Source: Companilactobacillus formosensis
GTDB taxonomy: Bacteria; Bacillota; Bacilli; Lactobacillales; Lactobacillaceae
Reading direction: 5' to 3'
Assembly (NCBI RefSeq): GCF_005405305.1
Contig: NZ_BJDU01000004.1
Coordinates: 62,001-126,000, forward strand
Length of the DNA stretch: 64,000 bases
Under the pieces are notes generated by a model. It saw only the letters and a list, made by a program, of their open reading frames with translations. It was not told the origin of the DNA and made no database searches. Positions within the stretch are counted from its first letter, which is position 1, and each line of letters starts with the position of its first letter. Below, piece after piece: positions 1 to 64,000 of this stretch. A program made the position numbers and the translations under genes.

Positions 1-619
1 TGGTACTTTAACTGGACAAGTTATCATGGAAGGTTTCGTTCACATGAGAATGCCTCTATGGTTACGTCGTTTGGTTACACGTTTGATCTCAGTTATCCCA
101 GTTCTTATCTGTGTTATGTTAACAAGTGGTAAGAGTGCGATTGATGAGCACGAAGCCTTGAATACCTTGATGAATAACTCACAAGTCTTCTTGGCCTTCG
201 CACTTCCATTCTCAATGTTGCCACTACTATTAATGACAGATAGTGCTACAGAAATGGGTAACAAATTTAAGAACTCAACTTGGATCAAAGGATTCGGTTG
301 GTTATCAGTTATTGCTTTGACAGTTCTAAACTTAATTGGTTTACCAGACCAAATCAAAGCCTTTTACGGTGATCACATTACTTCTGGTCAATCATTACAA
401 GCTACGATCATTGCTTACGTATTAATCGCTGCTGTTCTAGCACTATTGATTTGGACAATTGTCGATATGCACAAAGGTAACGAAAGACTTAAGAACGTCT
501 TGGCAAAAGAAGATGTTACATCAACTTATGAACATCTAGCCAAATTATCAGCCACAGCCGGTTCTGAAGAAGAATTCGATAAAGAAGCTACTGCTGAAAG
601 AAATTCAGAACAAAGATAA
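1..619 (+). CDS. mntH: Nramp-family divalent metal (Mn2+) transporter, C-terminal part
   Basis: The gene enters from the left edge; the open frame starts at base 2. It encodes the last membrane segments of an Nramp/MntH proton-coupled Mn2+/Fe2+ importer. The first visible residues, GTLTGQVIMEGF, fit the conserved Nramp transmembrane 8 region, and hydrophobic segments separated by short polar loops follow. The last 50 residues are polar and acidic, as expected for a cytoplasmic tail. A terminator follows at once. The metal-binding helices 1 and 6 lie outside the window, so metal selectivity cannot be read here. Confidence 0.9.
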   Translation, partial: GTLTGQVIMEGFVHMRMPLWLRRLVTRLISVIPVLICVMLTSGKSAIDEHEALNTLMNNSQVFLAFALPFSMLPLLLMTDSATEMGNKFKNSTWIKGFGWLSVIALTVLNLIGLPDQIKAFYGDHITSGQSLQATIIAYVLIAAVLALLIWTIVDMHKGNERLKNVLAKEDVTSTYEHLAKLSATAGSEEEFDKEATAERNSEQR

Positions 620-631
620 AAATTTGTAAAC

Positions 632-665
632 AAAAAGACGACTTTGAATGAAGTCGCCTTTTTTG
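632..665. terminator. Bidirectional terminator between mntH and deformylase-like gene
   Basis: The stem CGACTT/AAGTCG (639-644 with 651-656) is flanked by an A-run on the left and a T-run on the right, so it can end both converging transcripts. Confidence 0.8.
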
Positions 666-1076
666 TTATATCAAAATCCCGTCACAGTGGTCGATTTCAT
701 GCTGAATAATCTGAGCTACGAAATCACTGAATTCCTGTGTATGAGTTTGGAAATTACTATCCAAGTATTTAACTTTTATCCTATTATAACGGCTAGTCTT
801 GCGTTGACCGATTAATGAAAGACAACCTTCTTCAGTCTCGTACTTGCCAGATTTGCTAATAATAGTTGGATTGATCATCGGAACATTCATCATGCCCATG
901 GAAAAGACGATGATACGCTTGTTGACGCCAATCATGTTAGCTGCCATGCCAACACAATTTTCGGAGTTAGCTTTTAGGGTATCTAGTAAGTCAGTCACGA
1001 CATTTTGGTCAGCTTTGGTTGCTAGTTCAGCTTTTTGAGCTAGAAAAGTCGTATCGTGGTTAATTGGTTTTATCAT
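666..1076 (-). CDS. Peptide deformylase-like protein with altered motif I
   Basis: 136 residues, shorter than typical type II deformylases of about 185. Peptide deformylases remove the N-formyl group from new proteins using a metal held by one Cys and two His. Motif II (EGCLS) and motif III (QHEIDH) are intact, so the metal site is present. Motif I reads GMAANMIG instead of GxGLAAxQ, so the substrate-contacting Gln is Met. The start at 1076 is chosen because AGAGG lies about 8 nt upstream; an upstream in-frame ATG at 1142 lacks a good site. It may be an accessory deformylase, as seen in other lactobacilli, with the housekeeping enzyme elsewhere. Confidence 0.82.
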   Translation of the reverse strand: MIKPINHDTTFLAQKAELATKADQNVVTDLLDTLKANSENCVGMAANMIGVNKRIIVFSMGMMNVPMINPTIISKSGKYETEEGCLSLIGQRKTSRYNRIKVKYLDSNFQTHTQEFSDFVAQIIQHEIDHCDGILI

Positions 1077-1183
1077 TTGTGTGCCTCTGTCTCGTTTGAT
1101 TGTTTTTAGTATAAAGGTTGAAAGTATGAAAACAGACTTCAACCATCAATATTATTGAAGTAACGTGTAAATTTCTATACTAT

Positions 1184-1195
1184 ACTAGTACTAGT
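1184..1195. promoter_or_regulatory. Tandem ACTAGT palindromes upstream of DUF3644 gene
   Basis: Two adjacent ACTAGT hexamers form a perfect dyad just downstream of TATACT-like -10 sequences (1176-1186). It could be an operator, but no regulator is identified. Confidence 0.3.
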
Positions 1196-1242
1196 TACTG
1201 AGTTATCCAACACATACAACATAGATATGGAGTGATTAACCA

Positions 1243-2217
1243 ATGGAAAATACTAAAAAGAGATTAGTTGATAAGAGCGTTGAGGCCTTTATCATGGGGA
1301 TAGAAATTTATAATAAACCAACTATTAAGTATAGAATAGAAGGATTCAGCTTTTTTATTTGTAATGCCTGGGAATTGATGTTAAAAGCAGAATTATTAAA
1401 TAGAGGTAAAAGCATCTATTTTAAAGATATGCCTGAAAGAACATTAAGCCTAGGTGAAGTTATTAAAAAAATATATTCGGATAAGAACACCCGTATTAGA
1501 TTAAATCTGGAAAAAATAATTGAATTAAGAAATACGAGTACACACTTTATAACCGAAGATTATGAAGTGAAATATGCACCATTATTTCAAGCTTGCACTA
1601 TTAATTTTGTAAATGAAATTCAAAGATTTCACGACGTTGATATAACTAAATACATACCACAAAACTTTCTTACAATCTCAGCAAGATATGAACCATTATC
1701 CAATGAAGAAATAAAGCTTAAATATCCTGCGGAAATTGCCGAAAGATTAATTAAACAAGCCAATGAAATAGACGTTTTGAGTAAGGAGTATGACTCTGAT
1801 AAATTTTCTATAAATATTAAACAACAATTATTTATAACTAAGAAAAAATCAGATGCCGATTTCACAGTTAAGGTTGACAAAACTTCCGATAATAAAGTTG
1901 CTTTCATCAAAGAACTAAAAGATCCATCCGATACTCATAAATATTCATACAATAGTGTAATTACTGCCGTTAACGAGCGTCTAAATAAACAAAATTTAAA
2001 ACTAAACTACACCCCTGGATTTAACCAGTATGTACTTAGCCTAATCATAGATTTTTATGATATTAAAAGAATGCCCCAATATTCATATGAACATATCATT
2101 GGCAAACAGCATAATTTTACATACTCTCAACAATTTATAGATTTTATTATGGATGAAATAAAAAAAGATCCTAAGAATTTTGTTGAAAGTTTAAAAAAGC
2201 CAAATAAAAAAAGATAA
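1243..2217 (+). CDS. DUF3644-type protein with a HEPN-like motif
   Basis: 324 residues, soluble, Lys/Asn-rich and more AT-rich than its neighbours, which suggests transfer. The N-terminal 110 residues resemble DUF3644: an early helical segment with EGFSFFICNAWELMLKAEL, then a long helix ending in RNTSTH (residues 96-101). That hexamer is an RX4H match to the catalytic motif of HEPN ribonucleases, which act in toxin-antitoxin and abortive-infection systems. The remaining 200 residues match nothing I recognise. The start follows GGAGTG. No protein partner is encoded next to it, but a possible structured RNA overlaps its stop codon. Family call fairly sure; nuclease role is inference. Confidence 0.7.
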   Translation: MENTKKRLVDKSVEAFIMGIEIYNKPTIKYRIEGFSFFICNAWELMLKAELLNRGKSIYFKDMPERTLSLGEVIKKIYSDKNTRIRLNLEKIIELRNTSTHFITEDYEVKYAPLFQACTINFVNEIQRFHDVDITKYIPQNFLTISARYEPLSNEEIKLKYPAEIAERLIKQANEIDVLSKEYDSDKFSINIKQQLFITKKKSDADFTVKVDKTSDNKVAFIKELKDPSDTHKYSYNSVITAVNERLNKQNLKLNYTPGFNQYVLSLIIDFYDIKRMPQYSYEHIIGKQHNFTYSQQFIDFIMDEIKKDPKNFVESLKKPNKKR

Positions 2218-2299
2218 CCTCAGGCACATAGGAATTCTCAGTACATTTACGTACCTACCCCATTATGGGACCCAGCGTTATTCCTTCACAAGTTATCTT
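2211..2299 (+). ncRNA. Possible structured RNA overlapping the DUF3644 stop codon
   Basis: An outer stem AAGATAAC/GTTATCTT (2211-2218 with 2292-2299) encloses a second stem AGGAAT/ATTCCT (2230-2235 with 2280-2285). Inside are two small hairpins, GTAC/GTAC (2241-2254) and CCCA-TTA-TGGG (2259-2269). The nested, co-axial arrangement suggests a compact fold of about 90 nt. It has no T-run, so it is not a simple terminator. The stop codon lies in the outer stem. Only one copy is present, so there is no covariation support. Confidence 0.35.
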
Positions 2300-2388
2300 A
2301 AGTACATAAAATATAACAATATTTTCGTTATTTGTAAATAACGCACGCATTGCACTTTTTGTCAAGAAAATATGATAGATTGTATGTC

Positions 2389-2417
2389 ATGGACCTCAGA
2401 CGATAAGGTTCATTTTT
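2389..2417 (+). terminator. Rho-independent terminator upstream of GT8 gene
   Basis: The stem ATGGACCT/AGGTTCAT (one G-T pair) is followed by a T-run. It would end transcription from the DUF3644 region. Confidence 0.6.
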
Positions 2418-2472
2418 GTACCCTCAATCTTTAGTATAATGGAAATAACTAGGATTGCACAGGAGGGGCAGG

Positions 2473-3282
2473 ATGAATTTACTATTTGCGATTGATGACA
2501 ACGTGACACAACAATTAATGACAACTTTGTATTCAATCAAACAAAATTCTACTATCGATAAATATTCGATTTACGTGATTCAAGATAAGAAATTGCAGGA
2601 AACTGACAGGATTAAGCAATTTTGTCAAAAGCTAGGGATGCACTATCATCCAATTATTATCAAAGACGACCAATTCGACCAGGCACCGACGACTGACCGT
2701 TATCCGAAGACAATTTATTATCGTTTGTTGGCGTACAAGTATTTGCCTAAAAATATCAAAAGAATTCTCTATTTGGATGTTGATATTTTAGTGATCAATG
2801 ATTTGAAACCACTGTATAACCTGGATTTGAAAGATTACTGGTATGCGGCCGCCAGCCACGTCTCTTTAGATGTGACTGATAATTTGAATAAATTAAGACT
2901 AGGAAATTATGAAACGGAAAGTTACTACAATTCAGGTGTCATGTTGATGGACTTGGAAGCTATCCGAAAGAATGTCAAAGCTCAGGATATTTTTGATTAC
3001 ATTAATAAAATGGGACGGACGTTACTTTTGCCCGATCAAGATATCCTCAATGGTTTATACGGCCAAAATATTATGATGATACCAGACGAGATTTACAATT
3101 ATGACGCTCGAATGAATCCACTGTATTTTGCTAAGAGTAACGGTAAATGGGATATCGACTGGGTGATTGATCATACGGTGATTTTGCATTTCTGTGGTCG
3201 GGATAAGCCTTGGAAGCTAGATTACAAAGAAAGATATTCTGGATTATATAAGCATTATCAACACAAAGCTGAATCGATTTAG
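2473..3282 (+). CDS. Glycosyltransferase family 8 protein
   Basis: 269 residues. GT8 enzymes transfer glucose or galactose from nucleotide sugars to cell-surface glycans. The N-terminus MNLLFAIDDNV has the usual GT8 first strand, the metal-binding DxD motif is in RILYLDVDILV, and the C-terminal HFCGRDKPWK is the typical sugar-phosphate-binding His region. There is no signal peptide or membrane segment, so it acts on the cytoplasmic side. The start at 2473 is preferred over 2455 because GGAGG lies at the right distance. It is monocistronic, with its terminator overlapping the stop codon. The acceptor is unknown. Confidence 0.88.
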   Translation: MNLLFAIDDNVTQQLMTTLYSIKQNSTIDKYSIYVIQDKKLQETDRIKQFCQKLGMHYHPIIIKDDQFDQAPTTDRYPKTIYYRLLAYKYLPKNIKRILYLDVDILVINDLKPLYNLDLKDYWYAAASHVSLDVTDNLNKLRLGNYETESYYNSGVMLMDLEAIRKNVKAQDIFDYINKMGRTLLLPDQDILNGLYGQNIMMIPDEIYNYDARMNPLYFAKSNGKWDIDWVIDHTVILHFCGRDKPWKLDYKERYSGLYKHYQHKAESI

Positions 3283-3296
3283 GTTCGGTTTTTTTT
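3269..3296 (+). terminator. Terminator overlapping the GT8 stop codon
   Basis: A seven-pair stem (3269-3275 with 3282-3288, including G-T pairs) is followed by eight T residues. Confidence 0.7.
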
Positions 3297-3307
3297 ACAC
3301 TATGTCA

Positions 3308-3347
3308 ATATCATTGCGATATCACTTTGATATTGGAATGATATAAT
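3308..3347 (+). promoter_or_regulatory. Four-half-site operator overlapping the RHH gene promoter
   Basis: ATATCA occurs at 3308 and 3319 and its complement TGATAT at 3328 and 3339. All are spaced about 11 bp apart and symmetric about position 3326. The last half-site overlaps the -10 hexamer TATAAT (3342-3347), and the gene starts 6 nt later. This is the geometry expected for two ribbon-helix-helix dimers binding one face of the DNA, so the next gene probably represses itself. Confidence 0.7.
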
Positions 3348-3353
3348 AAAGTT

Positions 3354-3686
3354 ATGGCAGATAAAATGATAGCATTACGATTAGATAAAGATTTGTACGA
3401 ACGGATCACGGAAGATGCTAACCGTGAAAATCGCAGTGTGAATAACTATATTGTCACCAAACTTAGTGAAGCAGTACCAACTAACAACCTTGAGCAGCGC
3501 CAAATAGTAGGATCAGTCGTTGGGGGCGACAAGATCAATATGGCAAACGACTTGATTGAGGTCAAAGGTATTTACTATCGCTATGATTTGTTGGCAAATG
3601 ATTCCGTTAATAGCAAAAAGAGTTATCAAGTTATCAAAGCAAATGGCAATATTTTAACAATTCAAGAACTAAAATCAGAAAAGTAG
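3354..3686 (+). CDS. Ribbon-helix-helix (Arc/CopG-like) DNA-binding protein
   Basis: 110 residues. The first 45 have the ribbon-helix-helix pattern: a short strand MIALRLDKDLYERI, then helices with NRSVNNYIVTKLSE. The C-terminal 60 residues form an extra domain of predicted beta strands that I do not recognise. The leader is very short, and the symmetric four-half-site operator overlaps the promoter, so autoregulation is likely. It is 10 nt ahead of the SPFH gene and probably co-transcribed, so it likely controls that membrane protein. It might instead be an antitoxin, but no toxin-like partner is present. Confidence 0.72.
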   Translation: MADKMIALRLDKDLYERITEDANRENRSVNNYIVTKLSEAVPTNNLEQRQIVGSVVGGDKINMANDLIEVKGIYYRYDLLANDSVNSKKSYQVIKANGNILTIQELKSEK

Positions 3687-3696
3687 GCGAAAATAT

Positions 3697-4518
3697 ATGT
3701 TTGGGTTAAAAGTAGTCCGTCAAAATCATGTTGGTTTGGTGGAAACATTAGGGAAATACAGTCGAGAAGTTAGGGCAGGGTTAAATTTTTACATTCCTAT
3801 CTTTCAAAAAGTCAGAATCGTCGATTTGGCAATGATTCCGTTGGCTTTGCAAGGTTATTCAGTTATTACCAAAGATAACGCTGAAGTGCAGACTAACGTA
3901 ACTTTGAATTATCACGTGACTGATGCGAGAAAGTTCGAATACGAGAATAGCAATTCAGTTGAGTCAATGATTCAATTAGTCCGTGGTCACTTGCGTGATA
4001 TTATCGGTAAAATCGACTTGAACGAAGCACTAGGTTCCACTTCGAAGATCAACGCTGACCTGGCCAATGCAATCGGGGATTTGACCAATACCTATGGAAT
4101 CAAAGTCGACCGTGTCAATATCGATGAGTTGAAGCCTTCCGCATCCATCACTGAATCAATGGAGAAACAAATCAGAGCTGACCGTGAAAAGACCGCCGCA
4201 ATCGCCAAAGCAAATGGTGAAGCTAGAAGTATTGAAATCGAAACTAAAGCTAAAAATGACGCCACGGTTTCGACCGCCAAAGCTGAAGCTGCTGCCACAA
4301 TTGCTAGAGCTGATGCCAAAGCCTATGAAATCAAGAAATTGAATGACATGTTGGCTTCAGTTGATAATAAGTACTTTACGGCACAACAAATCCAAGCCTT
4401 TTCCGAATTGGCTAAGTCACCAACTAACACTGTTGTGATGAGTAAAGATGAAATTGGGAAGTATTCTGATATTCCTGTGACAGCACAAGTTATGAATCAG
4501 ATGGCTAATGATAAGTAA
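3697..4518 (+). CDS. SPFH/Band 7 (stomatin-like) domain protein
   Basis: 273 residues. The N-terminal 180 residues match the SPFH/PHB domain: MFGLKVVRQNHVGLVETLGKY, then the strand-rich core with STSKINADLANAIGDL. A charged Ala/Glu/Lys-rich coiled coil (about 155-220) and a short C-terminal region follow. Such proteins form membrane-associated oligomeric rings. There is no true transmembrane helix; the hydrophobic start may act as a membrane hairpin. It is the second gene of an operon with the RHH regulator. The ribosome binding site (taggcg) is weak, which fits translational coupling. The substrate is unknown. Confidence 0.85.
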   Translation: MFGLKVVRQNHVGLVETLGKYSREVRAGLNFYIPIFQKVRIVDLAMIPLALQGYSVITKDNAEVQTNVTLNYHVTDARKFEYENSNSVESMIQLVRGHLRDIIGKIDLNEALGSTSKINADLANAIGDLTNTYGIKVDRVNIDELKPSASITESMEKQIRADREKTAAIAKANGEARSIEIETKAKNDATVSTAKAEAAATIARADAKAYEIKKLNDMLASVDNKYFTAQQIQAFSELAKSPTNTVVMSKDEIGKYSDIPVTAQVMNQMANDK

Positions 4519-4568
4519 TAATTATTGCAAAAGAATTTGGTAGAAATTAATATATAACCGTAGGATCA

Positions 4569-4604
4569 AGTCTAGGTAGCTCACGAGCCCTAGGCTATTT
4601 TTTT
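4569..4604 (+). terminator. Terminator after SPFH gene
   Basis: The hairpin has AGTCTAGG/CCTAGGCT and GCTC/GAGC stems separated by a two-base bulge, followed by eight T residues. Confidence 0.85.
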
Positions 4605-4626
4605 AAGCTAAAGGTGGGTTATCGAA

Positions 4627-4860
4627 ATGTCAGATAATAATATAAGGGTAAGAAAATTGGGAGAATTGAACTTTTTTCCTATTCCCGGATCAATAAAGTT
4701 ACAAGCTGATTCTTACAGTGTTTATCAAAATGAAGAAGGGATGATTATCTATGTTCCGAAGAAAAACAATCCCTTTAAAAATTCAAAGGTAATTGAAAAA
4801 TATCAGGGCTCCAATCAGAAAGAAGAAATTGGTAATTCCTTAATCGGAAAGGAACTTTAA
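4627..4860 (+). CDS. MazE/PemI-like (AbrB-fold) antitoxin, apparently orphan
   Basis: 77 residues. The first 50 follow the swapped-hairpin AbrB pattern of PemI/MazE antitoxins: IRVRKLGELNFFPIPGSIKL, then a short strand YSVYQNEEGMIIYVPKK. The Lys/Glu-rich C-terminal tail would be the toxin-binding segment. No MazF/PemK toxin follows; a terminator comes right after the stop. The 52-residue gene at 15998-16156 is a clear relative. It may be a solitary remnant or may neutralise a toxin elsewhere. Confidence 0.6.
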   Translation: MSDNNIRVRKLGELNFFPIPGSIKLQADSYSVYQNEEGMIIYVPKKNNPFKNSKVIEKYQGSNQKEEIGNSLIGKEL

Positions 4861-4869
4861 AATAAAAAA

Positions 4870-4907
4870 ATGGACATGAGTTTATTTCAGCTCGTGTCCA
4901 TTTTTTT
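4870..4907. terminator. Strong bidirectional terminator
   Basis: An 11-pair stem starting ATGGACA (loop 4881-4890) is flanked by an A-run and a seven-T run, ending the antitoxin transcript and anything coming from the right. Confidence 0.88.
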
Positions 4908-4999
4908 AGCTTTTGTTTGTCAGTAAGATCAATAATTGGTAAATCTTTAATAGCGTCCAGTAACTGTTGGTCAGCATTTTCCGTGATTAATATCTCCAT
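4908..4999 (-). pseudogene. Possible 5' remnant of an unidentified gene
   Basis: A minus-strand frame begins MEILITENADQQLLDAIKDL and looks protein-like for about 30 residues. It then runs straight into the terminator stem and the reverse strand of the antitoxin gene. No good ribosome binding site precedes it. It may be a gene start left after a deletion, perhaps of the missing toxin, or only a chance frame. Confidence 0.25.
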
Positions 5000-5040
5000 A
5001 CGAATAATAGATACTTATAATATAACCTCAAAACAAATCC

Positions 5041-5092
5041 TTGACTATATGTCATTAACGACATATACTATTAACTGTCGATAACGACATAT
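5041..5092 (+). promoter_or_regulatory. pad promoter with two PadR-type operators
   Basis: The promoter is TTGACT (5041) and TATACT (5064) with a 17-bp spacer. A 20-bp dyad, ATATGTC-N6-GACATAT (5047-5066), fills the spacer. A second copy with one good arm (5073-5092) lies just downstream of the -10. ATGT/ACAT dyads are the known PadR recognition pattern, so binding here would block RNA polymerase until phenolic acid releases PadR. Confidence 0.85.
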
Positions 5093-5094
5093 GA

Positions 5095-5652
<558 letters not shown>

Positions 5653-5661
5653 CGTGTTAAA

Positions 5662-5691
5662 ATGATATACAAAGCTGTATATCATTTTTTT
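5662..5691 (+). terminator. Terminator between pad and padR
   Basis: A perfect 10-bp stem ATGATATACA/TGTATATCAT with a four-base loop is followed by seven T residues. Partial read-through would supply padR. Confidence 0.85.
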
Positions 5692-5703
5692 GTGGAGAAA
5701 ATT

Positions 5704-6213
5704 ATGCCGAAGAAACGAATTTTACCATACGTATTATTAGGATTGATCAACAATAAGAAGAGATTGTCAGGATATCAAATCAGCCAAGAGTTCAAACACG
5801 AAGTTGGTGATTTTTGGCATGCCTCACACAGTCAGATTTATCCAGAACTCGCTCGAATGAAAGAAGACAACTGGGTCAATGACGAAGAAGAAGGCAAAGC
5901 TACTTATTATACATTGACGACAACAGGTCACGAAGTATTGCGTAATTGGATGCAAGAACCACTCGATGGCAACGAAGAAATGTTTTCCTTAAAGCTATAT
6001 TTTATAAATGATTCGACTGATCCGTTGTTAAAAAAATTGCTGGAACAAGAATTGAAACTCAAACAAGATAAGTATGAGTACCTGCAAGGCCGTTTGAGTA
6101 AAGTTTTCACTGACGAGAAAAAAATTAAAGCAAATTTTGGTCATTATTTGATTTTAACGCGCGCTATCGAACGTGAAAAAAATCATATCGAATGGTTGAA
6201 AAATAGACTGTAA
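5704..6213 (+). CDS. padR: PadR family transcriptional repressor
   Basis: 169 residues. The N-terminal winged helix has the PadR signature RILPYVLLGLINNKKRLSGY and WHASHSQIYPELARM. The C-terminal half is a helical dimerisation region (LEQELKLKQDKYEYLQGRL). PadR represses the decarboxylase gene and releases DNA on binding hydroxycinnamic acids. The start at 5704 follows TGGAGA; the in-frame ATG at 5662 lies inside the terminator stem. The operators upstream of pad are its expected target. Confidence 0.92.
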   Translation: MPKKRILPYVLLGLINNKKRLSGYQISQEFKHEVGDFWHASHSQIYPELARMKEDNWVNDEEEGKATYYTLTTTGHEVLRNWMQEPLDGNEEMFSLKLYFINDSTDPLLKKLLEQELKLKQDKYEYLQGRLSKVFTDEKKIKANFGHYLILTRAIEREKNHIEWLKNRL

Positions 6214-6221
6214 GTCAAATA

Positions 6222-6249
6222 AGACTTCTAAATCAGAAGTCTATTTTTT
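6222..6249 (+). terminator. Terminator after padR
   Basis: A perfect stem AGACTTCT/AGAAGTCT with a five-base loop is followed by six T residues. Confidence 0.88.
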
Positions 6250-6251
6250 AT

Positions 6252-6280
6252 TTGCAAAAAAGAACATATGTTCGTATAAT
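6252..6280 (+). promoter_or_regulatory. SOS-regulated promoter with LexA (DinR) box
   Basis: The promoter is TTGCAA (6252) and TATAAT (6275) with a 17-bp spacer. GAACATATGTTCG (6262-6274) sits inside the spacer against the -10 and matches the Gram-positive LexA box CGAAC-N4-GTTCG. The downstream polymerase operon should be induced by DNA damage. Confidence 0.9.
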
Positions 6281-6309
6281 AAAAATATAAACAAAAAGAG
6301 GTGTGGACA

Positions 6310-7608
6310 ATGGATTATCGCAAGGAACCCCATGGAGTTTACTTTCTGATTGATAACAAATCTTTTTACGCTAGTGTTGAGGCAACTTTACGTGGTTTGA
6401 ATCCGCTCAAGGAGTTGTTGGTGGTGATGAGTGAGGCTGACAATGCGGGTAGCGGCTTGATTCTGGCGACGTCTCCAATGGCAAAGAAGATTTTTCATCT
6501 GAAAGCTAACGTTTCCCGTCAACGCGATTTGCCCCAGGATCCACGTTTAATCGTTGTTCCACCTCGAATGAATCTCTACATCAAACGCAATCTTCAAATT
6601 AACAATATTTTTCGTGAATTTGCGGCAGAAAAGGATGTTTGGCCTTATTCGATTGATGAGTCGATCATTGATATGACGCATTCTTGGAAGTTGTTCGGTG
6701 ATTCTCCTAAGCAGGTGGCTCGTTTGATTCAAATCAAGGTTAGAAAGGAACTAGGATTGTACACTACAGTTGGAATCGGTGATAATCCTTTGCAAGCTAA
6801 AATTGCTCTAGATATTTATGCCAAGCACAATCCTGAGTTAATCGCTGAAATTCATTATCAAACCGTTCCGGAGAAAATCTGGACGATCAATGAGTTAACT
6901 GATGTCTGGAGTATCGCTAAACGGACTAAAAAGCGTCTTAATCGTTTAGGAATCCATAACATGTATGAATTAGCCCACACTAATCCTTTTTACTTAAAAC
7001 AGGAATTAGGCCTGATTGGCGAGCAGTTGTTTGCGATTAGTTGGGGAATTGATCGAACAAATTTGTCTGATGAACTCAAACCTAAGAATCACAGTATCGG
7101 CAATTCTCAAGTTTTACCTAGAGATTACTTTAACCAAGTGGAGATAGAGACGGTTATCAAGGAAATGGGCCAACAAGTTGCTTCTCGATTGCGTCATCAC
7201 CACAAGCAAGCTGGATGTATTTCTTTGACCGTGACTTATTCATATTCTGGAGATGACAGTGAACGTGGCGGCTTCAGTGTGGCTCGAAATATTGATGTGA
7301 CTGATAAGGATTGGGAAATCAACCAGACTCTGATTTACATGTTCGAGAATTATTGGCAGGGACAGCCGGTCAGGAATCTGGCAGTTTATTCGTCCAAACT
7401 AGTCTCCAAAGTAGCGCAACAATTAGACTTCTTCACGCCGATAAAAACTCAATGTGCCAATGAAGATAGGTTAGCTGTCATCGACCAAATCAGAGCTCGT
7501 TATGGTTTCAAATCCATCGTTTACGCCAACAGCTTACTAAAAGGTGGTACAGCCATCAATCGCTCCAGCCTAGTTGGCGGACACAATGGCGGCAATGCAT
7601 ATGAATGA
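6310..7608 (+). CDS. Y-family DNA polymerase (UmuC/UvrX-like)
   Basis: 432 residues. Error-prone lesion-bypass polymerases of this group insert opposite damaged bases during the SOS response. Catalytic motifs are present: FLIDNKSFYASVEA (first metal Asp) near residue 15 and YSIDESIIDMT (Asp-Glu pair) near residue 115, then helix-hairpin-helix (DVWSIAKRTKKRLNRLG) and little-finger regions. The start at 6310 follows AGAGGTG; the GTG at 6301 is less likely. It heads a three-gene SOS operon with a LexA box, ending in a YolD-like gene as in Bacillus uvrX/yqjW loci. Confidence 0.92.
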   Translation: MDYRKEPHGVYFLIDNKSFYASVEATLRGLNPLKELLVVMSEADNAGSGLILATSPMAKKIFHLKANVSRQRDLPQDPRLIVVPPRMNLYIKRNLQINNIFREFAAEKDVWPYSIDESIIDMTHSWKLFGDSPKQVARLIQIKVRKELGLYTTVGIGDNPLQAKIALDIYAKHNPELIAEIHYQTVPEKIWTINELTDVWSIAKRTKKRLNRLGIHNMYELAHTNPFYLKQELGLIGEQLFAISWGIDRTNLSDELKPKNHSIGNSQVLPRDYFNQVEIETVIKEMGQQVASRLRHHHKQAGCISLTVTYSYSGDDSERGGFSVARNIDVTDKDWEINQTLIYMFENYWQGQPVRNLAVYSSKLVSKVAQQLDFFTPIKTQCANEDRLAVIDQIRARYGFKSIVYANSLLKGGTAINRSSLVGGHNGGNAYE

Positions 7609-7921
7609 CGATTTAAGATTAATCTTAGAACGAATCGAGCAGTATTTTACTCGGCGCTATCAAACAAGATATTGGCTGCAAGTGGTCAATGATCAATATG
7701 ACAAAACGTATAATTTCTTCATCAACATCCAGCCAAAGGGTCAAAGAGTCCGTTCTATTCCGCTTCATACAGTAGAACAATATAATTTATCATATTTAGA
7801 AAAAATTATTAATGAAATCCAGAAAAATATCCATTTATCCTTTGTGTATGATGGTTTCACCGGTCAGAAATGGCCCACAACACAAGAATTAATTCAGAAA
7901 AGGAAACATTACGATGAATAG
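7586..7921 (+). CDS. Small conserved-type protein of the SOS polymerase operon
   Basis: About 111 residues, with the start uncertain among clustered ATG codons at 7574, 7586, 7595 and 7601. It overlaps the end of the polymerase gene and overlaps the YolD-like start by 8 nt, so translation is probably coupled. The sequence is charged and aromatic (RRYQTRYWLQVVNDQYDKTYNFFI), without membrane segments. I do not recognise a domain. Its position between polymerase and YolD suggests an accessory role in translesion synthesis. Confidence 0.65.
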   Translation: MAAMHMNDDLRLILERIEQYFTRRYQTRYWLQVVNDQYDKTYNFFINIQPKGQRVRSIPLHTVEQYNLSYLEKIINEIQKNIHLSFVYDGFTGQKWPTTQELIQKRKHYDE

Positions 7922-8291
7922 TAAATACCAAGCAGACCCCGAAATGGTTCAAACTTTTTTCGATAATTACTACCACGACCGTGGCAAAATCAAGTGGCAA
8001 GGTTTTTATTTATCAGATCATACTGCTGCCTTAAAAAAGCAAGCCAAGAAATCTTCCCACCAAAATAATTTACGACCACAACAAGAACTCACAGAAATAA
8101 CCAAGTTCTTAATGCAGTCGTACACCTACAATCAAATTGTTAAAGTACAGTTAAATGTCTTCGACCTAAATAATCACGTAAAAGATGATTTAACTGGAGA
8201 AATACAAGGCTATGATGAAGACATGTTCTATCTAGATAATGGCAAGAAGTTCCACCTAAGTGAAGTAAGAAACGTCGCTATGGTAGCTTAG
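7914..8291 (+). CDS. YolD-like protein
   Basis: 125 residues. The segment YHDRGKIKWQGFYLSDHTAAL (residues about 20-40, quoted in part by the family motif rGxxkWxxfxLsxH) marks the YolD-like family, which is habitually encoded beside Y-family polymerases. The C-terminal half (LTGEIQGYDEDMFYLDNGKK) resembles a small beta-barrel fold. It is the last gene of the LexA-controlled operon. YolD proteins are thought to help or restrain the polymerase; the exact role is unsettled. Confidence 0.75.
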   Translation: MNSKYQADPEMVQTFFDNYYHDRGKIKWQGFYLSDHTAALKKQAKKSSHQNNLRPQQELTEITKFLMQSYTYNQIVKVQLNVFDLNNHVKDDLTGEIQGYDEDMFYLDNGKKFHLSEVRNVAMVA

Positions 8292-8373
8292 TGTTTTTGT
8301 TCTTTATGTTTTTATCTTTTATGTTTTAGGCTTTTATCTTTTAAAGGTTTAAACGAATTTAAATAGAAAGAGA

Positions 8374-8394
8374 TATCTAGTCGGGAGCAAAAGC
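8374..8394 (+). repeat. Short dispersed repeat, copy A
   Basis: TATCTAGTCGGGAGC followed by AAAAGC. It matches copies at 27930, 39601 and 56274 and leads directly into the larger palindromic element at 8387. Confidence 0.6.
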
Positions 8395-8536
8395 CCTGTG
8401 ATGGCTCAGCCGGCAAATTCTACTTAGCGATTTATCGCTTACGTAGAAGACCAATCTTGAAGACTTTGCCCGGTTCTGGGCTTAGCAAAGGCTCCAAGTT
8501 GTGTCGACATTCTCCAGCCAATCACAGGGCTTTTGC
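8387..8536 (+). repeat. Palindromic RNA-like element, copy 1
   Basis: A 150-nt element closed by a long stem: GCAAAAGCCCTGTGATGGCT (8387-8406) pairs with 8516-8536, leaving one bulged A. Inside are a CTAC/AGCGAT hairpin (about 8420-8446) and a 43-nt core (8456-8498) that is itself a stem-loop. Core and bulge are shared with the element at 47269-47386 on the other strand, while the outer stem has a different sequence that still pairs. It lies between the convergent yolD-like and ArsR genes. The 8292-8605 gap holds nothing else I can call. Confidence 0.7.
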
Positions 8537-8605
8537 GGACGACGGCATCCTTAGAAAAAAACTGCCAATTTTTGCCCAAAGAAAAAACCACTAAAAAATA
8601 GTGGC

Positions 8606-8965
8606 TTAAAAATCGTTTTCATCCTCAATAATATGCTCTTTAGTCTGCTTAAAAATAGTAATAATATGCTGATCACTCAAGCGATAATGGATGTTACGTC
8701 CACGTCTCGCGTTAGAAACAAGATTGAGCTGTTTTAAAATACTCAATTGATGTGAGATGGAAGATTGGCTCATATCAAGGGTATCCGCAATCTCACCAAC
8801 GCTTAATGGTGTTTCAGCCAAGGCAAGAATTATTTTTACTCTCGTCATGTCACCGAAGGCTTTGAAGACGTTGACCATTGCTTCGAGATCGTCGTCGTTA
8901 GGGATATTTTGTTTTAAATTATGGAGCGCATTTTGGTGCTCTACTTCAAAATTTTGTTCTGGCAT
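8606..8965 (-). CDS. ArsR/SmtB-family metal-responsive repressor
   Basis: 119 residues. It is a winged helix with the ArsR core FKAFGDMTRVKIILAL and recognition helix SQSSISHQLSILKQLNLV. The N-terminus (MPEQNFEVEHQNAL) and C-terminus (HIITIFKQTKEHIIEDE) carry the Asp/His positions of CzrA-type alpha-5 metal sites, so Zn or Cd sensing is likely. The start at 8965 has AGAGGA upstream; the ATG at 9001 lacks one. It is divergent from a Zn/Cd ATPase gene with an operator dyad between them, the standard repressor-exporter pair. Confidence 0.88.
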   Translation of the reverse strand: MPEQNFEVEHQNALHNLKQNIPNDDDLEAMVNVFKAFGDMTRVKIILALAETPLSVGEIADTLDMSQSSISHQLSILKQLNLVSNARRGRNIHYRLSDQHIITIFKQTKEHIIEDENDF

Positions 8966-9024
8966 AAGTTGTCCTCTTGATTTGAATAGGTTGAAATTCA
9001 TTAGAACCTATTATATTATAATTT

Positions 9025-9048
9025 ATATATGAATGATTGCTCATATAT
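9025..9048. promoter_or_regulatory. ArsR-type operator between repressor and exporter
   Basis: A perfect dyad ATATATGA-N8-TCATATAT lies between the divergent starts. It resembles known CzrA/CadC operators. Confidence 0.8.
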
Positions 9049-9087
9049 TCAAATGAACATGTAAACCTTTTCAAGGAGGATAAATCG

Positions 9088-11007
9088 ATGAAATCATACG
9101 ATGTCCAAGCTGATTACAAAGCAAAAAATAAAGCCAAACGAATCAAAAATGAGTTTAGCAAAGAAACTAAGTTTACCATTATTCGTTTGTTAATATCTTT
9201 TATCTTACTACTATTAGGCTCAAGTTCGCTGGTAACGAGTCCGATTAATGTTATTTTGTTGGTCGCTGCGTACTTAGTCATCGGTAGTCGGATTGTTTAT
9301 AAAGCCATTCGCAATATTTTCCACGGTGAAATTTTTGACGAGAACTTCCTAATGAGTATCGCCACGATTGGTGCCATCATTTTGGGAGAGTATCCTGAAG
9401 CGATTGCCGTCATGTTGTTTTACGAATTAGGGAATGTTTTCGAAGATCTTGCTGTCAATCGTTCCAAGAAGTCAATTTCCGCACTATTAGAAGTTAAACC
9501 TAATTTTGCGATGTTAAAAATCGATAATAAAATGAAAAAAGTCGACCCTAATACGGTTCAAATCGGACAAATTATCGTCGTTCGTCCTGGGGAAAAAATC
9601 CCTTTGGATGGAACAGTAGTTTTGGGTAGCTCATCAGTTGATACGTCAGCTTTGACTGGGGAATCGATGCCCCAAAATATTCAAGTTGGCGACACTGCCT
9701 TGAGTGGATCAATCAACCAGAACGGAACGCTACAAATCAAAGTTACCAAGGTTTACAGTGACTCGACCGTTGCTAAGATTTTGGATTTAGTACAAAACGC
9801 CAGCAGCAAAAAGGCCGGTGCCGAAAAATTCATTACTAAATTTGCCAAAGTTTACACACCAATCGTCGTAGCTTTGGCCGTCATGTTGGCTGTGATCCCA
9901 CCACTAGTTATGCAAGGAGCTTGGAACACTTGGATTTATCGTTCGTTGATTTTCCTAGTAATTTCTTGTCCATGTGCCTTGGTAATCTCGGTTCCATTGA
10001 GTTTCTTCGGTGGAATCGGTGCCGCATCTAAGCAGGGAATCTTGGTCAAAGGTAGCAATTATCTAGAAGCCTTGAACAAAGTCGATACCGTCGCTTTTGA
10101 CAAAACTGGAACTCTAACTCGTGGAAAATTTGCCGTAGTCAAAGTTACTCCAGTCGCTGATATTACCAAAGATCAACTGTTACAAATGGCCGCTAGTGTC
10201 GAGAAGAATTCAACTCATCCGATTGCTAGTTCGATTCAAAGCGCTTATACAGGTAAAGTTTTACCAATCGAAAATGCCACCGAATCTGCTGGTCATGGTT
10301 TGACTGCCGAAGTGGATGATCAAAGAGTTATCGTTGGTAATGCCAAATCAATGCGTGAATCTGGGGTCAATTTTGTTGAATCGACTGATGTTGGAACAAT
10401 CGTCTATGTGGCAGTTGGCAAGAAGTTCTGGGGTCACATCGTGATTGCGGACGAACTCAAGACTGATGCTCAAAAAGCCATTCACTTGTTACATAACCGT
10501 GGAATCAAGCAAACGGTCATGTTGACAGGGGATAATGAAAAAGTCGGTCATTCGATTGCTAAAAAGCTCAAAATGAGTGGAGTTTATACTAATTTATTAC
10601 CAGAAAATAAAGTTTCAATCGTTAATAAATTGTTGAAGAAGTCCCACCAGACAAATCATAAAGTAGCTTTCGTTGGTGACGGAATCAATGATACGCCAGT
10701 CCTAGCAACAGCTGACATCGGATTTGCCATGGGTGGATTAGGATCAGATGCGGCCGTTGAAGCTGCAGATATCGTCATTATGGGCGATGAACCATCCAAA
10801 GTCGCTAGAGCAATGAAAATTGCCAAACGTACCCGTCAAATTGTCATCCAAAATATTTCCTTTGCGTTAATAATTAAAGTTCTTTTCTTATTAATGGGGG
10901 CTTTGGGTATGGTCGATATGTGGCAAGCAGTTTTCGCCGATGTTGGTGTTACTTTGATTGCTGTATTAAACGCCATTCGTTTACAATTAATAAATTTTGA
11001 TAAGTAA
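9088..11007 (+). CDS. P1B-type ATPase, Zn2+/Cd2+/Pb2+ exporter
   Basis: 639 residues. A heavy-metal-pumping ATPase of the plasma membrane. It shows the CPC metal motif in SCPCALVISVPLSFFGG, the phosphorylation site DKTGTLT, the HP motif (STHPIA), GDGINDTP, and DVGVTLIAVLNAIRL in the last helix, whose Asp marks the Zn/Cd (P1B-2) class. The N-terminus is short, Lys-rich and lacks a CxxC metal-binding domain. The start at 9088 follows AAGGAGG; the ATG at 9037 lies inside the operator. Expression should be released by metal through the divergent ArsR. Confidence 0.94.
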   Translation: MKSYDVQADYKAKNKAKRIKNEFSKETKFTIIRLLISFILLLLGSSSLVTSPINVILLVAAYLVIGSRIVYKAIRNIFHGEIFDENFLMSIATIGAIILGEYPEAIAVMLFYELGNVFEDLAVNRSKKSISALLEVKPNFAMLKIDNKMKKVDPNTVQIGQIIVVRPGEKIPLDGTVVLGSSSVDTSALTGESMPQNIQVGDTALSGSINQNGTLQIKVTKVYSDSTVAKILDLVQNASSKKAGAEKFITKFAKVYTPIVVALAVMLAVIPPLVMQGAWNTWIYRSLIFLVISCPCALVISVPLSFFGGIGAASKQGILVKGSNYLEALNKVDTVAFDKTGTLTRGKFAVVKVTPVADITKDQLLQMAASVEKNSTHPIASSIQSAYTGKVLPIENATESAGHGLTAEVDDQRVIVGNAKSMRESGVNFVESTDVGTIVYVAVGKKFWGHIVIADELKTDAQKAIHLLHNRGIKQTVMLTGDNEKVGHSIAKKLKMSGVYTNLLPENKVSIVNKLLKKSHQTNHKVAFVGDGINDTPVLATADIGFAMGGLGSDAAVEAADIVIMGDEPSKVARAMKIAKRTRQIVIQNISFALIIKVLFLLMGALGMVDMWQAVFADVGVTLIAVLNAIRLQLINFDK

Positions 11008-11012
11008 AACAA

Positions 11013-11044
11013 AAACTGATTCCAATTGCGGAGTCAGTTTTTTT
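11013..11044 (+). terminator. Terminator after ATPase gene
   Basis: The stem AAACTGATTCC/GGAGTCAGTTT is followed by seven T residues. A near-identical terminator follows aroE at 15558. Confidence 0.88.
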
Positions 11045-11084
11045 GGTATAAATATGTGCATGAGGTGGTAGCAACCTAATAATG

Positions 11085-11453
11085 TTAATCAAGTATACTA
11101 ATAACCTCAATTTTATTTTGTTTTAAATCAATTTTACAGCGCATATGTTTATTATATCTAGAATCAAAAGCCGTTACTTCAACATGATGTGTGTCTTTAT
11201 ATTTAAAATCACTTAGTCTTGCGGGAATATTTTGCTGCTTGAATAGTAGAACAACTAAACGTTCATAGTTAGCCGGACTAACGGGTATACCATTCTTTTT
11301 AATATATTTTTTAAATCCTTTTGTATTTTTCTTTTTTGTAACTCTAGCAATTTCTCTTTCATATCTTCTGTGGACAGCTTCTTTAGAAATATCTTCACCT
11401 TTAGCGTAAGGTGAACCATAAATTGATCCATGTCCAGTTCTATTCTTGGGCAT
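11085..11453 (-). CDS. Hypothetical protein, basic, 122 residues
   Basis: Very basic N-terminal half (Lys/Arg-rich, with VTKKKNTKGFKKYIKKNG) and a strand-rich C-terminal half (HHVEVTAFDSRYNKHMRCKIDL). No membrane segment and no recognised domain. GAGG lies 7 nt before the start. It sits between the ATPase terminator and the first type I toxin-like module. Comparison with the second module copy suggests that this gene lies on about 490 bp inserted into, or lost from, an otherwise duplicated stretch. Confidence 0.6.
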   Translation of the reverse strand: MPKNRTGHGSIYGSPYAKGEDISKEAVHRRYEREIARVTKKKNTKGFKKYIKKNGIPVSPANYERLVVLLFKQQNIPARLSDFKYKDTHHVEVTAFDSRYNKHMRCKIDLKQNKIEVISILD

Positions 11454-11712
11454 CAGAAAACCTCATTTATAATTTGTTGATACCATTGTATCATTGTTAT
11501 ATCAACGTTTTATAAAAGGATAATTCTATTAAAAAACAAATATATAAATTAGGGAATTCATCCAAAATTAAATATACTAACTGTATAGTCATGCACTTTT
11601 GGGTAGCTCCCAAGTTGGCTTAATCAGAATGTTGAGTAGAGCAATGCCCCTCGTTTATTCCAGAAGGTGGAGGTGTCTGCTATGTCAATCGGAAAAGTTT
11701 GGAGTGTGTGTG

Positions 11713-11808
11713 GTGCAAACCGCTTTTGTAGTGTATATCTTTGCAATTGCTTTCGAGCATTTTGCAAATGGTATCACGACAATCAAAAAAGCTAACCGAA
11801 AAGGTTAG
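11713..11808 (+). CDS. Small hydrophobic peptide, candidate type I toxin, copy 1
   Basis: 31 residues from a GTG start with GGAG 8 nt upstream. The peptide VQTAFVVYIFAIAFEHFANG is hydrophobic and a basic tail ending KKANRKG follows, the usual layout of type I membrane toxins. The frame is chosen by comparing copies: in the second copy (15771) it stays open with few changes. The ATG frame that follows the strong GGAGGTG is cut by a stop there, and the upstream extension is also broken by a stop. A hairpin TTGGG/CCCAA lies in the leader. A convergent antisense RNA overlaps its 3' end. Confidence 0.6.
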   Translation: MQTAFVVYIFAIAFEHFANGITTIKKANRKG

Positions 11809-11880
11809 CTAATCTCCGAATCTATTCCATCTGATGTTGAAGTCATGGGATCACGACTCCCATGGCTTCTTTTCGTTTAC
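11784..11880 (-). ncRNA. Candidate antisense antitoxin RNA, copy 1
   Basis: It is read from the minus-strand promoter at 11887-11915 and ends at the stem AGCTAACC/GGTTAGCT (11790-11810), followed on that strand by six T residues. The RNA of about 97 nt is fully complementary to the 3' end of the toxin-like message, including its stop codon and terminator. This 3'-overlap layout is known from txpA/ratA and bsrG/SR4 modules. Confidence 0.6.
11839..11875 (+). terminator. Terminator of toxin-like message, copy 1
   Basis: The stem GAAGTCATGGG/CCCATGGCTTC, nine-base loop, is followed by a T-rich tail. Confidence 0.7.
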
Positions 11881-11886
11881 AAAGGT

Positions 11887-11915
11887 ATTATATACAAAAA
11901 TTTTCTACTTATCAA
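11887..11915 (-). promoter_or_regulatory. Antisense RNA promoter, copy 1
   Basis: On the minus strand, TTGATA and TATAAT are separated by exactly 17 bp. The second copy keeps both hexamers and the spacing although the spacer sequence differs, which supports function. Confidence 0.75.
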
Positions 11916-11920
11916 TCAAT

Positions 11921-12826
11921 CTAAATATTATTAACAGAAAGCTGTTCACTACGTGATTTAACAAAGTCAGTAAAACTCTTAATCGCCGGCTGATTCTCAA
12001 CTTGTTTCAAAGTTGCCATGTAGAGGATACGTTGCCAATTAGGGTAAGAAATAGGAATAATCTTGACTGGCAAAGTTTGCAAAATCGACATATTAGGAAC
12101 GATGGCGATACCAAAATTATTCGCTACTAATCCAGCAATTGCCTGATCTTCTTCGACTGAATAAGCGCTGATAGGTTGGCCACCGCAGTCATTAAATAAC
12201 TTTTTGATAATTGGATACAGACCACTATTTTTTGCGAAAGTAACTTGCGGGTAATTCAAAGTTTCTGCCAAATCAATACTGGAATGATTGGCTAAGGGAT
12301 GATTGACTGAGGTGATGCAAACCATTGTCTGTTCGGCGACTGGAAAGAAATCCAAATCAGGATAATTGTCCATTTTGGAGCAAAAAGCTACATCGTATTT
12401 TTTATCGCGCAAACCATTCAAGATATCCGGAGATAAACCGGTGTCGGTGTTGAATTGGAAATCGATAGTTTGGTCGCTACTACTATGCAAAAAATTCTGC
12501 GCCATATCGGGAACCCACTTGATACTGAGCGTGCGTAATGAAGCTAGGCGGATAATCGTTTTCTTTTTGTTGAAACTCTTAGCAGTAGCGATGCTTTTGT
12601 CCAGTGAATTCAATGTCGATTCAACACTATTGGCAAAAACACGACCAGCTGGAGTCAAAGTTACATTACGTCCTTGATGACTAAAGAGTTCTAGATTGAG
12701 TTCTTTTTCCAATGAATGGATGGCTTTGGTCAAACTCGGTTGGGTAATGTGCAAGGTTTTAGCAGTTTGGGTGTAATTTTGCGTTCTTGATAAGGCTACG
12801 AAATATCTTAAGTGATCTAAGTTCAT
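11921..12826 (-). CDS. LysR-family transcriptional regulator
   Basis: 301 residues, normal length. The N-terminal helix-turn-helix MNLDHLRYFVALSRTQNYTQ with QPSLTKAIHSLEKELNLELF is typical of LysR; the rest is a two-lobed periplasmic-binding-like effector domain. It is divergent from a three-gene operon of shikimate or quinate type, the usual LysR arrangement, so it probably activates that operon in response to a pathway compound, as QuiR does in Listeria. The effector is inferred. Its 3' end abuts the promoter of the first antisense RNA. Confidence 0.88.
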   Translation of the reverse strand: MNLDHLRYFVALSRTQNYTQTAKTLHITQPSLTKAIHSLEKELNLELFSHQGRNVTLTPAGRVFANSVESTLNSLDKSIATAKSFNKKKTIIRLASLRTLSIKWVPDMAQNFLHSSSDQTIDFQFNTDTGLSPDILNGLRDKKYDVAFCSKMDNYPDLDFFPVAEQTMVCITSVNHPLANHSSIDLAETLNYPQVTFAKNSGLYPIIKKLFNDCGGQPISAYSVEEDQAIAGLVANNFGIAIVPNMSILQTLPVKIIPISYPNWQRILYMATLKQVENQPAIKSFTDFVKSRSEQLSVNNI

Positions 12827-12960
12827 CTAACCCCTTCTCTCTATAGCCAATATACCAAAACCGATAACTTTTAGCTATGAATCATCGAGTATAAAAGCTA
12901 TTGGACGCCTCCAAATGAAACGATTACATTGAAGTTATAGAGCAATGAGGGGGAATTTCT

Positions 12961-13806
12961 ATGACGAAAGAACATCCAATTACTATTAGTTCTTGGACTT
13001 TGGGTGATAAATGTAGCTTCGAGGATCGTTGTAAAGCTGCCAGTCAAGCCGGTTATGATGGAATCGGTTTGCGAGCTGAAACTTATGTCGATGCTTTAAA
13101 TGAAGGCTTATCTGATCAAGATATTTTGGACATGTTAACTAAATATCATCTCAGATGCACCGAAGTCGAATATATCGTCCAATGGTGTGAAGAGCCACGT
13201 TCGTATGAACAAAAATATAAAGAACAAATGTGTTTCCATATGTGCAAATTATTCGGTGTTAAGCACATCAACACTGGTTTGATGGAAGATTATTCAGTCG
13301 ATTACACAGCTAAAAAATTACAAGCCTTGGCTAGTCGTGCTGGTGATTTGATTATCGCTTTGGAACCAATGCCATACAGCGGTTTAACTAATTTCGACAA
13401 AACTTGGAAGATTATTCAAAAAGCCGACTGCAACAACGTTTATATGCTATTGGATATGTGGCACTGGGTCAGAAGCAATCAATCTTATAATTTGTTGACG
13501 AAGGAACAAGCTAAGAAAGTTATTTCGATTCAATTAGACGATGCCTACGCTAGACCTTATGCCAAATCGATTTTACGTGATGAATCGATGCATGACCGTT
13601 TGGCTCCGGGAACTGGCGAATTGGATACTGTCGGCTTTGTCAAAATGATTAAAGATGCTGGTGTCGATCCCAAAGTTATCGGTGTGGAAGTGATCTCTGA
13701 TAACTACATAGCTAAAGGAATCGATTTTGTGGCTGATTATACTTACAAGAATACTGTGAAGGTTTTGCAAGCAGCTTGGCCAGAAATTTTGCAAGAGAAT
13801 AAGTAA
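12961..13806 (+). CDS. Sugar phosphate isomerase/epimerase-like TIM barrel (possible 3-dehydroshikimate dehydratase)
   Basis: 281 residues, AP-endonuclease-2 type TIM barrel. Metal-ligand positions can be seen in IALEPMPYS (Glu), LLDMWHWVR (Asp, His), SIQLDDA (Asp) and VIGVEVIS (Glu). Bacterial quinate and shikimate clusters often contain such proteins acting as 3-dehydroshikimate dehydratase or an isomerase. First gene of an operon with an SDR and a shikimate dehydrogenase, divergent from LysR. Its ribosome binding site is unusual (TGAGGGGG, 12946-12953) and is complementary to the C-rich loop of the RNAs at 39.7-40.6 kb. Confidence 0.7.
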   Translation: MTKEHPITISSWTLGDKCSFEDRCKAASQAGYDGIGLRAETYVDALNEGLSDQDILDMLTKYHLRCTEVEYIVQWCEEPRSYEQKYKEQMCFHMCKLFGVKHINTGLMEDYSVDYTAKKLQALASRAGDLIIALEPMPYSGLTNFDKTWKIIQKADCNNVYMLLDMWHWVRSNQSYNLLTKEQAKKVISIQLDDAYARPYAKSILRDESMHDRLAPGTGELDTVGFVKMIKDAGVDPKVIGVEVISDNYIAKGIDFVADYTYKNTVKVLQAAWPEILQENK

Positions 13807-13821
13807 TTTGGGGGCAGAAAA

Positions 13822-14661
13822 ATGAGTGATAGTTGGTTAGGTTTAAACGATAAAGTTGTTGTTATTACTGGTGCCGTTGGTGGCATGGGTACGAAATTTT
13901 GTGAGGAATTTGCCAAACAAGGTTCAAAAATTGTTTTAGTCGATTTGCTCAAAGATAAGATTGAGAAGTATGCCAAAGAGTTAACTGACAAGTATCATGT
14001 CGAAACTTTGCCAGTAACTTGCGACACAACTAATGAAGAACAAGTCGATGCAGCCGTAAAAGCTGTAGTTGATAAATTTGGCCGTGTTGATGTGTTAGTT
14101 AATACAGCTGCTATTTTGAGATTTTCACCACTTGAGGATTTGCGTTTGGATGAATGGAAGACCGCTCTAAACGTCAATATCACTGGTTACTTCTTGATGT
14201 CACAACGTTTTGGAAAAGTCATGATCAAACAAAAGCATGGTACTTTAGTTCACATTTCAACCGTCGCATCACATTCGCCAGAAACTTACAGTGGGGCTTA
14301 CAGTACAACTAAAGCTGCTGTTGATATGATGTCCAAACAAATGGCTGCTGAATGGGGTCAATTCGGTGTTCGTAGCAACTGCGTTCTCCCATGTTTAGTC
14401 AAAACTCCTTTGTCAGCCAATTTCTACAGTGATCCTAAAGTCGAAGATGGTCGTAAGAAGTTAGTTGCCAGTCGTCGTATCGGAACCCTAGATGATATTG
14501 CTAACACTGTTTTATTCATGAGCAGTGACCGTTCTGATTACACTAATGGTGGTGAAGTAACTGTCGATGGTGGTATCGGAATTATGATGTCGGATCAGAT
14601 TCCAAAACCAGGTGGTCGTCGTCAATACGCTATCGATCATCATCAACCTGCTAGGAAATAG
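13822..14661 (+). CDS. SDR-family NAD(P)-dependent oxidoreductase
   Basis: 279 residues, classical short-chain dehydrogenase. It has the cofactor motif TGAVGGMG near residue 15, NTAA in place of NNAG, the active-site Ser in HISTVASHS, and YSTTK holding the catalytic Tyr and Lys. The C-terminus (GGEVTVDGGIG, then a basic tail) is normal. Located between the TIM-barrel and shikimate dehydrogenase genes with 15-nt and 12-nt gaps, so it should oxidise or reduce a pathway intermediate such as quinate or a dehydroquinate-like compound. Substrate inferred from context only. Confidence 0.82.
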   Translation: MSDSWLGLNDKVVVITGAVGGMGTKFCEEFAKQGSKIVLVDLLKDKIEKYAKELTDKYHVETLPVTCDTTNEEQVDAAVKAVVDKFGRVDVLVNTAAILRFSPLEDLRLDEWKTALNVNITGYFLMSQRFGKVMIKQKHGTLVHISTVASHSPETYSGAYSTTKAAVDMMSKQMAAEWGQFGVRSNCVLPCLVKTPLSANFYSDPKVEDGRKKLVASRRIGTLDDIANTVLFMSSDRSDYTNGGEVTVDGGIGIMMSDQIPKPGGRRQYAIDHHQPARK

Positions 14662-14673
14662 AGGGATATCATT

Positions 14674-15552
14674 ATGGAAAGACACATTTCAGGAACTACC
14701 GGTTTATTCACTTTGTTAGGTTCACCAGTCGGTCATTCAGGTTCTCCAGCTATGTTTAATTACAGTTTTAAGAAACAAGGCTTGGATTATGCCTATTTGG
14801 CTTTTGACGTGAAAAAAGCAGACATGCCTAGAGCTATCGATGCATTGAAGTTATTTAAAGTCCGTGGCAGTAACGTTACCATGCCTTGCAAGACTGTTGC
14901 TGCCAGTTTAGTCAATGAGTTATCACCAGCTGCCAAAATTATCGGAGCTATCAACGTTATCGTGAATGATAATGGTAAATTGACTGGCCACATTACCGAC
15001 GGAATCGGGTTTGTACGTAATTTGAAAGAGCATGGTGTCGACATTGCTAATAAGAAATTAGTTGTTCTCGGTTCTGGTGGAGCAGCCACAGCCATTGAAG
15101 TTCAATCAGCCTTAGACGGAGCTGCAGAAATTACTATCTTCAATAAAAAAGATGAATTTTACCAACGTGCCGAGCAGACTAAACAAAAGATTCAGCAAGC
15201 TAAACCTGAGGTTAAAGTTCAAGTTTGTGATTTGGACGACCAAAATAAATTGAAAGCAGAAATTGCTCGAGCTGATATTTTAGTCAATGCTACAATTGTG
15301 GGAATGAAACCTTTGGACGGCAAATCCTTAGTCGATAAGTCATTCTTGCGTCCCGATTTAGTCGTAGCGGATACAGTTTATAATCCTTTGAAGACTAAAT
15401 TGATTCTAGATGCTGAAAGTATCGGTTGCACCACAGCACCAGGTAAAGGGATGTTGTTGTGGCAAGGAGCTGCTGCTTATAAATTATTCACAGGTAAAGA
15501 CATGCCAACCGCAGAGTATCAAGCTTATGAAAAGAAATTAGCTCAAAAGTAA
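14674..15552 (+). CDS. aroE: Shikimate/quinate dehydrogenase (AroE family)
   Basis: 292 residues. The substrate-binding N-terminal domain has LLGSPVGHSGSPAMFN and NVTMPCKT with the catalytic Lys; TDGIGF supplies the Asp partner. The Rossmann motif is LGSGGAAT, and the C-terminal PGKGMLLWQGA is characteristic. AroE interconverts 3-dehydroshikimate and shikimate. The operon has no other aromatic biosynthesis genes and is run by LysR, so this copy more likely serves uptake or catabolism of plant shikimate or quinate, with a biosynthetic aroE elsewhere. Terminator follows. Confidence 0.85.
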   Translation: MERHISGTTGLFTLLGSPVGHSGSPAMFNYSFKKQGLDYAYLAFDVKKADMPRAIDALKLFKVRGSNVTMPCKTVAASLVNELSPAAKIIGAINVIVNDNGKLTGHITDGIGFVRNLKEHGVDIANKKLVVLGSGGAATAIEVQSALDGAAEITIFNKKDEFYQRAEQTKQKIQQAKPEVKVQVCDLDDQNKLKAEIARADILVNATIVGMKPLDGKSLVDKSFLRPDLVVADTVYNPLKTKLILDAESIGCTTAPGKGMLLWQGAAAYKLFTGKDMPTAEYQAYEKKLAQK

Positions 15553-15557
15553 TAAAA

Positions 15558-15590
15558 AAACTGATTCCAATATTATGGAGTCAGTTTTTT
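15558..15590 (+). terminator. Terminator after aroE
   Basis: The stem AAACTGATTCC/GGAGTCAGTTT followed by T residues is almost the same sequence as the terminator at 11013. Confidence 0.85.
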
Positions 15591-15770
15591 AGTATAAATA
15601 TATAAATTAGGAAATCTATCAGAAATTAAATATACTAACTGTATAGTCATGCACTCTTGGGTAGCTCCCAAGTTGGCTTAGTCAGAATGTTGAGTAGAGC
15701 GACGCCCCTCGTTTAATCCGGAAGATGGAGGTGTCTGCTATGTCAATCGGAAAAGTTTGGAGTGTGTGTG

Positions 15771-15866
15771 GTGCAAACCGCTTTTGTAGTGTATATCTTT
15801 GCAATTGCTTTTGAGCATTTTGCAAATGGTATCGCGATAATCAAAAAAGCTAACCGAGAAGGTTAG
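15771..15866 (+). CDS. Small hydrophobic peptide, candidate type I toxin, copy 2
   Basis: 31 residues from GTG. The peptide differs from copy 1 only in the TT to AI change after NGI and K to E near the end; the Phe codon change is silent. The competing ATG frame is stopped early here by TGA, which points to the GTG frame as the coding one. Leader hairpin TTGGG/CCCAA, GGAG site, terminator and antisense promoter are all preserved. Function as a toxin is inferred from architecture. Confidence 0.6.
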   Translation: MQTAFVVYIFAIAFEHFANGIAIIKKANREG

Positions 15867-15938
15867 CTATCACAAAAATCTATTCCATCTGATGTTGAAG
15901 TCATGGGATCACGACTCTCATGGCTTCTTTTCGTTTAC
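15842..15938 (-). ncRNA. Candidate antisense antitoxin RNA, copy 2
   Basis: Minus-strand RNA of about 97 nt from the promoter at 15945-15973 to the stem AGCTAACC/GGTTAGCT (15848-15868) with a six-T tail. It is complementary to the 3' end of the copy 2 peptide message. Near-identity with copy 1 means each antisense RNA might also pair with the other message. Confidence 0.6.
15897..15934 (+). terminator. Terminator of toxin-like message, copy 2
   Basis: Same hairpin as copy 1 (GAAGTCATGGG arm), with one C-to-T change in the 3' arm that keeps a G-T pair. Confidence 0.65.
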
Positions 15939-15944
15939 AAGGGT

Positions 15945-15973
15945 ATTATATCCAAAAGGATTAATTTTATCAA
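15945..15973 (-). promoter_or_regulatory. Antisense RNA promoter, copy 2
   Basis: Minus-strand TTGATA and TATAAT with a 17-bp spacer whose sequence differs from copy 1. Confidence 0.75.
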
Positions 15974-15983
15974 TCAAATAAAG

Positions 15984-16018
15984 ATCCGAAGCTAAAATTA
16001 TTCAGCTTCGGATTTTTT
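15984..16018 (+). terminator. Terminator beyond copy 2 module
   Basis: The stem ATCCGAAGCT/AGCTTCGGAT is followed by six T residues on the plus strand. It overlaps the 3' end of the minus-strand antitoxin-like gene. Confidence 0.75.
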
Positions 16019-16156
16019 GTTGTCATTATTTTTAGGAAGGCAGACGATTGTTCCGTCGTAGCCTTGATACATATCATATTCTGTTGCCATTGGGTGGATG
16101 GTACTAGGAATGGTTATTACTTGCTCGCCATTGATTGCTTTAACTTTGACTGACAT
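15998..16156 (-). CDS. Short MazE/PemI-like antitoxin, orphan
   Basis: 52 residues. MSVKVKAINGEQVITIPSTI followed by YDMYQGYDGTIVCLPKNN has the AbrB/MazE antitoxin fold pattern and aligns with the 77-residue gene at 4627 over about 45 positions. AGGTAGTG lies upstream of the ATG. The C-terminal toxin-binding tail is very short and no toxin gene is adjacent. It stands beside the second type I module, so this stretch concentrates toxin-antitoxin-like pieces. Confidence 0.6.
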   Translation of the reverse strand: MSVKVKAINGEQVITIPSTIHPMATEYDMYQGYDGTIVCLPKNNDNKKSEAE

Positions 16157-16243
16157 GATTACACTACCTTTCGCACCAAGTTAGTATCATAAAAATAACA
16201 CGTTTTTGGAATGAAAGAAAGTTTTAGATAGTGTTTTCCAAAT

Positions 16244-17581
16244 TTACTTCCCAGGCAAAATATTAATAATATAAAGCAACAAGATAAAGACAAAGAACAG
16301 GATATACATAATAGGAGTAACTTCCTTACGGCGACCAGCGGCCCACATTGTTAGAGGGTAGAACAAGATACCAAAGGCGAAACCGTAAGAGATATTATAA
16401 GTCAAAGGCATACCAACAATTGTTAGAAAGGCCGGCATGGCAATTTCAAACTTAGTCCAATCAATTTGTTTCATTGATTGAGCCATCAAAATACCAACGA
16501 TGATCAAAACTGGTGCAGTAACGTTAGTAGTTACGATTGATAAGAGTGGTGAGAAGAACATTGAGATAGCGAACATTACACTGACGACTAAAGCTGTTAG
16601 ACCAGTACGACCACCAACAGCGATACCGGCAGAAGATTCAACGAAGGCAGCAGTTGGAGTAGTACCCATGACAGCACCACCAAGCATTGAAATAGAGTCA
16701 GCCATCAAAGCTTTACCGATACGAGGCATTTTGTTGTCTTTCATGAAACCAGCTTGTTCGGCCAAACCAATCAAAGTACCGGCAGTATCGAAGAAAGCTA
16801 CCAACAAGAAGACTAAGACGACCGCCCAAAGTTGTGGGTTAGCGAGATCTGGCATGTGAGCCACACCGACACCAAAAGTTGGTTTCATACTAGGAATAGT
16901 TGAGATGATTTGTTTTGGAAGTGGAATTAATTTCGTAATTAAACCGACGATAGTTGTCAAAACCATACCGATGAAAATTGAACCAGGAACTTTTTTGGCC
17001 ATCAACAGACCAGTTGCGACTAGTCCAAAGATAGTTAACCAAGTTGTAGGAACGGTCAAAGAACCCATTTCTACCAAAGTAGACTTACTTGCTGTGACTA
17101 AGCCACCACCTTGTAGACCAACGAAAGCGATGAACAAACCGATACCAGCAGCCATAGCTAATTTTAAGTCATGTGGAATAGAATCGATGACTAATTCACG
17201 TAATTTTAATACAGAGATCAATAGGAATAAAATACTCGACATGAATACTCCGGCCATAGCTGTCTGCCAAGGAATACCCATAGCGAGAACTACTGAATAA
17301 GTAAAGAAGGCATTGTCACCCAAACCTGGAGCGATAGCGATTGGATAGTTAGCAAGTAGAGCCATCAAAACGGAACCTAAAATTGCGGAAAGAGCAGTAG
17401 CAGTGAAGACGGCGCCTTTGTCCATACCCGCTGTTCCTAAAACTTGTGGGTTGACGAATAAAATATAAGCCATTGAAACGAACGTTGTTAATCCAGCTAA
17501 CACTTCACGACGAACAGTTGTATTAGCCTCTTTAAGGTGAAATAGTTTTTCCATGAAACTGAGACTTGGATCTGATTCCAT
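16244..17581 (-). CDS. NCS2-family (AzgA/PbuG-like) purine permease
   Basis: 445 residues with about 12-14 hydrophobic segments. The start MEKLFHLKEANTTVRREVLA, then GLTTFVSMAYILFVNP and PIAIAPGLGDNAFFTYSV, is the signature of the AzgA/PbuG branch, which imports hypoxanthine, guanine or adenine with protons. FFDTAGTLIGLAEQAG holds the conserved helix 8 acidic site. An AGGGGG site precedes the start at 17581. A PurBox-like sequence lies about 100 bp upstream, suggesting PurR control. No purine riboswitch fold was seen. Confidence 0.9.
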   Translation of the reverse strand: MESDPSLSFMEKLFHLKEANTTVRREVLAGLTTFVSMAYILFVNPQVLGTAGMDKGAVFTATALSAILGSVLMALLANYPIAIAPGLGDNAFFTYSVVLAMGIPWQTAMAGVFMSSILFLLISVLKLRELVIDSIPHDLKLAMAAGIGLFIAFVGLQGGGLVTASKSTLVEMGSLTVPTTWLTIFGLVATGLLMAKKVPGSIFIGMVLTTIVGLITKLIPLPKQIISTIPSMKPTFGVGVAHMPDLANPQLWAVVLVFLLVAFFDTAGTLIGLAEQAGFMKDNKMPRIGKALMADSISMLGGAVMGTTPTAAFVESSAGIAVGGRTGLTALVVSVMFAISMFFSPLLSIVTTNVTAPVLIIVGILMAQSMKQIDWTKFEIAMPAFLTIVGMPLTYNISYGFAFGILFYPLTMWAAGRRKEVTPIMYILFFVFILLLYIINILPGK

Positions 17582-17681
17582 GATATTAACCCCCTAAGGT
17601 TTTATTGTTTACTTCATAAGTATTACAGATATTATGAGAAATTACAACTAAAAGACGATTAATAATAAAATTATATCAAAT

Positions 17682-17694
17682 ATTGTTCGGATTT
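17682..17694 (-). promoter_or_regulatory. PurBox-like site upstream of purine permease
   Basis: On the minus strand AAATCCGAACAAT fits the Bacillus PurBox consensus AWWWCCGAACWWT at every position. Only one box is evident; paired boxes are usual. Confidence 0.6.
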
Positions 17695-17712
17695 ATATTT
17701 ATTCAAGCCAAT

Positions 17713-17746
17713 AAAAAAGTATCTCACAAACAAAATTGTAAAATAC
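17713..17746 (-). terminator. Terminator after NAD(P)-binding protein gene
   Basis: The minus-strand stem closed by GTAT/ATAC has about 11 pairs including G-T, followed by six T residues. Confidence 0.65.
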
Positions 17747-17762
17747 CTCTCTAAAAGACAAA

Positions 17763-18404
17763 CTATCTAAAAACTTCCTCAGCTGGTGTGTCACCACTAG
17801 CAAAAGTATATTCTTTCTTGATTGTAGCTGGGTTTTCAATAATCAAAGCTAGAGCTTTAGCAACGTCAGCACGTGGGATCGAACCAGATTCATTTGGACC
17901 TAATAATTGAATCTTGCCCGTACCATCATCATTAGTTAAAGCACCAGGATGAATGATCGTGTAATCTAGGCTCGTGCCACGCAAATGGTCGTCAGCGTAG
18001 TGTTTAGCAGTCATGTAAGGTCTGATGCCGGTAGCGTCCCATTTGTCACGGTCGTCACTGAACAAAGAGCTAACCATAATATAACGTTTGATATCGTTAG
18101 CTTCAGCGACCATCATTGTCTTGATAGCACCGTCGAGGTCGATTTCCATAGTTAAAGCATCGCTTGCACCACCAGCACCGGCAGAGAAGACGATGACATC
18201 GGCACCACTTTCTTCAATAGATGCACTGATTTCGTCTAAAGATGCGGTCAAATCAATGTATTGTGTTTCAATGTTGTTTTCATTGTAGGCCTTGATCTGT
18301 TCTTGACTACGCAATCCAGCAACAAAATCGATGTTTCTTGATTGTAATTCTCCAATTAATAGGTGTCCGACTTTTCCGTGAGCACCAATGATAAGAACTT
18401 TCAT
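17763..18404 (-). CDS. NAD(P)-binding atypical SDR (YwnB/NmrA-like)
   Basis: 213 residues. Rossmann start MKVLIIGAHGKVGHLLIGEL with the NAD(P) motif GxxGxxG; later IVFSAGAGG, VSSLFSDD and the YMTAKHYADDHL segment, where a Tyr-x3-Lys-like arrangement is shifted. The C-terminal IPRADVAKALALII is typical of atypical SDRs that bind NAD(P) without a known reaction, several of which respond to oxidative or thiol stress. Single gene with its own terminator. Substrate unknown. Confidence 0.8.
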   Translation of the reverse strand: MKVLIIGAHGKVGHLLIGELQSRNIDFVAGLRSQEQIKAYNENNIETQYIDLTASLDEISASIEESGADVIVFSAGAGGASDALTMEIDLDGAIKTMMVAEANDIKRYIMVSSLFSDDRDKWDATGIRPYMTAKHYADDHLRGTSLDYTIIHPGALTNDDGTGKIQLLGPNESGSIPRADVAKALALIIENPATIKKEYTFASGDTPAEEVFR

Positions 18405-18517
18405 AAAATTCGAAACCTCCTTAGTTAACCATACTGTAGCAACAATTTTTTGATAATGCTAGTCTTTTGTATCTTATATGTGTCTATACTAAAATTAATA
18501 AAAAGGGGAGGGTATAT

Positions 18518-19279
18518 ATGAAGATATTAGGAATATTAGCCTCGCATCAGGAACATGGACTCAATGCTGAAATGCTGTCTGAAGTCTTGGATAATGTTGA
18601 CCCTGGTGTCGAAACTGAAACTATCTATTTAGAAAATTACGAAATAACTCCACATAAATATCATGAAAAAAATCCAGTTTTGGATGAATTATCGCAAAAA
18701 TTGATGGATAGTGACGTCTGGGTCTTTGCAGCACCAACTTATTTTCGCGAATTATCTGGTGTTTTGAAGAATTTCTTCGATTGTATGCGACCAAAACTAG
18801 TTTATTTCAAAGAAAATGGCGACATGATCCCCGGACAATTCAAGAATAAGCATTATTTGAGTATCAGTTCTTGTTACGTCTCGACCCTGGAGAACTTTTT
18901 AACCGGTGTCACTGACGAAAGTTTCAAGACGATTGACCGAGTGATGTCAGCTGCTGGCGTGATCAAGGTCGGAGAGATAGTTTTGCCAAATACTTTTGGG
19001 ATGAAAGAAATCCCTAACAATAAGAAAGAACTGTGTCACAAGTATGCCAAAAAGATATCTGTCAAAAAGAGAAAGGATGATTCAACTGTGAAAAGATATA
19101 TTCAATTATTCTTCATGATTGCGGTAATGGCGCTGATTACGATGGGGATTCAACTACCACTAAGGAATTGGATTGGCGGTAATTTCTGGTTGAACTATGT
19201 CAGTTTTACAGTGATCTTCTTTGTCTTGTTAGCTTGTATCTTGCATTTTGTAACTTTTGTAAAGCATCGTCGGCGTTAA
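18518..19279 (+). CDS. Flavodoxin-fold FMN reductase-like protein with C-terminal membrane anchor
   Basis: 253 residues. The first 180 residues resemble NAD(P)H-dependent FMN reductases: MKILGILASHQEHGLNAEM, then VWVFAAPTYFRELSGVLKNF, matching the flavin-binding PTY and Ser-Gly loop. The last 65 residues hold two hydrophobic helices (IQLFFMIAVMALITMGIQL and VSFTVIFFVLLACILHFV), so the enzyme is tethered to the cytoplasmic face. GGGGAGGG precedes the start at 18518; the in-frame ATG at 18467 has no site. Probably passes electrons to a membrane partner or quinone; partner unknown. Confidence 0.78.
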   Translation: MKILGILASHQEHGLNAEMLSEVLDNVDPGVETETIYLENYEITPHKYHEKNPVLDELSQKLMDSDVWVFAAPTYFRELSGVLKNFFDCMRPKLVYFKENGDMIPGQFKNKHYLSISSCYVSTLENFLTGVTDESFKTIDRVMSAAGVIKVGEIVLPNTFGMKEIPNNKKELCHKYAKKISVKKRKDDSTVKRYIQLFFMIAVMALITMGIQLPLRNWIGGNFWLNYVSFTVIFFVLLACILHFVTFVKHRRR

Positions 19280-19290
19280 ATTAAGCATTA

Positions 19291-19325
19291 AAAAAAGGCA
19301 GTCAAACGGCTACCTTAATTTTTTT
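19291..19325. terminator. Bidirectional terminator between FMN reductase-like gene and tpx
   Basis: AAGG-CAGTC/GGCT-A-CCTT hairpin with one mismatch, A-run on the left and seven T residues on the right. Confidence 0.75.
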
Positions 19326-19821
19326 ACTTTACTAATTCATTTAGTTGACCGAGAACCTTATCATAGCTAGGTTCATCAGTTTGAACAGGTACGATTTCGG
19401 AATAGATGATTTCACCATTCTTATCAACGACCCAAACGGAACGAGCTAAAATGTTAATGTCTCTGATCCAAATCTTTGATTTCTTACCGAAGTCATGGTC
19501 GATATCGGATAACATGACCATATTCTTAACGCCTTCAGCAGCACACCAGTGAGATTGTTCTTCCGGAGTGTTAGTTGAAATAGTCACAAAATTGATTTCT
19601 GAATGTCCGTCAATTTCTTCATTGAAATGCTTAGTTTGCACGCTGCAGACACTAGTATTGATATTTGGAACAACACTGATAAGTAGAGGCTTGTCTAAGA
19701 AACTGCTCAACTTGACCTCATTGTTATCTTTATTTAGAACAGTAAAATCAGGGAACTTTTCACCTACAGTCAAAGGATCACCATAAGTAGTAATTGTTTT
19801 TCCCTTAAAATCTAAATCCAT
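19324..19821 (-). CDS. tpx: Thiol peroxidase (Tpx, atypical 2-Cys peroxiredoxin)
   Basis: 165 residues. Reduces peroxides with thioredoxin as donor. The peroxidatic Cys lies in NINTSVCSVQTKHF, and the resolving Cys in SHWCAAEGVKN, at the spacing of Tpx rather than AhpC or Bcp. The N-terminal ITTYGDPLTVGEKFPDFTV is typical. The ATG at 19821 is preferred over the upstream GTG at 19830 because AAAGGTGTG is at proper distance. A plain cytosolic antioxidant gene. Confidence 0.93.
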   Translation of the reverse strand: MDLDFKGKTITTYGDPLTVGEKFPDFTVLNKDNNEVKLSSFLDKPLLISVVPNINTSVCSVQTKHFNEEIDGHSEINFVTISTNTPEEQSHWCAAEGVKNMVMLSDIDHDFGKKSKIWIRDINILARSVWVVDKNGEIIYSEIVPVQTDEPSYDKVLGQLNELVK

Positions 19822-19914
19822 ACAAATCACACCTTTCTATTCGAACTAAATTTATTATAAATGACCGTGAATCAAAAACCTAGAAATTAGACTGAAAAGA
19901 CAAGGAATATAGCC

Positions 19915-20427
19915 ATGAACTTAATAGGAAATAAAATAATTATTCGAGATTTTCAAAAAAAAGATTTTCCTGAATTCTTTGAATTGGTACAGGACAAAAC
20001 TAATCACGATTTAGCTGGTTTAGAATATACGGCTGATGAGAGTTTTGCTCACAATTTATTGGAAATGTATCAAAGAAGGGACGGCGCTTTCGTCATTGCT
20101 CAAAAAGAGACTGATCAGATGGTCGGCATAATTGAGATGAATAAACGTGGCGAAAGTGGCGATTTGTTATTAACACGAGAAGTAGGATTCGTAATTAATA
20201 GGAAGTTTCGCAACCAAGGCTTCGCCAAAGAGTCAGTTCAACTGTTGATTGAGTATGGATTCAACGAGTTGAACTTGACCGAGATTTGGGCATCAAGTGA
20301 AAAAGATAACCAGGCACCACAAAAATTATTGGAATTATTAGGGTTTAAATACATTTATGAAGTCAATCAAACGCTTCCATACGCAATGCAGTCGAATCTG
20401 GTCAAATACTATCTTTTAAAGAAATGA
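19915..20427 (+). CDS. GNAT-family N-acetyltransferase (RimJ/RimL type)
   Basis: 170 residues. It has the RimJ-like order: an IIIRDFQKKDF start, DGAFVIAQKETDQMVGIIEM, then acetyl-CoA motif A in VGFVINRKFRNQGFAKES (R/Q-x-x-G-x-G/A variant RNQGFA) and motif B with ASSEKDNQAPQKLLELLGF. Likely acetylates an amino group of a small molecule or protein terminus; the target cannot be predicted. AAGGA lies upstream of the ATG. Stands alone between tpx and the WxL cluster. Confidence 0.82.
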   Translation: MNLIGNKIIIRDFQKKDFPEFFELVQDKTNHDLAGLEYTADESFAHNLLEMYQRRDGAFVIAQKETDQMVGIIEMNKRGESGDLLLTREVGFVINRKFRNQGFAKESVQLLIEYGFNELNLTEIWASSEKDNQAPQKLLELLGFKYIYEVNQTLPYAMQSNLVKYYLLKK

Positions 20428-20541
20428 TTCACTTCTTGTAAGAAATTCTTAACAATTTCGGACTAGTTATGAGGTAGACAGATGGTACTATACAAAGCGT
20501 AAGGAGAAAACAGACAGACTTTTGATGAAGAGGTTTTTTAT

Positions 20542-21024
20542 ATGAAAAAAAGAATGAGAACTAGAAAAAGTCTCAATATCAAAAAGCGAGTAGTCGGTTT
20601 CTTCGCAATTGCCGTTATATTGTTGGGTGTGATTGGAGGATTTGGCCTTACACATGTAATTGCCGAATCCAACAGCACGACAGGAGGTGGCGCTGACAGG
20701 TCAGCACCGGTAGCGGTTGTCGCCAGTAAGTCAGATGACACTTCTGATCTCGGTGGTGGCGGCGGTAGTAATGGTTCTGTATTATTGAATGATGATAATA
20801 CAGGTACTAGTACTGGAACTAGTGCTGAATCGAAGATAAAGGATACAGGCTATACACCTTCGGTTAGTATTAATAACATGTCTTCATACCCACAAACGGG
20901 AGATGCACATGATACTGGATTAATCATTACTGGTTTTTCCATATTGATTGGTCTATTCGCTTTTTACGGTTACAAGCTCCGCAAAAGCTTGGTCGTTCTA
21001 CATGTTTCAAAGGTTTCAAAGTGA
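20542..21024 (+). CDS. Small sortase-anchored surface protein (YPQTG motif)
   Basis: 160 residues. A Lys/Arg-rich start and hydrophobic segment (VVGFFAIAVILLGVIGGFGL) form the signal peptide. A low-complexity Gly/Ser/Thr/Asp stretch follows, then SYPQTGD, a membrane helix (GLIITGFSILIGLFAFYGY) and a basic tail. That is the LPXTG-type sorting signal with Leu replaced by Tyr, so recognition by the housekeeping sortase is plausible but unproven. WxL loci usually begin with such a small anchored protein. The start has AGAGG upstream. Confidence 0.75.
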   Translation: MKKRMRTRKSLNIKKRVVGFFAIAVILLGVIGGFGLTHVIAESNSTTGGGADRSAPVAVVASKSDDTSDLGGGGGSNGSVLLNDDNTGTSTGTSAESKIKDTGYTPSVSINNMSSYPQTGDAHDTGLIITGFSILIGLFAFYGYKLRKSLVVLHVSKVSK

Positions 21025-21149
21025 TTCAAAATAGATAAATAACTTTTACAAATTATGAAGTGTACGAGATGTAAAATTTGTTATTATCTAATTGTAATCA
21101 AGAAAGAGAAAAACAAAAAATAATTTTTCTATATCAGGGAGGATATATC

Positions 21150-21980
21150 ATGAAATTATCAAGAAACGTTTTAGTAGGATCATTAGCAGCAGTAGGTATG
21201 GTATTAGGAGCAGTTGCACCAGCAGTTACAGCACAAGCTGCAACAACAACAGGTTCAATTGACAAAGATGGTAATGTAACACATGTTGATAAGACAGAAA
21301 TTGGTAACTTATCAAATCCAGATAATGGACAATTAGCAATTGCTTATGAATCAGAAACAGGCAAAGGTGATGGAGAAGCAACAGCTACATCAAATGCAGC
21401 AGTTAAGGTTGTAAGTGGTGTCTTAGTATTGAATGAAGTTCCAGATTTCAACTTTGGTAATGCAGTATCAGGACAAACAAAGAATTTGGTAGACAATACA
21501 AAAGATGGAAATGCTGTTGGAACAGATGGTAACAGTGAAGGTAACTTGTCAGTTCTTGAATCACGTGATTTGACTAAAGCCGGTGGTTTCCAACTACAAG
21601 CTCAATTGGGTAACTTTGTTGATGCATCTACTGGCAAAGATCAAACTTTGACAACAAGTCCATTTACATTGAATCTAGCTGCACAAAGTATTACTGACGG
21701 TCAAAATCCTATTACTGGTTTAAATACAAGCGCTGTTGGATTAACTTCAGGTGGAGCTGCAAATACTGTTATGAGTGTTACACCAGATAGCACATCATAC
21801 AAAGATGGTGAATATCTAGCAACATATAAATCATCAGGAGAATCAGCTGACGGTAAATCAGGAGCTAACTTGGTAATCCCTAGTGACATTCCTGCTGCAT
21901 CTCAAGGAAAAGTAAGTTCATTGAATGCTCCTATTACATGGACTCTAACAGCACTACCTAAGACAACAACACAAGGTTAA
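21150..21980 (+). CDS. WxL-domain cell-surface protein
   Basis: 276 residues. Signal peptide MKLSRNVLVGSLAAVGMVLG ending AQA-AT. The mature protein is Thr/Ser/Asn-rich with strands, and the C-terminal APITWTLTALPKTTT carries the WxL motif that binds peptidoglycan non-covalently. The start at 21150 follows GGGAGG; the 24 residues upstream in frame lack a site and would precede the signal peptide. It is the WxL member of the cluster, expected to form a surface complex with the adjacent DUF916 proteins. Confidence 0.88.
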   Translation: MKLSRNVLVGSLAAVGMVLGAVAPAVTAQAATTTGSIDKDGNVTHVDKTEIGNLSNPDNGQLAIAYESETGKGDGEATATSNAAVKVVSGVLVLNEVPDFNFGNAVSGQTKNLVDNTKDGNAVGTDGNSEGNLSVLESRDLTKAGGFQLQAQLGNFVDASTGKDQTLTTSPFTLNLAAQSITDGQNPITGLNTSAVGLTSGGAANTVMSVTPDSTSYKDGEYLATYKSSGESADGKSGANLVIPSDIPAASQGKVSSLNAPITWTLTALPKTTTQG

Positions 21981-22017
21981 TAAAGCAAAATTTCAGATTA
22001 AACAAATAGTAATTCTA

Positions 22018-22046
22018 AAAACCACTACTAGTGTAGTGGTTTTTAT
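22018..22046 (+). terminator. Terminator after WxL gene
   Basis: AACCACTAC/GTAGTGGTT stem with a four-base loop and T-rich tail. Confidence 0.85.
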
Positions 22047-22094
22047 TTTATAATGTAACCGTATGACAATTAGTCTTTTTGGAGGGATAGAGTA

Positions 22095-23189
22095 ATGACT
22101 AGAAAAAAAAATAAGGTAATTGTTTTCTTCTTTTTTATATTTGCAATAACGTTGGGTATTCTTTCTAGTGGAACAACTGTAAATGCAACCTCTGGTGAAT
22201 ATGCATTAAAACCAGTTGGTAGTGATGATACAGCAGTTAATGTTGAAACCGGTAGTTATGTGATTGAAGGTGATCCGGGCCAAACTGTTAATTTGCAATT
22301 GATGGTTTTAAATAAGGCAAGTAATACAAGAAAATTTATGTATATGGTTAATACCGCATATACAAACGATTCGGGACAATTAAGATATGATAAGTCTAAA
22401 GTTACTGATCCTTCTTTAAAAATTCAAACAAAATCTACCGCATCTCCTCAAAAGCAAGTATTTTCAGTTCCGGGAAAGACTACGGCTACTTTAAAGTTCA
22501 CAATAACAATTCCTAAAAAGGCATTTAAAGGCTACTTAATGGGTGGAGTAACCGTATATCCCTATAAGGAAAAAGCAAAAGGAACAGTTTCTTCCAATGG
22601 TACGCTAATTAAGAATAAATTTAGTTATTCAATTCCTATTCAAATTCATCAAAAAAATACTGAGAATGAAGAAGCAAAATATTCAATTACGGCAGTAAGA
22701 CCGGGTACTGTTGCAGGGGCAGATGGAAAACAACCAGGCGTAAAGGCAAATGTTCATAATTCTACTAATTCTTATGCTGGATCTTTATCTTCAAAAGCTG
22801 TTGTGACAAAGAAAGGCGATAAAAGCTTTAAAATTACATCAAATGCAGATAATCAGTCGTTAGCTCCAACATCTAATTACAACTATGGAATTTCTTGGGG
22901 TAAGAAACGTTTGCAAGCGGGTGATTACCATTTGAAATTAACTTATAAGACTGCTGGTGGTATTAAAAGTTGGGTTCTAAATAAAGACTTTACTATTACT
23001 AATAATGATGCAGCTAAGTATAATAAATTGGCAGGTATTAAGCCAAATTATCTATGGTTATATATTCTATTAGGTATTCTTGCCTTAGCTATTATTTTGG
23101 GATTAGGTATCTATCTAGGTAGAAGAAACAATAATAAGAACAATAACAATAGTAATGGTGGTAATACAACAAGAAGACGTCGTCGCTAA
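22095..23189 (+). CDS. WxL-interacting surface protein (DUF916/DUF3324 type), 1
   Basis: 364 residues. Signal peptide (VIVFFFFIFAITLGILSSGT), then the DUF916 domain with NVETGSYVIEGDPGQTVNLQ and the DUF3324 domain from about residue 160, then one membrane helix (LWLYILLGILALAIILGLG) and an Asn/Arg-rich tail ending RRRRR. These proteins bind WxL proteins and host matrix. GGAGGG precedes the ATG. More AT-rich than its neighbours at 24 kb. Own terminator, so expressed as a separate unit. Confidence 0.88.
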   Translation: MTRKKNKVIVFFFFIFAITLGILSSGTTVNATSGEYALKPVGSDDTAVNVETGSYVIEGDPGQTVNLQLMVLNKASNTRKFMYMVNTAYTNDSGQLRYDKSKVTDPSLKIQTKSTASPQKQVFSVPGKTTATLKFTITIPKKAFKGYLMGGVTVYPYKEKAKGTVSSNGTLIKNKFSYSIPIQIHQKNTENEEAKYSITAVRPGTVAGADGKQPGVKANVHNSTNSYAGSLSSKAVVTKKGDKSFKITSNADNQSLAPTSNYNYGISWGKKRLQAGDYHLKLTYKTAGGIKSWVLNKDFTITNNDAAKYNKLAGIKPNYLWLYILLGILALAIILGLGIYLGRRNNNKNNNNSNGGNTTRRRRR

Positions 23190-23203
23190 TAAATAATTAA
23201 ATT

Positions 23204-23236
23204 AAGCTGTTCCAAGACTTGGAACAGCTTTTTTAG
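23204..23236 (+). terminator. Terminator after first DUF916 gene
   Basis: AAGCTGTTCC/GGAACAGCTT stem with a seven-base loop and six T residues. Confidence 0.88.
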
Positions 23237-23273
23237 TATCATAGATATTAGAAGTAATAATCAGAGGATAATT

Positions 23274-24254
23274 ATGAATAAGAAAATTCTATATCTACTA
23301 TCGTTATTGTTTTTTACATTTTTTGTTTTTTTAGTGTCTCCCCAGGATGCTAAAGCTGACATAAGTGGTGTGACTGTTACCCCACTTGTTGGAGATTCAG
23401 ATGTCAGTGATCGATTTCAAATAATTGGTAAACCTAATTCGACTAGAACATTAACAATATCAATCTCTAATTTTGGTATTCGAAAATTGCGTTTAAAAGT
23501 AGAACCAACTAATGCTACTACTTCAATGGATGGTAAAATAGTTTATACTGATAAAGTTAAAGCGGGTCAATATGGCCTTAAATATGCCTTTGCCGATATG
23601 ACTAAAGCACAAACAATTTCAATTAAGGCTGGAAAAACAAAAGATGTTTCATTTAAAGTGAAACTACCATCTGGAAAAATAGATAATCTTATTTTAGGTG
23701 GATTTAATATTTATGATGTAAGTAATGCAGTTGGAGGTAACGCCGATGTTCCAGTTTGGATTACCGATTCTAATAAGCCAGTTGGTGGTATTGTTACATT
23801 ACACAACTTATCTCTAGATGTAATCAACAAAAAGCCTCACATAATAGTAAATCTCCAAAACAAAGAACCAGGAATGATGAAAAATGTTATCGTCCACGTA
23901 ACAGTCAAACGCAAGAGTTGGCTTGATAGATTCAACCTAGGTCCCAAAACTATGTCAGCGGATCTCACGTATCCTAAAGTAGCCCCAAATTCTCGGATTC
24001 CAGTTGACTTTGACCAAAATACGACCCCAATTCAAGCCGGGAAGTATGTCGTCAAAGGTGCAGCTCGAAGTGGGAAGGCTACTTGGACGTTCCACAAAAC
24101 TTATACCATCACCCAAGATCAGGCTAATGACATTAATAAACGTTGTAAGGGTCTGATCTATAATAAGACAACGACTTACATCTTAATCGTCTGCGTCTTA
24201 GTATCGTTGATTTTCCTAATTTTCTGGGCAATATGGCATTCAGGTAGGAGTTAA
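23274..24254 (+). CDS. WxL-interacting surface protein (DUF916/DUF3324 type), 2
   Basis: 326 residues. Signal peptide (YLLSLLFFTFFVFLVSP), a shorter DUF916-like half with DRFQIIGKPNSTRTLTISI, a DUF3324-like half from about 160, and a C-terminal membrane helix (TTYILIVCVLVSLIFLIFWA) with a very short tail. More divergent than the flanking paralogs. GAGG lies 6 nt before the start. The third paralog begins 4 nt after its stop, so the two are co-transcribed. The first two thirds are AT-rich and the end is richer in GC, suggesting a mosaic gene. Confidence 0.82.
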   Translation: MNKKILYLLSLLFFTFFVFLVSPQDAKADISGVTVTPLVGDSDVSDRFQIIGKPNSTRTLTISISNFGIRKLRLKVEPTNATTSMDGKIVYTDKVKAGQYGLKYAFADMTKAQTISIKAGKTKDVSFKVKLPSGKIDNLILGGFNIYDVSNAVGGNADVPVWITDSNKPVGGIVTLHNLSLDVINKKPHIIVNLQNKEPGMMKNVIVHVTVKRKSWLDRFNLGPKTMSADLTYPKVAPNSRIPVDFDQNTTPIQAGKYVVKGAARSGKATWTFHKTYTITQDQANDINKRCKGLIYNKTTTYILIVCVLVSLIFLIFWAIWHSGRS

Positions 24255-24258
24255 AAGT

Positions 24259-25374
24259 ATGAAGAAACGAATAATTGTCTTTTTTTCCACATTATTACTA
24301 TTAATTGCAACATTTTTACCTTTCGCGACAACAGTTAAAGCTGCGCCTGATAAGTCCTATGCGATTCAGGCAATTTTACCAGACAATCAAATCAACAAGG
24401 ATGAATCTTTCTTTGATCTCAAAGTTGAGCCTAATAAAGACCAAACTTTGAAAGTTTTGATTGCCAACACTGGTAGTAAATCAATCACGGTCACGGCTGA
24501 AGTCAATAATGCTTATACGGCGGACTCTGGTGTGATTGGCTACGATAAATACAACGCCCAATTGTACAAATCAAAACTGCCATCCTTAACATCTCTAGTC
24601 GAGGGCAAACGTAAACAAACTGTCCACTTGGCTACTGGTGAGAATAAGACGGTCGAGTTCAAAGTAAAGTCACCTGATTCTGAATATGCGGGAATTATTT
24701 TGGGTGGTGTTACGACTACAGCTTCAGTTAGTCCAACGAAATCTAAAAATATCAATATCAAGAATCAAGTTCGCTACGTCAAAGGGGTAGTTTTGCGCTC
24801 CAAAGATGATGGTGTCATGCCTGATATGCATTTGACTTCCGCGGCACCAAAAGCTGTAGCCGGTTCAACAGGAATTGCCTACACCTTGGACAATACAGCG
24901 CCGATAAACATCAATAAAGTGTCTCTGAAGGCAGAAATCACTAATGGTAGTAAGAAGACTAACTACAGTGCAGATAACCTTCAAATCGCTCCTAATTCGC
25001 AATTCAACTACTTCATTCCAGTGAAGAAGTTAGATGCCGGAACTTACAAAGCACACATTACTTTGAAGAACGATTCTGGTTTTGAAAAGTCATTTAATTA
25101 CAATATCACTGTCAAACAACGTCAAGTTGATAACGTCAATGATGCGGCTTCACCAAAGCAGGAATCCAACAATAAACAGTGGATTGGAATCATTATCGGA
25201 ATTATCGTTTTGATTGCCGTCGTAGTTTGGATGTACCTCTACTATTCACAACGTAATAAGGGTAACGGTCCAACTAAGGGTCGTGGCAAACTCAATATGA
25301 GAAGTACCAAGAAACCTGACAAGTCAAAAGATTCAAGATCAGGTAGTACTCGTTCAGAACGTCATAAGAAATAA
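24259..25374 (+). CDS. WxL-interacting surface protein (DUF916/DUF3324 type), 3
   Basis: 371 residues. Signal peptide (IIVFFSTLLLLIATFLPFAT) ending near VKA-AP; DUF916 with DESFFDLKVEPNKDQTLKVL; DUF3324 from about residue 170; membrane helix (WIGIIIGIIVLIAVVVWMYL) and a long Lys/Arg/Ser tail inside the cell. Overall like the protein at 22095. Strong GTAGGAG site. The three paralogs probably pair with different WxL partners. A terminator follows before the large lectin-like gene. Confidence 0.88.
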   Translation: MKKRIIVFFSTLLLLIATFLPFATTVKAAPDKSYAIQAILPDNQINKDESFFDLKVEPNKDQTLKVLIANTGSKSITVTAEVNNAYTADSGVIGYDKYNAQLYKSKLPSLTSLVEGKRKQTVHLATGENKTVEFKVKSPDSEYAGIILGGVTTTASVSPTKSKNINIKNQVRYVKGVVLRSKDDGVMPDMHLTSAAPKAVAGSTGIAYTLDNTAPININKVSLKAEITNGSKKTNYSADNLQIAPNSQFNYFIPVKKLDAGTYKAHITLKNDSGFEKSFNYNITVKQRQVDNVNDAASPKQESNNKQWIGIIIGIIVLIAVVVWMYLYYSQRNKGNGPTKGRGKLNMRSTKKPDKSKDSRSGSTRSERHKK

Positions 25375-25380
25375 AGATAA

Positions 25381-25418
25381 AATCGCCTTACTAATTTTGA
25401 TTGGTAAGACGATTTTTT
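25381..25418 (+). terminator. Terminator after third DUF916 gene
   Basis: AATCGCCTTAC/GTAAGACGATT stem (one A-C mismatch) with seven T residues. Confidence 0.85.
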
Positions 25419-25524
25419 TGCTCTCATAATTCAATAATCAAAAATAATTTTATTATTTATTAACGTTCAACACTTTAATTATGAACTATTATAAGAATAG
25501 AGATAATTGAAGGAGTGACGTATC

Positions 25525-27828
25525 ACGTTCAATAATAAAAATAAATTGGCTGTTCTATCAGCTGTATTATTGACATTTATTGTTCTCATGCCGTTTACTA
25601 CTCAAGTAGTTTTTGCGGACGCCGACAGTGATGCTATTAGCAATGCGCCAGTTGGTTTGGATATTTCAAAGTACTTTGATGTTGGCAATTTTGAGAAGAC
25701 ATCTACTGAAGATGACAATTATCCATATCAAACTAACTCGGCTACTATTTACAACAATTCTAGTGATTCATCTGATAAGCACAACGGTCGTGTTTTGGAT
25801 ATGGCTAAGAGTGGTGATGAAAAGAGTGTCGGAGCTGCCTGGTCAAAAATAGGCAGTGGCAGTGATAATTATATTGATATAAATAAAAAACAAACTGTTT
25901 CGGTTTGGCTTTATTTTGGTTCTGGAGAAGATACGGATCCTTTGAGCAATGGTGAAGGGATGTCGTTAGTTTTGCAAAATGATTCTCGTGGAACTTCTGC
26001 CATGGGAGCTGGAATGCAATCTCTAGGTTCGATGGGAGCCGATACAGCTAAATTGAAAGCTATTGGTACTAATCTTTTGGGTAATTGGAATTGGAGTAAA
26101 GACTCTAGTTCTGGTGCCACGACCAATACCCCGGAACAGGCCGCCCAGACTGCGGTTGGTAACAGTATTGCTTTGAATTTCAAAACAGAAGATAACAATT
26201 TGATGGGGAGTAAACTTCAACAGCCTATTCAAATTGGCGAAACTCCAATAGATTATGATAATGTCCTACATACTGGTGGGAAGAAATATTTGTATTACAC
26301 ATTGAATAGTTTTGATACGCCAAAGGGTACGGATACGCCACCTGCTACTTTTCCAGCCTATAATGATTTATTAAGTGTTGATTTTGGCAATTACATTCCT
26401 TCATTGAAGTTAGGTAATACGGGTAGTTCTTATGGCTTGATCAATTTGACTTATCCTGGCAATTCAGTTTCGTACAAGTCATTGGATTTAAATAATATTC
26501 GTAATGATGATCAACTAAAAGCTAGTCTTTCGACGATTGGAAATGGTAGCTTGTGGGCTTATATCACAGGTGTTTCCAATAAAGGTAAGGCTTTGTCGAC
26601 CTATCAAGCAGCACCAACTCAAACTCACTTGATTGACGGTGACGATGAAAATGGTAATCCAATTTATTGGCATCATTTGACCTTTACTTGGAATCCAGCT
26701 GAAAATGGGAATCCGGCTACAATTAGTTATGATTACAATGACAAATATCCTGACGGAACTACTAATACCGGTCAGAGTGATTATTATGACGAAGTTAAAG
26801 AAACTATCCCAGTCGATCCTAGCGAACTCGGTAATCCAACTGACGGACACGTTTATTGGGGCTTGACCGGTGCCAATAATGAGAAAGCTAATTACAGCAA
26901 ACTAGCCGTTTTCGAATCAATCCCCGCACTAGCCACTGCCACAGCGACTGCTTCATTGACTGATAACGATTTGAACAAAACTATCACTGACGATTCAACC
27001 GACAATACCGTCAATAATGGCGATAATTTGAGCTTTGACTACAATTTGAAGTGGGATAATACCTCACGTGAAAACTGGCAAAATATCGTCTCTGATTTGA
27101 ATTTGCCAACTGATGTTACCTATCGTTCAGCTACAATCACTTATAAAGATGCCAATGGTAATAGTAGTAGTCCAATTACAATTTCCGATTCTAAAGGGAT
27201 GACTAATAGCACTTTAGGTTACACTTTGACAAAAGACCTCGGAACAATCGACACTAATAATGGTTATACGAGTGCTGACATAGTTTTAAACGGTACCGCT
27301 ACTAATTCAACTGGCCAAGAAATCACCGTTTCACCAGCGCCGGCCACATTCAAGGGCGACAATGCGATTGAAACAACAAGTACACCGCAATTCAAAATTG
27401 AAGGCAACAAAGTCCCTGATAAAATTTTGAAATTGACTGTTTCAAAGGATTTGAATTTCCAAGACATCAATTATCAAGCAACGAAAAAATACATCACAAG
27501 AAAAAATGATTTTGACTTGACCGTAACTAGTCTCAGATCTCCTTGGAAATTAGATGTGTCCACGAACGGACTATCACTAAACGGCAAGTCTTTCCACGGT
27601 AGTTTAGTTTACAAAAAGAACCAAGCAACTACCGAACCATTGACCAGTTCAGATGAATTGATAGCCCAAGACTTGAATTCATATCAAGACAAAACCGTTA
27701 GTGATTTATCAGCTACCTGGACGAAAAATACTGGCTTGTTACTAGAACCAGATCAAGATCAAGTATCACCAGCAGGCAAATATCAAGGAACTCTAAATTG
27801 GACTTTAGTCAATTCAATTACAAATTAG
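25525..27828 (+). CDS. Large secreted lectin-like protein of the WxL cluster, unusual start codon
   Basis: About 767 residues. Signal peptide LAVLSAVLLTFIVLMPFTTQ ending VFA-DA. Residues 30-430 look like an L-type lectin-like sandwich (TVSVWLYFGSGE, LSNGEGMSLVLQND, YWHHLTFTWNP); later repeats are Ig/DUF11-like (TASLTDNDLNKT and similar). No WxL motif, sorting signal or membrane helix is visible. AGGAGTG (25511-25517) points to initiation at 25525, where the codon is ACG; the first standard codon is TTG at 25546, which would keep the hydrophobic core but lose the basic start. Either rare initiation or a start-codon mutation. Confidence 0.75.
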   Translation, partial: TFNNKNKLAVLSAVLLTFIVLMPFTTQVVFADADSDAISNAPVGLDISKYFDVGNFEKTSTEDDNYPYQTNSATIYNNSSDSSDKHNGRVLDMAKSGDEKSVGAAWSKIGSGSDNYIDINKKQTVSVWLYFGSGEDTDPLSNGEGMSLVLQNDSRGTSAMGAGMQSLGSMGADTAKLKAIGTNLLGNWNWSKDSSSGATTNTPEQAAQTAVGNSIALNFKTEDNNLMGSKLQQPIQIGETPIDYDNVLHTGGKKYLYYTLNSFDTPKGTDTPPATFPAYNDLLSVDFGNYIPSLKLGNTGSSYGLINLTYPGNSVSYKSLDLNNIRNDDQLKASLSTIGNGSLWAYITGVSNKGKALSTYQAAPTQTHLIDGDDENGNPIYWHHLTFTWNPAENGNPATISYDYNDKYPDGTTNTGQSDYYDEVKETIPVDPSELGNPTDGHVYWGLTGANNEKANYSKLAVFESIPALATATATASLTDNDLNKTITDDSTDNTVNNGDNLSFDYNLKWDNTSRENWQNIVSDLNLPTDVTYRSATITYKDANGNSSSPITISDSKGMTNSTLGYTLTKDLGTIDTNNGYTSADIVLNGTATNSTGQEITVSPAPATFKGDNAIETTSTPQFKIEGNKVPDKILKLTVSKDLNFQDINYQATKKYITRKNDFDLTVTSLRSPWKLDVSTNGLSLNGKSFHGSLVYKKNQATTEPLTSSDELIAQDLNSYQDKTVSDLSATWTKNTGLLLEPDQDQVSPAGKYQGTLNWTLVNSITN

Positions 27829-27835
27829 ACAAAAT

Positions 27836-27890
27836 AATAGCTCTATAAGAATGTAGTTTATAACATTCTTATAGAGCTATTTTGATTTTT
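27836..27890 (+). terminator. Strong terminator of the WxL cluster
   Basis: A perfect 19-bp stem (27836-27854 with 27863-27881), eight-base loop, then a T-rich tail. Confidence 0.9.
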
Positions 27891-27929
27891 TTATCGTAAT
27901 TTTTTCTTATAAATAAGAAGTAGAAGGAC

Positions 27930-27944
27930 TATCTAGTCGGCAGC
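27930..27944 (+). repeat. Short dispersed repeat, copy B
   Basis: TATCTAGTCGGCAGC, between the convergent lectin-like and Mga-like genes. Confidence 0.55.
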
Positions 27945-27951
27945 GTAAATA

Positions 27952-29469
27952 CTACAATGCCTTTTTCTTCTTTTCTTCCTCTTGTTTAATCTTGATTTTC
28001 TTAACGTAAACTTGGTTCAACTGAATCAACAACCAAATATAATCAGGGCGCGTTGAAGAAATATCCCAAGGAATAACTTTCAAATTCTCAGGATACTTTT
28101 TCCGTTCAATATCCAAAGGCAACACATCTAATGAAGTGATCAATACATCGACGTCATCGAAAACGTTGCTAGGAACGATCTCAACGAAGTCCAAAGTCCG
28201 GATATTTCTCAAAACAACTTCAGCAGTTTGATTACCAGGATCAATCAAGACTTTGACTTTGATAATATCTTCAGCACGAATAGTTGAGATATAACTAGGC
28301 AAAACTTGATACAAATCTTTAGAAATCAATTCTGCAGCGTTGTAGATTCCTGGAAATTCATTCTGATCGACGTTAGAGAAGAAGGTGTAGACATCTTTAT
28401 ATAAGTCTGTATAACTTCTCTCATTATTTTCGTTAGGGTACATCGTGTCCAGATGCATCAAGGAATAAGGCGCCATAATGTAATAAAAGACAATATCACG
28501 TGTTACATAAGTCATAATATGTTTCAAAGTCTTCTGATTGTGGTAGACCGACATGTCATCGTGGTAATGTTCCTTCAAGAAATCTATAAAGTGATAAACG
28601 AGCGCATAGAACTTCGGATTGATTCTAGCGTTGGCATTGATTGGTTGCTCAAATGAAGTATCACTAGGTTGGAACGCTGTTCTTCTGAAGAGATTGATCA
28701 ATTTATTTTCGTTATCTAAGGCCACTACCGGCACGATAGGATAATCTTCCTGTGTCAAAATATCTTCGCCTAGACTTTGGGTGCCAAAAACATCGCTATA
28801 ATATGGTAATTCATCAATATAGTGACGTTTGATCAAACGAATTCTAGAAATTGCTAGAAAATATTTCAATTGGAAATGAACGATTGGATTATCAAAAGTA
28901 ATATCAGTTCGACCGATAATTTGATCGATAGAATTTTCTTGAATCAAACTAAATGGCCATTCTTGCCCATGATATGTGTACCAATAAACATAATATGCCA
29001 TCCAACGAATGTTTTTCTCATTACCCTTGATCTCAAGTGTCGAGTTGGAAATTTTGAGACCAAAATTTTTTAGAAAAGCTCTAAATTTGGACATTCGACG
29101 ATTTAAAGTGGACTTGCTCGTAAAGTGTTCATCACTGAAACTTTCAAATGACGGATTAGCATTAGTCAAGCCATAATTGAAAGCTTGGAAAACGACTGAG
29201 TTTTTTACCAAAAATAGTCGGTAAGTATCAATGGAAACTTTTCTGAAGTCGATTGACTCGATTTTTGTATCGCTAGGGTCAATGTCGGGAGCGACGTCAG
29301 CTAAATCTTCCAGTAATGCTTGAAAAATATTATATGTTTTTTGGTAGGTGAATTGTAGTCGATTACTAATGTTGCTTAGGTTTACTTCACGAGGAGGTAA
29401 AGATTTTATAACAGTTAGCATTTTGTATTTTTCTACGTCTTGCTTAACTAAGAAAATTTGCTCCAACAT
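27952..29469 (-). CDS. Mga-like helix-turn-helix transcriptional regulator
   Basis: 505 residues. The N-terminus carries two winged-helix regions (REVNLSNISNRLQFTYQKTY and SKSTLNRRMSKFRAFLKNFG), the Mga/AtxA arrangement, followed by a long central part resembling PRD-like domains and a C-terminal EIIB-like section (VKVLIDPGNQTAEVVL). Such regulators control surface and virulence genes in Gram-positive cocci and WxL loci in lactobacilli. Convergent with the WxL cluster, which is the likely target. The start follows CGGGGGAAGAC. Confidence 0.78.
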   Translation of the reverse strand: MLEQIFLVKQDVEKYKMLTVIKSLPPREVNLSNISNRLQFTYQKTYNIFQALLEDLADVAPDIDPSDTKIESIDFRKVSIDTYRLFLVKNSVVFQAFNYGLTNANPSFESFSDEHFTSKSTLNRRMSKFRAFLKNFGLKISNSTLEIKGNEKNIRWMAYYVYWYTYHGQEWPFSLIQENSIDQIIGRTDITFDNPIVHFQLKYFLAISRIRLIKRHYIDELPYYSDVFGTQSLGEDILTQEDYPIVPVVALDNENKLINLFRRTAFQPSDTSFEQPINANARINPKFYALVYHFIDFLKEHYHDDMSVYHNQKTLKHIMTYVTRDIVFYYIMAPYSLMHLDTMYPNENNERSYTDLYKDVYTFFSNVDQNEFPGIYNAAELISKDLYQVLPSYISTIRAEDIIKVKVLIDPGNQTAEVVLRNIRTLDFVEIVPSNVFDDVDVLITSLDVLPLDIERKKYPENLKVIPWDISSTRPDYIWLLIQLNQVYVKKIKIKQEEEKKKKAL

Positions 29470-29525
29470 TTGTCTTCCCCCGGTAACGTTTAATTAAAAT
29501 ATTTTAATAATAAATGAAACACTAC

Positions 29526-29554
29526 TTGCTACTATCTTAACATTTATTTATAAT
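29526..29554 (+). promoter_or_regulatory. Promoter of the lysine riboswitch leader
   Basis: TTGCTA and TATAAT with a 17-bp spacer, placing the start at about 29561, right at the first riboswitch stem. Confidence 0.8.
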
Positions 29555-29561
29555 GTTTTGT

Positions 29562-29714
29562 AATCAGATAGAGGTGCAATCTTTATTATTAGTATTTTGG
29601 AGTATGGATAGGGTACTTTGAAAAGATATGAAAGGAAAGTTTGCCGAAATCAATTATCCCTACTTGGTAATTTGATTGGGCTACCGCTTAATAGGTGGTG
29701 GACTGTCGATTTTA
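29562..29714 (+). promoter_or_regulatory. Lysine riboswitch (L box) aptamer
   Basis: Conserved L-box blocks occur in order: AGAGGTGC (29570), TAGTA, GGAGTATGGATAGGGTA, TGAAAGGAAAG, GCCGAAAT, GGGCTACC and ACTGTCG (about 29702). The closing stem P1 pairs AATC-GATAG (29563-29572) with CTGTC-GATT (29703-29711). It should sense lysine and control the terminator ahead of the lysine permease gene. Confidence 0.92.
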
Positions 29715-29815
29715 GAGAGTGGAGGACGGCGCTTGGGTTCTGAGCAAAAAGCACAGGGACATGCTGTTCGCAACTCGTTTCCGCAATATTGCCGGCAAAC
29801 GAAGACACACTCTAA
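29712..29815 (+). repeat. Structured insert between aptamer and terminator, related to 31619
   Basis: TTAGAGAGTG (29712-29721) pairs with CACACTCTAA (29806-29815) except for one A-A mismatch. Inside are an ACAG/CTGT hairpin and a CGTTT/AAACG hairpin holding the palindrome CAATATTG. TTAGAGAG, GGACGG and CTCGTTTCCGC recur in the same order at 31619-31666. It may be part of the expression platform or an inserted repeat. Confidence 0.5.
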
Positions 29816-29847
29816 TTCGTTGAGCTATTGATTAATGGGATAATTAT

Positions 29848-29891
29848 AATCCTTATTGTCGGTAGTTCCTCTGATAATAAGGATTTTTTTT
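29848..29891 (+). terminator. Riboswitch-controlled terminator ahead of lysP
   Basis: AATCCTTATT/AATAAGGATT stem with a T-run of eight, ending 23 nt before the start codon. Lysine binding would favour this stem. Just upstream, CTATTGATTA (29825-29834) could pair with the 5' strand of P1 as an antiterminator. Confidence 0.8.
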
Positions 29892-29914
29892 ATATCCAAA
29901 AAGGGGAATGAAAG

Positions 29915-31363
29915 ATGGAAAATAATGATGTGAATAGGTCGTTGAAGACCCGTCATTTGTCGATGATCGCACTTGGTGGGTCAATTGGAACCGGTTTGTT
30001 TGTGGCAAGTGGTTCCTCAATTTCAACAGCTGGTCCTGGAGGTGCCTTGATAGCTTATGTGGCTATTGGTATTATGGTTTACTTCTTGATGACTAGTTTG
30101 GGAGAAATGGCAACTTACATGCCAGTTTCCGGCTCATTTGCGACATATGCTACAAAATTTATCGATCCTGCTTTTGGTTTTGCTTTAGGTTGGAATTATT
30201 GGTTCAACTGGGCGATTACTTTGGCGGTCGATTTATCCACAATCTCTATAGTTGTAAAATATTGGTTCCCAAGTTGGACCTCGTGGAAGATTAGTTTGAC
30301 TTTCATGATTGTGCTCTTGGTAATCAACTTTATCTCAGTAAGTTCTTTTGGTGAAACTGAATACTGGTTATCATCAATCAAAGTTACTGCCGTTATCATT
30401 TTCTTGATTGTTGGTGTCTTAAGTATATTAGGAATTTTAGGAAATGAAAACTTTGTTGGATTGACAAATTATACATATAAGAAAGCACCTTTCGTTGGAG
30501 GCGTTCCGGCGATTCTAAGTGTGTTCGTTGTTGCCGGGTTCTCCTTCCAAGGTACTGAGTTGATCGGTATCACGGCTGGGGAATCAGCAACTCCTGAAAA
30601 GAGTATCCCTAAGGCTATCAAACAAGTCTTTTGGAGAATTTTATTGTTTTACATTTTGTCTATCGCCATTATCGGTGCTTTGATTCCTTACACTAGTCCA
30701 AATCTTTTAGGATCAGACGCTGGCGATATTGCTATCAGTCCCTTTACGATTGTTTTCAAGAAAGTTGGGATTCCATTAGCTGCCGGAGTTATGAACGCTG
30801 TTATTTTGACTTCAGTAATTTCTGCTGCTAACTCAGGACTATACGCTGCCAGTCGGATGCTTTGGTCAATGAGTAAAAATAACATGGCACCAAAGGTTTT
30901 TGAAAAAACTAACGGTCGTGGTGTACCAGTCTTCTCACTTCTACTAACTGCTTTAGTTGGTGGGGCGGCCTTATTCACTAGTTTGTACGGAGATTCATTC
31001 TATGAACTATTAGTTGCAGCCAGTGGTTTGACCGGATTCATCGCCTGGATCGGGATTGCCTTTTCTCATTATCGTTTCAGAAAAGCATACTTATTCAAGG
31101 GTTACAGTCTAGATGACTTGAAGTACAAAGCTAAGTGGTTCCCATTTGGACCAATTTTAGCCATCATCTTAGGTATCATTATTATTATTGGACAAGATGT
31201 GCGTTCAATGGTTGACTTCAATATTGGTCGTCTCTTGATCAGTTACAGTGGTTTGATTATTTTGTTCATATGTTGGGCTTACTACAAGATCAAACATAAG
31301 ACGAAGTTCTTGAAGCTAGAAGATATCGATGTTGAAGCTACTAAAAATGGTGGTCATTACTAG
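29915..31363 (+). CDS. lysP: Lysine-specific amino acid permease
   Basis: 482 residues, about 12 membrane helices, APC superfamily. The signatures LKTRHLSMIALGGSIGTGLF, FVVAGFSFQGTELIGITAGE and the central AANSGLYAASRMLW match the LysP/GabP branch. The upstream lysine riboswitch and terminator make lysine the expected substrate, and uptake should be switched off when lysine is plentiful. GGGG-type binding site 8 nt before the ATG. The serS promoter overlaps its stop codon, so the genes are separate units. Confidence 0.92.
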   Translation: MENNDVNRSLKTRHLSMIALGGSIGTGLFVASGSSISTAGPGGALIAYVAIGIMVYFLMTSLGEMATYMPVSGSFATYATKFIDPAFGFALGWNYWFNWAITLAVDLSTISIVVKYWFPSWTSWKISLTFMIVLLVINFISVSSFGETEYWLSSIKVTAVIIFLIVGVLSILGILGNENFVGLTNYTYKKAPFVGGVPAILSVFVVAGFSFQGTELIGITAGESATPEKSIPKAIKQVFWRILLFYILSIAIIGALIPYTSPNLLGSDAGDIAISPFTIVFKKVGIPLAAGVMNAVILTSVISAANSGLYAASRMLWSMSKNNMAPKVFEKTNGRGVPVFSLLLTALVGGAALFTSLYGDSFYELLVAASGLTGFIAWIGIAFSHYRFRKAYLFKGYSLDDLKYKAKWFPFGPILAIILGIIIIIGQDVRSMVDFNIGRLLISYSGLIILFICWAYYKIKHKTKFLKLEDIDVEATKNGGHY

Positions 31364-31392
31364 TTGATATTTAGAACATTTTAAATTATGAT
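31364..31392 (+). promoter_or_regulatory. Promoter of the serS T-box leader
   Basis: TTGATA and TATGAT with a 17-bp spacer, beginning at the lysP stop codon. Confidence 0.75.
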
Positions 31393-31397
31393 TAACA

Positions 31398-31615
31398 ATG
31401 AATATAAAGCTAAGAGAGTGCCTACTCACAAACCTTTCAGAGAGACGATGGTCGGTGAAAATCGTCAAGGTTTTATTCCAGCATTCTGGCAACGGGTAAT
31501 GCCGTTCGGGTTGATCCGATAAAATCTGAAAGTGCAGGGTATTGTATACTCTGAAACTGGGTGGTACCGCGAATGGTCGATTCGTCCCTTTATTGGGATG
31601 TTTCGACCTTTTTTT
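31398..31615 (+). promoter_or_regulatory. T-box leader of serS with terminator
   Basis: The T-box sequence GGTGGTACCGCG (31560-31571) pairs with uncharged tRNA acceptor ends. Upstream stem I includes GAGAGACGATGG and GGTGAAAATCGTC; a TCC in GTTGATCCGATAAAA (about 31515) is a plausible serine specifier. The terminator is GGTCGA/TCGACC with an inner CGTCCC/GGGATG part (31575-31608) and seven T residues. Uncharged tRNA-Ser should allow read-through. Confidence 0.9.
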
Positions 31616-31618
31616 ATA

Positions 31619-31699
31619 TTAGAGAGCGGAACAAGGACGGTTAGCTCTTGAGTAGCTCGTTTCCGCTACACTGCAGGAAACAGTTACATAGGCTAATCG
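31619..31699 (+). repeat. Structured repeat after the T-box, related to 29712
   Basis: TTAGAGAGCGGA at 31619, GGACGG, and CTCGTTTCCGC at 31656 follow the same order as in the lysP leader. AGCGGAA/TTTCCGCT forms an outer stem and AGCTC/GAGTAGCT an inner one. It separates the T-box terminator from the serS ribosome binding site. Confidence 0.45.
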
Positions 31700-31730
31700 T
31701 GCAAGTTCACAAATAATGGAGGATGAATTT

Positions 31731-33020
31731 ATGTTAGACATTAAGCTAATCAGAAAAGACCCTGAATGGATCAAAAACAAATTAGCTTCACGTGGCGTTA
31801 CTAGTGAAGAAATCGACGAATTGCTTTCATACGATGAAAAGCGTCGTGAATTGTTAGTTAAGACAGAAACTTTGAAGGAAGAAAGAAATAAGGTTTCTCA
31901 AGGAATTGCTAACAAGAAACGCAACAAGGAAGATGCTAGTGAAGAAATCGCTGCTATGAAAAAAGTTGGTGGCGATATCAAGAAGATCGATGCTGACCTT
32001 GAAGAAACACAAAACAAGATGAATTACATCTTAGTTCGTCTACCTAACATTCCTGACGATTCTGTTCCCGTTGGTCCTGACGAAAGTACTAACGTTGAAA
32101 TCAGAAAAGTCGGTGCTGTTCCTAAGGAAAACTTCAAACCAAGACACCACTGGGATATTGGTGAAGAACTAGGAATTTTGGACTTTGAACAAGCTACTAA
32201 AGTTTCTGGCTCACGTTTTGTTTATTACATTGGTATGGGTGCTAGACTTGAACGTGCTGTTTACAACTTCATGTTGGATCAACACCAAAAAGAAGGCTAT
32301 ACAGAAGTAATCCCTCCATACTTGGTTAACAACAATGCCATGTTTGGTACTAGTCAATTCCCTAAATTTACAGAAGATGTCTATACGGTTATGGTTGATG
32401 AAAACCCATTGACTTTGATCCCTACAGCTGAAGTTCCTTTGACAAACTACTTTGCTGACAAGATTTTGGATGAAAAAGACTTGCCTAAATACGTTACAGC
32501 TTTGACACCTTGTTTCCGTTCTGAAGCTGGTTCTGCCGGTCGTGATACTCGTGGATTGATTCGTATGCACCAATTTAACAAGGTCGAAATGGTTAAGGTT
32601 ACAAAGCCTGAAGAATCATACAACGAACTAGAAAAATTGACTGCTAATGCTGAAAATATCCTCAAACAACTAGGACTTCCATATCACGTAATCGTTCTTT
32701 CAAGTGGGGACGCTAGTTTCAGTTCTGCTAAGACTTATGATCTTGAAGTTTGGATGCCTGCTCAAGACAAGTATCGTGAAGTTTCAAGTTGTTCAAACTG
32801 TCTTGACTTCCAAGCTCGTCGTGCTCACATCAGATATCGTGACGAAAATGGTAAGACAAAACTAGCTCACACATTGAATGGTTCAGGACTTGCTGCTGGT
32901 CGTACAGTTGCTGCTATTTTGGAAAACTACCAAAATGAAGACGGTTCTGTAACAATTCCAGACGTTTTAGTGCCATATATGGGTGGAGTTACAAAAATTA
33001 CTAAAGAAAATGCCAAATAG
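31731..33020 (+). CDS. serS: Seryl-tRNA synthetase
   Basis: 429 residues, normal length. Class II synthetase charging tRNA-Ser. The N-terminal 100 residues form the antiparallel coiled-coil arm ([20 protein letters not shown]). Motif 2 is in [20 protein letters not shown], and motif 3 in [19 protein letters not shown]. The start at 31731 has GGAGG 8 nt upstream; the ATG at 31716 overlaps that site. Regulated by the upstream T-box. Confidence 0.97.
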
Positions 33021-33023
33021 TTA

Positions 33024-33052
33024 TTGACCTGAGGCTTATAAATTGATAAGAT
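33024..33052 (+). promoter_or_regulatory. Promoter of tRNA-Asn
   Basis: TTGACC and TAAGAT with a 17-bp spacer, 33 bp before the tRNA. Confidence 0.75.
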
Positions 33053-33084
33053 TTAATAGTTCTGTTAAAGAGCTATTGAATTAT

Positions 33085-33157
33085 TCCGGATTAGCTCAGT
33101 TGGTAGAGCATCTGACTGTTAATCAGGGTGTCGTCAGTTCGAGTCTGACATCCGGAG
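33085..33157 (+). tRNA. tRNA-Asn (GTT)
   Basis: Complete cloverleaf of 73 nt: acceptor TCCGGAT/ATCCGGA with discriminator G, D-loop AGCTCAGTTGGTAGAGC, anticodon loop CTGTTAA with GTT, and T-loop GTTCGAGTC. CCA is not encoded. Confidence 0.96.
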
Positions 33158-33197
33158 TTATAAATACTTAGGAAATACCTAGGTGTCTCAATATATT

Positions 33198-33233
33198 ACA
33201 TCTAGTTCATTGGAATTAGGTGTATTTTTTTTT
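33198..33233 (+). terminator. Terminator between the two tRNA genes
   Basis: An 11-pair stem (33198-33208 with 33213-33223, two G-T pairs) with nine T residues, ending only 3 nt before tRNA-Thr. Confidence 0.75.
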
Positions 33234-33235
33234 AA

Positions 33236-33308
33236 GCCGTGTTAGCTCAGTTGGTAGAGCATCGGTATCGTAAACCGGCGGTCACAGGTTCGACTCCTGC
33301 ACACGGCA
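33236..33308 (+). tRNA. tRNA-Thr (CGT)
   Basis: Complete cloverleaf of 73 nt: acceptor GCCGTGT/ACACGGC, D-loop AGCTCAGTTGGTAGAGC, anticodon stem TCGGT/ACCGG with loop ATCGTAA reading CGT, T-arm CACAGGTTCGACTCCTG. It decodes ACG. CCA is not encoded. Confidence 0.94.
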
Positions 33309-33336
33309 TTGATAATTTTATGAAATACCTCCCATG

Positions 33337-33370
33337 AAAGGATGTTGAAGAAAATCAACGTCCTTTTTTA
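33337..33370 (+). terminator. Terminator after tRNA-Thr
   Basis: AAAGGATGTTGA/TCAACGTCCTTT stem (one T-G pair) with T tail. Confidence 0.85.
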
Positions 33371-33438
33371 TTTATCGGAAATTTTGTAATATAATCAACT
33401 TACTTAGTGTTATTAAGATTAAAGGGAGTGAATGATTA

Positions 33439-34338
33439 GTGGAAGATTATGGCTTTTCTATACGTTATTTTGGTAATGGATTAACTAATAATAGTATACC
33501 CGTACGTGAATTGGCACCATCATTATTAGCACTTTCCGAAGCACTATCAGATATTCAGAAATTAAAAAATCCTTTAGAGAAACCTATTTCTTTAGACATA
33601 AAAGCTACTGAAAAAGGTTCCTTTATTGTTGATATGGTTTTGACCACAGATGTTTTCAATAGAACAGTAGATTTTTTAACTGGTAATAGTTCTACCGCAA
33701 TTCTTAATTTATCCTCATATGTAGCTATTTTTATGGAAATCATGCGTTTTATTAGAGAAAAGAAGGATAAAAGGTTAAAGAAACAAGAGACCATCGGAGA
33801 AAATAAAACTCGTGTAACTTTTGAAGATGGGACCTCAGTGGAGATATCTAATGACTCTTTAAATGCGTACAAGAATATTGAAATAAGAAAAAGTACCAAA
33901 GAAGTTATTGAACCAATTAGCAAAAGTGGAATAGATGGAATTGATTTTTACCATGATAAACAAGATAAAATAACTATAAGTAAATCTGATTATGAATTTT
34001 TTGATGTCCCTAATCCTGAAAGAGAAGATTTAGACGTTACAACAAATGTAACGTATCTTCAAATAATTAATGTTGCCTTTGAACATGGAAAATGGAAATT
34101 TTCTAACGGTGATACTCAATTTTTCGCTGATATTGATGATTCTGAATTTATAAAGTCAGTGCAAAAGAATTTCCAACAGTTTGGATCCACTGACTTATTG
34201 AAAGTTGAACTCCAAACGCAGCAATACATTAGCAAAGAAGGAAATTTAAAAAGTAAGTACACTGTGAAAAAAGTCCTAGAACATAAAAAAGGTGCTCAAC
34301 AAATAAATTTGAAATTTACAGATGATGAAGATGAATAA
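33439..34338 (+). CDS. Hypothetical protein downstream of tRNA genes
   Basis: 299 residues from a GTG start with GGGAGTG upstream. Acidic and Lys/Asn-rich, more AT-rich than neighbouring housekeeping genes. One short hydrophobic patch (TAILNLSSYVAIFMEIMRF, about residues 86-104) is followed by basic residues. The N-terminal motif FGNGLTNNSIPVRELAPSLL and the strand-rich C-terminal half do not match a family I know. The place next to a tRNA gene, its composition and its single-gene unit suggest acquired DNA; a defence role is possible but not shown. Confidence 0.6.
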   Translation: MEDYGFSIRYFGNGLTNNSIPVRELAPSLLALSEALSDIQKLKNPLEKPISLDIKATEKGSFIVDMVLTTDVFNRTVDFLTGNSSTAILNLSSYVAIFMEIMRFIREKKDKRLKKQETIGENKTRVTFEDGTSVEISNDSLNAYKNIEIRKSTKEVIEPISKSGIDGIDFYHDKQDKITISKSDYEFFDVPNPEREDLDVTTNVTYLQIINVAFEHGKWKFSNGDTQFFADIDDSEFIKSVQKNFQQFGSTDLLKVELQTQQYISKEGNLKSKYTVKKVLEHKKGAQQINLKFTDDEDE

Positions 34339-34368
34339 TTTTTTGATAAGTCCATTGGTACAAATATT

Positions 34369-34416
34369 AAAACGTCCCTATAGAATGAAATCTTGCATTC
34401 TATAGGGACGTTTTAT
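34369..34416. terminator. Strong terminator after hypothetical gene
   Basis: A perfect 19-bp stem (34369-34387 with 34396-34414), eight-base loop, A-run before and T-run after. The remaining gap to 34603 holds an AGTTGGA/TCCAACT hairpin (about 34471-34490) and nothing else I can call. Confidence 0.9.
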
Positions 34417-34603
34417 TTTGATTATTTTTAAACAAAGGGTCATCTTTCAAAAATGACACAATTGTCATAATGCTGAGTTGGAACAGTCTCCAACTAGAAC
34501 TAGGGATAGATTTCAGCATCTATCTAGCAATGTAGTGCACTACCTACTACATTAACAATACAGTAGCAAGCAAAACTTATTATTGCAATTGAATCATTTA
34601 GAT

Positions 34604-36421
34604 TTATTTAATTTGTTTCAAAGCATCAGAAACAGCTTCTTTAATAGCTTTACTTGAAGCAGAAGCACCAGAAATTGTATCAACGTCGACTGTATTCTTT
34701 TCGACGATTTCTTTTGGCAATTCTTTAACAGCTTTGAGACCGTAATCGTCAGATTCACTTTGCTTCAAAACTTCGATATCTTGAATATCATCTTTGCTAT
34801 TGGCAGTGACACGTACGACGATTTCATTTCCCATACCGGCAGTAGATTTTCCGATGTATTGGTTGTCGTTAGTTTCGTAGTGTTCTTCGCCAACATCTGA
34901 TCCTAAGCCTTCTTCGTGAACGCTAGCTGAGGTATTGGCGTCAACTTTGACGGATTCAACGTCTTTTTCTTTAGCAGCATTTTCACCGGCAATCTTACCA
35001 AAAATTAAGTTTTCAGCCAAATTGCTACCACCGTTGTATTGACGTCCCATCAAACTTCCTAGTTCACCACAAGCATATAGATGAGGGATGATTTCATCGT
35101 TTACGTCAACAACTTCGGCGTTGGAATTGTGAACAGGACCACCTTGAGTATTCAACAATCCTTGAACCATGGCTAAGCAATAGTAAGGACCATCGTCAAA
35201 GGCTGTCAAAGTATCAGCATCACGATCAAAGGCATAGTCACGTTTGATTTCTGCAAAGTGATTGAAGTCTTTGATAGTGCTTGCCAACTTGTCTGCGTCA
35301 ACGTTCATTACTTCAGCTAAACTGTTCAAATCATCAGCTTTAACGACTGACTCCATAAATTCTGGATAAGGAGCATTTTTATCGTTCTTTAATTCGTCAT
35401 ACTTCTTTTGGTCAAAGACAACATATGGATGACGTTGAGCCAAAGGAACTCTCCAATTGCCGTGGTCTTGGATGTGTCCGTGACGGTGAATTTCATTTTC
35501 ATCGAAGTAACGAGTTCCATCATCGCCGACAACAATCAAACTGCCTTGGTGGAATGCAGGCCAATCAAATGGCAAGAATTGTGAACGTTGACCTTTAGCT
35601 GGTTTAGGAGTTAATCCATGGAAAATACCATAAGATTCATAGTTGTTCATGTTGTAAAGCTTAGCGCCGACTTCACTAGCCATTGTGACACCGATACCTT
35701 TGTTATAAAGAGAACCGATTGGATTTAGACTAGTTTCGCCGAGATAATTTTCGACCATTTCAGGATTGTTTTCAAAACCACCAGTAGCCATGACGACACC
35801 GTTGTTAGCTTTGACATTCAAAAGTTTGCCGTTGCGTTCGATTTGAACCCCGACGATAGCTTTCGTTGCTGGATCTTGAATCAAGTGTTTTGCAGGTGTT
35901 TGATACAAGACGTCAATCTTGTCAGCACGGTCTAAAACTTGTTGACGGAGATTCTTCCAAAGAGCAGAATCAGCGACACCTTCGTGAACAGCAACTAATT
36001 CGTGAGTAGCTTGACCACGGAATTCTGGATATTCATGAGCCATAAAGTGCAAAGCTTTAGAAACAGGTGATTCTGGGTGCTTGCCCATGATGAAAGGTTT
36101 AACACCAAGATAATTTTCTAGGTAATTAGGAATGTCATAGAGTCCTTTGACAAAAGTTTCCATCAAATCTTTGTCATATGACAATGGGAAAGCTAAATCT
36201 TCATAATATTTACGTAAATCATCTAAATTGTCACCTGATGAAATAACTTGACCAGCGTAGCGAGTATTGCCACCCTCATGACCCTCTGGAGCTGAGTCAG
36301 TAATCAAAACTTTGGCGTTGTTGTCAGCCGCAAATCTAGCAGCACTGGCACCAGCACCACCGAATCCTAAAACAATTACGTCATAAGTTGCGTTCCAATT
36401 TAATTTTGAATCCTCAAACAT
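34604..36421 (-). CDS. Flavinylated fumarate reductase-type flavoprotein (FAD_binding_2 plus FMN-binding domain)
   Basis: 605 residues, no signal peptide, so cytosolic. Residues 1-500 are the FAD domain: VIVLGFGGAGASAARFA (dinucleotide fold), TQGGPVHN and GRQYNGGSNLAENLIFG of the fumarate reductase family. The C-terminal 95 residues are an FMN-binding domain with DTISGASAS (581-589), the ApbE target motif in which the last Ser takes FMN. Relatives reduce fumarate, urocanate, acrylate or hydroxycinnamates; the substrate is unclear here. The start at 36421 follows GGAGTG. Divergent from apbE, which should modify it; the FMN reductases beyond may feed it electrons. Confidence 0.85.
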   Translation of the reverse strand: MFEDSKLNWNATYDVIVLGFGGAGASAARFAADNNAKVLITDSAPEGHEGGNTRYAGQVISSGDNLDDLRKYYEDLAFPLSYDKDLMETFVKGLYDIPNYLENYLGVKPFIMGKHPESPVSKALHFMAHEYPEFRGQATHELVAVHEGVADSALWKNLRQQVLDRADKIDVLYQTPAKHLIQDPATKAIVGVQIERNGKLLNVKANNGVVMATGGFENNPEMVENYLGETSLNPIGSLYNKGIGVTMASEVGAKLYNMNNYESYGIFHGLTPKPAKGQRSQFLPFDWPAFHQGSLIVVGDDGTRYFDENEIHRHGHIQDHGNWRVPLAQRHPYVVFDQKKYDELKNDKNAPYPEFMESVVKADDLNSLAEVMNVDADKLASTIKDFNHFAEIKRDYAFDRDADTLTAFDDGPYYCLAMVQGLLNTQGGPVHNSNAEVVDVNDEIIPHLYACGELGSLMGRQYNGGSNLAENLIFGKIAGENAAKEKDVESVKVDANTSASVHEEGLGSDVGEEHYETNDNQYIGKSTAGMGNEIVVRVTANSKDDIQDIEVLKQSESDDYGLKAVKELPKEIVEKNTVDVDTISGASASSKAIKEAVSDALKQIK

Positions 36422-36574
36422 TTCATTCACTCCAATTCCTCTAAATGTTAGGATTAATATAACTCTATTTATGGATATTGTGAATAACTTACCTTTGTCG
36501 TAAACGACACAAAAGACTATGATAGAGGGTGTTCACTATCGTAAATTATTTTTTTATGAATTGAGGAAGGTTCA

Positions 36575-37504
36575 ATGGGGCTAATTAACAAGAGCTATTA
36601 TGCATTGGGAACGGTGATCAATCTGTCAGTGGCAGAACCTAGTAGTACGGCTGATTTAGAAGCTGGCTATAAGTTGATTCAAAACTTTGAAGATAAGTTG
36701 ACCGTCAATCGCGAACAATCAGAAGTCATGTCGATCAATCATTTTGCTGGTATCAAGCCGATTCAAGTGCCAGAAGATACGTATAATTTAATTAAAAGGG
36801 CTGTCTTAGTTAGTCGTAAGCACTTAGGCTTTAACGTGGCAATCGGGCCATTAGTTAAATTGTGGAAGATTGGTTTTAAGGGTGCTAACAAGCCTTGTGA
36901 CAAAGATATCAAGGAGCGCTTACGAATTATCGACCCAGAAAAAATAATCCTCGACGACGCCGATATGAGCGTATTTTTGCAGGAAAAAGGTATGGAGATT
37001 GATCTCGGTGGTATTGCTAAAGGCTATATCGCTGATGAAATCAAAAAACTTTGGCAAAAGCGTGGCGTTCAGACAGGAATTATTGATTTGGGTGGCAATG
37101 TTTTATTAGTCGGCGACAGTTTGCATGAGGATAAGTTATGGAATATCGGCATTCAAAATCCAGTTAAACCAAGAGATGTTTCCTTAGGCGTTGTACATAT
37201 TCCTGAGAAATCAATTGGTACGTCAGGCATTTATGAGCGCAAGTTGGTAATTGATGGTCATGAATATCACCACATGTTTGATTCAAAGACCGGTTACCCA
37301 ATCAAGAATAACCTTGCTAGTGTGACAATTATTAGCGACAAGTCAATCGATGGTGAAATTTGGTCGACAATTGGTTTTTATCAAGGCATCGACCGTGGAA
37401 TGGCTTTGATTGAAGCACAAGAAGGAATTGAAGCTGTTTTCATTACGAAAGACTTAGAAACCTTTGTAACGAGTGGTCTAAAAGATAATTTTAAAAAAAT
37501 ATAA
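36575..37504 (+). CDS. apbE: FAD:protein FMN transferase
   Basis: 309 residues. Transfers FMN from FAD onto Ser/Thr of target proteins, using Mg2+. Family motifs are IDLGGIAKGYIAD, GIIDLGGNV, SIGTSGIYERK, HHMFDSKTGYPI and the metal-site DGEIWSTIGF. It lacks a lipoprotein or signal peptide, unlike many ApbE, so it acts in the cytosol on the neighbouring reductases. GAGGAAGG precedes the start. First gene of the run leading to two FMN reductase-like genes. Confidence 0.93.
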   Translation: MGLINKSYYALGTVINLSVAEPSSTADLEAGYKLIQNFEDKLTVNREQSEVMSINHFAGIKPIQVPEDTYNLIKRAVLVSRKHLGFNVAIGPLVKLWKIGFKGANKPCDKDIKERLRIIDPEKIILDDADMSVFLQEKGMEIDLGGIAKGYIADEIKKLWQKRGVQTGIIDLGGNVLLVGDSLHEDKLWNIGIQNPVKPRDVSLGVVHIPEKSIGTSGIYERKLVIDGHEYHHMFDSKTGYPIKNNLASVTIISDKSIDGEIWSTIGFYQGIDRGMALIEAQEGIEAVFITKDLETFVTSGLKDNFKKI

Positions 37505-37603
37505 CTATATTATATGAAAACAATCACATAATTATATTGCTTTACCTAGTGAAACATTTTACAATTAACATGACAATAAAATAGAAGTGGGATGATTAAG
37601 GAT

Positions 37604-38212
37604 ATGAATAAATTTATCGCTATTGTGGGATCAAATTCCCAAAAATCAACCAACCGTGAATTATTGAAATATATGAAGAGACATTTCCAAGATTTGGCTG
37701 AGATTGAATTAGTTGAAATCAAGGATTTGCCAATCTTTAAGAAGAGTGCAGACAAGTACGTGCCACAACTGGCTAAAGACATCGCTAAGAAAATTGAGGA
37801 CGCTGACGGTGTCATTATTGCTACTCCTGAATACGATCACTCTGTAACGGCTGTTTTGTCGAGTGCCTTAGCTTGGCTTTCATATGGAATCCATCCATTT
37901 GTCGACAAACCTGTTATGATTACCGGTGCTTCTTATGGATCTCTTGGGTCATCACGTGCCCAAGCTCAACTACGCCAAATCCTCGATTCACCAGAAATCA
38001 AAGCTAGAATTATGCCTAGCTCAGAATTTCTTTTGGGACATTCACTACAAGCCTTTGATGATGATGGCAACTTGAAGGATAAGGATATCGTTAAAGAATT
38101 GGATGGCCTATTCCAAGACTTTCTTCAATTCGTTAATATTTCAAAACAATTGAATAATGCAAAAGATGCTACAAAGCAAAAAGCTGCCACATTTTCATGG
38201 GACAAAGACTAG
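37604..38212 (+). CDS. NADPH-dependent FMN reductase family protein
   Basis: 202 residues from 37604; the ATG at 37592 is an alternative and neither has an ideal binding site. Flavodoxin-like fold: [20 protein letters not shown] (phosphate loop), [20 protein letters not shown] (isoalloxazine contact) and [19 protein letters not shown]. It reduces FMN or donates electrons from NAD(P)H. Located between apbE and a longer paralog that starts 11 nt after its stop, so the genes are an operon. Probably the electron entry for the flavinylated reductase. Similar split systems include hydroxycinnamate reductase loci of lactobacilli. Confidence 0.87.
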
Positions 38213-38222
38213 GAGGGATAGT

Positions 38223-39488
38223 ATGAAATTAGTTGGAATTGCTGGATCAATTGCTGATCAATCATATAATCGTACATTATTAAACTTTATCGCTAAACAT
38301 TTTACAGGACTAATCGACGTTGATGTCTTGGATATCAATGAAGTACCAATGTTCAACCAAGATGACGACCAAACAAACAGCCCCGTTATTCAAAATCTTT
38401 GCAAGAAAATTTCAGCTGCCGATGGGGTTATCATTGCTACTCCGGAGCACAATCACACTGTTCCTGCAGCCTTGAAGAACGTTATCGAATGGCTATCTTA
38501 TGAAGTACATCCTTTCGATGGCAAACCCGTAATGATTGTCGGAGCTTCATACCATACTCAAGGGTCATCACGTGCCCAACTACACTTGAGACAAATCCTT
38601 GAAGCACCTGGTGTTAATGCAGTTGTCTTGCCTGGTAATGAATTCTTATTAGGCGACGTTAAGACTGCTTTTGACGAAAATGGCGATTTGAAGGATCAAA
38701 GAACAGTTGATTTCTTACAAACTACTTTGCAAAACTTTATCAAATTTGCCAAAGTTATCAACTTGATCAGTCAATCAAACGGCTACCAAGACGAAGACCT
38801 TTCCGCTAAGAAGGGAACCGATACAACTATTCAAGGTATCGATATGAATGATGACGACTGGTTGGACAAAGCTGCTAAGAAAGTCAACGCTGTTGAAGGT
38901 GGTACTTATGTCAAATTAGACAGTGGTTTGTTGACAGTTGATCAATTGAACTATTTCTTAAAGACTATGCCAGTTGAATTGACTTACGTTGATGAAAATA
39001 ATCAATTTATTTATTACAACAAAGTTGGCAAAGCTGAAGACATGTTGGCTAAACGTGTTCCTGCTCAAGTTGGGGATGCTTTAGACAAGGTTCACCCTAA
39101 TATCGAGCGCGTTATGAAACACGTTAAGCAAGTTATCTATGACTTGAGAAGTGGCAAGACTGATTTAGTTTCAATGCCAGTACCTGGTGGTGATTCAGAT
39201 CATCACGTAATGCACTATTACAAAGCAATGCATGACGAAAATGACAATTACAAGGGTGTTAATGAATGGGCTGTTGATATCAAGCCAATCGTTGACCAAT
39301 ACTTGCAACAAACTGGTCAAAAACTAGTTCCAGATCCAGATGCTAAATTGGACGCTACGTCCGGTGCTTCTAAAACTGAAGATAAACCAGCAGTTGATGC
39401 AAACTCCGGCGCTTCAGAATCAGCTGAAGAACCCGCGGTTAAACCAGAAGTAAAAGTAGATGCTACATCAAGTGCTTCGAAGAACTAA
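38223..39488 (+). CDS. FMN reductase fused to a PAS-like domain and a tail with repeated flavinylation-like motifs
   Basis: 421 residues; start after AGGAGGG. Residues 1-180 are an FMN reductase domain like the preceding gene ([37 protein letters not shown]). Residues about 205-365 resemble the PAS_10/DUF438-type sensor region ([39 protein letters not shown]). The last 50 residues are disordered, Ala/Pro/Glu/Lys-rich, and hold DATSGASKT (377-385), DANSGASES (392-400) and the degenerate DATSSASKN (413-421). The first two fit the ApbE target Dxx(S/T)GA(S/T)x(S/T). No FMN-binding domain surrounds them. Confidence 0.82.
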
Positions 39489-39512
39489 ATTTTTATAAGT
39501 TGATTAATAAAT

Positions 39513-39555
39513 ATCCCGTTAGAAGGTAATTTACTTACAATCTAACGGGACTTTT
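39513..39555 (+). terminator. Terminator after the FMN reductase-PAS gene
   Basis: TCCCGTTAGA/TCTAACGGGA stem with a T tail. Confidence 0.82.
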
Positions 39556-39600
39556 TGTATCGCTGCATGAAATAATTGCGATAAAACTAAATATATATGG

Positions 39601-39615
39601 AATCTAGTCGGCAGC
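39601..39615 (+). repeat. Short dispersed repeat, copy C
   Basis: AATCTAGTCGGCAGC. GCTGC at 39563-39567 could pair with its GCAGC end, giving a hairpin-like unit as in copy D. Confidence 0.55.
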
Positions 39616-39732
39616 TTATCACAAAATAGGCCAAATGTGTTTAACCATATATAACCAATACGTTTGTCTGCACAACGTTTAGATGAAATCTAATAGAATA
39701 AATCAAGAATTATTATTCGAATAAAAAAATGC

Positions 39733-40043
39733 AAAAAAAAACAGCTCGTCTTGGGGGGACGGGCTTGTTTTTTCTGCATTACCAGTAGTGTCAGGGACAA
39801 AGTTATGAATGCTTGTGAGGGTTCCATATTTGTCAAATAGAGAGGGATTTGTAATTAATTAATGAAAGCATTCAAAGTAAATTATTGTAATGGGAAACGC
39901 ATTTGAGGGTGAGAACAAGTTGATTGAGGGGGGCAACTTGTTCTGAATGCGAATGAGTTTTTTTGGCTACGATATGAGGATGTATCGCAACCTTCTTTGG
40001 TTAAAAAAGAAGAATTGCATTTCATATCTTTGCCCCTTTCACA
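39733..40043 (-). ncRNA. Candidate small RNA, copy A of a tandem pair
   Basis: Minus-strand unit of about 310 nt. It starts after the extended -10 TGC-TATATT (40050-40058) and ends at the stem AACAAGCCCGTC/GACGAGCTGTT with nine T residues. A long hairpin has the arms 39912-39922/39934-39944 and the loop CCCCCCTCAAT; the terminator loop is also C-rich. TGAATGCTT/AAGCATTCA forms a third stem. Compared with copy B, the hairpin arms change in step and the loop is invariant. A 47-residue frame in this copy is not kept in copy B, so it is probably non-coding. C-rich loops are typical of Gram-positive small RNAs that pair with ribosome binding sites. Confidence 0.65.
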
Positions 40044-40242
40044 GTTAATAATATAGCATATATGTTTAAACATGTATATTCACTTTTAGAAAAAATAATT
40101 TTTTGATTTTGAATAAATAAATATGTAAATAACGTGTTATTATATTTAGTTCATTGTGGAATTTTTCACGATGTATAGACCATTTTTTTGATATAATGAA
40201 TTACCCATAAAAATTATTGTGTGATCTATTAGAAAAAAGAGC

Positions 40243-40575
40243 AAAAAAAAACAGCTCATCTGGGGGGACGGGCTTGTTTTTTTGTTACACCTAATGTGTA
40301 ACGGCATTACCAGTAGTGTCAGAGATAAAGGTATGAATGCTTATGAGGTTTCCATATTTGTCAAATAGAGAGGGATTTGTAATTAATTAATGAAAGCATT
40401 CAAAGTAAATTATTGTAATGGGATAACGCATTTGAGGGGGAGGATAAAGTTGATTGAGGGGGGCAACTTTATCCTGAATGCGAGTAAGCTATTCGGTTAC
40501 GATATGAGGATGTATCGCAACCTTTAGAGTTAAAAAAGGAAGGAATTGCATTGATCATATCTCTATCTCTTTCAC
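40243..40575 (-). ncRNA. Candidate small RNA, copy B of a tandem pair
   Basis: Paralog of copy A, about 330 nt, with the same extended -10 (40582-40590) and terminator (40243-40278). The main hairpin AGGATAAAGTTG/CAACTTTATCCT (40441-40475) keeps the CCCCCCTCAAT loop while at least three stem pairs differ compensatorily from copy A. A small TTACAC/GTGTAA hairpin is added near the 3' end. The stretch 40591-40871 beyond it holds the nox promoter region and a cre-like site only. Confidence 0.65.
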
Positions 40576-40802
40576 AGTTATAATATAGCACATGTGTTTA
40601 AACAATTAAATTCATTTTAGAAAAAAATAATTATTTGTTTTTAGTTTCACAAATACTTTAATTTATGTGATTATAATGTTAAGTTTATTTTTTCGTTTTG
40701 AGAGGAATTAAACGACACTTTAGCATTTTATGGGGTGTAAGTGAGGTGGTTTATACTTTTAATTAGATTTATTTATATTCTGTATATATTTTTTAATATA
40801 GT

Positions 40803-40818
40803 ATGTAAACGCTTTAAT
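40803..40818 (+). promoter_or_regulatory. cre-like site upstream of nox
   Basis: ATGTAAACGCTTTAAT fits the CcpA site WTGNAANCGNWNNCAW except for one C-to-A change. Carbon catabolite control of NADH oxidase is plausible. Confidence 0.55.
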
Positions 40819-40871
40819 TATGTTAAAATATTAACTATAATGATATTAAATCGTAAAAGGTGGTAGTTATT

Positions 40872-42212
40872 ATGAAGGTAAGTATCGTAGGTTGTACACA
40901 TGCAGGAACTTTTTCAGCAATGAATATTTTGAAAGAACACCCAGATTGGGAAGTTTCTGTTTTTGAAAGAAATGATAATCTTTCTTTCCTATCATGTGGG
41001 ATCGCACTTTGGGTAAGTGACCGTGTTTCAGATCCTAATAAGATGTTTTATGCTAGTCCCGAAGCTTTGACAGAACTTGGTGCACATATGCACATGCAAC
41101 ACGATGTTACAAATATTGACTTCGATAATAAGAAACTAGCCGTTAAAAATCTAGTTAGTGGGGAAACTTTTGAGCAAGATTATGACAAGTTGGTCATTAC
41201 TACTGGTTCAGCTCCAGTTATCCCTCCAATTCCAGGTATTGATTCAAGCCGTGTAATGCTTTGCAAGAATTGGACTAACGCTAATGAATTGAAAGAAAAT
41301 GCTAAAGATATCAAGAGTGCCATCGTTATTGGTGCCGGTTACATCGGTGCTGAATTAGCTGAAGGTTATGCTACTCTTGGTAAAGAAACTACTTTGATTG
41401 ATGCTTTGCCACACGTTTTAGGTAAGAACCTTGACCCTAACATGTCAGCTGTTGCCGAAAAAGATTACCTTGATAATGGTGTAAAACTCGGTATGGGAGA
41501 AAAAGTTCAATCATTTGAAGAAACAGATCATAGTGTAATTGTAAAAACTGATAAAAATACTTATGAAGCTGATATCGCTGTTATGTGTGTCGGTTTCCGT
41601 CCTAATACAAAGATGTTCGCTGACGAATTCGAAACTTTGCCAAATGGTGCTTTAATTGTGGATAAATACATGCACACAAGTAAAGAAGACGTCTTCTCAG
41701 CTGGTGATGCTGCATCCGTTCACTATAATCCAACTGGTGACAACCAATACATTCCTTTGGCAACTAATTCAGTTCGTCAAGGTATCTTAGTTGGTAAGAA
41801 TATCGAAAAAGACACAGCACCTTACATGGGAACACAGGCTAGTTCAGCGGTTGAACTATTTGGCAGAACTTACGCTGCTAGTGGTTTGACTAAGGAACAC
41901 GCTGAAGTTCTAGGTAAGAAAGTTGATAGCGTATCTCTAGAAGACAATTATCGTCCAGAATTTATGTTGACAACTACTCCTGTTTTGATGAACCTCGTAT
42001 GGGATCCAGAAACAAGAGAAATCCTCGGTGGCGCTTTGACAAGTATGTATGATGTATCACAATCTGCTAACCTCTTGTCATTAGCTATCCAAAAGAAAGT
42101 TACGATTGATGAGTTGTCCATGGTCGACTTCTTGTTCCAACCTAACTTTGACAAGCCAGTTAACTACGTCAGTGCCTTAGCTGGAGCTGCTGTGGAAAAA
42201 GCTGATAAATAA
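40872..42212 (+). CDS. nox: NADH oxidase, H2O-forming type
   Basis: 446 residues. FAD- and NADH-binding pyridine nucleotide-disulfide oxidoreductase reducing O2 to water and regenerating NAD+. The redox Cys lies in LSFLSCGIALWV (position 42 type), the FAD site at VSIVGCTHAGTFSA and VFSAGDAA, and the NADH site at AIVIGAGYIGAELAEG. The C-terminal dimer domain is present. Close relatives include CoA-disulfide reductases, but Nox fits best. AAAGGTGG precedes the ATG at 40872. Own terminator, cre-like site upstream. Confidence 0.92.
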   Translation: MKVSIVGCTHAGTFSAMNILKEHPDWEVSVFERNDNLSFLSCGIALWVSDRVSDPNKMFYASPEALTELGAHMHMQHDVTNIDFDNKKLAVKNLVSGETFEQDYDKLVITTGSAPVIPPIPGIDSSRVMLCKNWTNANELKENAKDIKSAIVIGAGYIGAELAEGYATLGKETTLIDALPHVLGKNLDPNMSAVAEKDYLDNGVKLGMGEKVQSFEETDHSVIVKTDKNTYEADIAVMCVGFRPNTKMFADEFETLPNGALIVDKYMHTSKEDVFSAGDAASVHYNPTGDNQYIPLATNSVRQGILVGKNIEKDTAPYMGTQASSAVELFGRTYAASGLTKEHAEVLGKKVDSVSLEDNYRPEFMLTTTPVLMNLVWDPETREILGGALTSMYDVSQSANLLSLAIQKKVTIDELSMVDFLFQPNFDKPVNYVSALAGAAVEKADK

Positions 42213-42222
42213 TTAATTTATA

Positions 42223-42266
42223 AATACCCGAATATCACAAATTAAATGTGGTATTCGGGTATTTTT
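42223..42266 (+). terminator. Terminator after nox
   Basis: AATACCCGAATA/TATTCGGGTATT stem with an inner CACA/TGTG pairing and T tail. Confidence 0.88.
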
Positions 42267-42319
42267 GTGGCTAAAAAATCTATTTCTTCCTATACTGTGA
42301 GTAAAGTGGAGGGAATATT

Positions 42320-42664
42320 ATGGCTGAAGACAGTGATCTCATCATGCGTCAAATCAAGTCGTTTGCGGAAGGCTTTGGTTATATGGTCGGTAAAAAAGAC
42401 GGCGAGAAGACAGAAGTGATTTTTGAACAGCAACAAGGTCAAGGTGACAAGATCCATCGTGATATAACTGAACTGTTGATGCACCAAAAATACGAGCAAG
42501 CAATTCAGTACGTTTACGCCCAGAAGTTCACTCTAGAAGAAGGACAATATTTCGTCTTGGGGCAATGGCTGCTGAGAAAATTAAGTGACATACCAGAAGT
42601 CGATCAAGCTATGATGGAAGAATTTCGCAATAATATAGATAAGCACCGACCACCTCTTAGTTAA
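42320..42664 (+). CDS. Small acidic helical protein of unknown function (DUF6483-like)
   Basis: 114 residues, predicted helical, no membrane segment. The pattern DLIMRQIKSFAEGFGYMVGK, DITELLMHQKYEQAIQYVY and EGQYFVLGQWLLRKL resembles small conserved lactobacillar proteins of the DUF6483 type, perhaps with TPR-like helices. GTGGAGGG lies 8 nt upstream. No operon partner; function unknown. Confidence 0.65.
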   Translation: MAEDSDLIMRQIKSFAEGFGYMVGKKDGEKTEVIFEQQQGQGDKIHRDITELLMHQKYEQAIQYVYAQKFTLEEGQYFVLGQWLLRKLSDIPEVDQAMMEEFRNNIDKHRPPLS

Positions 42665-42714
42665 TTCACAAATAATTCAAATTTTAGTACAAACTTTTTC
42701 ATAATATCTCGGTA

Positions 42715-42728
42715 CTATGTATACATAG
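42715..42728. promoter_or_regulatory. Perfect palindrome upstream of the 33-residue peptide gene
   Basis: CTATGTATACATAG is fully symmetric and lies 36 bp before the start codon, a plausible operator. Confidence 0.4.
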
Positions 42729-42763
42729 TCAAATATGGCTATACAAAAAACGAGGTGAATTTT

Positions 42764-42865
42764 ATGAAAAAACATCCTTTGCTCGTGCTTACTGGTGTTT
42801 CCGTCTTAGCAACTGTTTGTACTAAGATGATCAGAAATTACAATGGTAAGAAATTTTTAAACTAG
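42764..42865 (+). CDS. Small membrane peptide, 33 residues
   Basis: MKKHPLLVLTGVSVLATVCT followed by a basic end (KMIRNYNGKKFLN). One short hydrophobic helix between charged ends; GAGGTG lies 7 nt before the ATG. Not long enough for a usual secreted protein and no cleavage site is clear. It could be a small regulatory membrane peptide or a stress peptide. A palindrome upstream and a terminator at 42984 frame it as its own unit. Confidence 0.5.
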   Translation: MKKHPLLVLTGVSVLATVCTKMIRNYNGKKFLN

Positions 42866-42983
42866 AATCATACTAATCAAAAATACAAAAATACAAGAAT
42901 TAAAAACTATTCACACACATTCAAAACAAAACTTAAATTACGTTAAATCAAGAGGTAGACATTATGAAAAATAATATGATGAC

Positions 42984-43008
42984 AGGCTTGCGCAAGCAAG
43001 CCTTTTTT
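42984..43008 (+). terminator. Terminator ahead of yfhO-like gene
   Basis: Perfect AGGCTTGC/GCAAGCCT stem with a GCAA loop and six T residues. A Shine-Dalgarno site and ATG (42964) immediately precede it. Confidence 0.9.
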
Positions 43009-43078
43009 GTTTGGCATCTTTTTTGCAATTATTCAGTTTATCCCATATTATTTGGATAGTTAGTAAGGAGATATAAAT

Positions 43079-45619
43079 ATGCTTAAACGTCATGTCCGGT
43101 ATTATCTTGGAGCGTTTTTTCTTAATCTTGTTATTATTTCAGCTATTTTTGCGTATTTTAAATTAGTACCTTTTGGTAGCAATAATTTTTTGAGTAGTGA
43201 TTTGGGAACACAATATCTGACCTTCTTGACTGAATTACGGCGCCAGTTAGCTTCTGGTAACCTGCACTTTTATTTGTTTAGTCAGTCTTTGGGAGATAAT
43301 TTCTTCCCAGTTATGAGTTACTACTTGCTGTCACCTTTTAATTTGTTACTGGTTTTCTTTAGTCCAATGGGAATTCCTGCAGCAGCGAATATTATCATCA
43401 TGTTGAAGATTTCTTCAATGGGTGTGGCGATGGCTTATTTCTTGAAGGAATACTCTAAAGAAATTAAGTTTACCAACTATATTTTCACTTTAGCTTATAG
43501 TTTTTGTGGATTCGTAGCGTCATACTTTTATGATTTAATGTGGCTGGATGCCTTGATAATGTTACCTTTGGTAGCAATAGGCGTTATGCGAGTCATTAAA
43601 GAGCAAAAATATGTCCTATATTATTGTTCAATTCTTTTAGCAATTATTTTCAATTATTACCTAGGATACATGCTCTGTATTTTTTCATTGTGCTTCTTTA
43701 TTTATACAGGATTTGAGACGAATCTCTTCCATCAAAATAATAAGTGGAAGATTATTAGTAACTATTTGATCACTTCAATTTTGGCTGGCTTGAGTTCGGC
43801 GGTGGTCTTATTGCCAACTCTAGTTGGGATGATGAAGACGGGCAAAACTTCCTTTAATGTTATGAATTATTTGCCATCAGCTAGATTTGGCCTGGAAGCC
43901 TTGACGGAATTAGGAATTGGTGGGAATACTTTTGAGCAACGATTGGAACATGGTCCGTCAGTTTTTATGACCTCAACAATTCTGATTTTGTTGTTAGCAT
44001 ACTTCTTCAGTTCTCGGGTTAATAATAAGGATAAACAAAATTCTACTTTTTTATTAGGCACTTTATTAATCAGTATGTTTGTGACGACATTCAATACAGT
44101 TTGGCACATGTTTCAAAATCCAGCAGGCTTCCCATTTAGAAATAGCTTTATTTTCTCGTTCGTATGTATTTTTATTGCTTATAAAGCTTTTGAAGCTGGT
44201 GCTTTCAAAGATAAATCAACAATCATCAAATCTACTTGTGTAGCAGGAATTTTGCTTTGCATTGGTTATTCGACGGAGTGGTTGTTGCCCAAGATTATTG
44301 AGAAACTTGGCTTTGCGATTCCTGATAATAATTACAATGGCTATTTCTTTTGGTTAAGTATTATTTGCATCATTATTTCCGGTGTAATCTTGTTAGTTCT
44401 TAATAGTAATAAAAAATTCTTCGGTTTGTTGATGCTGATGATGATGTTTGAAATTGTGGCAAATTTTAATTCAGTTATTAGTACTGCAGGACTAGGCAAT
44501 CAACTAGTTTATCGAGAAGAATTTAAGAAAGAAAATAATATCCTCGCTGATGTGAAGGCAAGAAGTCATTTGGGACATCGAATAATTGTTTCTAAATCAG
44601 GTCTGAATAAGGCTTTTCCAGAAAAGTACAACAATTATAATGATCCGATTTTATTCAATATCAATGGGTTAAGCTTATACAGCTCTACTTTGAATCAAAA
44701 AACTTTGGAAATAATGAATAATTTGGGTTACTACAGTATTAATGTCCGTCGTATCAGTTATTTCGGTGGGACAAATTTAACCAATGCCTTGTTGGGCGTT
44801 TATTATCGAGTTCGTCAGTGGGATAATCATTATTACGTTGAAGAGAATTACAATGCGCCGTCATTAGGCTTCATGGTTGATAAGGATGTTTATGGATATA
44901 AAATGAAGAATGGTCATGCTTTGGACAATCAAGATCGTTTGTGGCAAGCTTTGAACGGCAATAGTACTGAATATTTAAAAAATGCTACGCTCAATAGCAT
45001 GAAACAAACGACAACTGACGATAAGACACTTTATACGTATCAAATGACTACCCGCGCTAGTGGACCGTTATACTTTTATAAAGCACCATTGAATTACGAC
45101 AAAACTAAGATTTACGTTGATGGCAAGCGTGTCAAAACTAGTAATATGAATGTTTACAAGGCAGCTACTTTGCGTTTAGGACATTTTAAGAAGAATCAAA
45201 AAGTCCAAGTGAAAATTTTGACGAAAAAGACTTTTGATTTGAATCCTGAATATTTCCAGTCATTGGATCAACCGAAATTCTTAAAGTCCTTGTACAAATT
45301 CCAAGATAATTCTTTGAAAATTAGCTCTGACTTAAATCACGATACGGTTCGTGGAACTATCAATGTCAAAAAGGCAGGACCAATGTTGTTCAGCATTCCT
45401 TACGATGACGGTTGGAGTGCCACAGTTGACGGTCAGAAGGTCAAAATTCATCAAGTAGTCGATAACTTAATGGCAATTAATTTAACCAAAGGACAACATA
45501 AAGTGGAATTGAACTATCAAGTGCCAGGGCTTAAAATTGGTTGGATAGTTTCAGTTGTATCGATTATTCTGTTTGTTGGCTTTGAATTGTTAAATTATAG
45601 AACTAAAAAATATAATTAA
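43079..45619 (+). CDS. YfhO-family membrane protein (putative glycosyltransferase)
   Basis: 846 residues. About 13 hydrophobic segments in the first 490 residues, then a large extracellular domain and a last helix (IGWIVSVVSIILFVGFELL). The early motif LSSDLGTQYLTFL and YDLMWLDALIMLPLV match YfhO (GT-C-like fold), implicated in glycosylating lipoteichoic acid or in stress survival. The extracellular end has VPYDDGWSATVDGQ-like strands (read here as IPYDDGWSATVDGQ), typical of the family. AAGGAG precedes the start. Confidence 0.88.
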   Translation: MLKRHVRYYLGAFFLNLVIISAIFAYFKLVPFGSNNFLSSDLGTQYLTFLTELRRQLASGNLHFYLFSQSLGDNFFPVMSYYLLSPFNLLLVFFSPMGIPAAANIIIMLKISSMGVAMAYFLKEYSKEIKFTNYIFTLAYSFCGFVASYFYDLMWLDALIMLPLVAIGVMRVIKEQKYVLYYCSILLAIIFNYYLGYMLCIFSLCFFIYTGFETNLFHQNNKWKIISNYLITSILAGLSSAVVLLPTLVGMMKTGKTSFNVMNYLPSARFGLEALTELGIGGNTFEQRLEHGPSVFMTSTILILLLAYFFSSRVNNKDKQNSTFLLGTLLISMFVTTFNTVWHMFQNPAGFPFRNSFIFSFVCIFIAYKAFEAGAFKDKSTIIKSTCVAGILLCIGYSTEWLLPKIIEKLGFAIPDNNYNGYFFWLSIICIIISGVILLVLNSNKKFFGLLMLMMMFEIVANFNSVISTAGLGNQLVYREEFKKENNILADVKARSHLGHRIIVSKSGLNKAFPEKYNNYNDPILFNINGLSLYSSTLNQKTLEIMNNLGYYSINVRRISYFGGTNLTNALLGVYYRVRQWDNHYYVEENYNAPSLGFMVDKDVYGYKMKNGHALDNQDRLWQALNGNSTEYLKNATLNSMKQTTTDDKTLYTYQMTTRASGPLYFYKAPLNYDKTKIYVDGKRVKTSNMNVYKAATLRLGHFKKNQKVQVKILTKKTFDLNPEYFQSLDQPKFLKSLYKFQDNSLKISSDLNHDTVRGTINVKKAGPMLFSIPYDDGWSATVDGQKVKIHQVVDNLMAINLTKGQHKVELNYQVPGLKIGWIVSVVSIILFVGFELLNYRTKKYN

Positions 45620-45681
45620 ATGACCTATAAAACAAAATATTAGAAAAATAGCTAGAATTATTTGCATTATTCTGGAGATGT

Positions 45682-45711
45682 TATAATATTTTGGTATGAA
45701 GCGTTTACATT
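45682..45711 (+). promoter_or_regulatory. glpK promoter region with cre-like site
   Basis: TATAAT at 45682 and GAAGCGTTTACAT at 45698-45710, a CcpA-like site with two mismatches in its left half, placed where binding would block elongation. Confidence 0.5.
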
Positions 45712-45720
45712 AATGAATGA

Positions 45721-47238
<1,518 letters not shown>

Positions 47239-47268
47239 AAATTTAGTTAATGTAGTATTCCGTCCTCC

Positions 47269-47386
47269 ATAGCAAAGAAAATTTGGCTGGAACGTAGTGG
47301 GCACGACTTGGAGCCTTTGCTAAGCCCAAGTACGGGCAAAGTCTTCAAGCTCGACCTTTCACTACTGAGCCAATTTTCTTTGCTAT
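47269..47386 (-). repeat. Palindromic RNA-like element, copy 2
   Basis: Minus-strand orientation. The outer stem ATAGCAAAGAAAATTGGCT (47368-47386) pairs with 47269-47288, leaving a bulged A at the same position as in copy 1 (8387). An AGTAGTG/CACTAC stem lies inside. The core (47307-47349) matches copy 1 at 39 of 43 positions, while the outer stem is unrelated in sequence. It lies between two glpK-type genes and is read against them. Confidence 0.7.
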
Positions 47387-47498
47387 TCCGGACTAAAAAG
47401 TGATTCAATTTTTTATTTCTTGAGATAAAGAGTAAAAAATATGATTTAGTCGATAGTGACGAAAAATTAATGCTAACCTTAGTTTATTTAAGAATCAT

Positions 47499-47519
47499 AA
47501 AGGCGGAGACGCCTTTTTT
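47499..47519 (+). terminator. Terminator just ahead of second glpK-like gene
   Basis: AAAGGCG/CGCCTTT stem, GAGA loop, six T residues, ending 8 nt before the AGGAG site of the gene. It limits read-through or acts as an attenuator. Confidence 0.85.
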
Positions 47520-47537
47520 CGTGTTTAGGAGTTAACA

Positions 47538-49043
47538 ATGGAAAAAGAATACATTTTAGCAATTGATGAAGGGACAACGACGGCTCGGGCTATTATTTTT
47601 GACCACAGTGGTAAAAAGGTAGCTGTTGCCAGACATCCAATTCAACAAATTTTACCGAACCCCGGTTGGGTCGAACATGATCCCAATCTGATTTGGAATG
47701 CCGTACAAACGACTATCGCTACTGCTTTGATTGATTCAGGTATTAAACCTGATCAAATCAAAGCAATTGGGATTGCTAGCCAAAGAGAAACAACAGTTGT
47801 TTGGGACAAGGAGACTGGTTTGCCAATTTATAACGCTATTGTTTGGCAAAGTCGACAAACTGCTCACTTGGCTAATGACATGATCAAGGCTGGTTTCAAA
47901 GATGAAATCCATAAAAAGACTGGTTTGATTATCAGTCCTTATTTTTCAGCTACTAAAATCCGTTGGATTCTCAATCACGTTGAAGGTGCTCAAGAACGCG
48001 CTGAAAAAGGTGAATTGCTCTTTGGAACTATCAATACGTGGTTATTGTGGAAGTTGACTGACGGAGCCAGCTTTATGACCGATTATGCCAATGCTAGTCG
48101 GACGATGCTGTTCAATATCAACACTTTGCAATGGGATGAAGATTTATTAAAGCTCTTTAATATTCCTAAGGCTATGTTGCCAGAGGTTAAATCGAATTCA
48201 GAAGTATTTGGAATAACGAAGAATTATCAATTTTATGGTTCGGAGATTCCAATTTCAGGGATGACTGGTTCGCAACAAGCGTCACTCTTTGGACAGATGG
48301 CTTTTGAAAAAGGTATGGTCAAAAATACTTACGGAACTGGTGCTTTTGCTGTTATGAATACTGGAGATAAACCGGCTTTGTCTGACAATAATTTGTTGAC
48401 GACGATAGCTTACGGTATCAACGGTGAAATCAAGTATGCCCTAGAAGGTAGTGTATTCGTTGCTGGCGCGGCGTTACAGTGGTTGCGTGATGATATGCGT
48501 TTGATCAACAATACTCCACAAACTTCAGATTATGCCAAAAGTTCAACTGATCATGATGAAGTCTATGTTGTTCCAGCTTTTGCCGGTTTGGGTGCACCTT
48601 ATTGGGATAACCAAGCACACGGTACGATGTTTGGGATTACTCGAGGTACAACTGATAAAGATTTAGTCAAAGCCACGTTGCAGGCAATTGCTTATCAGAC
48701 AAAAGATATCATTGAAACGATGAGTTCTGATGCTAAGATGCCAATTGAAGTCTTAAAAGTCGATGGAGCAGCATCTGCCAATGATTATTTAATGCAATTT
48801 CAAGCTGACATTTTAGGAATTTCTCTCCAACGTTCATCAGAATTGGAAACTACTTCACTAGGAGTAGCTTTTATGGCTGGTTTAGGAATTGGTTTCTGGA
48901 AAGATATCGATGATATTAAGAAGAACTATCAAACAGGGAAAATGTATCAACCAAAAATGAAAGAATCTCTTAGAAATGATCTTTATGATGGTTGGAAAGA
49001 GGCTGTTAAAGCAACAATGGCCTTCAAACATAATGCTAAATAA
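47538..49043 (+). CDS. Glycerol kinase paralog lacking catalytic Asp and regulatory His
   Basis: 501 residues, aligns without gaps to the preceding GlpK through position 250. Asp10, Arg83, Glu84 and Tyr135 are kept, but the catalytic base Asp245 is Ser (TGSQQASL), the HPr-phosphorylated His231 is Gln (NYQFYGSE), and the nucleotide motif DGGAANN is DGAASAN. It keeps a full-length frame with normal codon use, so it is not decaying. Most likely a pseudokinase with a regulatory or binding role, or an enzyme with changed specificity. GTTTAGGAG precedes the ATG, and a terminator lies just upstream. Confidence 0.85.
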
Positions 49044-49078
49044 TAAGAACCTATATTAAAAGGCTCTTATTTTTTTTT
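49043..49078 (+). terminator. Terminator after glpK paralog
   Basis: ATAAGA/TCTTAT and CC/GG stem with one mismatch, followed by nine T residues; it begins at the stop codon. Confidence 0.75.
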
Positions 49079-49120
49079 ATTGATATATAAGGATTTGAGA
49101 ACTGTTTATTAAAAAATGCT

Positions 49121-49149
49121 TTGACACTTTTGATTTGTAAGTTTAATAT
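49121..49149 (+). promoter_or_regulatory. Promoter of peptide transporter gene
   Basis: TTGACA and TAATAT with a 17-bp spacer, 37 bp before the start codon. Confidence 0.82.
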
Positions 49150-49186
49150 AAATATATTATTTGTGTAATGTGAGGAGAATTTTTTA

Positions 49187-50662
49187 ATGGACGAAAAGAA
49201 AGACCGAGGATTCTTCGGTCAACCGATAGGTTTACGTACATTATTCCTAACTGAATTTTGGGAAAGATTCAGTTACTATGGTATGCGTGCCATTTTGCTA
49301 TTCTACATGTACTATGCTGTAACAAAGGGCGGACTTGGTATGGACCGTACCACTGCAGCATCTGTCATGTCTATCTACGGTTCACTAGTTTATATGTCTA
49401 GTGTGCTTGGTGGATTTATCAGTGATAGACTTTTGGGACCTAGAAGAACTGTCTTCTGGGGTGGTGTCTTGATCATGTTTGGTCATATCGTATTGTCACT
49501 CCCAATGGGCGAAACTGGTTTGTTTGTATCAATTGGACTTATTGTTATTGGTACTGGTTTATTGAAGCCAAACGTATCTGAAATGGTTGGTGGATTGTAT
49601 ACTGAGGGAGATCCAAGACGTGATTCTGGTTTCAGTATTTACGTTATGGGTATCAACTTGGGTTCACTTATTGCTCCACAAGCCGTTACAACGATGTGGA
49701 ATCACTTTAATTTCCACGCTGGTTTCTCATTAGCTGCTATTGGTATGTTCTTAGGATTAGTAGTTTACTGGTGGGATGGTCGTAAGTACCTTCCTAAAGA
49801 AAGTTTACAAGCTCCCGATCCAATTACTGATGCTGAACGTAGTAAATTCTACAAGCGTGTCATCATTGGTGTAATTGCATTTGTTATTATTGTTGTAGCT
49901 ATGATGGCTATGAATGCTTTCACAGTTGATAACTTCATCACTATCTTGAGTATCTTGGGTATCGCTTTGCCTGTTGGTTACTTCGTAATGATGCTAACAA
50001 GTAAAAAGGTTACAAAGATCGAAAGATCACGTGTATTTGCCTATATCCCATTGTTCATCGCTGCTGCAATTTTCTGGGCAATTGAAGAACAAGGTTCTGT
50101 TGTTTTGGCACTTTTCGCTGCTGAACAAACTCAATTAAACTTTGCTGGTTTGCATTTGTCAGCTCCACAATTCCAAATGCTTAACCCATTCTTCATCATT
50201 ATCTATACACCATTCTTTGCATGGTTATGGATTAAACTAGCTAAGCGTCAACCATCATCACCATCTAAGTTCTGGATGGGATTAGTTGCTACAGCTATTT
50301 CATACTTTGTTTTGATCATTCCTTTGATTGGCTTGACTCCTGGTGATAAAGTTAGTCCACTATGGCTAGTGCTAAGTTGGGGTATTATTGAAATTGGTGA
50401 AATGTTGATTTCTCCAGTTGGTTTGTCAGCCACAACTAAACTTGCTCCTAAGGCCTTCAGAGGTCAAATGATGAGTATGTGGTTCCTAGCTGATTCTGCT
50501 GGACAAGCTGCCAATGCTCAATTAGTTAAATTATTCGAACCAGGAAACCCACAAAACGAAATGATGTTCTTTGGTGTAACTGGTATCGTTACATTAGTTG
50601 CCGCAATTATCTTGATTATGTTTGTACCTAAGATCAAGAAATTGATGGCCGGTGTTAACTAA
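49187..50662 (+). CDS. dtpT: Di-/tripeptide proton symporter (POT family, DtpT-like)
   Basis: 491 residues, 14 membrane helices. The family signature ExxER appears as EFWERFSYYGMRA near residue 22, with the PTR2 motif region GGFISDRLLGPRRTVFWGG and GTGLLKPNVSEMVGGLY (Lys on helix 4). FAIEEQG-type helix 7 reads FWAIEEQGS with its Glu. It imports di- and tripeptides with protons, important for amino-acid-auxotrophic lactobacilli. GAGGAG precedes the ATG. Single gene with clear promoter and terminator. Confidence 0.95.
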   Translation: MDEKKDRGFFGQPIGLRTLFLTEFWERFSYYGMRAILLFYMYYAVTKGGLGMDRTTAASVMSIYGSLVYMSSVLGGFISDRLLGPRRTVFWGGVLIMFGHIVLSLPMGETGLFVSIGLIVIGTGLLKPNVSEMVGGLYTEGDPRRDSGFSIYVMGINLGSLIAPQAVTTMWNHFNFHAGFSLAAIGMFLGLVVYWWDGRKYLPKESLQAPDPITDAERSKFYKRVIIGVIAFVIIVVAMMAMNAFTVDNFITILSILGIALPVGYFVMMLTSKKVTKIERSRVFAYIPLFIAAAIFWAIEEQGSVVLALFAAEQTQLNFAGLHLSAPQFQMLNPFFIIIYTPFFAWLWIKLAKRQPSSPSKFWMGLVATAISYFVLIIPLIGLTPGDKVSPLWLVLSWGIIEIGEMLISPVGLSATTKLAPKAFRGQMMSMWFLADSAGQAANAQLVKLFEPGNPQNEMMFFGVTGIVTLVAAIILIMFVPKIKKLMAGVN

Positions 50663-50681
50663 AAATTTGTATATTAAACTA

Positions 50682-50708
50682 AGTCATAACTTCGGTTATG
50701 GCTTTTTT
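50682..50708 (+). terminator. Terminator after dtpT
   Basis: AGTCATAAC/GTTATGGCT stem with a TTCG loop and T tail. Confidence 0.88.
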
Positions 50709-50790
50709 ATTTTCTGATAAAAAATATTTAAAATTTCTTATGAAATCGTTTACAATATTAATATAAACATTTGTGGAGGAGCGAGTGTTC

Positions 50791-50949
50791 ATGAGGAAGA
50801 AAATCGAGCTGTTGATTCTTAGTTTCATTGCAGCACTAGCGATAGTCTTGGGAATTGCTCAAACTACCAAAGCTGCACAGATTAATAATGATCAAAAAGT
50901 TGTTACCTTAAGAGTAAATAAGGTAGCAATTTTTTTATTTTTGATATAA
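50791..50949 (+). CDS. Short secreted peptide, possibly a truncated surface protein
   Basis: 52 residues. MRKKIELLILSFIAALAIVL continues to a plausible signal-peptidase site near TKA-AQ. Only about 24 residues follow (INNDQKVVTLRVNKVAIFLF), and the last dozen codons are inside a terminator. GGAGGAG lies 10 nt upstream. It looks like the start of a secreted protein whose remainder was deleted, now ending in terminator sequence, or a genuine small secreted peptide. The intact surface protein gene begins 67 bp downstream. Confidence 0.45.
   Translation: MRKKIELLILSFIAALAIVLGIAQTTKAAQINNDQKVVTLRVNKVAIFLFLI
50900..50937 (+). terminator. Terminator inside the short secreted-peptide frame
   Basis: TTGTTACCTTA/TAAGGTAGCAA stem with seven T residues. 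Confidence 0.85.
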
Positions 50950-51016
50950 AAATACTTCTATTTAGGACTATAATAATCTGAATGAAAAGGTTAACAATTA
51001 TAGAAGGGGTGATTTT

Positions 51017-52606
51017 ATGAAGAAATTAGTTAAAACTTTAATTTATAGTTTAGCTGTTTTTATTGGGATTTTCGGCATGGGGCAGTTGAATGTTTTGGCT
51101 GACGATTCTGATCAAAGTTCTACTGGAACCACAACAGGTGAACAGAGTAAATCTCTTAATGTTGATGAACAAAAATGGGGAGATAATGCTTCTTGGTCGA
51201 TTAAAGATAATGTACTTTATTTAAATGGTACTGAAATATCTGATGATGAAAAGGGAAGTCTCACGGTTCCGTGGGCTCAATATTATGAACAAATTAATAA
51301 GGTCGTAATTAACTCTAATAATAATAGTAAATTACTACTTCCAAGTGATTCTAGTTATTTATTTGCAAATATGACAAATGTAACTGAAATTGATGGGCTT
51401 AATAAGTTGGATGTGTCTGAAGTTGATAGTTTTGAAGGGATGTTTTCGAAAGATGAATCTCTTATTAATGTGAATTTAAGTAGTTTTGAACCTAATCAGG
51501 AAAAAGAGCTAAATCTTTCAAAAATGTTTTCTGATGATTATTGTTTACATGAGGTGGATATAAGTAATTTTTCGAATTCAAATGACAATATAGAGAATAT
51601 ATTTGATAAAACTAATCGATTATATCAAATCAAGATTTCTGGTTTGGATTTATCCAAGGGTTCAGGTCTTGATGCGGATTCTTGGATAAACCCAAATGAT
51701 GAAAAAGAAAATCAATCAGAATATCCACAGGGTGGAACAGATATTAGTACTTGGAATTTGAAAATAAGAGAGAAAAATCTGAAAAAATCAAATTTGACTT
51801 TCGGAGTATATTCTAATAAGGATGTTGTGCCAAATGGTAATCACTTAGAGTACGATGATGCACTCTCAGGAGATTACAGTTCTATGCTTGCTCCTGATTT
51901 TTCTGGAAAGAAGCTTTTTATAGAAGCAGTAGTAGTTGAAGAGGATGCTTTTTCATATGTAGGTCAAATATTAACTTTTCAAGCTCCAACCGTTTCTGGA
52001 TATACTGCAAATCCTAATACAGTCAAAGTAAAATTAGAAACATTTAATGGTGATCCTAATGAGGATGGTCCATATGAACTAGACGTGTCGGAAAGTGAAA
52101 AATCTTTGGCGGTTATTCAAAATGGGAATAGAATGGAAAATAATTACACAATTTACTACACTAAAAATCCATCAACACCAACAGTAACTTCCAAATTCAC
52201 ACACAAACTTCAAACCTTAACCACATACCCAGATCAAGATTCTGCCGACATTTACGATGAAGATGGCAACTTAAGTAAGACTGTTGCTCTTTCACCAGAC
52301 TCAAATTGGCAAACTGACGAGTACATGACTATCAAAGGCGAGAAGTACTACCGTGTGGCAACTAATGAATTCGTCAAAGCTTCTGATATTTACTTATACA
52401 AGGATAAAGATTCAGTAGTCAGAACTCATGGTGGTACTGATTACATTTCGCTAGATAATTCTCACGGCGATACAGTAACTAATCGTGCTTTGGCTGTCAA
52501 AACTGATTGGAAGATTGATAAAGTAATTAAAATTAATAATGAAGATTATTATCGTGTAGCGACAAATGAGTTCGTCAAAGCCGATAATGTCGACGTTATC
52601 AGATAG
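51017..52606 (+). CDS. Secreted BspA-like surface protein with two SLAP wall-binding repeats
   Basis: 529 residues. Signal peptide (TLIYSLAVFIGIFGMGQLNV) ending VLA-DD. Residues 50-230 have BspA/DUF285-type features (WSIKDNVLYLNGTE, then leucine-rich units such as GLNKLDVSEVDSFEGMF), then a MucBP-like strand region. The last 140 residues hold two SLAP domains, each with YYRVATNEFVKA, that bind cell-wall polymers non-covalently. The SLAP part is clearly richer in GC than the AT-rich front, suggesting a mosaic. AGAAGGGG precedes the start. Probably an adhesin. Confidence 0.82.
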   Translation: MKKLVKTLIYSLAVFIGIFGMGQLNVLADDSDQSSTGTTTGEQSKSLNVDEQKWGDNASWSIKDNVLYLNGTEISDDEKGSLTVPWAQYYEQINKVVINSNNNSKLLLPSDSSYLFANMTNVTEIDGLNKLDVSEVDSFEGMFSKDESLINVNLSSFEPNQEKELNLSKMFSDDYCLHEVDISNFSNSNDNIENIFDKTNRLYQIKISGLDLSKGSGLDADSWINPNDEKENQSEYPQGGTDISTWNLKIREKNLKKSNLTFGVYSNKDVVPNGNHLEYDDALSGDYSSMLAPDFSGKKLFIEAVVVEEDAFSYVGQILTFQAPTVSGYTANPNTVKVKLETFNGDPNEDGPYELDVSESEKSLAVIQNGNRMENNYTIYYTKNPSTPTVTSKFTHKLQTLTTYPDQDSADIYDEDGNLSKTVALSPDSNWQTDEYMTIKGEKYYRVATNEFVKASDIYLYKDKDSVVRTHGGTDYISLDNSHGDTVTNRALAVKTDWKIDKVIKINNEDYYRVATNEFVKADNVDVIR

Positions 52607-52610
52607 TTAA

Positions 52611-52643
52611 AAGGATGAATCTGAAAATGATTCATCTTTTTTT
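52611..52643 (+). terminator. Terminator after BspA-SLAP gene
   Basis: GATGAATC/GATTCATC stem with seven T residues. Confidence 0.85.
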
Positions 52644-52654
52644 GCAAAAAACTC

Positions 52655-52683
52655 TTGAAATGGTCTGTTATTTTCGGTAATAT
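52655..52683 (+). promoter_or_regulatory. Promoter of tRNA-Tyr/tRNA-Gln
   Basis: TTGAAA and TAATAT with a 17-bp spacer, 34 bp before tRNA-Tyr. Confidence 0.65.
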
Positions 52684-52717
52684 AATTAAGTCGGATAAAG
52701 ACATGTGGTAAACACAT

Positions 52718-52800
52718 GGAGGGGTAGCGAAGTCTGGCTAAACGCGGCGGACTGTAAATCCGCTCCTTCGGGTTCGGTGGTTCGAATCCACTCCCCTCCA
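52718..52800 (+). tRNA. tRNA-Tyr (GTA)
   Basis: 83 nt with a long variable arm typical of class II tRNA-Tyr: acceptor GGAGGGG/CCCCTCC with discriminator A, anticodon loop CTGTAAA reading GTA, variable arm around CTCCTTCGGG, T-arm GGTGGTTCGAATCC. CCA is not encoded. Confidence 0.96.
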
Positions 52801-52805
52801 TTCAT

Positions 52806-52877
52806 TGGGTTATAGCCAAGCGGTAAGGCAACGGGTTTTGATCCCGTCATGCGCTGGTTCGAATCCAGCTAACCCAA
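52806..52877 (+). tRNA. tRNA-Gln (TTG)
   Basis: 72 nt cloverleaf: acceptor TGGGTTA/TAACCCA with discriminator A, anticodon loop TTTTGAT reading TTG, T-arm GCTGGTTCGAATCCAGC. It lies 5 nt after tRNA-Tyr, same transcript. Confidence 0.96.
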
Positions 52878-52891
52878 TTTATTTACCAGTT

Positions 52892-52931
52892 AGTCGTCAA
52901 CAAGAATAAACTTGTTTGACGGCTTTTTTTA
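52892..52931 (+). terminator. Terminator after tRNA pair
   Basis: AGTCGTCAA-CAAG/CTTG-TTTGACGGCT stem with one bulge and seven T residues. Confidence 0.85.
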
Positions 52932-53026
52932 TTCCACAAAGAAAAAACACCGACGATTGTCGATGCCTAAGTGACTACACGATGGATAATTGCTTTTGAC
53001 GGTTATATTGAATGTTTTAAATAATT

Positions 53027-53815
53027 TTATTGATCACTAGGTTTAAACCACAGATAAGCGCCATAAATGGCATTGATCAACATAATTATTTGTAGAACGA
53101 ACATCGAAGTGGAAGCAGGGCTAACTACTTGCAATTGGTTGAACCAGATGATGACGTTAATGACATCTAGAGTGATCCAAGCAATCCACTGGGAACGATA
53201 ACCATAAGTCATTAGAACTTGTCCAACAATTCCTAATGGCAAAAGAGTAGCATCTAAGTAAACTTGGACGCCATTCAAATGTTTACTGAAGAATAAAACG
53301 ATGAAATAAATAATAAAGGTCGCCAAGAACCAGAAGATTCCTTCACGCCAGGTTAATTTACGAGAAGCAACTTCTTCTTGGTCAGCTTGGTTGATCTCAC
53401 GATGCCAAACTGAAAGACCTACGAATTGCATAATTAAATAAAATGACTGCGAAGCGATATCGCCAATTAAGCGGTTGTTGATGGCAATGATTAACCAAAC
53501 CACACAACCTAAGACGCCCCAACTGTAATTAGTCAAACGACCTTGATCAACTAGGATTAGATTCAAAACAACGGAAGTACCAGTGATGACACCGATCCAA
53601 CCTGAGAAACCAAAATCTTTTCCCAAAATAAATGAAGCCCAGGTTGCTAAAAGCATAATGGTCATCATAATCTTAGTTGTTTTCTTGAGGGTTCTTAATT
53701 CATGCACATTTCGTTGCAAGTTGAATACTTGTCCAAGCGCATTTGGCAAATCTCTTAAAGCGGCAGAAAAACGTTCAGTGAAACTACTATTTGAATTATT
53801 GGAATAATTATCCAT
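53027..53815 (-). CDS. pnuC: PnuC-family nicotinamide riboside transporter
   Basis: 262 residues, about seven membrane helices after a polar 45-residue start. PnuC signatures include GFSGWIGVITGTSVVLNLIL, LTNYSWGVLGCVVWLIIA and the substrate-site run SQWIAWITLDVINVIIWF with YGAYLWFK at the end. It admits nicotinamide riboside by facilitated diffusion, trapped inside by phosphorylation. It fits the NAD-salvage genes pncB and nadE 5 kb away. The upstream region to the GntR gene is AT-rich without a recognised NadR/NrtR site. Confidence 0.88.
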   Translation of the reverse strand: MDNYSNNSNSSFTERFSAALRDLPNALGQVFNLQRNVHELRTLKKTTKIMMTIMLLATWASFILGKDFGFSGWIGVITGTSVVLNLILVDQGRLTNYSWGVLGCVVWLIIAINNRLIGDIASQSFYLIMQFVGLSVWHREINQADQEEVASRKLTWREGIFWFLATFIIYFIVLFFSKHLNGVQVYLDATLLPLGIVGQVLMTYGYRSQWIAWITLDVINVIIWFNQLQVVSPASTSMFVLQIIMLINAIYGAYLWFKPSDQ

Positions 53816-54037
53816 GTGATAAAAAATCTCCTTATTTGTTTTTAGACAGCCGTATCGGAAGCAACGCTGTTAAATCGTGTAGTCACTTGCGTTTTAGAAT
53901 ATACTGATTAGTTTTTTATGTCAATTGATATAGACCTATTATTGTATTTGTTATAATTGTTTTTAGACCAATTCTTAATTTTTTACAAAAATACTGTATA
54001 ATTAACAGAAGTAATGCTTAAAGGGAGTGCCAAATAA

Positions 54038-54739
54038 ATGAAGGTACCAGTATATATACAAATTCACAATGAAATTAGAAAAGAAATCGAATCTGGCAAG
54101 TGGGCTGTTGGGGAACGTATCCCGTCAGAAAGACAGCTTTCACAAGACTTTGATGTTAGTCGGATGACACTTCGTCAAGCAATCCAAACTTTAGTCGATG
54201 AGGGAATTTTGCAACGACAAGTTGGATCAGGAACTTATGTTGCCAGCAGCAAGGTTCAAGAAAAGATGTCAGGAACGACTAGTTTTACCGAAATCACCGA
54301 AAGCCAAGGTAAGAAGCCTTCAAGTAAGACGGTTTCTTATCATGTGGCCGATCCATCAATCAGTGAATTAGAAAAATTAAAATTAAAAGATGGCGATCAA
54401 ATTTTACGAATGGAAAGAATTCGTTATGCTGATCAACAACCAATTTGTTTTGAAGTTGCGACTATACCGATAAACATCGTCAATAGTTTGAATAAAAAAG
54501 ACATAACGTCTTCACTTTATAAAGCACTTGAGGACAAAGCTGGGTTAAAATTAGGTAATGCTACGCAAACTGTTTCTGCTATTTTAGCTTCAGAAAAAAT
54601 CGCTAATTTCTTGAACGTTAAGCGTGGTTCAGCAATCTTACGTGTTCGCCAAGTGACAACTTTGGATGATGGTAGACCATTTGAATACGTTCGTTCACAA
54701 TACGCTGGAGATCGTTTTGAATTTTATCTAGAAAGATAG
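54038..54739 (+). CDS. GntR-family (HutC/UTRA) transcriptional regulator
   Basis: 233 residues. The N-terminal winged helix has VPVYIQIHNEIRKEIESGKW and the recognition segment SRMTLRQAIQTLVDEGILQR. The C-terminal UTRA domain (TTSFTEITESQGKKPSSKTV through RPFEYVRSQYAGDRFEFYL) binds a small effector, often a sugar phosphate. AAAGGGAG precedes the ATG. Monocistronic and not next to an obvious sugar operon, so the target is unclear; relatives control amino-sugar or trehalose genes. Confidence 0.9.
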   Translation: MKVPVYIQIHNEIRKEIESGKWAVGERIPSERQLSQDFDVSRMTLRQAIQTLVDEGILQRQVGSGTYVASSKVQEKMSGTTSFTEITESQGKKPSSKTVSYHVADPSISELEKLKLKDGDQILRMERIRYADQQPICFEVATIPINIVNSLNKKDITSSLYKALEDKAGLKLGNATQTVSAILASEKIANFLNVKRGSAILRVRQVTTLDDGRPFEYVRSQYAGDRFEFYLER

Positions 54740-54818
54740 ATAATCAATTTCTTTAGAATTAGATTTAAGGTAAGATATAACCTACACATGTTTTAAATTT
54801 TTAAACTGGGAGTCACTT

Positions 54819-56213
54819 ATGCAAAGCTTTATAAAAAAGTATAGTATCTTCTTGATGCTGTACATTATCTTTCAACCAGTATTAGATGCTGTTACTGGTA
54901 CGATGATGCGTTTTAACATCAATATTACCTTCGGGGTATTGATTAGAATGGTCGTCATGGCGATAACAGTATTCTACATATTATTGTTCTTGATTTTGAA
55001 TCGAGATAATAAACACGGGTTTCGAATAATTGGTTACTTCGTATTATTAGCGGTAGTTTCAGCTATTAGTTTGGTAATCAATTACAAAACTAAAACACTA
55101 TTTATTCCATCTTTGGAAATTACGACTTTAGCAAAAAGTTTGTATTATCCAATTATGTTGCTCGGGTATTTTTATGCTTTTGAGGAATTAGCTGAAGATC
55201 GAATCATCAACCGTTTCTTCCCCAAGGTTATCTTTATTGCGGTCAACATTATCAGTATCATCATGATTGTGGCTCACTTTACTAATACTAGTTTCAGTTC
55301 ATACTCGTACTACAAATTAGGAGAGAGCGGTTGGTTCTTCGCAGCCAATGAATTGAGTGCGATTGTTTCAATTTCTTTCCCAATTATGGTTTGGTACGCA
55401 CTTAAGAAAATTAATACTTGGTCAAAAATTTACTATTGGCTAACGATTGTTATTGCAATTTACTCAGCACTATTAATTGGAACAAAAGGTTCTTTATTAG
55501 CTATCGTGTTTGGTATTTGTATGGCTATCTTGGCTTCAGTAATTCAATTCTTCCAAGACAGCAGTCGTCGCAAGTACATGGCAGGAATCATCGTTATGCT
55601 AGCTGTAACGCTAGGTGGAATTTTTGCTGCTTATCCAGCAATGGCCGTTTCTAGAACAGCTGAATTGCACAGTGACATGATTAAGTACAAGAAGAAACAA
55701 GCTAAGACAAAAAAAGGTATCACTAAAGATCAAAAGAAGTATGTCGAAACTAATAAGACTGTTTCATACTTATTCAGTGGTCGGACAGTTTACTTTGAAA
55801 ACGCCGCTCACAACTTCTCCAAAGCAACACCAGCACAAAAGGCCTTTGGAATGGGTTATGCGACAAATTTCAAGAAAGCCAAGCAAGCTAAGTTGGTTGA
55901 AATGGATTATGTCGATATCTTCTTCCAATTTGGTTTTATTGGAATCATCGTTTACTTAGCACCACTAGCTTATTGCTTGATTTACCTAATTGGAGTTTTC
56001 CTTAGAAAATTCAAGTACATGTGGTCATTTAAGTGGGCAATGCTGGTTTCCAGTGTCGCTTTAGGATTTGGAATGGCTTTGATGACAGGACACGTTATCG
56101 AAGCACCTTCAGTAAGTATATATTTCGTAACTATTTTGAGTTACGCAATGTTGAATGCACGAATCTTTTTAAGATCTGGTGAAGATCCTTATACAATTGA
56201 TGTAGAAGAATAA
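54819..56213 (+). CDS. O-antigen ligase-like polysaccharide polymerase (Wzy/WaaL type)
   Basis: 464 residues, about 11 membrane helices with one large loop (about residues 270-345, Lys-rich and extracellular) as in Wzy/WaaL proteins. The conserved family segment GTKGSLLAIVFGICMAILA and the late Asp-Ile-Phe-Phe-Gln-Phe-Gly run (DIFFQFGFIGIIVYLAPLAY) support the family. It probably polymerises or ligates surface polysaccharide repeat units. Near TagA-like and GT4 genes, so part of a dispersed surface-glycan region. Own terminator. Confidence 0.78.
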   Translation: MQSFIKKYSIFLMLYIIFQPVLDAVTGTMMRFNINITFGVLIRMVVMAITVFYILLFLILNRDNKHGFRIIGYFVLLAVVSAISLVINYKTKTLFIPSLEITTLAKSLYYPIMLLGYFYAFEELAEDRIINRFFPKVIFIAVNIISIIMIVAHFTNTSFSSYSYYKLGESGWFFAANELSAIVSISFPIMVWYALKKINTWSKIYYWLTIVIAIYSALLIGTKGSLLAIVFGICMAILASVIQFFQDSSRRKYMAGIIVMLAVTLGGIFAAYPAMAVSRTAELHSDMIKYKKKQAKTKKGITKDQKKYVETNKTVSYLFSGRTVYFENAAHNFSKATPAQKAFGMGYATNFKKAKQAKLVEMDYVDIFFQFGFIGIIVYLAPLAYCLIYLIGVFLRKFKYMWSFKWAMLVSSVALGFGMALMTGHVIEAPSVSIYFVTILSYAMLNARIFLRSGEDPYTIDVEE

Positions 56214-56220
56214 TAAAAAA

Positions 56221-56257
56221 ATCCTGTTAGAAATTAGATTTTCTAACGGGATTTTTT
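56221..56257. terminator. Terminator after polymerase-like gene
   Basis: ATCCTGTTAGAA/TTCTAACGGGAT stem with seven T residues and an A-run on the left. Confidence 0.85.
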
Positions 56258-56273
56258 TGTGAGCGTAAGTATG

Positions 56274-56293
56274 CTTTTGCTACCGACTAGATT
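56274..56293 (-). repeat. Short dispersed repeat, copy D
   Basis: On the minus strand AATCTAGTCGGTAGC followed by AAAAGC. GCTATCGG on the same strand (rc of 56312-56319) can pair with its TCGGTAGC end around a TAGAT/ATCTA hairpin. Confidence 0.55.
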
Positions 56294-56423
56294 TCAATAT
56301 CTAATTGCAATTCCGATAGCATCTTCTATTTATTTTCTGAAGTAATTTATATAAAAATAAAAGTCACAATCCAGTGCTGAACGGATGACGACAATTTAAA
56401 ACTAATTAAAAAGAAAAATTTTG

Positions 56424-57152
56424 TTATTTCTTGTTTTTCTTCTCTTTATTAATCATATTCATATACTTAGGAATTGCCATCATACGACCAATTCTAGTTG
56501 GTTCAGTTATTAAACGATAGAACCACTCGAGATTAAGCTTTTGGAAAACCTTAGGAGCGCGTTTCTTAGTTTCTGAGAAGACGTCGAAACTGCCACCGAC
56601 ACCGATCCAAATTGCGTCTGCTTGATCACGATACTTGTTGATGAAGAATTCTTGTTTTGGCGATCCTAAAGCTACTAAAACAACATTAGGCTTCTTAGCA
56701 GCAATTTCTTCAACAATTGGCGTGTCATCTTTGAAATATCCATCATGATAACCGACTAAGTTAACTTGAGGATATTGTTTTTTGATTTTTTTAGCGCTAG
56801 CTTCAATGACTTCTGGCTTAGCACCCAGCATGTAAAGTTTTAATTGTTTGCGATTAACAGCTGAAATTAAGTATTCTAAAGTATCAAAACCGGTGATTCT
56901 TTCATGGAGAGGAGTGCCTAGACTCTTAGCTCCTTTAATGATTCCGATACCATCAGGGATGACATAATCAGCATTATTGATGATTTTTGAAAAATTGCTA
57001 TCTTTTCTGGCCGATAGAACAATTTCAGGATTAGGTGTTACGATGAATCTGTTAGCTTTAAGGTCTAAATCGTCATCCAAATATTTGTGGAATTGTTTAG
57101 CGGTAAAGTTGTCAAATTCTGTACCTAAAATATTTACTCTATTTTTGTGCAT
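56424..57152 (-). CDS. tagA: WecG/TagA/CpsF-family glycosyltransferase
   Basis: 242 residues. Transfers N-acetylmannosamine to undecaprenyl-PP-GlcNAc, the first committed step of wall teichoic acid linkage, in the canonical case. Family signatures: VTPNPEIVLSARKDSNF, ADYVIPDGIGIIKGAK, ITGFDTLEYLI, LVALGSPKQEFFI and GVGGSFDVFSETKKRAP. The start at 57152 has AAGGAGA 8 nt upstream; an in-frame ATG at 57209 overlaps the divergent gene start. Basic C-terminus fits membrane-surface contact. It may instead make another ManNAc-type polymer. Confidence 0.9.
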   Translation of the reverse strand: MHKNRVNILGTEFDNFTAKQFHKYLDDDLDLKANRFIVTPNPEIVLSARKDSNFSKIINNADYVIPDGIGIIKGAKSLGTPLHERITGFDTLEYLISAVNRKQLKLYMLGAKPEVIEASAKKIKKQYPQVNLVGYHDGYFKDDTPIVEEIAAKKPNVVLVALGSPKQEFFINKYRDQADAIWIGVGGSFDVFSETKKRAPKVFQKLNLEWFYRLITEPTRIGRMMAIPKYMNMINKEKKNKK

Positions 57153-57210
57153 GGCGTTCTCCTTTAATGTATTATTATACACGAGAAAGATTAATTTGAG
57201 AGGTGTCAAA

Positions 57211-58287
57211 ATGCGCGTTTTACATATTAATGCCGGTAATGAAGACGGTGGAGCAAGAACTTATATTATCAGTCTAATGAAAGGTCAAAAAAATATAGGA
57301 GTTGAGAGTACTCTGCTGACTTTTCAAAGGGGCCCTGTTTCAAAGATGGCTAAGGAAAATGGATTAAGTGTGTCAGTGATTGAACAAAAACAGCGTTTTG
57401 ATTTATCTATTTTGAAACCATTGATTAAATATATAAATAATAATAATTTTGATATTGTTCATACTCATGGACCACGTGCCAATTATATCTTTTCTTTAAT
57501 TCGAAATAAAGTTAATGCTAAATGGGTTATCACGGTCCATTCTGACCCTCGTATCGACTTTTCCGGTCTTAGAGGTTCAGTTATGCTCAAATTAAATCTG
57601 CATGCTCTGAAGAAGGCTGATTTGCTTTTTTACGTCAATCCTGATTTAAAAGAATACTTTGAATCATTGAAAATTCCAGATGATAAAACTTTTGAAGTAT
57701 TTAATGCTATTGACTTCACAGGCATCAACCCATCTTTTAATCGACAATCTACTTTTAGTTTATTAGAGGTAGCAAGATTGGTTGATGTTAAGAATCATAG
57801 GTTATTATTGAACGCATTAAGTAAAGTGGACTTTAATTTCAGATTGACTTTAGTGGGTGATGGTCCATTGATGGATGAATTACGAGAATTAGTAAAGAAT
57901 CTAGGGATTAATGATAAAGTCGATTTTGTTGGTTTTAGAGAAAATACTGGTGATTATTATCAAGAATGCGATGTTTCAATATTGACTTCTAAGTCGGAAA
58001 GTATGCCAGCAGTGTATTTGGAATCGGCAGCATACGGTAAACCAGTTATCGCGACAAATGTTGGTGCTACAAGTAAAATTATCGATAATGAAAATGGATG
58101 GTTGGTAGAGTCTGATAATGAACAAGAATTAATCAGTGCTTTAAATGATGCTCATTCATTATGGAAAGATAATAACCTTGATCGTAAAGGATTAACTTTG
58201 TACCAAGATGCGCGTGACAATTATTCAATTGAAAAATTAGCTCAAAAAGTAAATGACGGCTATCAAGCGACTTTGGATGCCAATTAA
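57211..58287 (+). CDS. GT4-family glycosyltransferase
   Basis: 358 residues. The retaining GT-B fold starts MRVLHINAGNEDGGARTYII; the donor-site half has LLEVARLVDVKNHRLLL, LTLVGDGPLMDEL and the Glu-x7-Glu region SESMPAVYLESAAYGKPVI. It adds a sugar to a lipid-linked or surface glycan. The start at 57211 is set by GAGAGGTG; in-frame codons further upstream are antisense to tagA. Divergent from tagA with overlapping promoter space, so both probably serve the same polymer. Confidence 0.88.
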   Translation: MRVLHINAGNEDGGARTYIISLMKGQKNIGVESTLLTFQRGPVSKMAKENGLSVSVIEQKQRFDLSILKPLIKYINNNNFDIVHTHGPRANYIFSLIRNKVNAKWVITVHSDPRIDFSGLRGSVMLKLNLHALKKADLLFYVNPDLKEYFESLKIPDDKTFEVFNAIDFTGINPSFNRQSTFSLLEVARLVDVKNHRLLLNALSKVDFNFRLTLVGDGPLMDELRELVKNLGINDKVDFVGFRENTGDYYQECDVSILTSKSESMPAVYLESAAYGKPVIATNVGATSKIIDNENGWLVESDNEQELISALNDAHSLWKDNNLDRKGLTLYQDARDNYSIEKLAQKVNDGYQATLDAN

Positions 58288-58329
58288 TGTAAAATAAATT
58301 TTGATAATCAAATTATTAAGGGAGATATG

Positions 58330-59802
58330 ATGACTCAATTTCAAAATGAAGATTTAACTTTGCATACTGATTATTATGAACTCAATATGATGTATACATA
58401 CTGGAAGAAGGGGCTGCATAATCGTCGGGCTGTTTTTGAAGTTTATTTCCGTAAATTGCCTTTCGACAATGGCTTTGCTGTTTTTGCAGGTCTAGAACAT
58501 GTGGTTAATTATCTTAAGAACTTAAGTTTTTCAGATTCAGATATCGATTACTTGCGTGAATATGGGGAATATGATGAAGAATTCTTACGCTGGTTAAAAG
58601 ATATGCAATTCAGTTGTACAGTACGTTCAGCTTTGGAAGGGGACTTGGTTTTCAATGAAGAGCCAATTTTCCAAGTTGAAGGACCACTAGCACAATGTCA
58701 ATTGATTGAAACTGGCGTTTTGAATATGGTTAATTTCCAAACACTTATTGCTACTAAAGCCGCCCGTATCAAGACTGTCTGTGGCGATGATCCTGTTATG
58801 GAATTCGGTTCTCGTCGTGCACAAGAAGTCGATGCTGCTATTTGGGGAACACGTGCCGCATACATTGCTGGTTTTGACGCTACAAGTAACGTTTTGGCTG
58901 GTAAATTATTTGGTATTCCAATTTCTGGAACACATGCCCATGCTTTGGTACAAACTTATCGTAATGAATACGATGCTTTCAAAGCTTACGCTACAACTCA
59001 CAAGAATTGTGTCTTCTTAGTTGATACTTACGATACTTTGAAGAGTGGGGTTCCTAGTGCTATCAAAGTTGCCCGTGAGATGGGTGACAAGATCAACTTC
59101 TTAGGTGTTCGAATCGATTCCGGTGATATGGCATATATTTCTAAGCGTGTCAGAAAACAACTTGATGAAGCTGGATTCCCTAATGCTAAGATTTATGCCT
59201 CAAATGATTTGGACGAAAAGACTGTTTTGAACTTGAAGATGCAAGATGCCAAAATTGACGTCTGGGGTATCGGTACTAAAGTGATCACAGCCTTTGATCA
59301 ACCAGCTTTAGGTGCTGTCTATAAGTTAGTAAGTATCGAAGATGCCAAAGGTAATATGATGGATACTTTGAAACTTTCTAGTAACGCTGCTAAGATTTCT
59401 ACACCAGGTAAGAAACAAGTTTGGCGTATTACTAACAACGAGAAGAACGACAAATCAGAAGGAGATTACGTAACTTTCTGGAATGAAGATCCTCGTGAAC
59501 ACAACTCGCTTTACATGTTCCACCCACAATACACATATATCAACAAGACAGTTGAAGATTTCCAAGCTAAGCCATTGCTCCATGATATCTTCGTTAATGG
59601 AAAGTTAGTTTATGACTTGCCAACTGTTAAGGAGATTAAAGACTACTGTGCAGCCAACTTAGATTCACTTTGGGATGAGTACAAACGTATCTTGAACCCA
59701 CAAGTTTATCCAGTCGACTTATCTTCAAAACTATACAGTCATAAGATGAAGTATATCGAGAAGATTAGAAATGATGTAAACAATATTAGATTAGGTGACT
59801 AA
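58330..59802 (+). CDS. pncB: Nicotinate phosphoribosyltransferase
   Basis: 490 residues. Converts nicotinate and PRPP to nicotinate mononucleotide. Motifs [51 protein letters not shown] and [18 protein letters not shown] are diagnostic of the bacterial long form. The tandem ATG at 58327/58330 leaves the start ambiguous; 58330 gives better spacing to GGGAG. It is 2 nt ahead of nadE, forming a two-gene NAD-salvage operon. Confidence 0.95.
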
Positions 59803-59804
59803 AA

Positions 59805-60623
59805 ATGAGACCATTGCAAAAAGAAATTATTGAATTTGAACATGCTAAACCAGAAATCGATCCTGAAGCTGAAATTAGACGCTCAGTTGATTTTTTGAAG
59901 ACTTACTTAAAACAACATAGTTTTTTGAAAACTTTAGTGTTGGGTATTTCTGGTGGACAAGATTCCACGCTAGCCGGTAAATTATCAGAAATCGCTATGA
60001 CAGAACTTCGTCAAGAAACAGGCGATGACGATTATCAATTCATTGCTGTTCGTTTGCCTTATGGAGAACAAGCTGATGAGTCAGATGCCATGCAAGCTAT
60101 CGAATGGATGCAAGCTGATAAAGTTGTCCGTGTAAATATCAAAGACAGTGTTGATGCAATGGTAAAAGCCGTTGAAGATAACGGTCTAACTATTTCTGAC
60201 TTTAATAAAGGCAATATCAAAGCTAGAACGAGAATGATTGCTCAATATGCGATTGCTGGAGATAATAAAGGTGTCGTTGTCGGAACTGATCATGCAGCTG
60301 AAAATATCACTGGCTTTTATACGAAATATGGTGATGGTGCTGCTGATGTAACGCCGTTATTCCGTCTTGATAAGCGCCAAGGTAAAGCAATGTTAGAGAA
60401 ACTGAATGCTCCTAAGAATCTTTATGAAAAAATTCCAACTGCTGATTTGGAGGAAGACCGTCCAAGTCTACCTGACGAAAAAGCTCTGGGAGTTTCTTAT
60501 AAAGATATTGACGATTATCTTGAAGGTAAAGATATCGATCCAAAACATGCTGAAATTATTGAAAATTGGTATAAGAAGACAGCTCACAAGCGTCGTTTAC
60601 CTTATACAGTTTTTGATGTGTAA
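59805..60623 (+). CDS. nadE: NH3-dependent NAD+ synthetase
   Basis: 272 residues. Amidates deamido-NAD+ using ATP and ammonia. The P-loop-like PP-motif is [19 protein letters not shown], followed by [31 protein letters not shown] and [19 protein letters not shown]. It lacks a glutaminase domain, so it uses free ammonia. AGGTGA inside the end of pncB serves as ribosome binding site, so translation is coupled. A terminator follows. Confidence 0.96.
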
Positions 60624-60635
60624 TTAATTAGTCTA

Positions 60636-60668
60636 GCCAATTTTTGAAATTGGTTGGGCTTTTTTTTC
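60636..60668 (+). terminator. Terminator after nadE
   Basis: AGCCAATTT with AAATTGG and a second GGCT-like arm, followed by eight T residues. Confidence 0.7.
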
Positions 60669-60798
60669 AAATTGGTAATGTTAATGAATACGCTTAACTC
60701 GTTGATAGACAATGGTAAACTTATGTCTCAATCAGTTCTATCTAATGAAAATCATATGTTAGAATTAAAGGGTAATCTTTAAGAAGAGGTGTTTAACA

Positions 60799-61989
60799 GT
60801 GAAAAGTGATTTAATCTCCCTTATGAAACCATCAGTTGTGGCAATTAAACAACAAGATATTTTTAAGTTTAATGCCAAAGCTAAGAGTATACCTGGAGCT
60901 GTTAATATGACCGTTGGTGAACCTAATTTTCCAACTCCAGATCATATTAAGAAAGCTGCTATTGCGGCAATCGATGAGAACAAAACTCACTATACAGTTC
61001 CTGAAGGAGACCATGAGCTTTTACATGCAGTAGCTACTTATCTACATGACAAGTACGATTTGAATTATGATCCAGAGAGCCAAATTTTGGCTACCGCTGG
61101 TGTTACAGAAGGTGTTTTCTCAGTTTTTAATGCAATTTTGCAAACTGGGGATGAGGTTTTGATTCCATCACCTTCATTTACAATCTATGGCCCAGACGCT
61201 AATTTTAACGGAGCTTCTCCAGTTTATTTAGATACTTCAAAGACTGGTTTCAAGATGACTCCAGAAATGTTAATTGAGGTTTTGAGAACTAATCCTAGAA
61301 TTAAAATTTTATTATTGAACTACCCAAGCAATCCAACTGGTGTTAGCTATACTAAAGACGAGTTGGAAGCTTTAGCGGAAGTTTTAAAAAAGCATGATAT
61401 TTTTGTCGTTAGTGACGAAATTTATAGTGAATTGACTTATAATTTTAAGCATGTATCGTTTGGAACAATTTTGCCAGAACAAACAATTTTGTTGAATGGT
61501 TTATCTAAATCTCATGCGATGACTGGTTGGCGTTTTGGTGTCGTCTGTGGACCCGCCGAAGTGATTGCCCAAATCAATAAGATTCATGAGTTGGCTACAA
61601 CTTCAATTACGTCTATCACACAATATGCTGCCTTAGAAGCTTATAAGAATGGTTATGACGATCCAATCTCAATGCGCAAAGAATATCAAGCTCGTCGTGA
61701 TGTTTTGCATAAGGGGCTTAAAGAATTAGGTTTTGAGTGTCCTGATCCTGATGGTGCTTTCTACCTGTTCATTAAAATCCCAGAAGGTCTTGAGCAAGAT
61801 GATGTTAAATTTGCCAACGAATTATTGGAAGAAGAACATTTGGCAATCCTACCAGGTAGTTTCTTTGGTATCGGTGGCGAAGGTCATTTACGTCTGAGTT
61901 ACGCTGCAAGTATGGATAGTATCAATGCTTGCTTAGATAAACTTGGTGACTTTGTGGAGAAACACAGTAAATTAATTCATCAAGTATAA
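60799..61989 (+). CDS. PLP-dependent aminotransferase class I/II
   Basis: 396 residues from a GTG start with AGAGGTG upstream. Fold-type I enzyme: VNMTVGEPNFPTPDHIKKAA, LNYPSNPTGVSYTKDELE with the Asn contact, VVSDEIYSELTY with the Asp, and the PLP Lys in LNGLSKSHAMTGWRFG. Closest in pattern to PatA/AraT-like enzymes acting on aromatic amino acids, N-acetyl-diaminopimelate or aspartate; the exact substrate cannot be set. It is 8 nt ahead of the membrane protein gene, but the functional tie is unclear. Confidence 0.9.
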   Translation: MKSDLISLMKPSVVAIKQQDIFKFNAKAKSIPGAVNMTVGEPNFPTPDHIKKAAIAAIDENKTHYTVPEGDHELLHAVATYLHDKYDLNYDPESQILATAGVTEGVFSVFNAILQTGDEVLIPSPSFTIYGPDANFNGASPVYLDTSKTGFKMTPEMLIEVLRTNPRIKILLLNYPSNPTGVSYTKDELEALAEVLKKHDIFVVSDEIYSELTYNFKHVSFGTILPEQTILLNGLSKSHAMTGWRFGVVCGPAEVIAQINKIHELATTSITSITQYAALEAYKNGYDDPISMRKEYQARRDVLHKGLKELGFECPDPDGAFYLFIKIPEGLEQDDVKFANELLEEEHLAILPGSFFGIGGEGHLRLSYAASMDSINACLDKLGDFVEKHSKLIHQV

Positions 61990-61997
61990 GGGGTATC

Positions 61998-63449
61998 ATG
62001 CTAAATAAATTTCAAAATATTATTAGCAAATTAGTAATTGTCTGTTTAGTGATTTTTACGTCGGTCGTTTTGATTCAAGCAGGCAAATTTTATACATTAA
62101 ATTATTTAAAAATAGAACCAGTATTAGCGATACTGGTTTTTCTTTGTGCAATTATTTTTGTCGGTGGAGTTGGTTATTTACTTTACCGAATTCGCGATGA
62201 TGACAAAAATCTCAATCGATTGATTTTAATTAGTTTGTTGCTAGTCTTTGCTATCGTTGCCCTAATTTGGTTAAAGCTGGTTCCACAGACACAAGTTAGT
62301 GATTTTAAGGCTTTTTGGAGAACAGCTCCAAAGGCTTTGAATGGTGAAAAAATATTTAGTTATGATAATGATTATTTCGCTAAATGGGCCTATCAAACAG
62401 GCTTTTTAGTCTACGTTATGACGGTGGTCAAAATCTTTGGACATCACGTGATAGCAATTCAATTGTTAAACGTTGTGTATCAAGTTTTGATTTTATTGAT
62501 GGTCTATTTATTAGCTATCAAAATCACAAAAAAGGTTAAATTAGCTCGCTTGTCAATCTTTATTTTGATGATTGATTTGGACTGGTTTGCCTTAAATAGT
62601 CAGGCAGATAATCAATATCTTGGGATGCTGCTATTCTTAGTGACATTTTATTTGATTCTAAAGGATCGTTATTGGTCTTATGCACTGGCTGGTTTGACTC
62701 TCGGTGTTGGTAGTATTATTCGGCCAATTGGTCCAGTCGTTATAGCGGGTATCGTTGTTTATGCATTGATTTATTTGTTGATTGATAATAATCAACTCAA
62801 CTGGTCAAAAATTGTCAAAGTAGTAATAACTTTGTTAATTTATCAAGTGATTTTTTCTGGAGCCAGTTTAGCAATTAAAAGCTCCGGACTCAATTCTTAT
62901 GGATTAACTAATCGAGATTCTGAATGGAAATTTGTGGTCGGCTTGGATGCTAATTCTAATGGCGCCTATGATCAACAAATGGTCGATCGTTTTAATCTCA
63001 AGGATAGTCGAGCCAAGATGAGTGCTAAAGAACATCAAGTTATTCGTGAAAATATCGATAATCTAAATTCTACTCATGGTTGGCTTAAATTGCTTTGGAA
63101 TAAAAATTCCAAATTGTGGGCAGAGCGTGCAATCACCATTGACTTTACAGGTATTGAAACTAGGCATTCATTGAAGACAAGCAACTTTATTAAATTATTA
63201 GGCTATCTAGGCTCACTAGTCTTGATAATCTTGTCATGGTTTGGTTCAATCAAATTGTTGAAAAACACTCATAAAGAGATATTTATATTATTGTTACCAC
63301 TAATGGCGTACGCCGTTGTACAATTATTAATTGAAGTACAAGGTAGGTATCGACTAGAGTTTCTACCTGTTATCGCAATCTTAGGCGGAATTGGCCTATA
63401 TTGGATTTACGATTGGTTTAAATTAAAATGGGGGAAAATGAATGTCTGA
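61998..63449 (+). CDS. Membrane GT-C-type glycosyltransferase (PMT/ArnT-like)
   Basis: 483 residues, about 11-12 membrane helices. The first external loop carries SDFKAFWRTAPKALNGE, whose Asp is the usual GT-C catalytic position, and LFLVTFYLILKDRYWSYALA matches the PMT_2 region. It would use a polyprenyl-linked sugar to modify a wall polymer or protein. The following GT2 gene overlaps by 8 nt; such DPM1/GtrB-like enzymes make the polyprenyl-phosphate sugar donor, so the two likely form a donor-and-transferase pair. GGGGTATC precedes the start. Confidence 0.82.
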   Translation: MLNKFQNIISKLVIVCLVIFTSVVLIQAGKFYTLNYLKIEPVLAILVFLCAIIFVGGVGYLLYRIRDDDKNLNRLILISLLLVFAIVALIWLKLVPQTQVSDFKAFWRTAPKALNGEKIFSYDNDYFAKWAYQTGFLVYVMTVVKIFGHHVIAIQLLNVVYQVLILLMVYLLAIKITKKVKLARLSIFILMIDLDWFALNSQADNQYLGMLLFLVTFYLILKDRYWSYALAGLTLGVGSIIRPIGPVVIAGIVVYALIYLLIDNNQLNWSKIVKVVITLLIYQVIFSGASLAIKSSGLNSYGLTNRDSEWKFVVGLDANSNGAYDQQMVDRFNLKDSRAKMSAKEHQVIRENIDNLNSTHGWLKLLWNKNSKLWAERAITIDFTGIETRHSLKTSNFIKLLGYLGSLVLIILSWFGSIKLLKNTHKEIFILLLPLMAYAVVQLLIEVQGRYRLEFLPVIAILGGIGLYWIYDWFKLKWGKMNV

Positions 63450-64000
63450 TTTATTCAAATTAAGTATTGTAGTCCCTTGCTACAACGAAGAAGAAGTTTT
63501 GCCAGAAACGACGAAAGAATTGTCAGCAATCGTTAATGGTTTGATCGAGTCACGTAAGATTTCTGCTAACAGTAAAATTGTGTACGTTGATGATGGTAGT
63601 AAAGACAAGACTTGGAGTATGATCGATAATTTTTCTAAAGAATCCAAGCTAGTCTCTGGTGTAAAATTGAGCCGTAATTTTGGTCATCAAGGGGCTTTAT
63701 TAGCTGGCGTAACACGAGCTTCCAAAGATTCAGATGCCGTTATAACGATAGATGCTGATTTACAAGATGACGTTAATGCTATTCCTAAGATGGTCGACGA
63801 GTATCTCAATGGTGCGGAAGTAGTTTATGGAGTTAGAAATAATCGTGATACTGATACTGCTTTTAAACGTAATACCGCCGAGATGTTCTATAAATTCATG
63901 GGCTTCTTGGGAGTCCACTTAGTTCCTGATTCTGCTGATTATCGTTTGATGAGCCAAAGGGCTTGCCAAGTTTTGTTGAGTTATCGTGAAAGAAATTTGT
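63442..64000 (+). CDS. Glycosyltransferase family 2 (GtrB/DPM1-like), 5' part
   Basis: It runs off the right edge; 186 codons are visible. MSDLFKLSIVVPCYNEEEVL, then VYVDDGSKDKTW, LSRNFGHQGALLAGV and TIDADLQDDVNAI show the GT2 fold with its DxD-type ADLQD motif, as in polyisoprenyl-phosphate hexose synthases. C-terminal membrane helices would lie beyond the window. GGGGGAAAATGA supplies the ribosome binding site, inside the preceding gene, with an 8-nt overlap. Confidence 0.92.
   Translation, partial: MSDLFKLSIVVPCYNEEEVLPETTKELSAIVNGLIESRKISANSKIVYVDDGSKDKTWSMIDNFSKESKLVSGVKLSRNFGHQGALLAGVTRASKDSDAVITIDADLQDDVNAIPKMVDEYLNGAEVVYGVRNNRDTDTAFKRNTAEMFYKFMGFLGVHLVPDSADYRLMSQRACQVLLSYRERNL

Follow-up and report, generated by a model that had tools for sequence, protein, structure and literature searches.

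A flavin reductase–PAS protein with repeated ApbE motifs in its C-terminal tail, encoded near apbE in Companilactobacillus formosensis and its relatives

The redox locus and its tailed protein

The stretch of DNA analysed here (the window, 64,000 nucleotides of contig NZ_BJDU01000004.1 from Companilactobacillus formosensis) contains four redox genes in a row: a flavoprotein gene on the reverse strand and then, on the forward strand, apbE, a short FMN_red gene and a gene for an FMN_red–PAS protein with a C-terminal tail. The divergent flavoprotein (34604..36430, − strand) was assigned FAD_binding_2 and FMN_bind domains by Pfam and carries an ApbE motif, DTISGAS, within FMN_bind (34661..34681, − strand) and a relaxed motif, DANTSAS, in its linker (34922..34942, − strand). 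The ApbE flavin transferase (36575..37504, + strand; PF02424, E 3.4e-74) has no N-terminal signal or lipobox that could be seen by eye. As an earlier, sequence-only reading of this DNA had recognised, its gene belongs to the same run as the tailed gene and shares its strand; it lies two genes upstream, the short FMN_red gene (37592..38212, + strand; Pfam), which encodes a FRedA-like partner, standing in between. About 1.4 kb downstream of the run lies a gene of the pyridine nucleotide-disulphide oxidoreductase type (40860-42212).

The tailed gene (38223..39488, + strand) encodes 421 aa: a FRedB-like FMN_red domain, a PAS_10 domain and a tail with three motifs. AGGAGG lies just 5′ of the start at 38223; the mechanical open reading frame begins earlier, at 38157, and overlaps the gene upstream. 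The FMN_red domain covers residues 1–144 (38223..38654, + strand; PF03358, E 9.5e-39; Foldseek matches 1rtt and 3svl). Between it and the tail sits the PAS_10 domain, residues 242–354 (38946..39284, + strand; PF13596, E 2.5e-25), for which the closest structures by profile were 2qkp and 3cax; the first of these, the PAS domain of Streptococcus mutans SMU_1151c, was also matched by fold with Foldseek. AlphaFold2, given the window protein aligned to 32 named relatives, returned a mean pLDDT of 78.6 and a pTM of 0.57, with pLDDT under 50 only over residues 370–421, so that this tail (39330..39485, + strand) is predicted to be disordered. Pfam and AlphaFold2 together bear out the architecture proposed from the letters alone—FMN reductase, PAS domain and disordered motif tail. 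That reading was also right to see no FMN-binding domain around the motifs: Pfam found no FMN_bind (PF04205) match in the protein, and the idea that the tail is itself such a domain was rejected for the same reason.

Tail motifs, their conservation and their link to apbE

Three heptamers occupy the tail on the + strand: DATSGAS from residue 377 (39351..39371), DANSGAS from residue 392 (39396..39416) and DATSSAS from residue 413 (39459..39479), which confirms the previously noted spacings of 15 and 21. The published ApbE consensus is D-x-x-[S/T]-G-A-[S/T], with FMN attached to the last S/T of the heptamer (PMC12052999). The first two motifs fit it strictly, as had been claimed, and the third deviates in having Ser in place of Gly; in a Klebsiella fumarate reductase, changing the motif Gly to Ala retained about half of the flavinylation (PMC12052999). 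Because the consensus puts FMN on the last S/T, FMN is predicted at S383 and at S398, and S419 is a further candidate; the residues named in the sequence-only reading, T385 and S400, are two positions off.

When the 47-residue window tail was shuffled 200,000 times, no shuffle held two strict motifs and 327 held one. Within the organism's own genome, the back-translated motif gave 13 DNA matches, ten of which encode a strict motif in an open frame, while the remaining three are not strict motifs or contain a stop. Two of the ten lie in the window tail and one in the neighbouring flavoprotein; another falls, by position, within a second FMN_bind protein on contig 10, and one sits near the C terminus of a dihydroorotate dehydrogenase, three residues short of it. 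The five that remain are buried deep within other frames and appear to be chance occurrences. A 760-aa open reading frame elsewhere in the window (25546-27828), with no Pfam match at E 0.01, has a lone DSSSGAT at residue 186 that is probably also due to chance.

The gene family was matched in 259 of 301 Lactobacillaceae genomes, many through the FMN_red part alone; the genome sets used here consist of related species, so that counts overstate independence. Among fetched loci, at least one strict tail motif was present in 60 of 72 full-length open reading frames (three of which, L139–L141, were accepted as full by length) and in 21 of 22 stand-alone PAS frames. Under a relaxed expression, D..[STAG][GSA]A[ST], the motif occurred in 150 of 151 distinct FMN_red–PAS tails and in all 23 distinct stand-alone PAS tails, so the motifs to which the sequence-only reading drew attention are conserved in orthologues. 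The one tail without a relaxed motif (L179) carries NAVSSAS and HAVSGAS. Of the 151 FMN_red–PAS tails, one had no relaxed copy, one had a single copy, 56 had two, 56 three, 28 four and nine five to seven, giving 93 tails with three to seven; a strict motif was absent from 30. The 509 relaxed motifs in relatives, for which the search expression itself prescribes D and A, have G at position 5 in 368 cases, S in 136 and A in 5, and end in S in 483 and in T in 26. In a family-wide alignment of 20 rows, the A-S pairs of two motifs form the only invariant columns of the tail; linkers and spacing vary across tails while the motifs are kept.

At least one relaxed motif was observed in 173 of 174 tails (stand-alone proteins included), two relaxed motifs in 171 and a strict motif in 143, against 2.5%, 0.05% and 0.26%, respectively, after shuffling. 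We rejected chance repeats as an explanation, since shuffled versions of the window tail and of the 174 tails of relatives seldom hold motifs. In 80 named loci, the top-ranking ones of 567 that were confirmed, the last 75 residues held a strict motif in 58 cases and a relaxed one, here with D or H allowed as first residue, in all 80; these loci come from Enterococcus, Vagococcus, Trichococcus, Gemella, Oceanobacillus and many lactobacilli, among others. Matches to the PAS-tail part turned up in 95 Enterococcus plasmid records as well. In two loci (L186 and L222, the latter labelled Tetragenococcus halophilus) the FMN_red–PAS gene is broken into two frames of 94 and 309 aa.

Gene order is likewise kept. 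The short FMN_red gene lies immediately upstream in 79 of the 80 named loci, and in 55 of the 80 the locus also includes apbE, encoded on the same strand. Across the Lactobacillaceae, apbE was found in 100 of 101 genomes positive for the PAS family compared with 61 of 200 PAS-negative genomes, treating the 301 genomes of the two counts as one set and applying cut-offs of E<=1e-50 for apbE (161 genomes counted; 20 weaker of 181 matches dropped) and E<=1e-60 for the PAS profile (101 counted; 26 weaker of 127 dropped). The lone PAS-positive genome without apbE is 76 percent complete. The association persisted when stratified by genus (CMH p 1.6e-8), in a test covering 159 genomes with a stated genus from 14 chosen genera, with g14, g24, g33, g37 and g38 among the genera omitted. 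In five apbE-sparse genera, a contrast picked after the table had been seen, 8 of the 9 genomes with the PAS family had apbE, against 0 of the 47 without it. In genera g5, g11, g20 and g22 every counted genome has apbE, whether the PAS family is present or absent; apbE must therefore serve other clients there, and its co-occurrence in these genera is uninformative.

Architecture, motif conservation, gene order and co-occurrence with apbE are established for the window family, and these comparisons support identifying the tail motifs as ApbE-type motifs, conserved and tied to apbE. The repeats might instead serve some other purpose, as sites of another modification or as simple low complexity with no flavinylation at all, which would suit the 30 of 151 tails that lack a strict motif. 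Motif frequency far above that of shuffled tails, the adjacency of apbE, its co-occurrence within genera and the flavinylation reported for tailed FMN_red relatives (PMC11334425) all speak against this alternative, which we regard as very improbable.

Described relatives and the proposed electron route

Two lines of published work bear on the window protein. The first concerns FMN_red proteins of Lactococcus with C-terminal ApbE motifs in disordered tails, two of which were flavinylated on co-expression with their cognate ApbE, the predicted S/T being required; WP_021723379.1 is a Lactococcus protein tested in this way, and flavinylated FMN_red proteins are mostly from Firmicutes (PMC11334425). 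The window locus shares with these proteins the FMN_red domain, an unstructured, motif-bearing C-terminal extension and a nearby apbE. Compared with what the text of that paper describes, it differs in motif number (three, against one to two) and in adding a PAS_10 insert and a partner FMN_red gene; the main text of PMC11334425 has no match for PAS or heterodimer.

The second line concerns FRedA/FRedB of Lactobacillus johnsonii, an NADH-oxidising heterodimer with two FMN sites that hands single electrons to O2 and, as the FRedA/FRedB–LjPAS system, is tied to H2O2 production (PMC4500961). The window has the same layout: two consecutive FMN_red genes (37592-38212 and 38223-39488) and a PAS module, from which we infer a heterodimer here too. 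LjPAS is a separate protein in L. johnsonii, whereas PAS is fused to FMN_red in the window protein; a PAS–FMN reductase fusion in L. plantarum is noted in the same paper, with EF1227 in the legend of its Fig. 1 (PMC4500961). The main text of PMC4500961 yields no match for ApbE, covalent, flavinylat or motif. A search of titles and abstracts in the open-licence PMC literature found no paper joining FMN_red tails with FRedA/FRedB–LjPAS. The sequence-only reading knew of no described family with this layout, which is partly incorrect: tailed, ApbE-flavinylated FMN_red proteins (PMC11334425) and the FMN_red–PAS fusion (PMC4500961) had each been published, although the text of neither paper connects them. 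The window protein is mostly new in the way it combines two features that were each on record.

A third system, from L. plantarum, pairs HcrA, which has a flavin-reductase-type domain, with a long NADH- and FMN-dependent HcrB, a heterodimer having been proposed (PMC10295242). It resembles the window in setting a small flavin-reductase-type partner beside a long protein. A locus from the genus of the window (L135) has a short FMN_red gene and a fusion of FMN_red, FMN_bind and FAD_binding_2; its long protein, judging by layout, is presumably HcrB. Like the window protein it begins with FMN_red, but it has FMN_bind and FAD_binding_2 where the window protein has PAS and tail. The possibility that the window protein is itself an HcrB was rejected, as Pfam found no FMN_bind or FAD_binding_2 match in its chain.

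Related architectures recur across relatives. Stand-alone PAS-tail proteins, without an FMN_red domain, occur in several genera, and those of g37 (244–247 aa) are, from their size and kind, probably LjPAS. Eight loci (L284–L291) have a motif-bearing tail on an FMN_red protein without a PAS hit, domains having been checked by Pfam for L285; apbE is present in seven of the eight loci and a small PAS gene in five. They belong to the family that holds a Lactococcus-like genome (G663, so placed by 99% identity to a protein of an L. lactis plasmid), whose tailed FMN_red proteins are of two kinds, one having PAS (L272) and one giving no PAS hit (L284). A Lactococcus lactis plasmid carries a Crp/Fnr regulator, apbE, a short FMN_red gene and an FMN_red–PAS gene with DATSGAS twice in a row. 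Two more PAS-like proteins with motif arrays flank an apbE gene in another locus (L187:3980-6424).

The explanation that we favour, and consider fairly probable as a whole, is that the tail forms a tethered arm bearing several FMNs, which carries electrons from an NADH:FMN reductase dimer to O2 or to flavoproteins. It retains the flexible arm with covalent FMN that the sequence-only reading had suggested, a reading that the comparisons support in part. The window protein would be the subunit that bears the tail in a heterodimeric, cytosolic FRedA/FRedB-type reductase, with an LjPAS-type PAS domain in the same chain. A cytosolic ApbE would load FMN onto the repeated D-x-x-[S/T]-[G/S]-A-S motifs at their serines; once tethered, these flavins would accept electrons from FMN bound at the active sites of the dimer and pass them to whatever acceptors they can reach. 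For the window protein itself we infer each of these steps, from dimer formation and tail flavinylation to electron transfer along the tail and its acceptors. O2, giving H2O2, is a likely acceptor by analogy with the L. johnsonii enzyme.

Within the genus of the window, the divergently encoded FAD_binding_2/FMN_bind reductase may be another acceptor. It is a candidate on the strength of its FMN_bind motif and of its linker motif, D-x-[NQ]-[TS]-SAS, which is kept in 8 of the 8 orthologues examined, and the L135 protein, joining FMN_red, FMN_bind and FAD_binding_2 in one chain, offers a precedent for the proposed route. A close homologue of the flavoprotein (over 500 bits) adjoins the operon in 7 of 72 loci, the organism's own included, but all seven are from the same genus and only one of the 80 named loci has such a neighbour. 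We accordingly rejected a fixed pairing, the genes being adjacent in close relatives only; the earlier suggestion that electrons pass to the neighbouring flavoprotein is weak and draws on gene order in those relatives.

The Lactococcus work favours a different role, in which the tail flavin is anchored near the active site, and its models place the modified sites near the flavin pocket (PMC11334425). Applied to the window family, the tail FMN would dock into the FRedA/B dimer at its FMN sites, doing no more than prevent loss of the cofactor, a role consistent with the Kd of FRedA/B for FMN of 1.96 uM and with the purified dimer being only partly filled (PMC4500961). Such pure anchoring is argued against because at least three relaxed motifs occur in 93 of the 151 tails and the dimer has two sites, and because stand-alone PAS tails have motifs without an FMN_red domain; in addition, the PAS domain intervenes between the FMN_red domain and the tail. 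We judge it unlikely, even if its standing in PMC11334425 counts against the tethered arm, as do the tails without a strict motif.

A further observation that counts against the tethered arm is that LjPAS made FRedA/B assemble more slowly in vitro and left the dimer, once complete, unaffected (PMC4500961). Together with the repression of the LjPAS gene by more than 3-fold without oxygen (PMC4500961), this would fit a regulatory module, in which PAS and tail govern how the reductase assembles and the tail flavin, if any, is a sensor or brake. Regulation of this kind leaves the repeated ApbE motifs and the link to apbE unexplained, and we hold it to be distinctly improbable.

Tagged enzymes elsewhere and wider meaning

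Similar C-terminal tags were found on other enzymes by following single proteins rather than by a survey. The dihydroorotate dehydrogenase on contig 11 of the organism's own genome (L309:1501-2646), of the quinone-dependent type (NF003652, 327.7 bits against a cut-off of 267), has a C-terminal extension ending DANSGASFHE; the tag is present in three of eight matches (L309, L310 and L311) and absent from L312–L316. Among 31 pyruvate oxidase loci (30 of the best matches plus L051), nine encode enzymes with one to three strict C-terminal tags (L051, L317–L319, L324, L327 and L344–L346) and 18 encode untagged ones, with L320, L321, L333 and L342 outside this count. The three tagged pyruvate oxidases tested score above the TIGR02720 spxB cut-off, and a Ligilactobacillus acidipiscis plasmid (L347) also encodes a pyruvate oxidase with a strict C-terminal tag. 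In four loci (L113, L116, L118 and L119) an untagged pyruvate oxidase, apbE and a stand-alone PAS-tail gene occur together; the PAS tail of L119 has relaxed motifs only. One locus with a tagged oxidase also encodes a 112-aa protein ending DAVSGASKK (L327:3758-4096), HesB-like by eye and with no NCBIfam match.

A broader, tentative idea, which we think possible and yet doubtful, is that ApbE tags constitute a general cytosolic electron-arm system of lactic acid bacteria. Multi-FMN tails would act in cis on NADH:FMN reductase–PAS proteins, PAS proteins, pyruvate oxidase and quinone-type dihydroorotate dehydrogenase. The tethered FMN would take the place of quinone or of free flavin, and O2 or fumarate-reductase-like enzymes would receive its electrons. 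Examples of cytosolic flavinylation in PMC12052999 include fumarate reductases from Klebsiella and from trypanosomatids, and the range would widen past these with tagged pyruvate oxidase and dihydroorotate dehydrogenase.

The window family joins two published strands, the ApbE-flavinylated tails of FMN reductases and the FRedA/FRedB–LjPAS system. Should the tethered-arm explanation hold, the published assays of LjPAS may have used protein lacking its covalent flavins, and a single modification would offer a way to test how lactic acid bacteria form H2O2 and dispose of electrons.
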